From positions 1 to 42,675 of the forward strand of contig JAAYIF010000004.1 in the NCBI GenBank assembly GCA_012523575.1: DNA of 42,675 nucleotides, in the 5' to 3' direction. The translations under genes and the position numbers were made by a program. Under the pieces are notes generated by a model that saw only the letters and a program-made list of their open reading frames with translations, was not told the DNA's origin and did not search any database. The stretch comes from Clostridia bacterium (GTDB taxonomy: Bacteria; Bacillota; DTU086). Below are positions 1 through 42,675 of this stretch, one piece after another (the stretch's first letter is position 1; the number at the start of each line of letters is the position of its first letter).

Positions 1-3
1 CCG

Positions 4-35
4 TTATCCACAATATTTCCACAAATTGTGGATAA
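4..35. promoter_or_regulatory. Cluster of DnaA-box-like sites
   Basis: TTATCCACAA at 4-13 and its exact inverted copy TTGTGGATAA at 26-35 match the DnaA box consensus TTATNCACA. A third weaker site, TTTCCACAAA, lies at 17-26. No dnaA gene is visible, so this may be a regulatory DnaA cluster or the edge of a larger one cut by the window border. Confidence 0.55.
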
Positions 36-118
36 CTTTTGTACAATTTTTGTACCTACTTCTTCTTTGCCGGATAAAAAATTCCTTCCCCCAACACCCG
101 TTAATTTTAATATTTACC

Positions 119-140
119 AAAAAATAGGTCAAAAGACCTA
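119..140 (-). terminator. Weak intrinsic terminator downstream of yabQ
   Basis: On the minus strand TAGGTC-TTTT-GACCTA is followed directly by six T. The stem is only six base pairs. It lies beyond repeat copy R1, about 200 bases after the yabQ stop. Confidence 0.4.
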
Positions 141-174
141 ACATTATAGACAAATCATCTTGGTAAATTTCATA

Positions 175-338
175 GGTTATCTGCTGCGTTTTATGAGACG
201 ATTTAACGAACGCAGATTAAAACCGGAAGGCGCGAGCAGAAGATGAGCGCCAACCAGTCTCTCGCATGGACGCCGATTTGAGGCGGCCCGGTTTTAACTG
301 GCGTGAGTTCGCAAGTAGAGAAAATCGTAACAGATACT
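175..338 (+). repeat. Structured repeat element, copy R1
   Basis: This roughly 164-base element has imperfect terminal inverted repeats (ATCTGCTGCG on the left, CGTAACAGAT on the right). An inner stem pairs TTAAAACCGG with CCGGTTTTAA. The core contains GCAGAAGATGAGCGCC and AGTCTCTCGCATGGACGCC, which are shared almost unchanged with the copies at 6512-6677 and 24336-24521. It has no coding capacity. It lies just downstream of yabQ. It could be a MITE-like mobile repeat or a structured RNA. Confidence 0.75.
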
Positions 339-344
339 CTTTGT

Positions 345-827
345 CTACCCTTCCTTCGGGGGGCTGCCTTTGTTTTTCCCAAAAACCCTTGAAAAAAAGC
401 TGAAAAATTTAATTAATCCCAAACTGAGCAGGCTTGCGGGGAAAAAAAGAAGTTTCTGGATAAGCATAAAGGGGAGCCTTAAAATAATCCACAAAACCAT
501 TAAAATTTTGCACAGAATCTGAAGAATAATCCCCAAGGTTTTTCTCCCATAGTTCGTTAAATGGGACATATATAAAAAAATTCCCAGGCCCATTCCCAAA
601 AAAGCGTAAGCCCGAACTTCCCCATGGCAGACAAAGAGCAGAATCGTAAAGGATATTCCTACGGCGGTAAGCCAAAACATAAGATCCAGGAGATCCGAGA
701 TGATTTTTCTTTTTTTAAGTTTAAATATCCGCCCCGCTTCCCTATAAATGTCAAAACATATGCCAATTAATACTCCCGTTATTATAGTGATAAAAAAATA
801 AAAAAATTGATCCCCCACTGATACCAT
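345..827 (-). CDS. yabQ: Spore cortex protein YabQ
   Basis: A 160-residue membrane protein with four predicted membrane segments (about residues 5-25, 42-62, 68-86 and 95-125) and a basic C-terminal tail. In Bacillus, YabQ acts in the mother cell and is needed for spore cortex formation. Identity rests on hydropathy, length and position directly after yabP, as in B. subtilis. The ATG at 827 is chosen because GGAG sits about ten bases upstream; a TTG at 842 lies inside that ribosome binding site and is unlikely to be used. It starts 19 bases after the yabP stop, so the two are probably cotranscribed. The usual next gene, divIC, is not present before the window edge. Confidence 0.85.
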   Translation of the reverse strand: MVSVGDQFFYFFITIITGVLIGICFDIYREAGRIFKLKKRKIISDLLDLMFWLTAVGISFTILLFVCHGEVRAYAFLGMGLGIFLYMSHLTNYGRKTLGIILQILCKILMVLWIILRLPFMLIQKLLFFPASLLSLGLIKFFSFFSRVFGKNKGSPPKEG

Positions 828-846
828 GGATTTACACTCCAAAGGC

Positions 847-1122
847 CTATTTCAGAATCCTGCTTATAAAACCCTTGCCCTTTTCCTTAAAGCTCCTTTC
901 TTCCAGATACTTTATCCCGTCAAATCTACCCCTTGCGGACAGATCTCCTTCCTCCAGATTGAGCTCCTCAATATGAATATCCTCACCCGAAAGCTCCATA
1001 AAGCCGAGCTCTGTTTCAAGGATTATTTTACTGTTATCAAAGCTATGAACCTTAAGGACACCGCCCTTTATAGTCAGCCTTTCCCGGCTTTCCACCAGCA
1101 CGCTGTGTTCTCTCTCACCCAT
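847..1122 (-). CDS. yabP: Sporulation protein YabP
   Basis: A 91-residue soluble protein of the YabP/YqfC family, at the usual family length. The recognisable core is the short beta-rich stretch RERLTIKGGVLKVHSFD followed by the GFMELSGEDIHIEEL segment. In B. subtilis yabP is a mother-cell gene under sigma-E, in an operon with yabQ, and contributes to spore formation. Here too it lies immediately before yabQ. A strong ribosome binding site (GGGGGAAGGG) precedes the ATG. A candidate sigma-E promoter lies just upstream. The exact biochemical role is not known. Confidence 0.9.
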   Translation of the reverse strand: MGEREHSVLVESRERLTIKGGVLKVHSFDNSKIILETELGFMELSGEDIHIEELNLEEGDLSARGRFDGIKYLEERSFKEKGKGFISRILK

Positions 1123-1142
1123 GGCCCTTCCCCCTTCTGTAA

Positions 1143-1172
1143 AACTTATGCTTTAATTTTTGGATTTATAAC
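1143..1172 (-). promoter_or_regulatory. Candidate sigma-E promoter for yabPQ
   Basis: On the minus strand, GTTATAAA, a 14-base spacer and CATAAGTT resemble the sigma-E -35 and -10 (consensus near GTCATATT and CATACAAT). The -10 keeps CATA but differs after it. Placement before yabP, a known sigma-E gene in Bacillus, supports it. Confidence 0.4.
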
Positions 1173-1183
1173 TTTAAACAAAT

Positions 1184-1206
1184 TAAAAAGCCCCATATAA
1201 GGGGCT
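1184..1206 (-). terminator. Intrinsic terminator after the SpoIID-like gene
   Basis: On the minus strand AGCCCC-TTATAT-GGGGCT is followed by TTTTAATTT, starting nine bases after the stop codon. It separates this gene from yabPQ. Confidence 0.75.
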
Positions 1207-1214
1207 GCTTTTCT

Positions 1215-2189
1215 CTAACGCCAAACCTTCTGTATTTTTACATCTTTGTAGAAGTAATTTATTATCTCTTCCGCACTCTTTCCATTCTCCGCCATAACCT
1301 TGGCTCCCCACTGGCTCATTCCCACACCGTGACCGAAACCCTTTCCCGCAACTATAAGCCTTCCACCCTTTACTTTTAGCTCCGAAAGAAGGGTTGAACG
1401 CATAACCTCACTCCCCAGTGCCATTCTAAGGGAAGGACCACTTATGGTTAGGTTGCCCACCTTTACCTTGGTAACCCTTCCCGATGGACCCCGTTCCAGA
1501 ATTTTCACCTCTCTAATAAGTCCGGGGTCCCTTCCAAGACTGTTTTGAATTTTCTGCCTCACTTCACTTAATGGAAACACCGCTCTCCAGGATCTATTCT
1601 CCGGGGGACTTTCTTTAAAGCCGGGATCCTTTACGCTGTGGATATACGGCGCTTTTTCCTTGGTATAATTTAATCCTTCCACCGCCGATGCAGCGGTTCT
1701 TCCCCCGGCATCGGCATGGAACCAACCGTTGATGTATTTTCCCCTGTGAGTGACTACAACCCCCCGGGTTCTGGCCACAGCTTTTTTCACATTGTCGTTT
1801 ATCCTTGCAGCATCATAAGCCTGAAACTCCTGCTCATCAGTGGAAGCGTCGGTGTTATATTTTTCCACCCCCCCTTCCTGAATTTTTTTAAGGGTAAAGG
1901 TTCGGGCAATGATAGCCTGGGCAGCCAGTGCCTCAATGGGCCATGTAGGATCCATTTCCGCTGCCACAACTCCTTCAATGTACTTCTCCATTTTTATTTT
2001 TTCCACCCTACCCTTTTCTTTGTTGTAAAGGGTTATAACGGGCTCCCGGGCTTTTTTATCCCCGGGTTCGGGTATCCTATCCCCCTCCCGGGGAGGACTT
2101 AAGAAGGGCTCGGCACATCCCAACGCAAGGGCTGAAAAAAATATCAAACAAACCGCTCCCGCTAAAACTTTTCTCATTGCTGCATTCAC
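1215..2189 (-). CDS. SpoIID/LytB-domain lipoprotein, probable peptidoglycan lytic transglycosylase
   Basis: A 324-residue protein with an N-terminal signal ending in a lipobox (LALGC, Cys at about 25), a short proline- and charge-rich linker, then a SpoIID domain from about residue 50 to the end. The motif EMDPTWPIEALAAQAIIART carries the glutamate (VAAEM) that is catalytic in SpoIID. The C-terminal GKGFGHGVGMSQWGA motif is typical of the family. SpoIID cleaves glycan strands stripped of stem peptides during engulfment. The GTG start at 2189 has AGGGGAGG eight bases upstream. It does not sit in a spoIID-spoIIQ context, so it may be a paralogue rather than SpoIID itself; the lipid anchor points to action at the outer membrane face. 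Confidence 0.8.
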   Translation of the reverse strand: MNAAMRKVLAGAVCLIFFSALALGCAEPFLSPPREGDRIPEPGDKKAREPVITLYNKEKGRVEKIKMEKYIEGVVAAEMDPTWPIEALAAQAIIARTFTLKKIQEGGVEKYNTDASTDEQEFQAYDAARINDNVKKAVARTRGVVVTHRGKYINGWFHADAGGRTAASAVEGLNYTKEKAPYIHSVKDPGFKESPPENRSWRAVFPLSEVRQKIQNSLGRDPGLIREVKILERGPSGRVTKVKVGNLTISGPSLRMALGSEVMRSTLLSELKVKGGRLIVAGKGFGHGVGMSQWGAKVMAENGKSAEEIINYFYKDVKIQKVWR

Positions 2190-2260
2190 TATACTGACCT
2201 CCCCTTAAAATCAGCAGTTTTATCAATGGTTATTATCCCTGCCGGGAACGGTTTTATACC

Positions 2261-2533
2261 TTAAAATAAAGAATCCAAACTCCTTTTTTCTTTTTTTATC
2301 AGCCGGTACATTTCCCCGGCCCTGGATGCCGGAGCGGTTTCGGGAGTTGAAAGCACCTCCACTTCAAGGTAAAGATCCCCTCGGTCTATGGATATAATGT
2401 CCCCCTCTTTAACCTCGGTACCCGCCTTTGCAGTACGGCCGTTAACGGACACCTTCCCTGCATTGCATAGCTCCTTGGCTACGGTTCTCCGCTTAATTAT
2501 TCTGGATACCTTTAAAAATTTATCCAAACGCAT
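2261..2533 (-). CDS. rqcP: S4-domain RNA-binding protein RqcP (YabO)
   Basis: A 90-residue protein with an S4 RNA-binding fold at the N-terminus: MRLDKFLKVSRIIKRRT, then GKVSVNGRTAKAGTEVKEGD. It matches the Hsp15/YabO family in length. RqcP works with RqcH in ribosome quality control, helping alanine tailing of stalled nascent chains on the 50S subunit. The position next to yabP, yabN/mazG and HU matches the B. subtilis neighbourhood. The C-terminal 20 residues are charged and variable. The ATG has GGAGG upstream at a slightly long spacing of about 12 bases. Confidence 0.85.
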   Translation of the reverse strand: MRLDKFLKVSRIIKRRTVAKELCNAGKVSVNGRTAKAGTEVKEGDIISIDRGDLYLEVEVLSTPETAPASRAGEMYRLIKKEKRSLDSLF

Positions 2534-2573
2534 ATTTACAAAGATCCTCCATTTTTATAAAAAATTCTATAAA

Positions 2574-2604
2574 TTAAAAAATCAGGTTCTAATAAGAACC
2601 TGAT
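2574..2604 (-). terminator. Intrinsic terminator after the HU gene
   Basis: On the minus strand ATCAGGTTCT-TATT-AGAACCTGAT is a perfect ten-pair stem followed by TTTTTAATTT. It lies 21 bases after the HU stop. Confidence 0.85.
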
Positions 2605-2625
2605 CTTCTTTGGAATAGGGTAAAG

Positions 2626-2901
2626 TTACTTGGATACAGCTTCCTTTAAAGCTTTTCCGGCTTTAAAACTGGGAACTCTGGTGGCAGGAATTTTAATTTC
2701 TTCCCCGGTGCGGGGATTTCTTCCCACCCGAGCAGCTCTTTCCTTAATTTCAAAGGTACCAAAGCCTACCAGCTGAACCTTATCATTTCTAGCCAGGGCT
2801 TCCTCAATGCTTTTAAACAAGGCATTAACGGCTTTTTCTGCATCCTTTTTGGTCAAATCCGCTTTTTCAGCTACAGCACTAATAAGTTCTGATTTATTCA
2901 A
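2626..2901 (-). CDS. hup: DNA-binding protein HU
   Basis: A 91-residue histone-like protein of standard HU length. It has the signature [18 protein letters not shown] and the DNA-clasping arm [19 protein letters not shown] around residues 55-75. HU forms dimers that bend and compact DNA. It starts with TTG at 2901, nine or so bases after GGAGGG. It sits between mazG (upstream) and rqcP (downstream), an order common in Clostridia, and is followed by its own strong terminator. Confidence 0.95.
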
Positions 2902-2999
2902 CCTAATCCCTCCTAATATAAGAAGTTCCGTCTTTCGGGTTTTAGTATTCGTTAAATTGGGAAAATCTCCTTCCTTTTGTAATTATTTTTTAAATTTTT

Positions 3000-4460
3000 T
3001 TAAATTTTCTTTTTAGCTTCATCCCAAAGCCTGTCCATCTCTTCAAGTGACGCTTCTTTGGGCTCTTTTCCTTCTGCCTTAAGCCTTTCTTCCACATAAT
3101 TGAATCTTTCAATAAACTTATTCACGGTCCTTGAAAGGGCTTCCTCGGGATCAATATTCAGAAAGCGGGACAAATTAACCACGGAAAACAGAAGATCGCC
3201 CAATTCCGAAACCCTCTGCTCAAAGGAGCCTTCCTTCACTGCAGCCTTAAGCTCCCTCATCTCCTCCTCAATTTTGTCCCAAACCCCATCGATATGGGAC
3301 CAGTCAAAACCCACCCCGGCAGCCTTTTTTTGTATTTTTTCGGCACGGAGCAGCGCTGGGAGGCTTCGGGGCACATCGAACAGAGGCCTATCACTCTTTT
3401 CTTTCTGTTTTATCTTTTCCCAATTTTTATTAACATCGGAAACACTTTTTACCACCAGCGAACCGAACACGTGGGGATGCCTTCTTACTAGCTTTTCCTT
3501 TATTTCCTCAATGACTTCCGTAATGTCAAATTTTCCCTGTTCCTCTGCCACCCGGGCATGGAAGATAACCTGCAGTAGTAAGTCTCCCAATTCTTCTCTT
3601 AATTTATTCATGTCCCTTTCTTCTATGGCTTCTATTACCTCATAGGTTTCCTCAATGAGATAGCGCTTAAGGCTCTCGTGAGTCTGCTGCTTGTCCCAGG
3701 GACAGCCGTCAGGCCCCCTCAATCTTGCTAGGACCTCCACCAGACCTTCAAAGGCAGAATTTACATTTGTTTCCGCATATAATCTCAAAGATGGGACATA
3801 GAGGCTTGTGAGATGATCTATATCCTTTAACCTGTCCAACTCATAAAGGGGAATCTCCCGTATCCTTTCCTTCCCGCCAATCCCTGCATTCTGCACCACC
3901 TTTACGGTGTGCTCTTCGGGATACTCTTCCATAAGAAGAAGTTTTACTTCCGAAGCAATCCTCCTGTTGTAGAGCTGGATGCACAAAAGGGGAAAGGCCG
4001 GGTCTATTCTTTTATTCTGAAGCTCCAGACAGTCCACAACGGTAAGCCCCTGGGCAGGATCAATTTTTAACGCTGCATATACCGCCCCGAGGCAGCTCAC
4101 CGCAGGGAGTATTTCCACAGATATATCCGCAGTTTTAATGTTTAATAGCATTTCCACCGTTCTTTCCGCCACCATGGGGTGCCCCGGCACCCCATATACG
4201 ATTTCCCCTTCCTTTTCCGTTTCCTTTAGGAGAACCTCCACAATGGACCGGTATACTTCTTCGAAAGTTTCGCATTGTTCATACAGATAGTCAAAGCTTT
4301 CAAAGGGAATGTTTTCTTTAAGCAAATCTTCGGCAATGGGATGTTTTGCCGTTCTCAAATAAAGCTTTGGTTTATTTTTTAATAATCTGTAAGTACCCGT
4401 GGGCAAATGCTCTAATCCCCCGGGTCCAAGTCCCGCAGCAATAATTTTACCCAATTTCAT
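3000..4460 (-). CDS. mazG: Tetrapyrrole methylase-like/MazG fusion protein (YabN)
   Basis: A 486-residue fusion. Residues about 1-215 are a tetrapyrrole (SAM-dependent) methylase-like domain (GLGPGGLEHLPTG; VYGVPGHPMVAERT). Residues about 235-486 contain MazG nucleoside triphosphate pyrophosphohydrolase repeats. The first has the metal-binding motifs EETYEVIEA and EELGDLLLQ; the second has EEEMRELKAAV and SELGDLLFSVVN. MazG hydrolyses NTPs to NMP and pyrophosphate, probably for housecleaning. The same fusion is found as YabN in Bacillus, at the same chromosomal location. I prefer the ATG at 4460; a GTG lies one codon upstream. Neither has a strong ribosome binding site. Confidence 0.9.
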   Translation of the reverse strand: MKLGKIIAAGLGPGGLEHLPTGTYRLLKNKPKLYLRTAKHPIAEDLLKENIPFESFDYLYEQCETFEEVYRSIVEVLLKETEKEGEIVYGVPGHPMVAERTVEMLLNIKTADISVEILPAVSCLGAVYAALKIDPAQGLTVVDCLELQNKRIDPAFPLLCIQLYNRRIASEVKLLLMEEYPEEHTVKVVQNAGIGGKERIREIPLYELDRLKDIDHLTSLYVPSLRLYAETNVNSAFEGLVEVLARLRGPDGCPWDKQQTHESLKRYLIEETYEVIEAIEERDMNKLREELGDLLLQVIFHARVAEEQGKFDITEVIEEIKEKLVRRHPHVFGSLVVKSVSDVNKNWEKIKQKEKSDRPLFDVPRSLPALLRAEKIQKKAAGVGFDWSHIDGVWDKIEEEMRELKAAVKEGSFEQRVSELGDLLFSVVNLSRFLNIDPEEALSRTVNKFIERFNYVEERLKAEGKEPKEASLEEMDRLWDEAKKKI

Positions 4461-4570
4461 CACCCGTTTACTGGAAACAATAAAAACATATTATCATATT
4501 ACCAGTAGAAAAAATTAGAATCAAGAAGACCAAAGCTTTAATCCGGAGTAAGAAGCTGCAGGAAAGGTCT

Positions 4571-4606
4571 GAAAAAATAAATTAGTGGCGCTGGGGCTGC
4601 GCCACT
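4571..4606 (-). terminator. Intrinsic terminator after spoVT
   Basis: On the minus strand AGTGGCGC-AGCCCCA-GCGCCACT is followed by AATTTATTTTTT. It starts seven bases after the spoVT stop. Confidence 0.8.
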
Positions 4607-4612
4607 TTATCA

Positions 4613-5182
4613 TTACTGTTCCATTTGTTTTGCCAAAAACCCGGCGGCGGTTTCCGCCAGTTTTAGTTCCATATCCCCCATTTTTACATTTTCTTCTTTA
4701 GAACACAGAATAACTGCTCCAATTGGGTCCCCCTCGGCAATGATAGGGGCTACTACTGCGGCAGTGAACTTTGCAGCAGCCTCTTCGTCATCCACATCAA
4801 TGGGGCAGGCGGCGCCTTTTTCAATTTCGCTGGGATCGTCTACCAGGACTGAGGTGCGGTTTTCCATAACCCTTTCAACAGCGGCACTTACGGGTTTATT
4901 TAAAAATTCTTTTTTCGGGGCTCCGGCTACGGCAATAATATTATCTCGATCGGAAATACACGCAATGTGGCCTATGGCTTCGTATAAGGAGTCAACATAT
5001 TCCTTTGCAAAATCCCCCAATTCCCCAATGGGAGAATACTTTTTTAATATGACTTCGCCTTCTCTGTCCACAAATATTTCCAATGGATCTCCTTCACGTA
5101 TCCTGAGGGTCCGGCGTATCTCCTTGGGAATCACTACTCTGCCTAAGTCATCAATTCTCCGTACGATTCCTGTTGCTTTCAT
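4613..5182 (-). CDS. spoVT: Stage V sporulation regulator SpoVT
   Basis: A 189-residue protein. Residues 1-50 form an AbrB-type swapped-hairpin DNA-binding domain (GIVRRIDDLGRVVIPKEIRR), and residues about 55-185 form a GAF-like domain that in B. subtilis SpoVT holds the tetramer together. SpoVT modulates sigma-G gene expression in the forespore. The length is close to the Bacillus protein and the position between mfd/prsA and yabN is conserved. A very good sigma-G-type promoter lies 63-93 bases upstream. Translation starts at the ATG at 5182, with AAGGAGGG about 12 bases upstream. Confidence 0.95.
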   Translation of the reverse strand: MKATGIVRRIDDLGRVVIPKEIRRTLRIREGDPLEIFVDREGEVILKKYSPIGELGDFAKEYVDSLYEAIGHIACISDRDNIIAVAGAPKKEFLNKPVSAAVERVMENRTSVLVDDPSEIEKGAACPIDVDDEEAAAKFTAAVVAPIIAEGDPIGAVILCSKEENVKMGDMELKLAETAAGFLAKQMEQ

Positions 5183-5244
5183 TAGACTGGTTTTCCCTCC
5201 TTTTCAAGAAGTAGCCTATAAAACCCTATTCTACTCTTCAGTGA

Positions 5245-5275
5245 TAGTATATAACCAGCAGCGCCTATTTATTCA
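5245..5275 (-). promoter_or_regulatory. Sigma-G-type promoter for spoVT
   Basis: On the minus strand TGAATA (5275-5270), an 18-base spacer and TATACTA (5251-5245) match the sigma-G consensus TGAATA-N17/18-CATACTA with a single mismatch. B. subtilis spoVT is a sigma-G gene, so the match is biologically consistent. Confidence 0.75.
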
Positions 5276-5336
5276 TTTTTTTCCATTGCTTATTCAAAAA
5301 TATTTCGGATTTTATCACCTCTTGCCTAAAGATTTC

Positions 5337-5370
5337 AAAAGCTCCCGTTATTTTCTCCGGGAGCTTTTTT
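5337..5370. terminator. Terminator hairpin between prsA and the spoVT promoter
   Basis: AAAAGCTCCCG and CGGGAGCTTTT form an eleven-pair stem with a short loop. The plus-strand side has six T after the stem, the minus-strand side four. It lies 24 bases after the prsA stop and probably ends prsA transcripts. Confidence 0.7.
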
Positions 5371-5393
5371 ATCTAGGTATTAATAATATGCCT

Positions 5394-6359
5394 TTATTTC
5401 TCCAACATATTCTCAATTTTTGCGTCTTTTTTTATTTTATCGAAATATTTCACGAAGGCATCGTTCTTCCTTTCTGTTAAAAGCCTGTCCTTTATGGTGC
5501 TTTTCAGTTCCTCATAGGAAGCTTTCCTGTCCATAACTTTAATAATATGATAGCCATAGGTGGTGCGCACCGGCTCTTTGGAAAATTCCCCTTCCTGAAG
5601 TTTAAAGGCTCCTTCTATGAACTCCTTCAGGAAAAAGGGATCTTCTCTGGTAAAGTAAATGTCAATAATTCCCCCATTTTCCTTTGTCTGAGCATCTTCA
5701 GAATAGGTTTTGGCCAGGAAGCCGAAATCTTCTCCCTTATTAAGCCTTCCGATTATCTCCACTGCTTTATTCTTTGCCTTTTCTTCGTCCTCCTTAGTAG
5801 CTTCGGGGTCCACCGAAATCAAAATATGAGCCACTTTAAGCTGCTCCAGATCCCCTTTATTTTTATTAAAATACTCCCGCAGTTCTTGTTCGCTGACCTT
5901 TACATTTTCAGTTACCTTATGGAACAGTGCATCGGCGGACAACTGCAGTTTAAGCTGTTTCTTAAAATCTTTTTCCGTCAAATTCTGGGCTTTAAGGAGG
6001 TTTTTGAATTCATTACCGCTGAAGTTTTCCTTGATCTCCTTCAGGCGCTTCTGAACCTCATCATCCCCAGCCAATACGCCCTGTTTCTTCGCTTCCTGCA
6101 TCAGCAGGGTTTCGTTTATCAGCTGGTTCAAAGCTTCTTCCTCCACTTTTTTAAGAACAGACTGTCCCTCTTCGCTCTCCAAATCAATGCCCTGGCTTTC
6201 CAGACCGGCCTTTATTTCTCCTACCTTTTTGTTCAGTTCCGAAAGGGTGATTTTTTCCCCGTTAACCCTAGCCACCACTTCCCCTTCACCGCAGCCGGCC
6301 ATGCTAAAAACCACGAACGCCAACAGTACCACCAGTACCAAAGCCCTTTTTAAATTCAT
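5394..6359 (-). CDS. prsA: PrsA/SurA-type peptidyl-prolyl isomerase lipoprotein
   Basis: A 321-residue extracytoplasmic foldase. Residues 1-22 form a lipoprotein signal (FSMAGC lipobox). An N-terminal SurA-like helical region runs to about residue 170. A parvulin (PpiC) domain follows at about 173-270 (LKVAHILISVDPEA, GEDFGFLAKTYSEDAQTKENGG, YGYHIIKV). The protein would help secreted proteins fold outside the membrane. It may matter for the surface proteins encoded later in the window, but that is inference. GGAAGG lies nine bases before the ATG, and a sigma-A-like promoter lies upstream. The gene sits where Bacillus has spoVT and mfd neighbours. Confidence 0.9.
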   Translation of the reverse strand: MNLKRALVLVVLLAFVVFSMAGCGEGEVVARVNGEKITLSELNKKVGEIKAGLESQGIDLESEEGQSVLKKVEEEALNQLINETLLMQEAKKQGVLAGDDEVQKRLKEIKENFSGNEFKNLLKAQNLTEKDFKKQLKLQLSADALFHKVTENVKVSEQELREYFNKNKGDLEQLKVAHILISVDPEATKEDEEKAKNKAVEIIGRLNKGEDFGFLAKTYSEDAQTKENGGIIDIYFTREDPFFLKEFIEGAFKLQEGEFSKEPVRTTYGYHIIKVMDRKASYEELKSTIKDRLLTERKNDAFVKYFDKIKKDAKIENMLEK

Positions 6360-6403
6360 TTATCTCAACCTTCCTAAATAAAATAAATTATTACAGTTAG
6401 GTT

Positions 6404-6433
6404 ATTATACCAACAATACATAACCCCCAGCAA
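6404..6433 (-). promoter_or_regulatory. Sigma-A-type promoter for prsA
   Basis: On the minus strand TTGCTG, an 18-base spacer and TATAAT, with a TG before the -10 (TGGTATAAT, extended -10). Confidence 0.65.
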
Positions 6434-6435
6434 GG

Positions 6436-6458
6436 GCTTATTTTTTCAAAAAATAAGC
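6436..6458. repeat. Perfect inverted repeat, possible terminator
   Basis: GCTTATTTTTT-C-AAAAAATAAGC is an eleven-base perfect inverted repeat between repeat copy R2 and the prsA promoter. It could terminate mfd transcripts, though the stem is AT-rich. Confidence 0.4.
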
Positions 6459-6511
6459 AGCCCACCCGGGGGCCTACAGACTGGAGGCACAATGTCGGAA
6501 TATAAACCCAT

Positions 6512-6677
6512 GGGGTATCTGCTGCGGTTTGCAAAACGACTTAACGAACGCCGATTAAAACCGGAGGGCGCAGGCAGAAGATGAGCGCCAGACAGTCTCT
6601 CGCATGGACGCCGAATTGGGGCGGCCCGGTTTTAAGCGGCGTGAGTTTAAGAGTGAGAAAACCGCAGCAGATACCCC
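6512..6677 (+). repeat. Structured repeat element, copy R2 (most intact)
   Basis: A 166-base element bounded by a perfect 19-base inverted repeat (GGGGTATCTGCTGCGGTTT and its complement). Inside are a second stem (CGCCG.TTAAAACCGG with CCGGTTTTAAGCGGCG) and a short hairpin GGCGC...GCGCC, with conserved loops. It fills most of the 353-base gap between mfd and prsA. See copies R1, R3 and R4. Confidence 0.8.
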
Positions 6678-6712
6678 TGGTTAACATACCGGCAACTCAA
6701 ACGTGAAGCGCT

Positions 6713-9700
6713 TTAATGTTTAACACCCTGTTCCCCAAGCCTTCTCAAAATTTCCTGGGCTGTTTCCACCAGCTCCCTTGCAGACAGGCCCTGTTTCCTA
6801 ATCTCTATTTCCAGCCCGCCAATGCTGGAAAATTTAAGCCGGCGGGGAAAATCCTTTGCCAAAAGCATGAGAACATCTCCCCGGATATAGGAGGCTTCTT
6901 CTTTAAATTTTATCTTTACTTCCTCCGCCGTTTCCTTTATTGATTTAACTCCCAAAGATTGGGCCAGAACCCTGAGCCTTGCTATTTCAAGAAGATTCTC
7001 CACTTCATGGGGCAGGGGCCCGAAGCGGTCCTCAAGCTCTTTCTTAAGCCCTTCGATTTCCTCTTCAGCTTCAATTTCCCTTAACCGGTGATACATTTCA
7101 AATTTCAAAGAGGGTTCCCCAATATATGCATCATCTATATAGGCATTTACCTGTAGCTCAATTTCCACCTTTTCTTCCTTGTCTTTTGCCTCTTCCTTCA
7201 CCTTACCCTTAAGCCGGGCCACTTCTTCCTCCAGCAGCTGACAGTACAGATCAAAGCCCACCGCCAGCATATGCCCGTGCTGCTCCGGTCCCAGAAGGTT
7301 GCCGGCCCCCCGAATTTCCAGATCCCTCATGGCCAGCTTAAATCCGGATCCAAATTCCGTAAACTCACTTATGGCATTGAGCCTTTTTTCGGCAATCTCA
7401 CTTAAAATCTTATCCCTCTTATAGGTAAAGTAGGCGTAGGCAACCCTGTCCGTCCTGCCCACCCTTCCCCTCAACTGGTAAAGCTGGGCAAGGCCGAAAT
7501 TGTCAGCCTCCTCCACGATTAAGGTATTAACATTGGGAATATCAAGGCCGTTTTCTACAATGGTGGTGCACACCAGGATGTCAATATCCCCCTGAATGAA
7601 ATCTACCATGATTTTTTCCAGCTGTCTTTCGGGCATCTGTCCGTGGGCCACACCCACCCTTGCCTCGGGAACCAGGGATTGGAGATCCACAGCTTTGGCC
7701 CCCAAATCCGCCACTTTATTGTGGACGTAAAACACCTGGCCTCCTCTGCCCAGTTCCCGCCGAACAACGTCTTTAATAAGCTCCCTGCTGTATTCCACCA
7801 CATAGGTCTGAACGGGATACCTGTTCTCGGGAGGGGTATTAATAACGCTCATATCCCTTGCTCCCGCCAGGGCCATGTGCAGGGTTCGGGGAATGGGAGT
7901 TGCCGTCAGGGTAAGAACATCCACTTCTCGGCGCAGACTTTTAAGCCTTTCCTTGTGCGCCACCCCGAAGCGCTGCTCCTCATCGATTATCAAAAGCCCC
8001 AAATCCTTAAACTGAACGTCTTTGGAGAGCAGACGGTGGGTTCCGATGATTATGTCAATAATGCCCTTTTTAAGCTCTTCCACCACTTTTTTCTGCTCCC
8101 CGGGCTTTTTCAGCCTGCTTAAAAATTCAATTTTTACAGGAAACTGGGAAAAGCGCTCCTTAAAGGTCCGGTAATGCTGATGGGCCAGCACAGTGGTGGG
8201 CACCAATACGGCAACCTGTTTTCCGTCGGTAACGGCCTTAAAGGCCGCCCTCATGGCCACCTCCGTTTTTCCGTACCCCACATCCCCCACCAGCAACCTA
8301 TCCATGGGTTTGGGTTTTTCCATATCCTCCTTTACCTCGGATATGGCCTTAAGCTGATCCGGGGTTTCTTTATAGGGAAAAGCCGCTTCAAATTCATCCT
8401 GCCATGGGCCGTTAGGGCTGAATGCATGCCCTTTAATGATCTGCCTTTCCGCATATAGATTCAAAAGCCCTTTGGCAAGCTCTTGAACCGACTTTCTTAC
8501 CTTCTCCTTGGCCCTTGCCCATTCGCTGCCGCCCAATTTATGGAGTTTGGGGGTATGGCCTTCGGCCCCGATGTACTTTTGGATAAGCTCCACTTGATCC
8601 GTAGGGACGTACAGCCTATCCTTCCCTTGGTACTGCAAATGAAGATAGTCCCTCTTTACCCCCTGAACCTCAAGGTTCACAATTCCCAGGTATTTTCCTA
8701 TCCCATGGTGCACGTGCACCACATAATCCCCGGGCTTTATGTCGGCAATATCGCTAATCCTTATTCCTTCCCCAAACTGCCCCTTGAGTCTGCGGCGCTT
8801 GGGCCTGCCGAAAATCTCCCGATCCGTAATCACCGCAAGCTTTTCCTGGGGCAGCTCAAAACCGGCACTTAAGGTACCGTAAGTTATCACAACCTGTCCG
8901 GGCTGAAGGGGGGAAGTCAAAGCCGGAACCAAAACCGCCTCTATCCTGTTGTCCCACAGGCTCTCCTTTAATCGCATCCCCCGATCCTTTGATGAGGTCA
9001 TGATAATCTGGGCATAGCCAGATCTTTTCCACTCAGCCAGCTGCTTCACCAGAAGTTTGGGCCTGCCCTGGAATTCAGGAAGGGTTCTTCCGTGAAAGCT
9101 AACGGTGGAGGAAACCCCAAAGCGTTCACTTTTTTTGGGCAGCAGAGAGAAATATACCCTGTAGGAGTCCTTTAAAGATTTTTCAAGTTCAGAAAAACCG
9201 AGGATAAGTTCTTTTTGCTTTGCAAGAAAGGAACCTTCCAGGAGAAGGTTTTCAAAGCTCATAGAAAGCTCCTTTTCCCTGGCTTGTGCCTCCTTTTCAA
9301 TCTGGAGGGGTTCATCAAAAAACACCGCAGGCCTTTTTTCAAAATAATCCATAAGGGTATAGGGCTTATCTGTAAAATAGGGCAGAAATCTTTCTAAATT
9401 TTCTGCAATTTCTGCCGCCGAGCCTGCCTCAACCCGCTCCAAAAACTCCCCCACTGTCCTGTCAAGCCTGTTTACGGCTTTCCTCTTTCCCTTTCGGCCC
9501 AATATATCCTTTGTCGCCTCCCAATCCTTCACAATTTCCTCCATACCCTTTTCCAGGCTTAAATCTTCGGAAAAGGGGAACTCCACCGCCGGAGGAATGG
9601 TTATTTCCGAAAGATCCTCCCTGGACAGCTGGGACTTGGAATCAAAGAGACGAATGGTCTCTATTTCATCGTCAAAAAAGTCAATTCTGCACGGGCTTTT

Positions 9701-10276
9701 TTCCGTAACGGGGTAAATATCCAGAAGTCCTCCCCTTGCGGCAAACTGGCCCGGGACTTCCACCACGTCAACCCTCTCATAGCCCAGGGCCACAAGGCAC
9801 CTTAAGAGATCATCCCGATCCCACACGCCTCCCCTATTCAGCTTTATAAGAGAGCTCATTAACAAAGAAGGAGGAGGAAGCCTTCTGGACAGAGCCTCAT
9901 AGGTTGTGATGAGAAAATGGATCTTCCCCTCCATAATCCCCTTTAAGACAGCAATTCTCTGGGAGATTATTTCCCTGCTTAGGGCATAAACTTCCACAGG
10001 CAGAACTTCCCTTGCGGGAAATACTTCCACCGCTTTGGGGGAAAACAACAGGGAGATGTCGCTTTTTATTTCCTGGGCCCTGTCTTCGCTGGGTGCAACG
10101 ATGACCACGGGTTCCGGCAATAAATGCCCACAAAGTCCCATAATGAGATGCTTCTGGGCCTTTTCCAGGCCGTAAACGGAAGCATTTTCCTTAAGTTCCA
10201 TCATTTCACGAAGCTGCCGAAATTGTTCAGAATTTTCAAGCATTTTAATTAAACCCAAATGCCGCAAGCCCTTCAC
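6713..10276 (-). CDS. mfd: Transcription-repair coupling factor Mfd
   Basis: A 1187-residue protein of standard Mfd length. The N-terminal UvrB-homology region is followed by a CarD-like RNA polymerase interaction domain (DYVVHVHHGIGKYLGI, around residue 510). Next comes a RecG-like translocase with Walker A GDVGYGKTEVA and DEEQ motif LLIIDEEQRFG, helicase motifs VLTLTATPIPRTL and RGRVGR, and a C-terminal TRCF domain. Mfd removes RNA polymerase stalled at lesions and recruits UvrA. I chose the GTG at 10276, since GAGGAG lies seven bases upstream. An ATG at 10309 in the same frame has no good ribosome binding site. It follows the PrsW-like gene closely. Confidence 0.97.
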   Translation of the reverse strand: MKGLRHLGLIKMLENSEQFRQLREMMELKENASVYGLEKAQKHLIMGLCGHLLPEPVVIVAPSEDRAQEIKSDISLLFSPKAVEVFPAREVLPVEVYALSREIISQRIAVLKGIMEGKIHFLITTYEALSRRLPPPSLLMSSLIKLNRGGVWDRDDLLRCLVALGYERVDVVEVPGQFAARGGLLDIYPVTEKSPCRIDFFDDEIETIRLFDSKSQLSREDLSEITIPPAVEFPFSEDLSLEKGMEEIVKDWEATKDILGRKGKRKAVNRLDRTVGEFLERVEAGSAAEIAENLERFLPYFTDKPYTLMDYFEKRPAVFFDEPLQIEKEAQAREKELSMSFENLLLEGSFLAKQKELILGFSELEKSLKDSYRVYFSLLPKKSERFGVSSTVSFHGRTLPEFQGRPKLLVKQLAEWKRSGYAQIIMTSSKDRGMRLKESLWDNRIEAVLVPALTSPLQPGQVVITYGTLSAGFELPQEKLAVITDREIFGRPKRRRLKGQFGEGIRISDIADIKPGDYVVHVHHGIGKYLGIVNLEVQGVKRDYLHLQYQGKDRLYVPTDQVELIQKYIGAEGHTPKLHKLGGSEWARAKEKVRKSVQELAKGLLNLYAERQIIKGHAFSPNGPWQDEFEAAFPYKETPDQLKAISEVKEDMEKPKPMDRLLVGDVGYGKTEVAMRAAFKAVTDGKQVAVLVPTTVLAHQHYRTFKERFSQFPVKIEFLSRLKKPGEQKKVVEELKKGIIDIIIGTHRLLSKDVQFKDLGLLIIDEEQRFGVAHKERLKSLRREVDVLTLTATPIPRTLHMALAGARDMSVINTPPENRYPVQTYVVEYSRELIKDVVRRELGRGGQVFYVHNKVADLGAKAVDLQSLVPEARVGVAHGQMPERQLEKIMVDFIQGDIDILVCTTIVENGLDIPNVNTLIVEEADNFGLAQLYQLRGRVGRTDRVAYAYFTYKRDKILSEIAEKRLNAISEFTEFGSGFKLAMRDLEIRGAGNLLGPEQHGHMLAVGFDLYCQLLEEEVARLKGKVKEEAKDKEEKVEIELQVNAYIDDAYIGEPSLKFEMYHRLREIEAEEEIEGLKKELEDRFGPLPHEVENLLEIARLRVLAQSLGVKSIKETAEEVKIKFKEEASYIRGDVLMLLAKDFPRRLKFSSIGGLEIEIRKQGLSARELVETAQEILRRLGEQGVKH

Positions 10277-10315
10277 CTTGATTCTCCTCACAAAAAAATT
10301 AATGCCCATACATCT

Positions 10316-10705
10316 TCAGCGGGTGTAGACCCCTGCTACCATTCTATTCCACAGGATGTGCAGGAAAGCAGCTCCAAAAATGGAAAGAATCAGGCTGCCG
10401 GTTATGTAAATCAAAAACAGAGTAAAGGTGCCCAAAAGGTAGTGGAAAAAAAAACTTACCACGGCTCCTAAGTATGCCCCTCTGCCTTTGGAGGTGAACA
10501 TTTCATAAGCCGCTTCCAAAACGCCGAAGGTGATATGGGACAGGAGAAGAGAAGTACCCATCAAAGCAGGAATAAAACTTTTAAAAGCCTCTTCAAAAAT
10601 AGGTATTATGGTTGTTAAAGCAATATTACCAAATATTCTAATCATTACCTTATTCATCAGGTAAGCAGCAGCCGCAGCTGTAAGTCCCGCAGCAACAGCC
10701 TCCAT
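10316..10705 (-). CDS. Small PrsW-like integral membrane protein
   Basis: A 129-residue protein with about four membrane segments. It lies one base after the pth stop and about 40 bases before the mfd start, so it is almost certainly translated from the same mRNA. It contains PIFEEAFKSF, resembling the EExxK motif of PrsW/CPBP-type membrane proteases, then HITFGVLEAAYE (compare the FGxxE motif), then FFFHYLLG and a last histidine in FLHILWN. The protein is shorter than PrsW (about 220 residues), so it may be a minimal relative. Enzymatic activity is inference from these motifs only. I do not recognise a named gene. Confidence 0.7.
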   Translation of the reverse strand: MEAVAAGLTAAAAAYLMNKVMIRIFGNIALTTIIPIFEEAFKSFIPALMGTSLLLSHITFGVLEAAYEMFTSKGRGAYLGAVVSFFFHYLLGTFTLFLIYITGSLILSIFGAAFLHILWNRMVAGVYTR

Positions 10706-10706
10706 A

Positions 10707-11312
10707 TTATTTCTCCGTTTCTACACCTGTTTTTACGTTAAAATCTGCCTCCCAAACATTAAATCTATTCATTGCCATCTCAATACCTTCTTTTAAAATG
10801 CTCTTCACCGCAAGCCCTGCCCTTTCCACAGCATTCCTTACAATTTCCCATTCTTCAATGGAAAAACTGCTCAGCACATAATCCGAAGGATCAACATCTT
10901 GGGGGGGTCTTCCAATACCTATCTTTATTCGGCAGAAATCCTGGGTTTTAAGCTCAGAAATAATGGAACCTATCCCCCTGTGTCCCCCATGTCCTCCCTT
11001 TAACCTTATGCGGAGCCTTCCCAGCTCCAGGTCCATATCGTCGTGGAGAACTATTAAATCTCCGAGAGAAAGTTTGAAATACTGCATCAGCTCAAAAACA
11101 GCAGCACCGCTGCGGTTCATATAGCACTGGGGCTTGGCAAGGATCAGCTTTTCTCCTTCAAAAAACGCTTCAGAAGTAAGGCTGAGCCCAAATTTTCTTT
11201 CCACCTTTACCCCAAGGATTTTTCCCAGCCCATCCACGGCCATAAAACCCACATTATGCCTGGTTTTTTCATAGCGCAGCCCCGGGTTGCCAAGCCCAAC
11301 CACCAGCTTCAT
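10707..11312 (-). CDS. pth: Peptidyl-tRNA hydrolase
   Basis: A 201-residue Pth of usual length. The N-terminal motif VGLGNPGLRYEKTRHNVGF carries the catalytic histidine (RHNVG) and asparagine (GNPG). HDDMDLELGRLRIR and GGHGGHRGIGSI complete the active site. It recycles peptidyl-tRNA released from stalled ribosomes. The ATG at 11312 is chosen because AGAGGTGG precedes it and the next residues are the conserved start of the family; nine upstream in-frame codons are not conserved. It lies directly after ctc, as in Bacillus. Confidence 0.96.
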   Translation of the reverse strand: MKLVVGLGNPGLRYEKTRHNVGFMAVDGLGKILGVKVERKFGLSLTSEAFFEGEKLILAKPQCYMNRSGAAVFELMQYFKLSLGDLIVLHDDMDLELGRLRIRLKGGHGGHRGIGSIISELKTQDFCRIKIGIGRPPQDVDPSDYVLSSFSIEEWEIVRNAVERAGLAVKSILKEGIEMAMNRFNVWEADFNVKTGVETEK

Positions 11313-11336
11313 AATCAATCCACCTCTTTTACCGCT

Positions 11337-11370
11337 CAAAATAAAAGGTGCTCCCCGTTTTGGAACACCC
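11337..11370 (-). terminator. Intrinsic terminator between ctc and pth
   Basis: On the minus strand GGTGTTCC-AAAAC-GGGGAGCACC is followed by TTTTATTTT (one G-U pair). It lies about 36 bases after the ctc stop and just before the pth ribosome binding site, so it may limit rather than abolish read-through. Confidence 0.65.
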
Positions 11371-11405
11371 TAAAAATACCTTTCTCTTTTATCAGCTCGC
11401 TGTCT

Positions 11406-12047
11406 CTATTCCTCTTCAGAGGCTTCCTTTTCAGCTCCTTCTTTTTCTCCTTCAGCTTCCCCTTCTGCTTCTTCTGCTTCTTCCTCCACTTCAGCAGCAC
11501 TTACTGCCACCACCGATGCAATTACAGTATCCGGATCGTTTAGTATTTCGATATCTTCACTTACCTTAAGATCTCCCACGGTTACGCTGTCTCCAATGCC
11601 CAATCCCGATATGTCCACCTCAATGTGCTCCGGAATTTTAGTGGGAAGGCATTTAATATCCAGCTCCCTGAGAAGATGCTGAAGCACTCCTCCTTCTTTA
11701 ATCCCAGGAGATTCGCCAACAAAGACAATGGGCACCTGGGTTTCCAGCTCTTCCTTCAGGGAAACCTGATAAAAATCCGCATGGAGTATTTCGCCCTTAA
11801 CGGGGCTGCGCTGTATTTCCCTAATTAAGGTCATGTACTCTTTACCGTCAACCTTCAGTTTAATCAGCGCCCTTTCCCCGGCTTTGTTGATAATCTTCTC
11901 CAGTTCCCTGGTCTGCACCTGAAGCGGGAGCGTTTCGACTTCCGGCCCATAAAGAACACTGGGAAGCAGGCCTTCCCTGCGGATTTTCTTTGCGTATCCT
12001 TTTCCTTTATTTTCGCGGATTTTGGCTTCTAAAGCTAACGCTTCCAT
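11406..12047 (-). CDS. ctc: 50S ribosomal protein L25/general stress protein Ctc
   Basis: A 213-residue L25 of the long, two-domain TL5/Ctc type. The N-terminal part (about 1-95) is the 5S rRNA-binding domain (RREGLLPSVLYGPE). The second beta domain includes HADFYQVSLKEELETQVPI and FVGESPGIKEGG. The last 30 residues are strongly acidic (Glu/Ala-rich). It binds 5S rRNA in the large subunit and in Bacillus responds to stress. The ATG at 12047 (MEALALEAKI) has GGGGAG ten bases upstream; longer upstream reading frames are not supported. It lies between prs and pth as in Bacillus, except that the PRC-barrel gene is inserted divergently. Confidence 0.92.
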   Translation of the reverse strand: MEALALEAKIRENKGKGYAKKIRREGLLPSVLYGPEVETLPLQVQTRELEKIINKAGERALIKLKVDGKEYMTLIREIQRSPVKGEILHADFYQVSLKEELETQVPIVFVGESPGIKEGGVLQHLLRELDIKCLPTKIPEHIEVDISGLGIGDSVTVGDLKVSEDIEILNDPDTVIASVVAVSAAEVEEEAEEAEGEAEGEKEGAEKEASEEE

Positions 12048-12115
12048 CTTAAAAGCACTCCCCTTCCTCTTCTTCCTAAGTATATCCCTAATTTTAGCAT
12101 AATAAACTTTTCTTG

Positions 12116-12144
12116 TGAATAATATCCTCTTAGAGGATATACAA
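12116..12144 (+). promoter_or_regulatory. Promoter-like site enclosing a 19-base palindrome
   Basis: TGAATA (12116-12121), a 16-base spacer and TATACAA (12138-12144) resemble a sigma-G/F promoter with a short spacer. The spacer and first -10 bases are filled by ATATCCTCT-T-AGAGGATAT (12122-12140), a perfect 9+1+9 palindrome that could be an operator. A second palindrome, GGAGGT-G-ACCTCC (12152-12164), covers the ribosome binding site of the next gene. Confidence 0.4.
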
Positions 12145-12165
12145 TCCCTTTGGAGGTGACCTCCG

Positions 12166-12867
12166 GTGTTGAGCAGGTTAAGAAACCTTCTTTCCATGCC
12201 CATCTTCAGCCTTGACGAAGGCCGGCAGCTAGGAAAGGTGCGCGGAGTAGTGGTGGATCCTGAAAGTTTTTCCGTTGTAGCCATTGTCACGGACAAACAG
12301 AGCTGGTTTGGAGATTATAAAGTTATTCCCTACGAAAATGTGGTGAGCATCGGAGAACATGCCGTTACCATTGACAAACAAACCCACATGGAAAAACCCT
12401 CTAACCTGCCCCATATATCAAAACTTATGAAAAAAAAGGTCCCCCTCATGGGAGGGAAAGTTATTTCAGAATCCGGCACCCTTCTGGGCATTGTGGAGGA
12501 ATTCTCCTTTGATACCCAAACAGGAAAAATCAAAAGCATTGAAGTTTCGGGAAAATTCATTGAAAGCTTCTTTAGGGGAAAAATGTCCATACCAGCTTCG
12601 TCGGTAATTACCATTGGCACCGACGCCATAATAGTGAGCACGGATGCCCAAAAGAATCTTACAAAACTAGACAGCCCCTTTAAGAAAAAGCTGAATTCCC
12701 TTAAGTCCTCCGGCAAAAAGCTGTTTTGCAGTACCAAGGAAAAAACAAAAAAATGGAGCGATTCCCTCAACAATTCTCTGGAAAAGTTCACCGGAAGCGG
12801 CAGCGAACAGGAAACAGAAGATCAGAGCTCCCATGGCAAAAAAGATGATGAACCGGCTCAGCCTTAA
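12166..12867 (+). CDS. PRC-barrel domain protein
   Basis: A 233-residue protein with two PRC-barrel-type units. The first spans about residues 4-75 (PIFSLDEGRQLGKVRGVVVDPE, with VIPYENVVSIG); the second about 88-160 (KVISESGTLLGIVEEFSFD, with IPASSVITIG). The tail (about 165-233) is rich in lysine, serine and glutamate and looks disordered. PRC-barrels are small beta barrels used in RNA processing, photosynthetic complexes and sporulation proteins such as YlmC; the job here is unknown. It is the only plus-strand gene in the first 18 kb, divergent from ctc and ending 15 bases before the convergent prs stop. It starts at GTG 12166, nine bases after GGAGG. Confidence 0.8.
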   Translation: MLSRLRNLLSMPIFSLDEGRQLGKVRGVVVDPESFSVVAIVTDKQSWFGDYKVIPYENVVSIGEHAVTIDKQTHMEKPSNLPHISKLMKKKVPLMGGKVISESGTLLGIVEEFSFDTQTGKIKSIEVSGKFIESFFRGKMSIPASSVITIGTDAIIVSTDAQKNLTKLDSPFKKKLNSLKSSGKKLFCSTKEKTKKWSDSLNNSLEKFTGSGSEQETEDQSSHGKKDDEPAQP

Positions 12868-12882
12868 CAATCTACATTCCCT

Positions 12883-13836
12883 TTAATCAAAGAGCTCGCT
12901 TACCGAAAGATCCTTATGAACCCTCATAATGACTTCCCCCAGCAGGGAAGCTACCGAAAGAACCTTAATTTTATCAATTTTTTTCTCTTGGGGAAGGGGT
13001 ATGGTATTGGTTACCACCACTTCTTTGATGCATGAATTCTTTATGCGTTCCACCGCAGGCCCGGAAAGCACCGGATGGGTACAGCATACATAAACCTCCT
13101 TTGCTCCGCTGTTTATCAAGGCCTCAGCCCCAAGGGTAATGGTCCCTGCGGTGTCGATCATGTCATCGATCATGATTACCGTTTTCCCCTTTACATCCCC
13201 TATGAGGTGCATTATTTTGGCTTCGTTGGGAGAGGGCCTGCGTTTTTCCAAAATTGCTATATCGATTACCGAACCTATCCTTTCCGCAAGCTCCCTGGCC
13301 CTGGTTACCCCCCCTAGGTCCGGGGATACCACCACCACGTTGGAGAGGTCCTTTTTCTTATAATAATCCGCTAAAATTTTAACTCCCAAAAGGTGATCCA
13401 CAGGGATGTCAAAGAAGCCCTGGATTGCCCCTGCATGGAGATCCATGGCAATTACCCGCCTTGCGCCCGCTGCCATAATTAAATTAGCCACCAGCTTTGC
13501 GGATATGGGATCCCTGGCCCTGGTTTTTCTCTCCTGTCTTGCATAACCATAATACGGAATAACCGCAGTTATCCTTCTGGCGGAAGCTCTCCTTAAGGCA
13601 TCTACTATAATAAGCAGCTCCATAAGATTTTCGTTAACCGGTGGGCATGTGGGCTGTATAACAAAGGCATCGCATCCCCTAACGCTTTCCCCTATGGTAA
13701 GGCTTATTTCCCCGTCGCTGAACCTGCCCACTTTGGCTAAACCAAGGGGTACTCCGAGATAGTCGGAAATTTCTTGTGCCAGCTGAGGGTTTGCGTTTCC
13801 CGTAAAAATCTTTAGCTTGTTGTTATTGATGTTCAT
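12883..13836 (-). CDS. prs: Ribose-phosphate pyrophosphokinase
   Basis: A 317-residue enzyme of usual length that makes PRPP from ribose-5-phosphate and ATP for nucleotide, histidine and tryptophan synthesis. The PRPP-binding loop [12 protein letters not shown], the flexible catalytic loop [19 protein letters not shown] and the [17 protein letters not shown] segment are all present. GGGAGG lies before the ATG. It follows glmU, as in most Firmicutes. Confidence 0.97.
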
Positions 13837-13957
13837 TTTTGTTGTACCTCCCGTCCCCCCGTTATCCGTAATCCGTATGTCCCATCCCCTCTATGGAACA
13901 CCCTCATTTCTTTTCGCCTTTTTTTGACATAATCCTTTATAAAAGAAGGATTTTTTC

Positions 13958-15334
13958 CTAATCATCGTCTTTCTTTTTCCTCTTTCTAACCCAACCTTCA
14001 ATATTTTCCTGTTTTTTCCGAGCAATGGCAAGGGCTTCTCCCGGAACATCCCTTGTTATGGTTGATCCCGCTGCCACAAAAGCCCTCTTGCCGATCCTTA
14101 CGGGGGCCACCAGGCTGGTATTGCTTCCTATAAAAGCTCCTTCATCGATAAAGGTCTTCCACTTTTTCTCCCCGTCATAATTGCATGTTATGGTACCGGC
14201 CCCTATATTTACCTTTTCCTCAACTTCCGCATCCCCCACATAGGAAAGATGGGGAACTTTGCTTCCTTCGCCGATTTTTGATTTTTTAATTTCAACAAAA
14301 TCTCCCACTTTTACATAATCCTCAAGCACCGTCCCCGGCCTTATATGGGCAAAGGGACCTACCTTGCAGTGGGAACCGATCCTGCTCTCCAGAATAACGG
14401 AATTTTTAATCATAGTATCCTTTCCTATGACGCAGTCCACTATGGTGGTAAAGGGGCCAATTCTGCAATCTTCCCCTATCTCCGTATTCCCTTCAATTAT
14501 GGTAAAGGGATAAATTATGGTATCGGGGGCAATTTTCACACCGGAATCAATCCTTGTGGTTTCAGAATCCAGAATGGTAACCCCGTAAAGCATGAGTTCC
14601 TCATTTTTCCTCCGCCGCATTATACGCTCCGCCTCTGCAAGCTGAATGCGGTCATTTATTCCCATTATCTCCGTGGGGTCCTCCGTCATTACAGCGGAAA
14701 CCGTCTTTCCTTCGTTAAAAAGTATCCCTATCACGTCCGTTAGATAATATTCCCCCTGGGCATTTTGGGTATCAATCCTATCAAGGGCTTCAAAAAGCTC
14801 CTTCCTCTTAAAAACATAGGTTCCCGAATTGACTTCCTTAATTTCCAGCTCCTCCGGGGAAGCATCCCTATGCTCCACGATACCCTTGACATTCCCGGTA
14901 TCATCCCTAATGATTCTTCCGTACCCCTTGGGGTTGGGAAGCTCCGCCGTGAGTATGGTAGCATAACTTCCGCTCTCAATGTGATGATCCATGAGTTCCT
15001 TTAGGGTTTCCGGCTTAATCAGGGGCACATCGCCGCACAACACCAGCACATGCTCCACATGGGATTTTAAAGCATCCCTGCACTGATAAAGGGCATGTCC
15101 GGTTCCCAGCTGCTGCTCCTGAACAACATAGGGGATGTGTTCAAACTCATCAAGAATTATATCTCTGCCGTGCCCTAAAACCACTAGAATCTCATCAACC
15201 CCAGCCTTTTCAGCAGCTCCAAGGACATGCTGCAGCATGGGCCTGCCCCCCACCGGATGCAGAACCTTTGGATATTTTGAACGCATGCGTTTTCCCAAAC
15301 CGGCAGCCAAAATAACCGCAGCCACTTCCCCCAT
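13958..15334 (-). CDS. glmU: Bifunctional UDP-N-acetylglucosamine pyrophosphorylase/glucosamine-1-phosphate acetyltransferase
   Basis: A 458-residue GlmU of normal length. Residues about 1-230 form the uridylyltransferase domain (AVILAAGLGKRMRSKYPKVL, LCGDVPLI). Residues about 250-455 form the left-handed beta-helix acetyltransferase (HLSYVGDAEVEEKVNIGAGT). It makes UDP-GlcNAc for cell wall and surface polymers. The ATG at 15334 is chosen because AGAGGGGG precedes it and the ILAAG start motif follows. It lies about 60 bases after the neighbouring nucleotidyltransferase gene. Confidence 0.97.
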   Translation of the reverse strand: MGEVAAVILAAGLGKRMRSKYPKVLHPVGGRPMLQHVLGAAEKAGVDEILVVLGHGRDIILDEFEHIPYVVQEQQLGTGHALYQCRDALKSHVEHVLVLCGDVPLIKPETLKELMDHHIESGSYATILTAELPNPKGYGRIIRDDTGNVKGIVEHRDASPEELEIKEVNSGTYVFKRKELFEALDRIDTQNAQGEYYLTDVIGILFNEGKTVSAVMTEDPTEIMGINDRIQLAEAERIMRRRKNEELMLYGVTILDSETTRIDSGVKIAPDTIIYPFTIIEGNTEIGEDCRIGPFTTIVDCVIGKDTMIKNSVILESRIGSHCKVGPFAHIRPGTVLEDYVKVGDFVEIKKSKIGEGSKVPHLSYVGDAEVEEKVNIGAGTITCNYDGEKKWKTFIDEGAFIGSNTSLVAPVRIGKRAFVAAGSTITRDVPGEALAIARKKQENIEGWVRKRKKKDDD

Positions 15335-15393
15335 GGCACTTACCCCCTCTTTTTTCTTGGTTTGACCTGCAAAAAAGAATAAAGCAGGTATTG

Positions 15394-16161
15394 TCACAAG
15401 GTTGTCAGTAACACCTGCTCTACCAACTCAAGATCGCTGGGCTTATCAATATCCATACCTATCTCGGGATACATGCATTTTACCGCCAGGCCCTTTATGT
15501 CAAGGAGTTGGGAAAATTTTTCTTCCGCTTCCTTTATTGTAAGCTTGCCCAACAGATATTTTATAACAAAACCCAGTCCTATGAGTCTGCATAAAGCCAA
15601 GGGGCTTTTTCTCAAGCCTATAAGTTCTTCTGCTAATTTCTCTCTGGGTTCAATAATTTCGGGACGAACAAGAAAGACATTTCCCCCGGTAAAGGTTCCT
15701 TCCACCAAACGCACGTAGGTTCTGTGGGCTCCGGGAAATTTACTCTCGCTTACCCTTTTCTCTATAATGGGGTAGTACAAATCCGCTCTCCCTGTTCTTA
15801 TGCAGGCTTCAATAAAGTCCGTAAGGGCATCGGGGCTTATTAAAGGAATATCACTGCTAACAATAACCACATATTCCGTAAAGCCCACGGCTTTAACGCC
15901 GTTTAAAACGGATTTTATTGCGGTACTTCCCCCCTCCACCAGCTCAACCCTTAAAGAATCTCCGTATTTCTTTTCCAGCTCCTTTACCGGGCCCACCAGG
16001 GCAATCCTGTCAACAAACCTGGTTTTTTCAAGGGCCCTAACCACATAATCAACCATCAGGTGTTCTCCAATGGGTATCAGCGCTTCACTGTCCACTCCGG
16101 TATGCTTCTTCAGTTTTTTGGAAGCGCTGCCGCCGGCAAGTACCACTGCATTCACTTTCAT
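15394..16161 (-). CDS. Nucleotidyltransferase family protein (GlmU/MobA-like fold)
   Basis: A 255-residue protein with an NTP-transferase fold: AVVLAGGSASKKLKKHTG at the N-terminus (nucleotide-binding loop), VDYVVRAL, and VIVSSDIPLISPDAL around residue 100, where the aspartate would bind metal. It has no acetyltransferase domain. The substrate is unknown; the family member next to glmU and a GntR regulator is widespread in Clostridia. ATG 16161 follows a GGGG ribosome binding site; six upstream codons are unlikely to be used. It lies 23 bases after the GntR gene, so the two are probably cotranscribed. Confidence 0.8.
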   Translation of the reverse strand: MKVNAVVLAGGSASKKLKKHTGVDSEALIPIGEHLMVDYVVRALEKTRFVDRIALVGPVKELEKKYGDSLRVELVEGGSTAIKSVLNGVKAVGFTEYVVIVSSDIPLISPDALTDFIEACIRTGRADLYYPIIEKRVSESKFPGAHRTYVRLVEGTFTGGNVFLVRPEIIEPREKLAEELIGLRKSPLALCRLIGLGFVIKYLLGKLTIKEAEEKFSQLLDIKGLAVKCMYPEIGMDIDKPSDLELVEQVLLTTL

Positions 16162-16184
16162 GGCCGTTACCCCTTTCACCAGTT

Positions 16185-16904
16185 TTAAAACTCGGTAACA
16201 TCCTTCGGCGGTTCTTCATGAAACTCCGGATGATCCCTTAAGGCTTCCATCATGCTGTTCTCAGCATTCTCAATATGCTCCTGGGCCAAAGCCCGAGCAA
16301 GGGCACTGTCACCCCGGGATATGGCTCTCACCAAGTTTTCGTGCTCAGAAAGGGTCTGCTGTATGCGGCCGGGATAGGATAGGGTGGTGCTTCTGAAACG
16401 CTGAATCTGCTCCCTGAGCCTGTTGATGAGCTGAACCAAATGGCTATTTCTGCTGGCTCTATAGATAAGGTCGTGAAGTTCCGTGTCGCTCTGGACCACC
16501 TTCTCAAAATCCCCTTCTTTTGAAGCCTCAGCCACCTTTTCAAGGCAGCGGTACAGCTCTTCAATCTCAGGTTCCGTTATTCTTTGTGCAGCCAGCCCGG
16601 CAGCTAGGGATTCCAGGGCTGCCCTTATTTCAAACACATCGGCTATGTCCTTTATGGAAATCCCCGCCACATAGGCCCCTTTGCGGGGTATCATTACCAC
16701 CAGGCCCTCCAGCTCCAGCTTTCTTATGGCCTCTCTGATAGGGGTCCTGCTCACCCCCAGTTCTTCCGCCAGCTGAAGCTCCATAAGCCTCTCCCCGGGT
16801 TTCAGGGTACCGTCTATTATGGCTTCCCTTAAGGCTTCAAAAACGATATCCCGTAGAGGCTTATATTCATCTATCTTTATGGGTGTCAATCTTTTCTCTC
16901 CCAT
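16185..16904 (-). CDS. GntR family regulator (FadR/FCD type)
   Basis: A 239-residue regulator. Residues about 12-75 form the GntR winged helix (LREAIIDGTLKPGERLMELQ, ELGVSRTPIREAIRKLELEG). Residues about 85-220 form a helical FCD effector domain with the expected metal-binding residues (VQSDTELHDLIYRAS and H in SEHENLVRAI). FCD regulators usually sense small carboxylic acids. It overlaps the 3' end of ispE by 19 bases, so it is in the same operon. Target genes are unknown. Confidence 0.9.
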   Translation of the reverse strand: MGEKRLTPIKIDEYKPLRDIVFEALREAIIDGTLKPGERLMELQLAEELGVSRTPIREAIRKLELEGLVVMIPRKGAYVAGISIKDIADVFEIRAALESLAAGLAAQRITEPEIEELYRCLEKVAEASKEGDFEKVVQSDTELHDLIYRASRNSHLVQLINRLREQIQRFRSTTLSYPGRIQQTLSEHENLVRAISRGDSALARALAQEHIENAENSMMEALRDHPEFHEEPPKDVTEF

Positions 16905-17815
16905 ATTTTTCCCCCTTTTCCCCTACTTATAATTATACTCCCATGATCAACGGTGTGGGCGATATAAATTTTCCAGGGAAGATTTTGGCTTACAAGCCTG
17001 CGGCGTATTTCAAAAGCCCTTTCTCTGCTGGAAACAATACCACATACCGTGGGTCCACTGCCGCACATAAGCACCTTCTCACAACCTGCCTGCTTTAAAG
17101 CATCAATTACCTCTTTCACCTGGGGATGCAGGGAAACCGTTACCTCTTCCAGCATGTTTACCATATTGATACTGGCATTTTTCAATTCACCGCGGTAAAG
17201 GGCCGCAAGAAGCCGCTGATGATGGGGGCGGCTTTTTATTTTCTTTTCCATGGAATCAAACTTCTCATAAACCTCCTTTGTGGAAACCCCAAAGGGAGGT
17301 TTTACAAGCACAAACCACAGTGTCGGAATGGGAGAAAGTTTTTTTAGCCTTTCCCCTATTCCCTGGGCCAAAGCCGTGCCGCCCTGTATAAAAAAGGGGA
17401 CATCTGCCCCCACATCCTTTGCCAGGGCAATGAGCTCATCCTTCGAAAGACCGGCTTTCCAAAGGCGGTTCAATCCCCGCAGAACCGCCGCAGCATCGGA
17501 ACTTCCCCCGCCCAAACCTGCGGCAGAGGGAATTCCTTTCTCAATGCTTATCCATACCCCTTTTTTTACCCCTAAAGCATTTTTAAGTCTATCCGCAGCT
17601 TTATAAGCAATGTTTTCTCTCCCTGACGGAACACCGTGATCACTGCAGTGCACCATTATATCCCCGGGCAAAGCCCTGATTCTCAGCCTGTCGCAGAGGC
17701 TTATTGACTGCATCACCGAAACTATATCGTGATAACCGTCTTCCCTTTTTGAAAGAATCTCAAGGGTCAAATTAATTTTAGCATAAGCCTGAACTAAAAT
17801 CTCCTCTGTTTCCAT
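16886..17815 (-). CDS. ispE: 4-diphosphocytidyl-2-C-methyl-D-erythritol kinase
   Basis: A 309-residue GHMP kinase of the MEP isoprenoid pathway. It has YAKINLTLEILSKREDGYHD at the N-terminus and the ATP loop PSAAGLGGGSSDAAA around residue 95. It phosphorylates CDP-ME. It is about 20 residues longer than typical IspE; the extra residues are at the C-terminus, overlapping the GntR start by 19 bases. I chose ATG 17815 because GGAGG lies four bases upstream; an upstream ATG at 17848 has no ribosome binding site. In Bacillus, ispE is near veg and yabG; here about 10 kb of other genes separates them. Confidence 0.93.
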   Translation of the reverse strand: METEEILVQAYAKINLTLEILSKREDGYHDIVSVMQSISLCDRLRIRALPGDIMVHCSDHGVPSGRENIAYKAADRLKNALGVKKGVWISIEKGIPSAAGLGGGSSDAAAVLRGLNRLWKAGLSKDELIALAKDVGADVPFFIQGGTALAQGIGERLKKLSPIPTLWFVLVKPPFGVSTKEVYEKFDSMEKKIKSRPHHQRLLAALYRGELKNASINMVNMLEEVTVSLHPQVKEVIDALKQAGCEKVLMCGSGPTVCGIVSSRERAFEIRRRLVSQNLPWKIYIAHTVDHGSIIISRGKGGKIWERKD

Positions 17816-18111
17816 AAAACCTCCAGAAGCGGTTTTTTTATCATCCATATATTGAATCTTAAATAAAAAGTCCCTTTTTCCTTTATTGATTATCCCTTTG
17901 CTTTTTATTTACATATTTCCCTACTTCTTCCCAAAGTATTTTGATTATTTTTTAACCTGCCCTACCATTTCCTCGGTAACTGAGTTAACCCCATTTTATT
18001 TATAAAAATTTATAACCCACTCTAAAATTTATTACCGCTGCCAGCATTTTTATTCTCCCGGAACCAGCTCCGGTACTTATGCCTCAATCAAAAGAACTTT
18101 TTTAAAAACTA

Positions 18112-18161
18112 CGGCGGAAGGGTAAATACATTTCAATTCTTTAAATTTTTCCCTTCCGCCG
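18112..18161. repeat. GC-rich inverted repeat in the 760-base gap upstream of ispE
   Basis: CGGCGGAAGGG and CCCTTCCGCCG form an eleven-base perfect stem with a 28-base AT-rich loop. No T-run follows. The 17849-18609 gap is otherwise AT-rich and holds this hairpin, a partial repeat at 18184, a terminator-like hairpin at 18320 and repeat copy R3. Confidence 0.5.
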
Positions 18162-18183
18162 CTAAAAATAGAATATATTTTTT

Positions 18184-18213
18184 AAACCTTCCTTCAGGCA
18201 TTAAGGAACATCC
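18184..18213. repeat. Half copy of the long hairpin at 18894
   Basis: AAACCTTCCTTCAGGCATTA and the next ten bases repeat 18895-18923 with four or so differences, but the complementary right arm is absent. It looks like a decayed or partial duplicate. Confidence 0.5.
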
Positions 18214-18319
18214 CTATATATTAAATAGTACAACTCATAACAAAAAATTTTTAAAGGACAATTTTTATAAACTAAAAAATACAACATTTAAATATATTTT
18301 AAGACATTATAAAAGACAG

Positions 18320-18376
18320 GGGGTATAAACCTTGCGCTCTGCCGGGAATATTTCTTTTCCGAAATACCCCTTTTTT
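18320..18376 (+). terminator. Terminator-like hairpin with a long loop; possible short transcript
   Basis: GGGGTAT (18320-18326) can pair with ATACCCC (18364-18370), directly followed by six T. The loop contains a 17-codon reading frame starting at TTG 18332, preceded by GGGGGTATAAACC. Nearly the same leader (GGGGGAATAAACC) precedes the TTG of the ComFB gene at 18610. It may be a small RNA or decayed gene start. Confidence 0.35.
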
Positions 18377-18455
18377 ATATTCTAATAAATCTTTCCCAAG
18401 CCTTTGGAAGCAAAGTTTATGGAATGTAAAATAATCAACTAAGTAAATCCCCTAC

Positions 18456-18505
18456 GGTATTTGCTGCGGTTTGCAAACGACTCAAAGAACGCAGGCTAAC
18501 AGATC
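18456..18505 (+). repeat. Structured repeat element, copy R3 (internally deleted)
   Basis: GGTATTTGCTGCGGTTTGCA is the left end of the repeat family, joined after about 40 bases to TAACAGAT, which matches the right end of R1. The conserved middle is missing. Confidence 0.6.
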
Positions 18506-18609
18506 AAATTATTTTTCCTTTCTACTGGTAAAATAAGAGGATTTTTAGGAAACTTATGTAATTAATCAAAATAAGATATCACAAATAAAAGGTACTGGGG
18601 GAATAAACC

Positions 18610-18894
18610 TTGAACAGCATTCAAAACATAAGAGTAACCAATTTTATGGAAATCTGCGTAAAGGAATTATTTGGCGAAATTTTAAAGAGATACTCAGACG
18701 TCTGCCAATGCGACCGGTGCCTGTCGGACATCGCAGCTTTGGCTTTAAATAACCTCCCTCCCAAATACACCACAACGGATTTAGGGATGCTCTACTCAAG
18801 GGTAAATCTTCTGGAAACCCAGTATAGAGCGGACATTTACAGAGCAATAACGATGGCTGTGGAATGTGTGCGTAAAAATCCCCGCCATGAGTAA
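18610..18894 (+). CDS. ComFB-like protein
   Basis: A 94-residue protein of the late-competence ComFB family. The signature is a cysteine pair plus a helical stretch: VCQCDRCLSDIAALALNNLP followed by PKYTTTDLG. ComFB in B. subtilis is in the comF operon without a settled role. Homologues in cyanobacteria have been reported to bind cyclic dinucleotides, which is relevant given the c-di-GMP riboswitches in this window. It starts with TTG at 18610, eight bases after GGGGG. It stands alone, followed by a long hairpin terminator that overlaps its stop codon. Confidence 0.8.
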   Translation: MNSIQNIRVTNFMEICVKELFGEILKRYSDVCQCDRCLSDIAALALNNLPPKYTTTDLGMLYSRVNLLETQYRADIYRAITMAVECVRKNPRHE

Positions 18895-18996
18895 AAACCT
18901 TCCTTCGGGCATTACGGAACACCACTGATTAAAATATCTCGACCAAAAAACTTCAGGAGTTCCTTTGTATGCAGCGAAGGAAGGTTTTTTGTTTTT
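18894..18996 (+). terminator. Long structured hairpin ending in a T-run, after the ComFB gene
   Basis: AAAACCTTCCTTCG (18894-18907) pairs perfectly with CGAAGGAAGGTTTT (18975-18988), and inner segments GCAT/ATGC and GGAAC/GTTCC add further pairs. The right arm merges into TTTTTTGTTTTT. It works as a terminator but is much longer than needed, so it may have another role. Confidence 0.65.
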
Positions 18997-19185
18997 ATTT
19001 CTACATTAGCAGATACCATTGATAAGCAAACTTAAATTTTTGAGTGCTACTATACATATTTTAAACTATTTGACCAATTGCATTAAAATACCAGAGTTAC
19101 CAAAAAATATTCAAATTCTAATTCCAGCTCTGGGGAAAAATAAAAGGAGGAAAATAAAAAAATTTAAGAAAGGAGCTGTATCTCA

Positions 19186-19434
19186 ATGGCCAATCAAAAT
19201 ATCATGTGCACCATCAGCAGCTGCCATTACTGGACCCAGGGAAACCGCTGCAATGCAGAAGAGATTCTTGTAACTTCCGATGCCATGGCTCAAAAACAGC
19301 CGGACAGCATTGACGCCCCAAGGGCTGAAGCCCTCCAAGCGGTTTCAGCAAATTCCAGCATGGAAGCCTGCTGCAAGACATTTGTTCACAAAAATTCCGA
19401 CAAAATAAACGTGGACGGCGTTTTAAAACAGTAG
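19186..19434 (+). CDS. DUF1540 protein, cysteine-rich
   Basis: An 82-residue protein of the DUF1540 family: MCTISSCHYWTQGNRCNAEE near the start and a second cysteine pair ACCKTF near the C-terminus. The cysteine pattern (C-x5-C-x7-C ... CC) suggests metal or disulfide binding, but no function is established. AAAGGAG lies eleven bases before the ATG. It sits just upstream of hcp on the same strand, with a hairpin between. Confidence 0.85.
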   Translation: MANQNIMCTISSCHYWTQGNRCNAEEILVTSDAMAQKQPDSIDAPRAEALQAVSANSSMEACCKTFVHKNSDKINVDGVLKQ

Positions 19435-19445
19435 TTAAATCCTAT

Positions 19446-19466
19446 CGGGGCAGTGGTTCTGCCCCG
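19446..19466 (+). terminator. GC-rich hairpin after the DUF1540 gene
   Basis: CGGGGCAG-TGGTT-CTGCCCCG is a strong eight-pair stem but lacks a T-run (GGTTATCTTCC follows), so it may be a weak terminator or an mRNA-stabilising stem. Confidence 0.45.
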
Positions 19467-19521
19467 GGTTATCTTCCCTCCCCTGCCTTCCCTTTACATC
19501 TCCGCAAAAAAAATTACGTCT

Positions 19522-19567
19522 AAACTGTGACTCCAATCACAGTTTTTTCCCCAAAATGCGTTATAAT
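19522..19567 (+). promoter_or_regulatory. CRP/FNR-type (HcpR-like) operator and hcp promoter
   Basis: AAACTGTGA-CTCCAA-TCACAGTTT (19522-19545) is a perfect 9+6+9 palindrome of the CRP/FNR family (TGTGA-N6-TCACA). A TATAAT -10 lies at 19562-19567 with no good -35. The start point would be near 19574, placing the operator centre near -41, the position for a class II activator. Confidence 0.75.
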
Positions 19568-19619
19568 TATTTCAAAATAGTTAAAAAAGAATACAAATGA
19601 AGGGGAGGGTTATTAAAAA

Positions 19620-21242
19620 ATGTTTTGCTTCCAATGTGAAGAAACAGCAAAGGGATCAGGTTGTACCGTAGCCGGAGTATGCGGCAAAAATAAGGACACA
19701 GCGGTGCTACAGGATCTCCTTATATTCCAGCTTAAAGGAATAGGTCTTCTGGCAGAAGAAGCGAAAAAGGCAGGTATTGACACAGGAGAAGTAGGGCCCT
19801 TTGCAGTGGATGCCCTCTTTGCTACCCTAACCAACGTAAACTTTGATTCCCAGAGATTTGTAGATCTCGTTAATGAAGCTCAAGGAATAAAAGAAAATTT
19901 AATGGAGAAGGGTGTTAAAGCTGATCCGGACAACCCTGCCATTCAGTGGAAGCCCGAAGGAGACATGGACGCCCTCATAGCCAAAGGTCGGGAAGTGGGC
20001 GTACAGAGCGAAGTATTCGGACCTGAAACCGAAGATACCCTGGCTTTAAAGGAACTCATCACCTACGGATTAAAAGGCATAGCAGCCTATGCCCACCACG
20101 CCCAGGTTCTGGGGTACACCGATGACGACATCTACAATTTCATTTTGGAAACCCTCGCTGCCATAACCAGAAAAAAAGAAGTCCATGAATTGGTGGAGCT
20201 TGCCCTTAAAGTGGGAGAATACAACCTCAAAACCATGGAGCTTCTGGACAGAGCTCACAACGAAACCTTTGGAAGCCCTGAACCTACACCCGTATCCACT
20301 GGGGTAAAGAAAGGACCGGCCATTCTGGTCACCGGCCACGACCTTCTGGATCTTTACAAGCTTTTGGAGCAGACCGAAGGCAAAGGAATTAATATCTACA
20401 CCCACAGCGAAATGCTTCCCGCCCACGGTTACCCGGGACTTAAGAAATTCAAGCATCTGGCAGGAAACATCGGGGGCGCATGGTTTGATCAGCAGAAGGT
20501 TTTTGCAGAATTTCCGGGAGCAATACTTGTGACCACCAACTGTCTACAGAGACCCTTGGACAGCTATAAGGACAACATCTTCACCACCGGAGTGGTGGGA
20601 TGGCCGGGTGTCAAGCATATAGGACCGGACAAAGACTTCACCCCTATAATTGAAAGGGCTCTGGAGCTGGGCGGCTTTGAAGAAGACAAGGAAGGAAAAA
20701 CAATACTCACAGGCTTTGGTCATAAAGCAGTTTTAAGCGTAGCCGATAAGGTTATCGAAGGAGTAAAATCCGGAAAAATACGCCACTTCTTCCTCATCGG
20801 AGGCTGCGACGGCCGCAAACCCGAAAGAAGCTACTACACAGAACTGGCTAAAATCATACCCGACGACTGCGTTATTTTAACCCTTGCATGCGGAAAGTTC
20901 CGCTTCAATAAACTGGATCTGGGGAATATCGGAGACCTGCCCAGGCTTCTGGATGTAGGACAGTGCAACGATGCATACTCCGCCATTAAAATTGCCACAG
21001 CCCTGGCTGAAGCCTTCGACTGCGGCGTAAACGATCTGCCTCTGTCCCTAGTGCTGTCATGGTATGAGCAGAAAGCCGTTGCAATTCTTCTCACCCTGCT
21101 GCACCTGGGAATAAAAAGCATCCGCATCGGACCATCCCTTCCGGCCTTCGTAACACCTAATGTCTTAAAGGTTCTTGTGGACAACTTCCAGCTGACACCC
21201 ATAAGTACACCCCAGGAAGACCTAAAGGCTATCCTGGGTTAA
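19620..21242 (+). CDS. hcp: Hybrid-cluster protein (hydroxylamine reductase)
   Basis: A 540-residue Hcp of usual length. The N-terminal cysteines 3, 6, 15 and 21 (C-x2-C-x8-C-x5-C) hold the Fe4S4 cluster in the pattern of strict anaerobes. The hybrid cluster ligands lie in the later motifs HSEMLPAHGYP, TTNCLQRP, GGCDGRKPERSYYTE and ACGKFRFN. Hcp reduces hydroxylamine in vitro and is now seen as an NO reductase for nitrosative stress. It is a single-gene unit: its own promoter and CRP/FNR-type operator upstream and a good terminator downstream. No hcr reductase gene is adjacent. Confidence 0.96.
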   Translation: MFCFQCEETAKGSGCTVAGVCGKNKDTAVLQDLLIFQLKGIGLLAEEAKKAGIDTGEVGPFAVDALFATLTNVNFDSQRFVDLVNEAQGIKENLMEKGVKADPDNPAIQWKPEGDMDALIAKGREVGVQSEVFGPETEDTLALKELITYGLKGIAAYAHHAQVLGYTDDDIYNFILETLAAITRKKEVHELVELALKVGEYNLKTMELLDRAHNETFGSPEPTPVSTGVKKGPAILVTGHDLLDLYKLLEQTEGKGINIYTHSEMLPAHGYPGLKKFKHLAGNIGGAWFDQQKVFAEFPGAILVTTNCLQRPLDSYKDNIFTTGVVGWPGVKHIGPDKDFTPIIERALELGGFEEDKEGKTILTGFGHKAVLSVADKVIEGVKSGKIRHFFLIGGCDGRKPERSYYTELAKIIPDDCVILTLACGKFRFNKLDLGNIGDLPRLLDVGQCNDAYSAIKIATALAEAFDCGVNDLPLSLVLSWYEQKAVAILLTLLHLGIKSIRIGPSLPAFVTPNVLKVLVDNFQLTPISTPQEDLKAILG

Positions 21243-21259
21243 TATAAACCACCTCAAAG

Positions 21260-21293
21260 GGGAGCACCAAAAAATGGTGCTCCTTTTTATTTT
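21260..21293 (+). terminator. Intrinsic terminator after hcp
   Basis: GGAGCACC-AAAAAAT-GGTGCTCC followed by TTTTTATTTT, about 20 bases after the stop. Confidence 0.9.
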
Positions 21294-21409
21294 CCCTTCG
21301 CGGAGATCTCATTTTATTGCAACTTCTCTTCCCCAGGGATAAAGTAATATTAATTTCCGCCAAGAGGGGCTTAAAAGGATATGAACCCGTTGAGACACAA
21401 CAATGACTC

Positions 21410-21625
21410 ATGGAAAAGGTGGAAAAGGAAATGATGGGGCAGGTATTTCCCCTGATCCAAATAATTACCGGCGGAGCCATGCCCATTGCCATACTCTTTT
21501 TCGGTCCCTTGTCGGACATTGTGCCCATAAGCTTGATTCTATTTGTAGCAGGGATACTGCCGGCAGCAACAGGAGTAGTGTTCCAGATCACCACTAAAAG
21601 AGCCGGTTTAATTGAATTGGAGTAG
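21410..21625 (+). pseudogene. Remnant of an MFS transporter (C-terminal end)
   Basis: This 71-codon reading frame resembles only the last two membrane segments of macrolide-efflux-type MFS transporters: EKVEKEMMGQVFPLIQIITG, then a segment like PIAILFFGPLSDIVPI. The frame continues upstream (P-V-E-T-Q-Q) to an in-frame TGA two codons before the ATG, and nothing of the remaining ten segments is present. There is no ribosome binding site. It is most likely a decayed gene. The rest of the 21243-21673 gap holds only the hcp terminator. Confidence 0.6.
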
Positions 21626-21673
21626 GTGTAGAATACAGGACTTTAATAAGGCAGTTTATGCGATGCTCCTCTT

Positions 21674-22360
21674 CTAAGGCAATTTGTCCGAGACTCCTTC
21701 AGGCAGGCCCCTGGTTTTGCTTCCAAAGAGCATTTGTAAAGTACGATCCAGGGTTTCATGTCGGACTGCCGTAGCATCAAATTTAAGCAGGGCAAAGGTT
21801 GTTTGAATAGCAAAACCTATAACGAAAGCAGAAATTATCGTTCCAACACCCACCATGCCTCCCAGCTTCCAGCCCACAAGGACCGCTGAGATCTCAATGG
21901 TCCCACGGCAGACCCCTATGGGTAATCCCGTTTTCCTGGTCAGGGCGACCATGAGACTGTCCCTGGGCCCCGCACCAAGGGCTGAACCGATATAAAAATA
22001 TGTAGCCAAAGCATTGATGTACAGGCCTGCAATGAGCATTACCAAACCCACAGCAAAGCTATCTGCAACGGGTATAATCTTAAATGCTAGGAGTATATCC
22101 ATAAACACCCCAATAAGCACCATATTTAAAAGGGAACCCAGTCCCAGTTTTTCACCCAGTAAAGCCGTGATCATGATAATGACCAATCCGGTGGTAATGG
22201 AAGCAGTTCCAATGCTTATTCCGGTGGCTTTTGCCAACCCCACATGGAAAACATCCCACGGGGCATATCCTATGTGGGCATTTAAGGTAACCACGATTCC
22301 CACCGCATATAGGAAAAGTCCAAAAATTAAACGAATTATGCGGGTACAGAATTGTTTCAT
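21674..22360 (-). CDS. YczE/YyaS/YitT-family membrane protein
   Basis: A 228-residue integral membrane protein with about five or six segments. The N-terminal IRLIFGLFLYAVGIVVTL and GYAPWDVFHVGLAK, and the later GSALGAGPRDSLMVAL, are characteristic of YczE-type proteins. YczE in Bacillus affects surfactin/bacillaene production indirectly, and its transport substrate, if any, is unknown. It is a single gene on the minus strand, convergent with the MFS remnant and divergent from the flavoprotein gene. The C-terminal 30 residues are polar. Confidence 0.8.
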   Translation of the reverse strand: MKQFCTRIIRLIFGLFLYAVGIVVTLNAHIGYAPWDVFHVGLAKATGISIGTASITTGLVIIMITALLGEKLGLGSLLNMVLIGVFMDILLAFKIIPVADSFAVGLVMLIAGLYINALATYFYIGSALGAGPRDSLMVALTRKTGLPIGVCRGTIEISAVLVGWKLGGMVGVGTIISAFVIGFAIQTTFALLKFDATAVRHETLDRTLQMLFGSKTRGLPEGVSDKLP

Positions 22361-22537
22361 AAAAATCTCTTCTTTCTATTAAATAAAATAGGTTTGGCTA
22401 ACTGTCTTACACCCGTTACGGCGAACATTCCATGGAGTAAATACAACGGGGTAATATGCTTATTATCATAGCAAGGGAAAGGCTTTTGGGTCAATACTTA
22501 TGATTCTCTTTGTATACAATATTCTTCTTTTTGATTA

Positions 22538-22566
22538 TTGCACTAAAACTTTAACTTCTATATACT
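22538..22566 (+). promoter_or_regulatory. Sigma-A-type promoter for the glutamate-synthase-like gene
   Basis: TTGCAC (22538-22543), a 17-base spacer and TATACT (22561-22566). The transcript would begin near 22573, about 137 bases before the TTG start. Confidence 0.65.
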
Positions 22567-22616
22567 TTTTAGTTAAGAAATACCAGTTAAATTATAAATA
22601 TAAGATATAGGGGGAC

Positions 22617-22659
22617 AAGCCCATTAAGCGCAGCATAGCGTTAAGCTTATGGGCTTTTT
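22617..22659 (+). terminator. Terminator hairpin inside the leader (possible attenuator)
   Basis: AAGCCCAT pairs with ATGGGCTT, with an inner TAAGC/GCTTA stem, followed by TTTTTGCTTTT. No plus-strand gene lies upstream that would need it, since the neighbour at 21674-22360 is on the minus strand. It may therefore control entry into the gene at 22710. Confidence 0.6.
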
Positions 22660-22709
22660 GCTTTTCATGAGCACCATAACTTTATTTTATTAAAAAGGAG
22701 GTTTTTAAA

Positions 22710-24290
22710 TTGACATTTAGCAAGCCCAACCGTTCCGATGCTACATTTACATCCAACAGGACACCAAAGTCCGTCTGCCCATTCAGCGGAATGTGCGCCA
22801 CATGTAGTGAAGACTGTATAGGTCTATGCGAGATCGGAAAATCGGCATTCAGGGGCACGGAGATTCAGTACCCCCAGCCCTTTGGCACCATAAGTTCCGC
22901 TTCCGAAAAGGATTATCCCGTCGACTACTCCCATTTCAATATTATGGGATCCACAGTGGGAGCCCACGGCATTGAAGCGGACAGCGACGTAGCTATCTTT
23001 CCCAATGTTTCTGTGGAAAGGGAAATAGGACCGGGGGAAAACAAAATTAAAGTTAAGCTTCCCATCATTATTGCAGGAATGGGGTCCACCAACATTGCCC
23101 ACAAGCATTGGGATTCCTTGGGTGCAGGTGCAGCAATTTCCGGAGTCATCCTTGTCATTGGGGAAAACGTTGTGGGAATGGACCCCCATGCCGAAATTAA
23201 AAACGGACGTGTGGTGAAGTCGCCAAACCTGGAATTTCGGGTACGCAGTTTTATGGATTTTTATGAAGGATACGGCACCATAGCTTTGCAGGGCAATGTG
23301 GAAGATACCCGGCTGGGTGTTCCGGAGTATGCCATTCAAGAACTGGGCGTGGAAGCCATAGAAATTAAGTGGGGCCAGGGGGCAAAGGACATAGGCGGAG
23401 AAGTAAACACCGATTCTTTAGAAAGAGCTCTTCAGCTGAAAAGAAGGGGCTACATTGTGATCCCCGATCCCGAAGATCCACAGGTCCAGGAAGCATATAT
23501 AAAAGGAGCCTTTAAAGAATTCGAACGCCATTCCAGGGTAAGCATGGTGGAAGAGGAAAGTTTCCACAAGCGGGTTGAAGAGCTGAGAAAGGCCGGAGCA
23601 AAATATATTTTCCTGAAAACCGGAGCATTCAGGCCCGCAGACTTGGCCAGGGCCGTAAAATACGCATCCGATGCCAAGATCGACCTCCTTACAGTTGACG
23701 GTGCAGGGGGAGGAACAGGAATGAGTCCGTGGAGAATGATGAACGAATGGGGAATACCCATGGTGGAACTGCACTCCCTGCTGTATCAGTATTGTGAAAA
23801 ATTGGCAGCCAAGGGTAAGTTTATACCCCACATAGCCGTGGCCGGGGGTTTTGTACTGGAAGACCAGATATTCAAAGGACTGGCCCTTGGGGCACCGTAT
23901 TTCAAGCTCATCGGAATGGCAAGGGCACCCTTAACGGCAGCTTTTGTGGGCAGAAATGTTAAGGAAGCCGTTGACAGCGGAAAAATACCCAGGCATTACA
24001 GCCAGTATGGAAAGACCATTGAACAGATATTCATTACCGCCAGTGATTTAAAGAACAAGTACGGCAGCGATTTTGAAAAAATCCCTGCAGGGGCGTTGGG
24101 CATCTATACATATTTCGAGCGCATTAAACAGGGACTGCGGCAGTTCATGTGCGGTGCAAGGAAATGCTCCCTAGACCACATTACAAGGGATGATATAGCC
24201 GCTTTGACCAGGGAAGCGGCGGAGGTAAGCGGTGTTAAATATATCATGGAGCTTGATAAGGAAGAAGCAGAGAAAATCCTGGAAGGTTAA
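22710..24290 (+). CDS. FMN-binding glutamate-synthase-related protein with N-terminal Cys cluster
   Basis: A 526-residue protein related to the FMN-binding synthase domain of glutamate synthase (GltB). Motifs include LPIIIAGMGSTNIAHKHW, EIKWGQGAKDIGGEV and the phosphate/flavin loop DGAGGGTGMSPWRMMNEWG at about residue 330. No glutaminase domain is present. The N-terminus has cysteines 23, 29, 32, 36 and 40 (CPFSGMCATCSEDCIGLC), likely an iron-sulfur site, and a late pair CGARKC lies around 483. The true reaction is unknown; stand-alone GltS-like proteins may use other amide or ammonia donors. It starts with TTG at 22710, eight bases after AAAGGAGG. Confidence 0.85.
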   Translation: MTFSKPNRSDATFTSNRTPKSVCPFSGMCATCSEDCIGLCEIGKSAFRGTEIQYPQPFGTISSASEKDYPVDYSHFNIMGSTVGAHGIEADSDVAIFPNVSVEREIGPGENKIKVKLPIIIAGMGSTNIAHKHWDSLGAGAAISGVILVIGENVVGMDPHAEIKNGRVVKSPNLEFRVRSFMDFYEGYGTIALQGNVEDTRLGVPEYAIQELGVEAIEIKWGQGAKDIGGEVNTDSLERALQLKRRGYIVIPDPEDPQVQEAYIKGAFKEFERHSRVSMVEEESFHKRVEELRKAGAKYIFLKTGAFRPADLARAVKYASDAKIDLLTVDGAGGGTGMSPWRMMNEWGIPMVELHSLLYQYCEKLAAKGKFIPHIAVAGGFVLEDQIFKGLALGAPYFKLIGMARAPLTAAFVGRNVKEAVDSGKIPRHYSQYGKTIEQIFITASDLKNKYGSDFEKIPAGALGIYTYFERIKQGLRQFMCGARKCSLDHITRDDIAALTREAAEVSGVKYIMELDKEEAEKILEG

Positions 24291-24335
24291 AAAACCCGGG
24301 GCTTATATTAGCCCCATACCTCCTTTTACCAAAGA

Positions 24336-24521
24336 ACTCTGCTGCAATTTTCTCACTCCTTAAAACTCACGCCGGACATCTCTAAGCGCAGTGTTATGGG
24401 CAAAACTGGGACGCACCAATTCGGCCTCCATGCGAGAAACTGGCTGGCGCTCATCTTCTGCTCGCGCCTCCCGGATTTAATCGGTGTTCGTTAAGTCGTT
24501 TCGCAAACTGCAGCAGAGCCC
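24336..24521 (-). repeat. Structured repeat element, copy R4 (inverted)
   Basis: Read on the minus strand, this copy has CTGCAGTTTGCGAAACGACT at its left end and the same core (GCAGAAGATGAGCGCC, TCTCGCATGG) as R1 and R2. About 20 extra bases lie near its right side, which breaks the inner stem. It occupies the gap between two converging genes. Confidence 0.7.
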
Positions 24522-24566
24522 TATAAAAAATTTAGAAAGAAGGTTTTTCTTTAGCATACAGGAGGC

Positions 24567-25343
24567 TCAAAACAGCCACCTGTTTTTCATCCACCGGCGG
24601 CGTCGAATGATTAAAAAAATAGAAACGGCCACAAGAACCGCACTCACAATCTGCGCAGCCTTATAAGACCCCAGCATGAGGCTGTCCATCCTCAGCCCTT
24701 CTATAAAAAAGCGTCCCACAGAATAAAGGGCAAGATAACTTAAAAACACCTCACCGGTTTTAACAGATCGCTTCCTGCTCAAAATCAAGAGAACCAAAAA
24801 AACTGCGATATTCCACAGGGATTCATAGAGAAAAGTGGGATGATAGTACTGCCCCTCGATGAACATGCCCTCCTGAATAAACCGGGGAAACCTGCTGATA
24901 AATTCCCTGCTTACAGGCCCCCCATGGGCTTCCTGGTTAAAAAAATTGCCCCATCTTCCTATGGCCTGACCCAAAATAATGCCCAAGAACATTACGTCAG
25001 CTATTTTCCAAAAATCCAGACGGTTTTTTCGGATATAAAAGTATCCCGCTGCCAACCCTCCAATGAGACCGCCGTGTATTGCCAGCCCCCCGTGCCAGAG
25101 GGCAGGAATCTCGGAAAGGTTCGTGCCGTAATAATCCCAATGGAAAGCCACATAGTACAGCCTTGCGCCCAACAAAGCAGTGGGAAGGCAAATAAGCACA
25201 AGATTTAAAATGTGGTCGGGATTAACATTTTTTCTTTTGGCCTCGACATAAGCGGTAAACGTCCCCGCAGCCACCGCCGTACCTAAAAGAATACCATACC
25301 ACCTGACCGCAAAAGGACCCAACTGAAAGGCAACGGGATCCAT
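24567..25343 (-). CDS. lgt: Prolipoprotein diacylglyceryl transferase
   Basis: A 258-residue membrane enzyme with about seven segments that attaches diacylglycerol to the lipobox cysteine of prolipoproteins. The signature GRWGNFFNQEAHGGP (about residues 130-145) and HGGLAIHGGLIGG (about 82-95) are present; arginines and histidine in these motifs are essential. Several lipoproteins in this window (PrsA, SpoIID-like, the one at 41693) would be substrates. It starts eight bases after the Spo0E-like stop and is probably cotranscribed with it. Confidence 0.95.
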   Translation of the reverse strand: MDPVAFQLGPFAVRWYGILLGTAVAAGTFTAYVEAKRKNVNPDHILNLVLICLPTALLGARLYYVAFHWDYYGTNLSEIPALWHGGLAIHGGLIGGLAAGYFYIRKNRLDFWKIADVMFLGIILGQAIGRWGNFFNQEAHGGPVSREFISRFPRFIQEGMFIEGQYYHPTFLYESLWNIAVFLVLLILSRKRSVKTGEVFLSYLALYSVGRFFIEGLRMDSLMLGSYKAAQIVSAVLVAVSIFLIIRRRRWMKNRWLF

Positions 25344-25351
25344 GGATTTCC

Positions 25352-25558
25352 CTATCCTCCGTTTTGTTTAATCCTTTTTTTACACCCATTTTTTCTTCTT
25401 ACAGCATAAAATCTTACCACAAGCTCATCCAATTCCCTGCTTTTTTTATATACTTCCCCATCCCTTAAGCTGTTTTTCTTCTCCACAAGTTCTGACAACT
25501 CCCTTTTTTTGTTTTCTAAAAGCATTTCCAATTCCTCTTTTTTCATTTTTACACACAT
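25352..25558 (-). CDS. Spo0E-like aspartyl-phosphate phosphatase
   Basis: A 68-residue protein forming two helices. The second carries SRELDELVVRFY, matching the Spo0E-family motif SQxLDxLI. Members dephosphorylate Spo0A~P and so delay sporulation. The start is ATG 25558 (MCVKMKKEEL), with GGGAGGGG six bases upstream; the longer frame to 25585 is not supported. It lies just upstream of lgt. Confidence 0.8.
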   Translation of the reverse strand: MCVKMKKEELEMLLENKKRELSELVEKKNSLRDGEVYKKSRELDELVVRFYAVRRKNGCKKRIKQNGG

Positions 25559-25673
25559 AAAATTCCCCTCCCAATCATAACCCACTACTTACTGTTTTTT
25601 AATTTTTTGCAAAAACAAAAAACAAGGAGTAAATTTTCTACATTAGCCAAGTTTCCCTTTTGTAATTTTTAAC

Positions 25674-25703
25674 AAAAAAACTGCGGTTTTATAACCGCAG
25701 TTT
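25674..25703 (-). terminator. Intrinsic terminator after the SPOCS/LysM gene
   Basis: On the minus strand AAACTGCGGTT-ATA-AAACCGCAGTTT is followed by a T-run, about 45 bases after the stop. Confidence 0.85.
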
Positions 25704-25748
25704 ATGAGTCATCCACAGAATGGTATTAATTTCCTAGTAGCCTATCCC

Positions 25749-27530
25749 CTATCTCCCCTCGGCTGAACAGGGTATGCGTATTTTCTGCCCTATCCTCAGA
25801 TTGTTGGGGTCTATTCCCGGGTTCAATTCCATTATAGCTTCAACGGTGGTATTAAAGCGTTTCGCCAATTTCCACAGGGTGTCGCCCCGCTGCACCACTA
25901 CGATTTTTATTCTACATTCCTCTCCTTCTTCCTCTTCTTCATCATCGTATTTATCTTTTTTGGATCTTACATCCACCACCACATCCAGCTGCAGTGTTTC
26001 GGTTACCTTCGCAAATATACTAAGGACAGCCGTCTGGATTATCGGGTAATCTTCGGGGTCGAACTCACCGTCCTCAAAGGCACCGCATATCCACTTGGGA
26101 TAATCAGGTACTTCATGATCCACAAATTCAACATCAACGTTAACCTGCACATTCTGATCTTTCCTGGCACCGGGAACATCCACAAAGGTAGTAAAGTCCT
26201 CTTTTACACTTTTTTCAAAAACGGCCTCGGAACAGAGGTCTACAAAAAAGATCTGCTTTTTGAGGACTCCGTCAACTATTACTTTATCATTAAGAACTTT
26301 GGTTTCCCTGCGGTTTATCTTTACGTCGGTTAAAGTGTCCACTATTTTCTTGACGGGCCTGTCGATAATAATTTCGTCCCTTAAATTGACCTGGCGCTCG
26401 TTTTCCCCTACGACACTCTGGACTTTGAGCAGCTCTTTTCTAACGTCCAATCCTCTGCCCCTGACATCCGTAACAACTTCCAGCTGAAGTTCTTCCGTTA
26501 CTTTTACAAACACATCGAGGATAGCCGTTAGCTTCGCTTCCCTGAAGCCTTCCCTTCTATTACCTTTTTTCAGATCCACATCCACAAATTCTACATCAAC
26601 ATCTACTTTAACGGTGTGATCTTTCTTTGCCCCGGGAATTTCCACCGAAACAGTGAAGGGTTCATCAACGGAGGTCTCAAAAACCTTATTTGTTTCGGCC
26701 TCCACAAACAGGATCTGCTTGTGAAGAACTCCCTTAATTATTACTTTGTCGGGGATAATCTCCGTTTCTATATCCTTGACCTCTGCAATGACTTCCTTAA
26801 CCTTTTTAGCTCTTTTACGATCCGGAAACTCTATGTCCCGAACAACTTCTACCTGCTTTTCCTGTTCCCCTATTACGCTGTCAACCTTCAACAATTCCTT
26901 TCTAACATCAAGGTCTCTGCCAATGACGTCGGTGACAACCTCCAACTGGGCCACTTCAAAGACTTTAACAAAAATTTCAAGAACCACTATCTGACGCCAA
27001 ATGTCCCTTACCCTATCATCGTGGCGGCCCTTTTCGTCATGGTCGTCATGATGTCCATAGTCCCCATGACGGTCATCATCGCTATTTTCTTCGTCTCTGT
27101 GCTTACCCTTATGCTTGTGTTTATCTTTATCCTTTTTATCCTTCTTAATATCATCTAAATCCACAAATTCTACCCTTACTTCAGCCTCGGCATCAAAATT
27201 TTCCCTTGCTCCCCGTACGTCAACAAATTCGGTAAACTTTTCTTCTACGGTTTTTTCAAAAACTTCATCCTTCTTGTAAAATACGTCGCCAACCTTTCTG
27301 TCCTCGTCGGCTACGAAAAATATCTGCTTGTGAATTGTACCGCTCACTATGACCTTATCTTCTATAACCTTTGTTTCAATATCCCTTACATCGGCATCCA
27401 CTTCCCAGATTTTTTTAACCTTTACAGGAAATTTAATGTCACTTTTAATTTCAGTCTGTTTTACGTTTTCCCCCACCACATTTTCAACCTTCAATAACTT
27501 CTTCTTAAGCTTAATGTCTCTGCCGGACAT
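25749..27530 (-). CDS. Triple SPOCS-domain protein with C-terminal LysM (spore coat/morphogenetic type)
   Basis: A 593-residue protein. Three copies of a ~165-residue SPOCS (DUF3794) unit begin near residues 11, 210 and 370, each opening with K(E/K)LLKV..V(V/I)GE and holding a VIV.G.(I/L)HKQI.FV motif. A LysM domain follows at about 548-590 (VVQRGDTLWKLAKRFNTTVE), which binds peptidoglycan. SPOCS proteins include SpoVID-like coat morphogenetic factors. A likely sigma-K promoter lies upstream. Repeat 1 carries a 45-residue insert (about 129-173) rich in His, Asp and Lys with eight histidines, absent from repeats 2 and 3. Residues 535-545 form an acidic run before LysM. No signal peptide is visible, as expected for coat assembly from the mother cell. 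Confidence 0.85.
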   Translation of the reverse strand: MSGRDIKLKKKLLKVENVVGENVKQTEIKSDIKFPVKVKKIWEVDADVRDIETKVIEDKVIVSGTIHKQIFFVADEDRKVGDVFYKKDEVFEKTVEEKFTEFVDVRGARENFDAEAEVRVEFVDLDDIKKDKKDKDKHKHKGKHRDEENSDDDRHGDYGHHDDHDEKGRHDDRVRDIWRQIVVLEIFVKVFEVAQLEVVTDVIGRDLDVRKELLKVDSVIGEQEKQVEVVRDIEFPDRKRAKKVKEVIAEVKDIETEIIPDKVIIKGVLHKQILFVEAETNKVFETSVDEPFTVSVEIPGAKKDHTVKVDVDVEFVDVDLKKGNRREGFREAKLTAILDVFVKVTEELQLEVVTDVRGRGLDVRKELLKVQSVVGENERQVNLRDEIIIDRPVKKIVDTLTDVKINRRETKVLNDKVIVDGVLKKQIFFVDLCSEAVFEKSVKEDFTTFVDVPGARKDQNVQVNVDVEFVDHEVPDYPKWICGAFEDGEFDPEDYPIIQTAVLSIFAKVTETLQLDVVVDVRSKKDKYDDEEEEEGEECRIKIVVVQRGDTLWKLAKRFNTTVEAIMELNPGIDPNNLRIGQKIRIPCSAEGR

Positions 27531-27614
27531 ATAAAAATACGAGCCTCCTTCCTCCCTTGGGCTTAAGTGAAATAGTTTTTCTTTTTTAGGCAGCTAACTG
27601 CACTTAATTCAATA

Positions 27615-27647
27615 TATTCTATGTTTCAGAAAATATATGTGAAACAT
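27615..27647 (-). promoter_or_regulatory. Candidate sigma-K promoter with inverted repeat
   Basis: On the minus strand CAC, 15 bases and CATAGAATA fit sigma-K (AC-N16-CATANNNTA). The same region contains the inverted repeat ATGTTTCA/TGAAACAT (27621-27628, 27640-27647), a possible operator. The SPOCS gene starts about 85 bases downstream. Confidence 0.4.
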
Positions 27648-27696
27648 ATTTTTATAATTCTCCATTGATTACCATAATTTGGCGCTTTGATAGCAA

Positions 27697-27726
27697 TAAA
27701 AAACCCCTTCTCCAAGAGAAGGGGGT
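27697..27726 (-). terminator. Second (distal) terminator downstream of veg
   Basis: On the minus strand ACCCCCTTCTC-TTG-GAGAAGGGGT followed by TTTTTATTGC: a very stable stem with a proper T-run. It lies about 70 bases beyond the first terminator at 27769, with no gene between. Confidence 0.75.
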
Positions 27727-27768
27727 CATGAGGCTGGTTTTGTGCAGGCCTTTTGGACACAATAACAG

Positions 27769-27800
27769 AAAAAGCTGCCGCTTAAAAACCGGCAGCCAAA
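27769..27800 (-). terminator. Intrinsic terminator directly after veg
   Basis: On the minus strand GGCTGCCG-GTTTTTAAG-CGGCAGCT followed by TTTTTCTGTT, eight bases after the veg stop. Confidence 0.85.
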
Positions 27801-27804
27801 AAAC

Positions 27805-28089
27805 TCATTCCTTGTTGGGGTTTGCTTCTATCTCGCTGTCTTTATCTTCTTCAAACAGCGTTAACTTAACGGTTTCCGTAAGCACATCGGAATAACTAAA
27901 GGAAACGCGGCGCACTGTGCTTTTCTTTTCATCAAGCTTTATAACGAATATGTTAGGGTAGGTTTTTTCCAGGATCCCTACCTGCTCTACTACCTTTTTG
28001 CGCCCCTTATTAGCCCTAAGCTTAATCCTTTTTCCAACATGACTATCCAAATCCCGCTTAATTTCTGCTAAAACATTCTTTTGGGGCAA
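27805..28089 (-). CDS. veg: Veg family protein
   Basis: A 94-residue protein of the Veg family, at about the usual length of 86 plus a short acidic tail. The core is IKRDLDSHVGKRIKLRANKGRKK followed by PNIFVIKLDE and RRVSFSYSDVLTETV, a small beta-barrel fold. In Bacillus, Veg stimulates biofilm formation (by opposing SinR) and has a role in spore outgrowth. It starts with TTG at 28089. It has the strongest sigma-A promoter in the window, as in Bacillus, and sits directly downstream of yabG, the conserved order. Two terminators follow. Confidence 0.92.
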   Translation of the reverse strand: MPQKNVLAEIKRDLDSHVGKRIKLRANKGRKKVVEQVGILEKTYPNIFVIKLDEKKSTVRRVSFSYSDVLTETVKLTLFEEDKDSEIEANPNKE

Positions 28090-28118
28090 AAAATCACCTT
28101 CTTTCCCTATTCTACTTA

Positions 28119-28147
28119 ATATTAACGCATTTTTTGTAAACTGTCAA
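28119..28147 (-). promoter_or_regulatory. Strong sigma-A promoter of veg
   Basis: On the minus strand TTGACA, a 17-base spacer and TAATAT. This is near consensus and matches the well-known strength of the Bacillus veg promoter. Confidence 0.85.
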
Positions 28148-28336
28148 GCCTTTAGACCCTTGGGACGCATAATCAGCAGGATTCTTTTCTAAATATTTAA
28201 AAAAATCTTAAAAAAAGCTCGACTCGGCCCTGTATAAAGCCCCTTATTTATCAACGATTATGATCTATAAGGCCTGTCCATTTATTATATAACATAAACC
28301 AAAATTAATTACCCCCAAGGAATGGGGGCAGCGGAT

Positions 28337-29200
28337 TCACCACGCTTTTGGATAGCCCCACCGGAACTGACCGTGGGTTTCAATACCCCCTATGCCTTCT
28401 TCCCCTGTTATGGAGTTCTTTGCCACATCCTGCACGTTTAAAACCTCGTCAAAATAGGTATATGCTATTTTTTCCACCACAAAAATGGGATCATAGGCGT
28501 GGATCAAAACCCTTTTGGGGGAACTGGCAAAATTCGCCCCTGCTTCAAGGATTGCTTCAAAATGGGATTGGCAGGCTCCGGCAAAAATAACCAGGTCATC
28601 CTTGTTCGGTTTGACCTGACGGGCAGCCCTGACAGCTTCAATGAAATATCTTGAATTTCGGTAATTGTTCAGATCCGAAATGTCCTTGGGGTTTTTCTTG
28701 ATAGCGTCATGCCCCGTAAGGACAAGAATATTGGCGCTGTTCTCCAGCAGTATTTCCTTTACTTTACGGGGCTGCTCCTTTTCAGGAACATAAAAACCCA
28801 TGGCCTCAATGTTCAAGCGCAAGTAGTTCCTCAAACATTTATCCAGGTATTCTCTATCCCCGTCAATGTGAATTACCTTCCCGGGAACTTCAAAAAAACT
28901 AGTTTTTTTTCCCCCCTTCTCTCCAATGTTTAAAAATTTTCTACTGAGTTCCCGTTCAAGAATGACGTTTCTGAATTGGGCATTGAGCTTTTCAAAAATT
29001 TTGTTCCTGTATTCCAAAATTTCCGTAGGTTCTTTAAGCTCCAAATCCCGCAAAGGCGCATCAGCCTTAAGTCTCATATCCAATCCCTTAAGCAGGGCAT
29101 ATTTTTCATTTTGTTTTTCATAAATTTCTTCTACTTTAAACAAAATATCGCAATTATAGGATTTCCTGCCGACAATATCCCCCGACCTAATCTCTCCCAT
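28337..29200 (-). CDS. yabG: Sporulation-specific protease YabG
   Basis: A 287-residue protein, close to the 290 of B. subtilis YabG. It processes coat proteins such as SpoIVA and YrbA/SafA in Bacillus, and CspBA and SleC precursors in Clostridioides. Recognisable segments are IRSGDIVGRKSYNCDILF at the N-terminus, ILVLTGHDAI near residue 165, and VIFAGACQSHFEAILEAGANFAS around 215-235, which contains the conserved Cys and His. ATG 29200 has GGGAGG five bases upstream; an upstream ATG at 29224 lies before the ribosome binding site. A sigma-K promoter precedes it. It ends about 250 bases before veg. Confidence 0.93.
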   Translation of the reverse strand: MGEIRSGDIVGRKSYNCDILFKVEEIYEKQNEKYALLKGLDMRLKADAPLRDLELKEPTEILEYRNKIFEKLNAQFRNVILERELSRKFLNIGEKGGKKTSFFEVPGKVIHIDGDREYLDKCLRNYLRLNIEAMGFYVPEKEQPRKVKEILLENSANILVLTGHDAIKKNPKDISDLNNYRNSRYFIEAVRAARQVKPNKDDLVIFAGACQSHFEAILEAGANFASSPKRVLIHAYDPIFVVEKIAYTYFDEVLNVQDVAKNSITGEEGIGGIETHGQFRWGYPKAW

Positions 29201-29234
29201 TTTCTCCTCCCTAATTCCCGGCAATTTCTTTGTA

Positions 29235-29262
29235 TATCATATGCTAAAGGCAGCCCATTGTG
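29235..29262 (-). promoter_or_regulatory. Sigma-K-type promoter for yabG
   Basis: On the minus strand GCAC, 16 bases and CATATGATA fit the sigma-K consensus (AC-N16-CATANNNTA) fully. Bacillus yabG is sigma-K dependent. Confidence 0.65.
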
Positions 29263-29429
29263 CTGATCCAAGGGTTTTCTAAAACAACTGTCATTTATCC
29301 CATAATATGGCAATAACAGAATTTTCCCCATATAGATGGAAAATTATAATTCTTCTGGATCCAACCTACTAATGAACGGGCATGGACGTTATATTATAAT
29401 TCCCATAACAGGTAAAGGGAGGGGATTTT

Positions 29430-30206
29430 TTGAAAAGAGTGGTTTTGGCCGTCTTAATAGCCTTCGTGCTAATGACCGTCCCTTTGGTCACAATAAGCAG
29501 CGCAGCCACCTACACGGTTCAGCCGGGGGATACGCTCTATTTAATTGGAAAAAAATTTAACATTAACTATACAGAAATCCAGAAAGCAAACAATTTACAG
29601 TCATCATACTTATATCCTGGACAAGTTTTAACCATACCCACAAGCTCGGGACAGAATTCGGGATACTTTAATTACACCGTTCAGCGGGGAGACACGCTGT
29701 TCCTAATAGGCAAAAAATTCGGCGTAAACTACAGGGATATAATGAGCTTTAACGGTATTTCAAATCCCACAATATACCCGGGACAAGTTTTAAAAATACC
29801 CACCGCAAGAACCACTGTGGGTTCCGGCATTGTAGGTTCCAGGGGTTCCTTTTCCTGGAGGGACATAGAACTGATGGCCAGGGTTGTCAGCGGTGAAGCC
29901 CGGGGGGAACCCTTTGTGGGACAGGTGGCGGTGGCCTCGGTGATTTTAAACAGGCTTAAAAACCCCCTATTCCCCAACACCATTGCCGGCGTAATATACC
30001 AACCCTGGGCCTTTACGGCGGTATATGACGGACAGATCAACGTTCCCCCTGTCAAATCCGCCTATGAAGCGGTGGCAGCGGCCATAAGGGGATGGGACCC
30101 TACGGGAGGAGCCCTATATTATTGGAATCCGGCAAGGGCAACCAGCCCATGGGTATGGACGAGGAAAATTATAACGGCTATAGGAAACCACATTTTCGCA
30201 ATATAG
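29430..30206 (+). CDS. LysM-SleB cell wall hydrolase (spore cortex-lytic type)
   Basis: A 258-residue secreted protein. Residues 1-25 form a signal peptide. Two LysM domains follow at about 28-70 (YTVQPGDTLYLIGKKFNI) and 82-126 (YTVQRGDTLFLIGKKFGV). A Hydrolase_2/SleB domain occupies about 145-258 (MARVVSGEARGEPFVGQVAVA, with a catalytic glutamate in GEARGE; GGALYYWNP). SleB-type enzymes are lytic transglycosylases acting on spore cortex muramic-delta-lactam at germination. It is divergent from yabG and starts with TTG at 29430, five bases after GGGAGGGG. A shared terminator follows. Confidence 0.92.
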   Translation: MKRVVLAVLIAFVLMTVPLVTISSAATYTVQPGDTLYLIGKKFNINYTEIQKANNLQSSYLYPGQVLTIPTSSGQNSGYFNYTVQRGDTLFLIGKKFGVNYRDIMSFNGISNPTIYPGQVLKIPTARTTVGSGIVGSRGSFSWRDIELMARVVSGEARGEPFVGQVAVASVILNRLKNPLFPNTIAGVIYQPWAFTAVYDGQINVPPVKSAYEAVAAAIRGWDPTGGALYYWNPARATSPWVWTRKIITAIGNHIFAI

Positions 30207-30314
30207 CTCGTTTATTTAAAAGCCAAAAAGCGCATTTCCACCGGCTGATTTAAAACAACTTTTCAAACCCCGAACATGCCATGAATACCTCCTACTGTAT
30301 AACCTTAAAAGTAA

Positions 30315-30340
30315 AAGGCTTCCCAAAACCGGGAAGCCTT
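30315..30340. terminator. Bidirectional terminator between the SleB-type gene and the small minus-strand gene
   Basis: AAGGCTTCCC-AAAACC-GGGAAGCCTT is a perfect ten-pair stem. On the plus strand TTTCACTATAG follows; on the minus strand TTTTACTTTT follows, four bases after the stop of the 30344 gene. Confidence 0.75.
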
Positions 30341-30343
30341 TCA

Positions 30344-30454
30344 CTATAGACAATCTTTCTTTTTCTTGGACTCCTCGAGCATTTTCGCCGCCACCTGAAA
30401 AAAGAGCTTGCGAAGTTCTCGCCGATCCATTTCTTCTATTTGTTTTTCAGGCAT
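30344..30454 (-). CDS. Small basic protein, 36 residues, function unknown
   Basis: A short reading frame: ATG 30454 to TAG 30344. The protein begins MPEKQIEEMDRRELRKLF and ends in a run of lysines, all helical and charged. GGGGG lies eight bases before the ATG, with GAGG adjacent. It starts 60 bases after the ykuK stop and ends four bases before a good terminator, so it looks like the last gene of a ykuK operon. I do not recognise the family. The alternative is a chance frame, but the coding signals are consistent. Confidence 0.55.
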   Translation of the reverse strand: MPEKQIEEMDRRELRKLFFQVAAKMLEESKKKKDCL

Positions 30455-30514
30455 CCTCTTTTCCCCCGTCAGGCAGTTTATTTACATTATTTGCCTTCAG
30501 GAGGGTTTTTATAC

Positions 30515-30991
30515 CTATTTTGTGTGTTTATCAGCCACCTTTGTGGCTCCGCAGGATTCCGGTTTAATCTTGGCATCGAAACCGCTACCCACAACCATTC
30601 CCACAACCTCTTTAATCAGCTCTTTAGTTTTCCCATTGGTCCCAATATCAAGGTGGATCTCCACATTGAGCTCCGAATGTCCGTTTTCGGAAAGCTTTCT
30701 GGCAACCTTACCGGCACATTCAAGGCTTAAAGCCGCCTCAAAGAAAATCCTCTGCCGCAAGCTGTTTATCTTTCGCTGATGATTCTTATTGTAATAATAG
30801 CGTGCTCCCTTGCCTATCTGATGAATAATAATGGCCGTAACAAAACAGGTTTCCTCTTCGTCCCTGGAATGGGAATCCGTCCCTATAATCACGTTGTAAT
30901 TGGCCTCGGGATCGCTCTCTATAAAGTCCACCATATCCTTAAACATCTGATCTTCATTTAAGACACCCTTGCTGGGACTTACAAAATTCAC
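30515..30991 (-). CDS. YkuK-like protein (RNase H-like, DUF458)
   Basis: A 158-residue protein of the YkuK/DUF458 family, which has an RNase H-like fold. The N-terminal FVSPSKGVLNEDQMF, the acidic VIIGTDSHSR (candidate metal ligand Asp) and HLDIGTNGKTKELIKEVVG segments are diagnostic. Activity and role are unknown. It starts with GTG at 30991, 40 bases after the rsmA stop, and is probably cotranscribed with it. Confidence 0.85.
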   Translation of the reverse strand: MNFVSPSKGVLNEDQMFKDMVDFIESDPEANYNVIIGTDSHSRDEEETCFVTAIIIHQIGKGARYYYNKNHQRKINSLRQRIFFEAALSLECAGKVARKLSENGHSELNVEIHLDIGTNGKTKELIKEVVGMVVGSGFDAKIKPESCGATKVADKHTK

Positions 30992-31031
30992 TTAAAACAT
31001 CTCGCTTTCTAATCACATAATCTTTTTATCC

Positions 31032-31922
31032 TTAATCCTTTGACCCATAATCCAAATACTCCGCTGCACAATTGCTAATGTCGGCAAATTGGCCGATATC
31101 CAGGTCTTCCCCCCTCAGCATGGGGTCAATACCCGCAAGCTTAAGTACCCGTGCTGCATCCTCCTTGTTCCAATTATCCACGGACTTTTCCAGGGCATTT
31201 AGGATGGTTTTTCTCCGCTGATTAAAAGCCGCCCTCACCACTTTAAAAAAAAGATCTTCATCCAAAACCCTGACCACAGGCTCCCGTCGCATTTCAAAGC
31301 GGACCACCGTGGAATCCACTTCCGGCGGTGGAAAGAAATTTCTTCTGGAAACATTAAAAATAATTCTGGGATCCGCGTAATACCGGCACAATACAGTGAG
31401 GGAACCGTACTCCTTGGTTCCGGGAAGGGCCGTTATCCTATCCGCCACTTCCCTTTGCATCATAAGGGTTGCCGCCGATATGTCCCGATAATTATTAAAG
31501 AGCTTGACCAAGATGGGGGAAGTCACATAATAAGGTAAATTTCCCACAACTTTAAATCTTCCACCCCGGGGAAAATGCTTCTCCGCAAGGGCAGCCAGAT
31601 CCTGTTTTAGGAAATCCCCTTCCACCACCGTCAGTAGGGCTGAATCTGTAAAATCTTTAAAAAATTCCTTAAGCACTGCCGTAAGCCTGGGGTCAATTTC
31701 CACCGCCACCACCCTGCAGGACCTTGCCAGCAAAAGCTCCGTTAGGGAGCCGATCCCCGGGCCTATTTCCAAAACCTCATCCCCGGCTTCACAGGCAGCT
31801 TCAACAATTCCTTCAGCGATCTTGGGATCAACTAAAAAATTTTGCCCCCACCTTTTATTGAGCCTTATATTGTATTTTTTCAATATTTCCCTTGTTTTGC
31901 TTGGCGTAGCAATTTTATACAT
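31032..31922 (-). CDS. rsmA: 16S rRNA (adenine1518/1519-N6)-dimethyltransferase
   Basis: A 296-residue enzyme (KsgA) that dimethylates two adenines of helix 45 late in 30S assembly. It has the RWGQNFLVDPKIAEGIV start, the SAM-binding EIGPGIGSLTE, the NLPYYVTSP catalytic motif and the FFPPPEVDSTVVRF C-terminal segment. In Bacillus it lies directly upstream of yabG; here ykuK and the small gene come between. The upstream gap of 470 bases separates it from the divergent BTAD regulator. Confidence 0.97.
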   Translation of the reverse strand: MYKIATPSKTREILKKYNIRLNKRWGQNFLVDPKIAEGIVEAACEAGDEVLEIGPGIGSLTELLLARSCRVVAVEIDPRLTAVLKEFFKDFTDSALLTVVEGDFLKQDLAALAEKHFPRGGRFKVVGNLPYYVTSPILVKLFNNYRDISAATLMMQREVADRITALPGTKEYGSLTVLCRYYADPRIIFNVSRRNFFPPPEVDSTVVRFEMRREPVVRVLDEDLFFKVVRAAFNQRRKTILNALEKSVDNWNKEDAARVLKLAGIDPMLRGEDLDIGQFADISNCAAEYLDYGSKD

Positions 31923-31981
31923 GGATTTTAACCTGCTTTCTTCATTTTTAATTATATAATAAAAAAAATCATTTTACAAAA

Positions 31982-32038
31982 CCGTTGTCCCATTCCGATA
32001 TAAGACTTTACCCCTGGATTTTCTGTATGGGCAACGGC
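31982..32038. repeat. Long inverted repeat in the gap between rsmA and the BTAD regulator
   Basis: CCGTTGTCCCAT and ATGGGCAACGG pair over eleven bases with one bulge, enclosing about 35 bases. A T-rich tract follows some 15 bases later. The remainder of 31923-32392 is AT-rich; I see no gene other than the short leader frame at 32348. Confidence 0.45.
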
Positions 32039-32347
32039 AAGGTCATTTATTTTTTACGAGGAAGTATTTGCCCGTGCATAATCCACTCTATCCTTTCGTA
32101 TATTGATTTAGCGTTAAAAAAATTATTTTCAAAATCATTGCAGGAAAATTAAACCGGGAAAAGAATTTTTTAAAAAAGGGAAGATATTCCCGTTTGCAGG
32201 ACGAGGTTCAAAGCTTTAATGCTCTAAAAGGCTTTAACCTCTATTTTTCACCTTAAACAGGGAATTAAATAAAATTTTTAGAGAAAACCACAGACAAATT
32301 TTTGGGTTATTGTATAGATGTAGTTATATAAAAAGGAAGTGTACGTT

Positions 32348-32386
32348 ATGACATGCCGGAAAACTTACTGCTCGGATTCGTGGTGA
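32348..32386 (+). other. Short leader reading frame upstream of the BTAD regulator
   Basis: ATG 32348 to TGA 32384-32386 encodes MTCRKTYCSDSW. AAGGAAG lies eight bases upstream, a better ribosome binding site than many genes here. The stop overlaps the GGTGAT site of the regulator (32382-32387), whose ATG follows at 32393. The two frames are in phase, separated only by the TGA. It may couple translation of the regulator. Confidence 0.4.
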
Positions 32387-32392
32387 TACACT

Positions 32393-33616
32393 ATGAACCA
32401 ACCGGGATCCATTGCGGAAAAGAAGTTTAAAATTAATACCCTGGGAAGCTTCTGCGTAGTGGTAAACGGCGAAGACGTAACCAGCGCTTTAAGTAAATCC
32501 GCAAAAGTGTGGGATCTTTTCAAATATCTCATCACCTTCAGGGACGAGCTTATCCTCCCGGAGAAAATCATCTCTTCCCTGTGGCCTGATGCCGACTACA
32601 CCGACCCCAAACGCACCTTAAGGGCCCTTATCTTCAGACTGCGCAGGGCGTTAAAACTGGGGGAAAAAAGCGGCAGTAACTGTATAATTGTGTCTTCCCA
32701 CGGTTGCTACAAGTTCGCAACCAAAGACTGCTGCGAGTTAGATGTGGTGGAATTTGAGAACGCCTTTCATAAAGCCTATGAACACAGGAGCAGAGATGAA
32801 GAAGAAAAAGCAGTGGAGCTCTTTAAAAAGTTAATTTATTTATACAAAGGGGAATACTTATCCCAAACGTACGGATACGACTGGCTTATTCCTGCTAGGA
32901 ACTACTACCGCCGCATGTTCCTCCAAAGCGTATGCGAAGTTTCGGAAATGCTGAGGGAGCGTAAGCAGTATGAAGAAATACTGTCAATATGCGAGCTTGC
33001 CCTCAAACACGAAATGTATGAGGAGCAAATCCACTTTTACTACATGGAAGCCCTGGCCGGCACAGGAAGGCTGAAGCAGGCCCGCAGCCACTACGAGCAC
33101 ATAGAGCGATTGTTTGAAAAAGAACTGGGGGTCAAGCCCTCTACATCCCTTGAGCGCCTGTACCGCATGCTCTTTGGCGAAGTAACAAAATCAGGGCTTG
33201 ATATAAGCTATATAAAAGAAGGCTTGCGGGAGGAAGCACTGCCCTGCGGTCCTGTATTCTGCGACAAGGAATTCTTCAAGACTTTGAGGATGCTGGAGAA
33301 AAGACGCGCTGAGCGCTATGGCCCCATGAACTTTTTGGGGCTTTTGACCATCACAAACCCCGACCGCTCCCTACCGGACCGCGCTACCCTTGATAAGGGC
33401 AGGAAGCTTTTGAAACAACTTCTTTTGAGCAACCTAAGGAAAGGGGACGTTGTAACGCAGTGGAATGAAGCCCAGTTTCTTTTGAGCTTACCGTCCCTTA
33501 ATGTAAAGCAGGCTGAAGTTGCCCTAAAGAGGATGCAGAAGAAGTTTGCCGCTTTGGAGAATAACCCTGGGCTTGTGGTGTATTATGATATAAAAGAGAC
33601 GCTGCCATCGGAATAA
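32393..33616 (+). CDS. SARP-type transcriptional regulator: winged helix, BTAD, degenerate GGDEF-like domain
   Basis: A 407-residue protein. Residues about 13-105 form an OmpR-like winged helix (KINTLGSFCVVVNG, LPEKIISSLWPDAD, RTLRALIFRLRRALK). Residues about 115-265 form the bacterial transcriptional activator domain (DVVEFENAFHKAYEH, ICELALKHEMYEEQIHFYYM, LGVKPSTSLERLYR). Residues about 305-400 resemble a GGDEF fold: SNLRKGDVVTQWNEAQFLLS aligns with LRxxDxVxRxGGDEFxxLLP, but GGDEF is replaced by NEAQF, so cyclase activity is very unlikely. Such a domain could still sense a nucleotide or partner. It lies at the head of the surface locus. Its likely targets are the 11-bp-period repeats at 33724 and 35661. 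A terminator follows. Confidence 0.85.
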   Translation: MNQPGSIAEKKFKINTLGSFCVVVNGEDVTSALSKSAKVWDLFKYLITFRDELILPEKIISSLWPDADYTDPKRTLRALIFRLRRALKLGEKSGSNCIIVSSHGCYKFATKDCCELDVVEFENAFHKAYEHRSRDEEEKAVELFKKLIYLYKGEYLSQTYGYDWLIPARNYYRRMFLQSVCEVSEMLRERKQYEEILSICELALKHEMYEEQIHFYYMEALAGTGRLKQARSHYEHIERLFEKELGVKPSTSLERLYRMLFGEVTKSGLDISYIKEGLREEALPCGPVFCDKEFFKTLRMLEKRRAERYGPMNFLGLLTITNPDRSLPDRATLDKGRKLLKQLLLSNLRKGDVVTQWNEAQFLLSLPSLNVKQAEVALKRMQKKFAALENNPGLVVYYDIKETLPSE

Positions 33617-33642
33617 TACGAGCGAAATACGTGTTGCATATT

Positions 33643-33670
33643 GCCGGGCTTTGCGCCCGGCTTTTCTTTT
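33643..33670 (+). terminator. Intrinsic terminator after the BTAD regulator
   Basis: GCCGGGC-TTTGC-GCCCGGC followed by TTTTCTTTT, 26 bases after the stop. Confidence 0.9.
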
Positions 33671-33723
33671 GCATATACATAGGCTTGAAAAATTGTTTAA
33701 AAAAAACCGGAAATTTTTAAAAA

Positions 33724-33778
33724 TATAACGCAGATGGAATTTTCGTGTAACTGGCATATAACGGACGGATGCTAAACT
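33724..33778 (+). promoter_or_regulatory. Four 11-bp-spaced direct repeats upstream of the sipW unit, with -10
   Basis: TATAAC (33724), TGGAAT (33735), TGTAAC (33746) and TATAAC (33757) start exactly 11 bases apart. A -10-like TAAACT follows at 33773-33778, ten bases after the last repeat. SARP regulators bind direct repeats of one-helical-turn period overlapping the -35. The same array with the same spacing is at 35661-35715. Confidence 0.65.
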
Positions 33779-33806
33779 TGCAGTGAAGGTGCTGCAAGTT
33801 TTTTGT
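33775..33806 (+). terminator. Second terminator-like hairpin, overlapping the sipW promoter
   Basis: AACTTGCAG-TGAAGGTG-CTGCAAGTT followed by TTTTGTTTT. It overlaps the -10, so a transcript starting at this promoter would lack the left arm, whereas read-through from upstream would form the full hairpin. It may insulate sipW from the regulator gene. Confidence 0.55.
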
Positions 33807-33863
33807 TTTACGCAAGTTTTAAGTATGAAGACGGAATTCACGGAAACAAGGAGGCGGCATAAA

Positions 33864-34505
33864 TTGCCGGATCAAGTAGCAAAAAGAACGCCGAGAGAAA
33901 AAGGCTGGGGCATTTTAAGTAAGCTGTTCTCGCTGCTGGGAAATATCATCTTCGCGGCTTTACTCGTACTCATAGTATCCATGTTGTTTTTCATGTTCCA
34001 GCAGAAAAACACGGGAGAACCGCCTAAGGTTTTCGGCAGATACATGTACATAGTGTTGAGCGGTAGCATGTCACCAACCTTTGACACCGGAAGCTTGATC
34101 TTTGTGAAGCCCGTTGTTCCCGAAGAGATAAAAGAGGGTGATGTCATAACCTTCAGCAGCGAAAGCAGGGAGGCCCTGACCACCCACAGAGTTGTGGAGG
34201 TAAATAGAAGTGAAACGGGAGAGATAAGTTTCATCACCAAGGGGGACGCAAACGAAGTCAACGATCCTGCTCCTGTTCCGGGTGACAGGCTTGTGGGCCG
34301 GCTGAGTTTTTCGCTACCATACATGGGATACGTTTTAAACTTTGCCCAGACCAAAAAGGGTATGCTGGCACTCATTATAATCCCGGGTATTTTTGTCATA
34401 ACGCTGGAAATGAGCAAGCTGTATTTTGCCTCCAAAGCATCAAGGGAAGAAGAGGCAAAAGCAGGAGAAATCGCTGAGGAAAATAGGAGTACAGCCGATA
34501 GCTGA
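33864..34505 (+). CDS. sipW: SipW-type (ER-type) signal peptidase I
   Basis: A 213-residue membrane protease. Residues about 23-44 form a first membrane segment. The catalytic serine lies in VLSGSMSPTFDTGS (Ser about 68). The general base is a histidine in LTTHRVVEV (about 108) rather than lysine, the mark of ER/archaeal-type SipW enzymes. A second membrane segment lies around 165-185. SipW in Bacillus processes TasA and TapA, matrix fibre proteins; here several neighbours carry SipW-type signals. The start is TTG 33864: AAGGAGG lies nine bases upstream. The in-frame GTG 33783 and ATG 33825 have no ribosome binding site. It begins a unit headed by the SARP-type repeats. Confidence 0.9.
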   Translation: MPDQVAKRTPREKGWGILSKLFSLLGNIIFAALLVLIVSMLFFMFQQKNTGEPPKVFGRYMYIVLSGSMSPTFDTGSLIFVKPVVPEEIKEGDVITFSSESREALTTHRVVEVNRSETGEISFITKGDANEVNDPAPVPGDRLVGRLSFSLPYMGYVLNFAQTKKGMLALIIIPGIFVITLEMSKLYFASKASREEEAKAGEIAEENRSTADS

Positions 34506-34537
34506 CAAAGGGTGTTTGAACTGAAAGGGGGATCAGC

Positions 34538-34750
34538 ATGTCAGGTGTTGCCGGTTTTATCAGATCCAAAATATTCGCAGGTGTGCTTCTTGTAAGCATT
34601 GCAGCATTTGCCCTAGGCGGGGTCACGATGGCTTGGTTCACAGATGACAATGATATTTCCGAAAAGACCTTTAAGGCGGGGACTGTTGTAATCAATGCTG
34701 ACGATGACGAACCGATAGTAACGATGCCTAAAGGGGAAGGAAGTGGATAA
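34538..34750 (+). CDS. N-terminal half of a frameshifted TasA/camelysin-like protein
   Basis: Seventy codons encoding the SipW-type signal (IAAFALGGVTMAWFTDD) and the start of the mature domain (KTFKAGTVVINAD), typical of camelysin/TasA proteins. The paralogue at 37676 has the same segments (GGATMAWFTDD, TFTAGTVIVDAD) and continues into DNVTPGDC. Here the frame stops at 34750 while the matching DNVSPGDC is encoded one frame over, from 34743. A one-base shift near AAAGGGGAAGGAAG (34730-34743) explains this. AAAGGGGG lies eight bases before the ATG. It is directly downstream of sipW. It could be a recent mutation, an assembly error or a programmed shift. Confidence 0.75.
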   Translation: MSGVAGFIRSKIFAGVLLVSIAAFALGGVTMAWFTDDNDISEKTFKAGTVVINADDDEPIVTMPKGEGSG

Positions 34751-35636
34751 TGTCAGCCCGGGTGACTGTTTCACCGTTATCTGGGAGTTTGTAAACGAGG
34801 GCACCAGTGATGCCCAAATTAAGGTGAACTTAACGGAAATGTGGTCTAACTCTAAAACGAAACTTAGTGTCGACAACGTCTATTATTGCCCGGTGGAACC
34901 GGAAGACGGAAAAGGCTGGGTGATGGCTGACGACGAGGAAGGCAACATCTGGCTCTACTACGTTGATAAAAGCAGTGGGACCCTTGGCTCGGTACGTGGT
35001 ACATACAACCCTGATGATCCAGAAAAACCCCTTGAACCTGAGAAAGTAAAGCTCAAACTTGTTGTGGTCTTTGACAAAGAAAGCATAGACAACGACTACC
35101 AGAGTGCTACCTACACCATAGGCGGTAACGGCAGCAAAGTTATTGCCATCCAGGCCGCAAACAACGCACCCGATACCCAGTGGGATCAATGGCTTGAAGT
35201 AACAAAGGACGGGTATATTCCTAAGGAAGGCACAAAATCTCGTGAAAACTACGACTATTTCCACAACCCTGAAAAGCCCGGCTACTTCTCCGAATGCTGG
35301 ATTCACGCAAATGACCGCGATCCGGGTAAGATCATCGCTGATTTTTATCTCGATCAAGTTAAAGTAAGCAAGAATAAGTGGAAAGGAAAAGCGTGGACAA
35401 AGATCAGCGGTTGGATAAAGGGCTGTAGATACAGCAACGGCAAACTGGTCAGCGGCACCGTTAAGGCCACATTCCGTGTAAGCAAGGACGGCGTAACAAA
35501 AGAAACTACTGTCCCTCTTACCCTCAAAAACGGCAAGGTAAACTTCAATAATATAACTATCCACGGTGTAGCTGCGGATAATAACAGGGATGTTACGGTT
35601 ATCATTGGCGACATAAAAAAGAATGCGGGAGACTGA
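34743..35636 (+). CDS. C-terminal part of the frameshifted TasA/camelysin-like protein
   Basis: Starts at GTG 34743 and encodes 297 residues without a signal peptide. Residues 1-150 align with residues about 64-215 of the protein at 37676: DNVSPGDCFTVIWEFVNEGT versus DNVTPGDCAKVTWNIINNGT; YYCPVEPEDGKGWVM versus FFCPPEDSDWVM; NDYQSATYTIGGNGSKVIAIQA versus NDYQGKEYTLGAEGSIIEAVQA. Residues about 195-297 form a different, lysine-rich beta domain. The GTG overlaps the upstream stop by eight bases, with GGGGAAGG just before it, so independent initiation is possible, but the product could not be exported. Most likely one gene with 34538 before the frameshift. A functional fused gene would encode about 365 residues. 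Confidence 0.75.
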   Translation: MDNVSPGDCFTVIWEFVNEGTSDAQIKVNLTEMWSNSKTKLSVDNVYYCPVEPEDGKGWVMADDEEGNIWLYYVDKSSGTLGSVRGTYNPDDPEKPLEPEKVKLKLVVVFDKESIDNDYQSATYTIGGNGSKVIAIQAANNAPDTQWDQWLEVTKDGYIPKEGTKSRENYDYFHNPEKPGYFSECWIHANDRDPGKIIADFYLDQVKVSKNKWKGKAWTKISGWIKGCRYSNGKLVSGTVKATFRVSKDGVTKETTVPLTLKNGKVNFNNITIHGVAADNNRDVTVIIGDIKKNAGD

Positions 35637-35660
35637 AGTGTGGCCGAAAAACAACTGAAA

Positions 35661-35715
35661 CATAACTACAACATGATTCACGTGTAATGTATATGTAACC
35701 CATGAGCGGTAAGAT
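35661..35715 (+). promoter_or_regulatory. Second array of 11-bp-spaced direct repeats, with -10
   Basis: CATAAC (35661), CATGAT (35672, poor), TGTAAT (35683) and TGTAAC (35694) start exactly 11 bases apart. TAAGAT at 35710-35715 begins ten bases after the last repeat, identical to the spacing at 33724-33778. In both arrays the second repeat is the weakest. Transcription would start near 35722, after the in-frame ATG at 35702. Confidence 0.65.
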
Positions 35716-35755
35716 TGCATCAAGCACAGGTGGAGATGTGGGGGAGGAGGGCGGC

Positions 35756-36028
35756 ATGGTGCTAAAAGACAACCAAGGGGAGATGATGAAATATACCAGC
35801 AGAATCGGAGGTTCGACATTTCTTATCCGCATATATTTCAAGCAGCATGCTATCTGGCAGTGAACAATCCAGTGGCTTGAAGAGGATAAAACCGTTCCGT
35901 TCAGGAGCATTCTCGAACTGATTTTCCTTCTCAACGAAGCGGTGGACAAATACCTACCCTCTGAGGAGGGGCTTGGTTTCAGGTCATGGGAGAACATGGA
36001 TACCGGTGGACCTGTCTCGGCCGACTAA
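35756..36028 (+). pseudogene. Small conserved protein gene interrupted by an in-frame TGA
   Basis: From ATG 35756 (GGAGGAGG five bases upstream) the frame runs to TAA 36026-36028, 91 codons, with one internal TGA at 35861-35863 (codon 36). Read through, it gives GGSTFLIRIYFKQHAIWQ, stop, TIQWLEEDKTVPFRSILELI and a C-terminal helix. From memory, small clostridial proteins of this pattern (F.IR....HA.WQG.I.WLE...FRS.LEL) have a glycine at the stop position, so GGA to TGA would explain it. The function of that family is not known to me. It lies first in the second unit, before the Ser/Gly-rich protein. Either a nonsense mutation or a recoded stop. Confidence 0.65.
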
Positions 36029-36069
36029 AGGGACAGTTGGCCAGTATCAAGGCGAAAGGAGGAAGCGGA

Positions 36070-36789
36070 ATGACGGCAAATGAGGGCAGGACAGAAAAAA
36101 AAGTTCGTGCTCCCTGTCTTAAGAAGACAGCGAAGCTAACGGCAATTGCATTAATGGTAGCAGCATTTCTTGCCCACCCCTTCGGTCTTACAGAAACCCA
36201 ATCGTATTTTACAGACACAAAGAAATCTTATCCAGTAAAAATCATGCTCATAAAAGAAGTGCAAGAGACAGATTATGGAAACAACTTTCACGGAGGAGGA
36301 GGGTCAGGCTCAGGGGGTGGAGCAGCTCCTGGCCAAAGCTCAGGTGGAAGCGGTGGCAGCGGCAACCAGGTCGGTAATGAAGGTAGCTCAGGAAGCTCGG
36401 AACAGCCGGGGGCAGGTGGAAGTGCTTCTGACAGCACAGGATCCGGCTCTGATTCAACAGGCCCGGGCAGCAGCAGCGGTTCCGGAGGAGGTTCTGACAG
36501 CTCTTCATCTGACAGTGGAAGCTCAAGTGAAAGTTCATCATCTGACGGCGGTTCCGGCAGCAATTCCGGCAGCGACAGCGGAAGCTCGTCTTCTAGCAGC
36601 AGTTCAAGCGGCGACAGCGGAAGTTCATCATCCAGCGGCAGCGCTAGCGGAAGCAGTTCATCATCAGGCAGCAGTTCCGGCGGAGGCGGTTCATCATCTG
36701 ACGGCGGAGGGTCCTCGTCTAGCGGAGGCTCCGGCAGTGGGGGTTCTTCCTCTGGCGGAGGGTCTTCCGGGGACAATGGCGGCGAGTAG
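36070..36789 (+). CDS. Exported protein with SipW-type signal and Ser/Gly-rich low-complexity tail
   Basis: A 239-residue protein. Residues about 22-50 form a basic plus hydrophobic signal ending in LTETQSYFTDTKKS, resembling the SipW-type pattern (x-A/S-Y-F-T-D). About 25 ordinary residues follow, then residues about 75-239 consist almost only of Ser and Gly with some Asp, in loose repeats such as SSSDGGSGSNSGSDSG. Such tails form flexible stalks or are glycosylated. No sortase or membrane anchor is present at the C-terminus. ATG 36070 has AAAGGAGG seven bases upstream. Base composition in the tail makes long spurious frames on other strands. The function is unknown; a matrix or surface role is inferred from its neighbours. 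Confidence 0.75.
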   Translation: MTANEGRTEKKVRAPCLKKTAKLTAIALMVAAFLAHPFGLTETQSYFTDTKKSYPVKIMLIKEVQETDYGNNFHGGGGSGSGGGAAPGQSSGGSGGSGNQVGNEGSSGSSEQPGAGGSASDSTGSGSDSTGPGSSSGSGGGSDSSSSDSGSSSESSSSDGGSGSNSGSDSGSSSSSSSSSGDSGSSSSSGSASGSSSSSGSSSGGGGSSSDGGGSSSSGGSGSGGSSSGGGSSGDNGGE

Positions 36790-36831
36790 CGTGGTGCCCG
36801 TAAGGTAATTTCTCTGAAAGGAGTGTGCGGT

Positions 36832-37404
36832 GTGAAAAAGCAAATTGCTGCGAGCTTTGTGCTCATATTCCTCTTAAGCTTTTTGATAGGCGGTGCCACG
36901 CTTGCGTACTTCACCTCCGAAGACGACGTGGAAGGAACCAGCATGGATATGGGCAAGGTGAAGATTAACATCAAGAACATGAGCGGCGGCAAAGGAACAT
37001 CTCATTTAAGAAGCGGTGATAGCAAAGAAATTGAGTGGAAAATCGAAAACAAGAGCAGTATGCCGGTTTGGATAAGGGCAACCCTTCTGCAGGAGACGGA
37101 ACATTCCTCGCTCCACTGGGAAGTTATTTCCAGAGGATGGGCACAGGGAAAGAACGATGACTATTACTACTATAATAAACCCGTTCGCCCCAAAGACAGC
37201 GTCAGGATCAGGGTTAGGATAGACTATCTTGACTATGAAAATGAAATGGACGCTTTTGGGAGCGAGGTTGATGTTCTAAAAGGCGGCCCGCACTGTCCTT
37301 GGCCGCCCAGCGATGAGAAAGTATCATTAAAACTTCAGGCAGAAGCAATACAGGAAGCCCACGTTGATAATGAACAGTGGCCCGAAATCCCGCTTGATGA
37401 ATGA
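36832..37404 (+). CDS. Short camelysin/TasA-like exported protein
   Basis: A 190-residue protein. The signal region (about 1-28) ends in IGGATLAYFTSEDD, a SipW-type signal. The mature part has a beta-rich region (MGKVKINIKNMSG, IEWKIENKSSMPVWIRATLL) like camelysin domains, followed by a cysteine-containing loop (PHCPWPP) and an acidic end. It resembles the TapA-like companions of TasA in layout, but I cannot assign it to that family. GTG 36832 lies eight bases after AAAGGAG; an upstream GTG at 36823 overlaps the ribosome binding site. It follows the Ser/Gly-rich gene by 42 bases. Confidence 0.8.
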   Translation: MKKQIAASFVLIFLLSFLIGGATLAYFTSEDDVEGTSMDMGKVKINIKNMSGGKGTSHLRSGDSKEIEWKIENKSSMPVWIRATLLQETEHSSLHWEVISRGWAQGKNDDYYYYNKPVRPKDSVRIRVRIDYLDYENEMDAFGSEVDVLKGGPHCPWPPSDEKVSLKLQAEAIQEAHVDNEQWPEIPLDE

Positions 37405-37540
37405 AGGAAGCATTATAATCGCAGTTTTAGTCTTTATGACGGGGCACTAACAACATTATAAAAACAGAAGAAAGGGGGTTGGACGAAAAAGCGGTTTTAG
37501 GTGGTTCTTGATAAGAGAAGGCGTTGTAGCGTGGGAAGGA

Positions 37541-37618
37541 TAAGGGCAAACTTGTCGAAAGGCAGGGGCGCAAAGCTATAGGGCCTTTCTATAAATAGAA
37601 TGGTAGCCTGGCTGCCGA
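37541..37618 (+). ncRNA. Cyclic di-GMP-I (GEMM) riboswitch, copy A
   Basis: Contains the GEMM core AGGGCAAACTTGTCGAAAGG, then GGGGCGCAAAGC, and ends in the second-stem segment GGTAGCCTGGCTGCC. The GAAA tetraloop and its receptor-side stem are present. It differs from consensus at GGGGCGCAAAG (usually GGACGCAAAG). It lies 58 bases before the TasA-like gene at 37676. No clear terminator follows, so control may act on translation or RNA stability. Confidence 0.85.
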
Positions 37619-37675
37619 GGGAATTGCTGATTTTGAAAATTTAAAAGACTATTCAAAAACGGGAGGTATGGAAAC

Positions 37676-38758
37676 ATGAAAAACCTTTTTAAGTCAAGAT
37701 CAACAATGATGAGCCTTTTACTCATAGGCCTTGCTGCCATAATAATAGGCGGCGCAACAATGGCATGGTTTACGGATGACGCAGATGTCGCAGATGCCAC
37801 TTTTACCGCAGGTACTGTTATTGTTGACGCCGATGAGGCCAATATTCAAGTACCTGAAGGCAAGTATTTCGACAATGTTACCCCCGGAGACTGTGCAAAG
37901 GTAACATGGAATATAATCAACAACGGTACAAAAGCTGTAGAACTCAGGGCAAAAATAACAGAAGCCTGGGAAGGTGGACTTTCCACTGACAACGTATTCT
38001 TCTGCCCGCCTGAAGACAGCGACTGGGTTATGTATGAAGATGATAACGGCGATATCTGGCTCTATTACACCGGCGGTCCTGTTCCCGGAACATACGGTGG
38101 AGCAAGTGAAGAGGAAAGAACTGTTCCTTTGACCCTCGTTGTAGGCTTTGACGGTGAACTTACAGATAACGATTATCAAGGCAAAGAGTACACCCTGGGT
38201 GCAGAAGGCAGTATAATCGAAGCTGTTCAAGCTTCAAACGGTGCACCTGAAGCTGTCTGGGGAGAAGTATGGAACACTGTTACTGATCCTAACTATGATT
38301 TTACAGGGCTTGCCAATGCAGCTTACTTCTACAGCGGCAATGGAAACGATATGCCCTGCTGGAATGGTGAAAACAATGGCGACAACGGCGGCGGAGATAA
38401 TGATAATCCGCAAATTTCCTTCGGAATAGAACTGAAATCAGTAAAAGCTGTAGATAGTAACATGTATGGCACTTATCTAAATACCGAAGTGGAGTTTAAG
38501 GTTGTAGACATGACGATAAACGGTGAGAAATTCACTGGCAATAAGGATCTTAATATCAAAGTGAGATGCAAAGATGGCTACTCCGGCAGCCCGCTAGGTT
38601 GGGGTGAATGGCAAGAATTTGACAGAAACAATGTAAGCTTTACTGACGGAGAAAGTAATCAAATAACTGTTAAATATTTAGGCAGAGCAACCAATAGCAT
38701 GGCTGACATTCAGGTTTCTATCGACGGTCATGTAGTCACTTTGCCTTATGAGTCCTAG
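37676..38758 (+). CDS. TasA/camelysin-like surface protein with extra C-terminal domain
   Basis: A 360-residue protein. Residues 1-28 are a SipW-type signal (AAIIIGGATMAWFTDDAD). The camelysin/TasA-like domain spans about 29-215 (TFTAGTVIVDADEANIQVP, FFCPPEDSDWVMYEDDNGD). A Gly/Asp/Asn-rich linker (NNGDNGGGDNDN) lies near residue 235-245, followed by a separate beta-type domain of about 115 residues (SFGIELKSVKAVDSN). TasA-like proteins polymerise into extracellular fibres; that role is inferred here. It is preceded by c-di-GMP riboswitch A and followed by a GC-rich hairpin. It is the intact paralogue of the frameshifted gene at 34538-35636. Confidence 0.85.
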   Translation: MKNLFKSRSTMMSLLLIGLAAIIIGGATMAWFTDDADVADATFTAGTVIVDADEANIQVPEGKYFDNVTPGDCAKVTWNIINNGTKAVELRAKITEAWEGGLSTDNVFFCPPEDSDWVMYEDDNGDIWLYYTGGPVPGTYGGASEEERTVPLTLVVGFDGELTDNDYQGKEYTLGAEGSIIEAVQASNGAPEAVWGEVWNTVTDPNYDFTGLANAAYFYSGNGNDMPCWNGENNGDNGGGDNDNPQISFGIELKSVKAVDSNMYGTYLNTEVEFKVVDMTINGEKFTGNKDLNIKVRCKDGYSGSPLGWGEWQEFDRNNVSFTDGESNQITVKYLGRATNSMADIQVSIDGHVVTLPYES

Positions 38759-38788
38759 GCTAGCAAAAATACTGTAGCTAAGATTTTT

Positions 38789-38822
38789 CCGGCATGCCGC
38801 CCACATCGGAGCGGTATGCCGG
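38789..38822 (+). terminator. GC-rich hairpin after the TasA-like gene
   Basis: CCGGCATGCCGC and GCGGTATGCCGG form a twelve-pair stem (one G-U) with a ten-base loop. No T-run follows, so it may be a partial terminator or a 3' stability element that sets the level of the abundant fibre protein. Confidence 0.5.
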
Positions 38823-38906
38823 CCCTCTAAATATATGAACTACTACTTAAGAAACCATTTTTAAGCTTGCAGGCAGACCATAACATCCCGAAAGGGGGGA
38901 AAGCGC

Positions 38907-39746
38907 GTGAAGCAATGGAAAGCAAAATTTCCTGCAGCCGTACTTATTGCCGCTATAGCTGTTATGCTCCTTTGTTCCAGCACATATGCAGCAAAGGGCT
39001 ACAAGTTTGAAGGTGAAGCAAGCGGGATAGTAATAACGTCTTATCCCACAGGGGAAGACACTGAAAATTTAGCCCCCGGTGATAAGAGAAGTTCAAGGCT
39101 TAGGCTCAGGAACACGAACAGTGAAGCAGTGGTCACGGTTTACATCAGGACGAACATAACGAAAAAGATTTTTGGCAGGAATAACGCTGATCTGGCAGAC
39201 GTCCTCCATCTTGTCATAAAAGACGGAGACAGGGTTATAACCGACGCCACCTTTAACGGCGCAGCCGCTATGGGCAATGTATTAATAGGAAACATGAACC
39301 CCGGAGATGAAAAGTATCTTGACTTTTTTGTTGACCTTCCGGGCCCGGAAACAGGAAATGATTATCAGGGCGCGTCTATTGACGTTAACTGGACTTTCAC
39401 CACTGAAGTCGCCGCAGGCGGAGGTGGCGGTGGTGGAGGCGGTGGCGGCGGAGGAGGCGGAACAGAGCCTCCTGGTGAAGAAACCACCGTAGAGGAAGAA
39501 GAGGTCCCCGGCGGACCTGCCGAAACACCCGATGAGGGTACACCTGGCGAAGGTGAGGAAGGTGAACCTGACGAAGACATAATTATTATTGAGGAAGAAG
39601 AAATACCCGGAGGTCCAGCCACCTCTCCCACTTTTCCTAAAATGCCGAAGACCGGAGAAATCCCGCTGATATTCTTTTACGGCGCAGGTCTTGCTGCAAT
39701 AGCCATGGGGGTTGCCATTGGAAAGAAGAGCGGGCGTAAAAATTAG
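38907..39746 (+). CDS. Sortase-anchored surface protein with MPKTG motif
   Basis: A 279-residue protein. Residues 1-28 are an ordinary signal peptide (VMLLCSSTYAAKG), not the SipW type. A beta domain of about 140 residues follows (RLRLRNTNSEAVVTVYIRTN, GDEKYLDFFVDLPGPETGND). Then come 15 glycines (39417-39461), an acidic Pro-rich region with two copies of EEEE(V/I)PGGPA, and a C-terminal sorting signal: MPKTG, a hydrophobic segment and a basic tail (KKSGRKN). It would be covalently attached by the sortase whose gene follows directly. The polyglycine and acidic repeats look like a wall-spanning linker. GTG 38907 has AAAGGGGGG upstream. Confidence 0.85.
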   Translation: MKQWKAKFPAAVLIAAIAVMLLCSSTYAAKGYKFEGEASGIVITSYPTGEDTENLAPGDKRSSRLRLRNTNSEAVVTVYIRTNITKKIFGRNNADLADVLHLVIKDGDRVITDATFNGAAAMGNVLIGNMNPGDEKYLDFFVDLPGPETGNDYQGASIDVNWTFTTEVAAGGGGGGGGGGGGGGGTEPPGEETTVEEEEVPGGPAETPDEGTPGEGEEGEPDEDIIIIEEEEIPGGPATSPTFPKMPKTGEIPLIFFYGAGLAAIAMGVAIGKKSGRKN

Positions 39747-39750
39747 CAGC

Positions 39751-40338
39751 TTGAAAAAAATACTTGCTTCAGCGCTTGTCCTTCTGGGTATTGTGCTCAT
39801 ATCCTTTCCTTACCTGGAAGAAGCCTTTTCCCGTTACTGGCAGAAAAGGCTTCTTTCAGAGTGGAATAAAAACCTGAAACAGATTGAGGTCGTGCCTATT
39901 GAAACAGAGGATGAAAGCCTTTTATCCCCCGGGGGAGAAATTCTTGGAGTTTTAAAGATAAATTCCATAAATTTAAGTCTCCCCGTACTCTCGGGGTTAA
40001 ATCAGGCAAACCTTAAAGTAGGCGTTTCATGGTTGGAAGACAGCGCGCCGGTGGAAAGTGATAAAGGAAACACCATACTTGCGGGGCACAGGGGGAGGTC
40101 CTACAGCCGCCTTTTAAACAGGCTCGGCGAGGTGAATACAGGAGATAAAGTCGTAGTGGAGACAAAAAACGGCGTTTTTGCCTTTAGGGTTTTCAACAAA
40201 AAAATCGTGCCTCCAAAAGACACTTCCCTTTTACTACCCACTAAAGATAAAGTACTCACAATAGTCACGTGTCACCCGGCGATAAAACCGACGCACAGAC
40301 TGATAATACAGGCTGAGCCGGAAAAAGAGGGAGGATAA
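39751..40338 (+). CDS. srtD: Class D-like sortase
   Basis: A 195-residue sortase. An N-terminal membrane anchor spans about residues 3-22. The catalytic residues are clear: His in LAGHRGRSYSRLL (about 113), Cys in LTIVTCHPAIKPT (about 175) and Arg in THRLIIQ (about 185). Length and the TCHP motif resemble class D/E sortases. The anchored substrate is probably the MPKTG protein just upstream. I chose TTG 39751, four bases after the previous stop; a longer frame from TTG 39712 overlaps the upstream gene and neither has a strong ribosome binding site, so translation is probably coupled. Class D is a best guess. Confidence 0.85.
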   Translation: MKKILASALVLLGIVLISFPYLEEAFSRYWQKRLLSEWNKNLKQIEVVPIETEDESLLSPGGEILGVLKINSINLSLPVLSGLNQANLKVGVSWLEDSAPVESDKGNTILAGHRGRSYSRLLNRLGEVNTGDKVVVETKNGVFAFRVFNKKIVPPKDTSLLLPTKDKVLTIVTCHPAIKPTHRLIIQAEPEKEGG

Positions 40339-40442
40339 TAAAATTTCTGATTTTTTTCTAAAAAAATTTTGTTTTTTCTGGTGTTTTTTACCTGTGTGTG
40401 CTAAAATAGGTAAGTGGGAGTAAGTAAAAGTAAATAGGTACT

Positions 40443-40530
40443 GAAAAAGGCAAACCTACCGAAAGGTAGGGACGCAAAGCCACGAGTCTAAGGTTTTAAA
40501 GTTTTTTAAAACTATGATGGTCGGGCTGCC
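40443..40530 (+). ncRNA. Cyclic di-GMP-I (GEMM) riboswitch, copy B
   Basis: Close to the GEMM consensus: AAGGCAAACC, the GAAA tetraloop (CCGAAAGG), GGGACGCAAAGCCACGAGTC, a long second stem (TTTTAAAG.TTTTTTAAAA) and the 3' segment GGTCGGGCTGCC. It begins about 105 bases after the sortase stop. The next 12 bases (CCAGTAAGAATT) mimic the right arm of the terminator that follows. Confidence 0.92.
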
Positions 40531-40555
40531 AGTAAGAATTAAGCGTTTAGCACAG

Positions 40556-40593
40556 AATCCTTATTGGTTGCCCAATAAGGATTTTTATTTTTT
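40556..40593 (+). terminator. Riboswitch-B terminator with antiterminator mimic
   Basis: AATCCTTATTGG-TTGC-CCAATAAGGATT followed by TTTATTTTTT: a twelve-pair stem. The upstream sequence CCAGTAAGAATT (40529-40540) is 10 of 12 identical to the terminator's right arm and so can pair with its left arm instead. Its first two bases belong to the aptamer's closing stem. This is a normal transcription-control layout. Confidence 0.8.
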
Positions 40594-40603
40594 ACTCTGG
40601 AAT

Positions 40604-40666
40604 CAAGTGCGCGGCCGCTGGTAGGAGCGGACTTTTCCTTCTCCTATCCTTCAGGCCTGGCACTTG
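40604..40666 (+). ncRNA. Structured linker between riboswitches B and C
   Basis: Nested stems: CAAGTGC/GCACTTG outermost, GGCC/GGCC next, and TAGGAG/CTCCTA innermost with a 13-base loop. It ends where aptamer C begins, so it could fold between the two aptamers. No known RNA family recognised; a NotI site (GCGGCCGC) lies inside. Confidence 0.45.
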
Positions 40667-40743
40667 AAAAAGGCAAACCTGTCGAAAGGCAGGGACGCAA
40701 AGTCGCGAGTCTAAGGCCTTCGGGCTATGACAGTCGGACTGCC
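40665..40743 (+). ncRNA. Cyclic di-GMP-I (GEMM) riboswitch, copy C
   Basis: AAGGCAAACC, CGAAAGG, GGGACGCAAAGTCGCGAGTC and CAGTCGGACTGCC match the aptamer. The first half is nearly identical to copy B (recent duplication). It lies just 36 bases before the gene at 40780. Confidence 0.92.
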
Positions 40744-40776
40744 AAGTAAAACTTCCACAAAAATAAGTGGAAAGGC
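40741..40776 (+). promoter_or_regulatory. Possible ribosome-binding-site hairpin after riboswitch C
   Basis: CTTCCAC pairs with GTGGAAAG, and the aptamer's last bases GCC can extend it with GGC. The right arm contains GGAAAGG, the best Shine-Dalgarno candidate for the gene at 40780. Formation of the aptamer's closing stem would compete for GCC. Confidence 0.45.
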
Positions 40777-40779
40777 TGG

Positions 40780-41610
40780 GTGAAGGATATGCGAAGGAAT
40801 GTTCTATTCTGTCTCTTTACAGCGGTTGTTTTTGTGTTTCTGCTTTCGGGCACTATTACAGCTTGGCCTGCGGTGGCAGTTGCCGGTGACACATCGGTCA
40901 GTTTTGAGCCCGTTCCTGGCGGAGCGGTTACCTTAAACTACGCCCTTGATACGCAGAAAAAACTAAAAGTAATGGTGGAGAAAAACGGAAAGGCACTTTA
41001 CTATAACCTTAAAGGCGGTTCCGGGACAGAGGTTTTCCCGCTGCAGATGGGAAGCGGCACTTATACATTCGCCCTACTTGAAAACCTGGACGGCAACCGC
41101 TACAAGGTCGTTGCCAAAAAAACGATGGACGTAAATATTGAAAACAACCTCAACGTCTACCTCCAATCCGTCCAGATTGTGAAGTGGGATTACAATGACG
41201 CTGCCGTAAAAAAAGCCGCTGAATTAACAAAAGGGCTCCAAAGCGATGGAGAAAAGGTTGCGGCTATATATAATTACGTTGTTAAAAACTACAACTACGA
41301 CTACGGCAAGCTGGGTGCACTTCCCTCTGACTACGTTCCCGATATAAACAGGACGGAAAGAGAGAAAAAGGGCATATGCTACGATTTTAGCTCCCTGTTC
41401 GCCTCGATGCTCAGAAGTGTTGGAATTCCTACAAAACTGGTCAAGGGGTACGCCACTGGCGTAGAAGGGTATCATGCATGGAACGAGGTATACATCGGGG
41501 GCAAGTGGTATATTGTAGACACCTCCTATGACATACAAATGAGAGAGAAAGGCGTGTCTTACCAAATGTACAAAAAAGCTGAAAACTACAATAAGGTAAG
41601 CGAGTTTTAA
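40780..41610 (+). CDS. Secreted transglutaminase-like protein
   Basis: A 276-residue exported protein. Residues about 1-36 form a signal peptide (VFVFLLSGTITAWPAVAVAG). An N-terminal beta region follows, then a transglutaminase-like cysteine protease fold at about 145-270. The triad is visible: Cys in KKGICYDFSSLFASMLRSVG (about 200), His in GYHAWNEVYI (about 230) and Asp in WYIVDTSYD (about 245). Such enzymes cross-link or cleave proteins or peptidoglycan stems; cross-linking of the neighbouring surface proteins is an attractive inference. It is directly controlled by tandem c-di-GMP riboswitches. GTG 40780 or ATG 40789 may be the start; ribosome binding site spacing is poor for both. Confidence 0.85.
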   Translation: MKDMRRNVLFCLFTAVVFVFLLSGTITAWPAVAVAGDTSVSFEPVPGGAVTLNYALDTQKKLKVMVEKNGKALYYNLKGGSGTEVFPLQMGSGTYTFALLENLDGNRYKVVAKKTMDVNIENNLNVYLQSVQIVKWDYNDAAVKKAAELTKGLQSDGEKVAAIYNYVVKNYNYDYGKLGALPSDYVPDINRTEREKKGICYDFSSLFASMLRSVGIPTKLVKGYATGVEGYHAWNEVYIGGKWYIVDTSYDIQMREKGVSYQMYKKAENYNKVSEF

Positions 41611-41640
41611 GGCGAAAGAAGATTGATATAAAAGAAAAAA

Positions 41641-41672
41641 GAAGCCGGGCTAAACCACCGGCTTCTTTTTTT
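41641..41672. terminator. Bidirectional terminator between converging genes
   Basis: GAAGCCGG-GCTAAACCA-CCGGCTTC with seven T on the plus-strand side and a TTTTTTCTTTT tract on the minus-strand side. It serves both the transglutaminase-like gene and the lipoprotein gene. Confidence 0.9.
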
Positions 41673-41692
41673 AAACTTATTGCAAGGGAAAG

Positions 41693-42235
41693 TCATAATA
41701 ATTCTTGTTCTGTAATTAACCATTTGCCATTTATGTATTCTAAAGTATAAATTGATTCAAAGGGCACCCCAAGTTCACTTTTCGTAAAATCTGAATCTTC
41801 AATTATGTGAACTACTATTTTATCTTTTTTCCTTTCTATCACCTGAAAAGTTACTTCTGACATATCTAATCTTTTACGATCATAAAACGGAAATAAGGCA
41901 GCAAGATTTCCCCATCCTTCACAATTACTTTCATAAAAATCACTATAATTATTAACAATGTCTTCCGAATAATGCTCAAGTAATCTTAATTTTACCTCTT
42001 CAAAGGGAGGCTTTTCTTGAACGCTTATCCCTTCATATAAAGCTAAATTGAAAACATCTACGGCCGTTTTCTCCGCTTTATGAATAATATCTTTAACTTC
42101 TGCATCAGTTAATAACTTTTGCTCTTTTTCAGCATTAGTTTGCTCACTATCTTTATTTATTCCGCAGCCTGAAGTACTAACAAGTATAATTAATATCAAA
42201 GAAATTACTAGAAATCTTTTTGAAATTTTAATCAC
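41693..42235 (-). CDS. Putative lipoprotein, function unknown
   Basis: A 180-residue protein with a lipoprotein signal (ILIILVSTSGCG, Cys at about 24). The mature part has a charged helix region and ends in a beta segment resembling NTF2/DUF-type folds (FESIYTLEYINGKWLITEQ), a common C-terminal strand pair in small clostridial lipoproteins. No catalytic motif is visible. It is convergent with the surface locus and AT-richer than its neighbours. It starts with GTG 42235, with AAAGGAAA unusually close upstream. I do not recognise the family. Confidence 0.7.
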   Translation of the reverse strand: MIKISKRFLVISLILIILVSTSGCGINKDSEQTNAEKEQKLLTDAEVKDIIHKAEKTAVDVFNLALYEGISVQEKPPFEEVKLRLLEHYSEDIVNNYSDFYESNCEGWGNLAALFPFYDRKRLDMSEVTFQVIERKKDKIVVHIIEDSDFTKSELGVPFESIYTLEYINGKWLITEQELL

Positions 42236-42564
42236 TTTCCTTTCATAGATTTTGATTTTGTTAAAAATTATACGTTATTCCCAGTCTTTTGTCATTATAT
42301 TAATTCATTATTTCGGCCTATGCCTATTATAGGCTATAAAGCGCGTCCCAGCTGTTTCCGGAAAAGCACCCCTTGAAATCTGCCACTATAAGTCATCAAA
42401 ATACCGCCAAATAATGAGGTCTTCAACACCCAGCTTATGCCGGACGTTTTTACTTGCTTTATCTTTTTTACTCCGTCCCATTCGCTCATATAAGTCAAAA
42501 TGCCAGAGCTTTATGTATTGCAATTCCCTCTTTCACAGTTTAATTTCTTCCGGTTCAGATTCCT
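42236..42564. other. Gene-poor end region, apparently decayed
   Basis: No convincing complete gene. On the minus strand a short frame (MGRSKKDKASKNVRHKLGVE, stop near 42410) and other fragments appear in different frames, as expected for a decayed gene or mobile element. The plus-strand frame starting at 42414 has no ribosome binding site and looks like an artefact. Confidence 0.4.
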
Positions 42565-42675
42565 CTATGGGCGATGTTTACGGACCCACTTCATGCCCAA
42601 ATAGCTGGGTTCGGGCAGGCCCACTTCATGCGCGACGCGCGCTGTGGGCATATCGCTGGATGATAGCAGGTTGAG
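42565..42675 (-). CDS. C-terminal fragment resembling an AraC-type helix-turn-helix, cut by the window edge
   Basis: The minus strand from 42675 to the TAG at 42567-42565 encodes 36 residues, including MPTARVAHEVGLPEPSYLGM. The pattern (x-V-A-x-E-V-G-x-x-x-x-S-Y-L) resembles the second helix-turn-helix of AraC regulators (IAxxVGFxxxSYFxxxF). It ends about ten residues earlier than usual, so it may be truncated. A transposase fragment is an alternative. Confidence 0.3.
   Translation of the reverse strand, partial: LNLLSSSDMPTARVAHEVGLPEPSYLGMKWVRKHRP

Follow-up and report, generated by a model that had tools for sequence, protein, structure and literature searches.

Candidate SARP-type operator arrays at two SipW/camelysin surface-gene promoters of a Clostridia bacterium, downstream of a BTAD regulator gene with a degenerate GGDEF domain

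SARPs are known as actinobacterial antibiotic activators, and surface-fibre operons of the SipW/camelysin kind build biofilm matrix. In SARP promoters, direct repeats recur at a distance of 11 or 22 bp and the final one lies 8 bp from the -10 element, and the SARP AfsR binds as a side-by-side dimer over positions -40 to -19, on repeats at -40/-30 and -29/-19, with R92 contacting a conserved T (PMC10936776). Our search of an open-access library turned up no publication that connects BTAD to sipW, TasA, camelysin or GGDEF.

We analyzed a window of 42,675 nucleotides (contig JAAYIF010000004.1 of the Clostridia bacterium assembly GCA_012523575.1), for which the original prediction had proposed that two arrays of direct repeats are operators of a SARP/BTAD regulator encoded just upstream of the first array; all features described below lie on the forward strand. 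The regulator gene (32393–33616) encodes 407 amino acids comprising an OmpR-type DNA-binding domain, a BTAD and a degenerate GGDEF domain; no further BTAD gene was found in the genome. In the Pfam comparison BTAD (PF03704) was matched over the cut-off (1.6e-17), Trans_reg_C was matched just below its curated cut-off of 26.2 (25.4 bits, E 1.5e-5; above the cut-off in the relative L032), and GGDEF was matched weakly (5.7e-4). A profile built from 13 relatives matched AfsR, and the last third of this profile matched GGDEF structures. Similarly, the predicted regulator structure (mean pLDDT 84.9) matched AfsR, EmbR and several diguanylate cyclases at probability 1.00, the cyclase matches indicating that the last third of the regulator is GGDEF-like. 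Both domains expected of a SARP, the OmpR-type domain and BTAD, are present, and the degenerate GGDEF domain is an addition to the earlier description. Among the AfsR helix 3 contacts, R87, R92 and R94 are kept, while K95 is replaced by R, T88 by A and S91 by F; the R92 equivalent is present in 20 of 21 operator-positive loci and in 28 of 38 other loci (p 0.08).

Array 1 (33724–33762) consists of TATAAC at 33724, TGGAAT at 33735, TGTAAC at 33746 and TATAAC at 33757, which agree with TRTAAC at six, four, six and six of the six positions, respectively, and it is followed after ten bases by the -10 element TAAACT (33773–33778), which is preceded by TGC (extended -10) and from which a start near 33785 is predicted. 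Array 2 (35661–35699) consists of CATAAC at 35661 (5/6), CATGAT at 35672 (3/6), TGTAAT at 35683 (5/6) and TGTAAC at 35694 (6/6), again followed after ten bases by a -10 element, TAAGAT (35710–35715), with a predicted start near 35722. Re-reading the sequence, we recovered all four hexamers of each array at the coordinates and 11-base period originally given, together with the ten-base distance to the -10 in both; the second repeat was likewise found to be the weakest in both arrays, as it also is in the relative L043 (TAAAAT twice). With total scores of 22/24 and 19/24, the two arrays rank first and second among all 11-bp TRTAAC arrays on both strands of the window, and steps of 9, 10, 12 or 13 bp gave no array scoring above 18 in the window. 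In first-order Markov shuffles, a score of 19 was reached about 0.02 times per window and a score of 22 never. Across the 1.6 Mb genome, the array plus -10 pattern with at most three mismatches has exactly two matches, arrays 1 and 2, and the reversed control has none; a looser two-repeat pattern again returned only these two arrays. A sigma-70 consensus scan detected neither array promoter, in keeping with a poor -35. A further run at 37435, described originally as weaker and without the same -10 spacing, indeed proved partial; we rejected it as a third operator, since the -10 spacing is absent and it fails the site score, and the TATAAA it contains at 37457 may instead serve the riboswitch leader as -10 element.

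Conservation in relatives had been set beforehand as a check of the arrays. Among the relatives that possess the locus, the closest is L043, which belongs to the same family and has a 61% identical sipW; it keeps both arrays in the same two places (L043:834 and L043:3248), each followed by ten bases and then by TACACT and TAAACT, respectively; between L043 and the window, hexamer positions 3–5 of the strong repeats are unchanged and position 2 swaps A and G. In L041, whose regulator is 60% identical, about eight units follow the BTAD gene, the last of them ten bases before TAAATT, and in L044 (36% identical) two TGTAAC repeats are followed by ten bases and then TAAGAT. The same-genus genome G001 is without sipW and contains only a broken fragment resembling the regulator.

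The same geometry was recovered from loci that had played no part in forming the hypothesis. A search of the phylum returned about 60 full-length relatives of the regulator, including 41 fresh loci, of which a few share the genus of L044, so that the 41 are not wholly independent of the earlier set. In the non-coding DNA downstream of the BTAD stop codon, we fitted 63 combinations of period (8–14) and -10 spacer (6–14) with free hexamer content. The best model had period 11, spacer 10 and hexamer TGTAAC (log-likelihood 93.6 in the 41 fresh loci); the models ranked 2–6 were period 11 in shifted frames, the best other period reached 47.1, and all models but the top five averaged 30.6 (sd 8.2). 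With weights learned on the same 41 loci that were scored, a site score of at least 10 was obtained in 12 of them, compared with none of 61 reversed regions, none of 62 regions lying 5' of the gene and none of 62 such 5' regions when reversed. At a score of at least 8 the number rose only to 17 of 41, some relatives having no site or another hexamer. When the whole fetched loci were scanned, most of the strong sites were located immediately 3' of a BTAD gene. A motif search over 46 columns, run without guidance, had locked onto the coding start of a small ORF instead of the operator and thereby revealed that ORF, whose coding part was cut out before the de novo fit.

To which of its neighbors the site belongs can be judged from sipW/M73 operons with and without a nearby regulator gene. 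The site is carried by 9 of 13 such operons with a BTAD neighbor and by 1 of 15 without (p = 0.001), the lone exception being weak, indicating that the site follows the regulator gene and not the sipW operon. This count leaves out L194, L198 and L211, which have a site and no BTAD gene in view and are cut by contig ends, the genomes G313 and G218 carrying a BTAD gene at another contig end; the sipW genome G153, with no BTAD match at the search threshold, is uninformative, its locus ending at a contig edge. On the genome level, 118 of the 399 genomes contain the pattern, with 257 real matches against 74 in reversed controls; its association with the regulator is only weak (23 of 56 genomes with it, 95 of 343 without; p = 0.057), as repeats of this kind serve other regulators too. 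Whether a genome contains the pattern at all was therefore discarded as a test of the regulator, being too unspecific to decide. The motif by itself is not exclusive to the regulator; what counts as evidence is that it lies next to the BTAD gene. TGTRAC sites with 11-bp spacing were also seen clustered in G091 (contig 9, eight in 25 kb) and G151 (contig 24, four in about 8 kb), which suggests that an OmpR-type or BTAD regulator of some kind has local regulons there. A separate arrangement in L048 of G054 (3900–4154) comprises a short BTAD paralogue, then a TGTCAC/TAACAC 11-bp array, a -10 element ten bases further on, and a cobalamin riboswitch.

The regulator gene is followed by an intrinsic terminator-like hairpin (33643–33671), and a second terminator-like hairpin (33774–33801; -13.7 kcal/mol, z -3.6) overlaps the -10 element of array 1. 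The latter can form in read-through RNA and not in RNA started near 33785, and would insulate sipW from the upstream gene; array 2 has no counterpart of it. Downstream of array 1 lie a sipW-like signal peptidase gene, identified from sequence and Pfam (33864–34505, with a likely TTG start at 33864 behind GGAGG), and an M73/camelysin-like surface protein gene (34538–35636, Pfam) in two frames (34538–34750 and 34743–35636), apparently frameshifted near 34740 and a single frame in L043. Array 2 is followed by a small ORF (35756–36028) with an in-frame TGA at 35861, an ORF for a Gly/Ser-rich secreted protein (35986–36789) and an M73/camelysin-like gene (36823–37404, Pfam). Relatives of the small ORF (L041, L043, L097 and others) are open at the TGA position and encode a conserved BTAD-linked protein of 60–90 amino acids without a Pfam family; this protein is encoded at 9 of the 13 sipW loci that have BTAD and at none of the 15 that lack it (p = 0.0004, computed with 8 of 13). 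Both array-driven units thus look damaged, unless the split M73 gene and the broken small ORF are assembly errors. Beside relatives of the regulator, the genes downstream of the site mostly encode the 60–90 amino acid protein, SipW, M73, sortase and other secreted proteins.

WalR/YycF and PhoB-type response regulators also bind 11-bp direct repeats, those of WalR being of the TGTWAH type. We weighed whether it is one of these regulators that reads the arrays. The WalR consensus TGTWAH-N5-TGTWAH (PMC9210968) fits repeats 3–4 of array 2, WalR is reported in all Firmicutes, and the pattern also occurs in genomes without the BTAD regulator. However, an adjacent TGTWAH pair is absent from array 1, and the sites beside many BTAD relatives (TGTGAC, TAAGAC, TGTCAC, TGCAAC) do not fit the consensus. 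Moreover, the sites track the BTAD gene, as described above for the sipW operons, and the pattern occurs only twice in the genome, both times here, whereas a WalR regulon built on such sites would need more. WalR/YycF and PhoB-type regulators further differ from the regulator in their receiver domain, phosphorylation and other targets. In L147, L148, L153 and L154, repeats of a related but distinct class, TGTAATATT-N2-TGTAATATT, followed by TATAAT after ten bases, stand before biotin-ligase-like genes and, in L154, before the gene of a WalR-like response regulator. This class speaks for WalR involvement, and it may be the true WalR class. Overall, we consider it quite improbable that the arrays belong to WalR or another PhoB-type response regulator.

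Two further explanations concern what the repeats are and what they do. The hexamers are AT-rich and the second repeats match poorly, as would be expected of chance sequence or of a by-product of promoter composition, but this is contradicted by the shuffles, the genome-wide uniqueness of the arrays, their conservation and the de novo result in fresh loci, and we regard it as extremely improbable. That the regulator is a repressor, or that the arrays act in RNA with the 33774 hairpin as attenuator, is suggested by the strong terminator-like hairpin overlapping the array 1 -10 element. Given that array 2 has no such hairpin, that RNA started near 33785 cannot form it and that the fixed -10 spacing, at an activator position, fits activation, repression or attenuation appears very unlikely.

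Taken together, conservation in L043, the geometry found de novo, the near-zero controls, the lack of the site in sipW loci without BTAD and the AfsR layout support the reading originally put forward, and arrays 1 and 2 are very probably operators of the SARP-type regulator encoded at 32393–33616. The features of SARP operators present here are 11-bp direct repeats, a last hexamer 10 bp from the -10 and an overlapped -35; if the -10 is placed at -12 to -7, hexamers three and four of each array occupy -39/-34 and -28/-23, so that they lie within the AfsR repeats and agree with that layout to about one base. The system resembles AfsR and other SARPs (PMC10936776, PMC4393881) in the OmpR-type domain plus BTAD, the 11-bp direct repeats, a last repeat near the -10, repeats over a poor -35 and the key contact arginines R87, R92 and R94, though not in T88, which is alanine here. 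It differs from them in the non-actinobacterial host, in the hexamer (TGTAAC/TATAAC), in the four to eight repeats of close kin, in the sipW/M73 surface-gene targets and in a C-terminal degenerate GGDEF domain instead of NOD-TPR. EmbR of Mycobacterium tuberculosis, the next-best fold match after AfsR, similarly combines SARP domains with a further domain, which is FHA in EmbR and GGDEF here. These similarities suggest a model in which regulator monomers would line up head to tail on one DNA face, one per 11-bp repeat, with the last two repeats covering the -35 region and ending 10 bp before the -10, as in the AfsR geometry. The regulator would thereby make up for the lack of a -35 and bring RNA polymerase to two units, that of sipW (predicted start near 33785) and the second surface unit (predicted start near 35722).

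The C-terminal domain combines an I-site-like LRKGD (R349xxD352) with a lost active site, NEAQF standing for GG(D/E)EF (33434–33478). Comparing the 61 relatives having this domain, we found the GG(D/E)EF motif in none and the I-site RxxD in 60, although RxxD is not rare, being present in 4 of 5 canonical GGDEF proteins of this genome, which encodes seven GGDEF proteins over the cut-off. Per residue, R349 is kept in 60, D352 in 61 and R380 in 57 of 60, and they are among the most conserved of the domain. PelD of Bacillus cereus has a degenerate GGDEF domain too, in which the corresponding RxxD, together with a distant Arg, binds c-di-GMP (PMC7112168). The regulator is like PelD-type receptors in the lost GG(D/E)EF, the kept RxxD and the distant Arg (here R349, D352 and R380), and differs from them in that its degenerate GGDEF domain, for which c-di-GMP binding is predicted, is fused to a putative transcription activator. 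That this domain gates the regulator through c-di-GMP is a hypothesis for which we judge the chances to be about equal either way.

As a separate layer of control, a c-di-GMP-I-GGC riboswitch match (37536–37620) precedes the M73 gene at 37676. A riboswitch of this class lies closely 5' of an M73/camelysin gene in six loci (the window, L032, L041, L097, L099 and L115), and in L113 the M73 gene is preceded by a c-di-GMP-I riboswitch. In addition, tandem c-di-GMP-I riboswitches (40439–40533 and 40662–40746) precede a transglutaminase-like gene, the L041 homologue of which has the same pair, and in L097 the BTAD gene itself has a c-di-GMP-II riboswitch (7757–7839) some 0.7 kb upstream.

Overall, the best reading of these comparisons is that the regulator is a SARP-type activator of SipW/camelysin fibre operons, possibly c-di-GMP-gated. 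Judged from sequence, the module is of a known, SARP-type kind, and the comparisons support the taxonomic setting, the targets and the sensory domain as its new features. A SARP-type promoter code is thereby read in dozens of genomes outside the actinobacterial phylum, and operons for surface fibres are assigned to it, which yields a predicted binding site and a predicted regulon, and the kept I-site provides a testable link from c-di-GMP to matrix gene transcription. It is an evenly balanced proposition that we are dealing with a widespread and undescribed family of SARP-type activators in the phylum, which would sense c-di-GMP via a dead GGDEF domain and switch on SipW/camelysin (TasA-like) operons through TGTAAC arrays, with riboswitches controlling further M73 genes. 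If this were true, a single messenger would act on the locus twice, at the promoter and in RNA.
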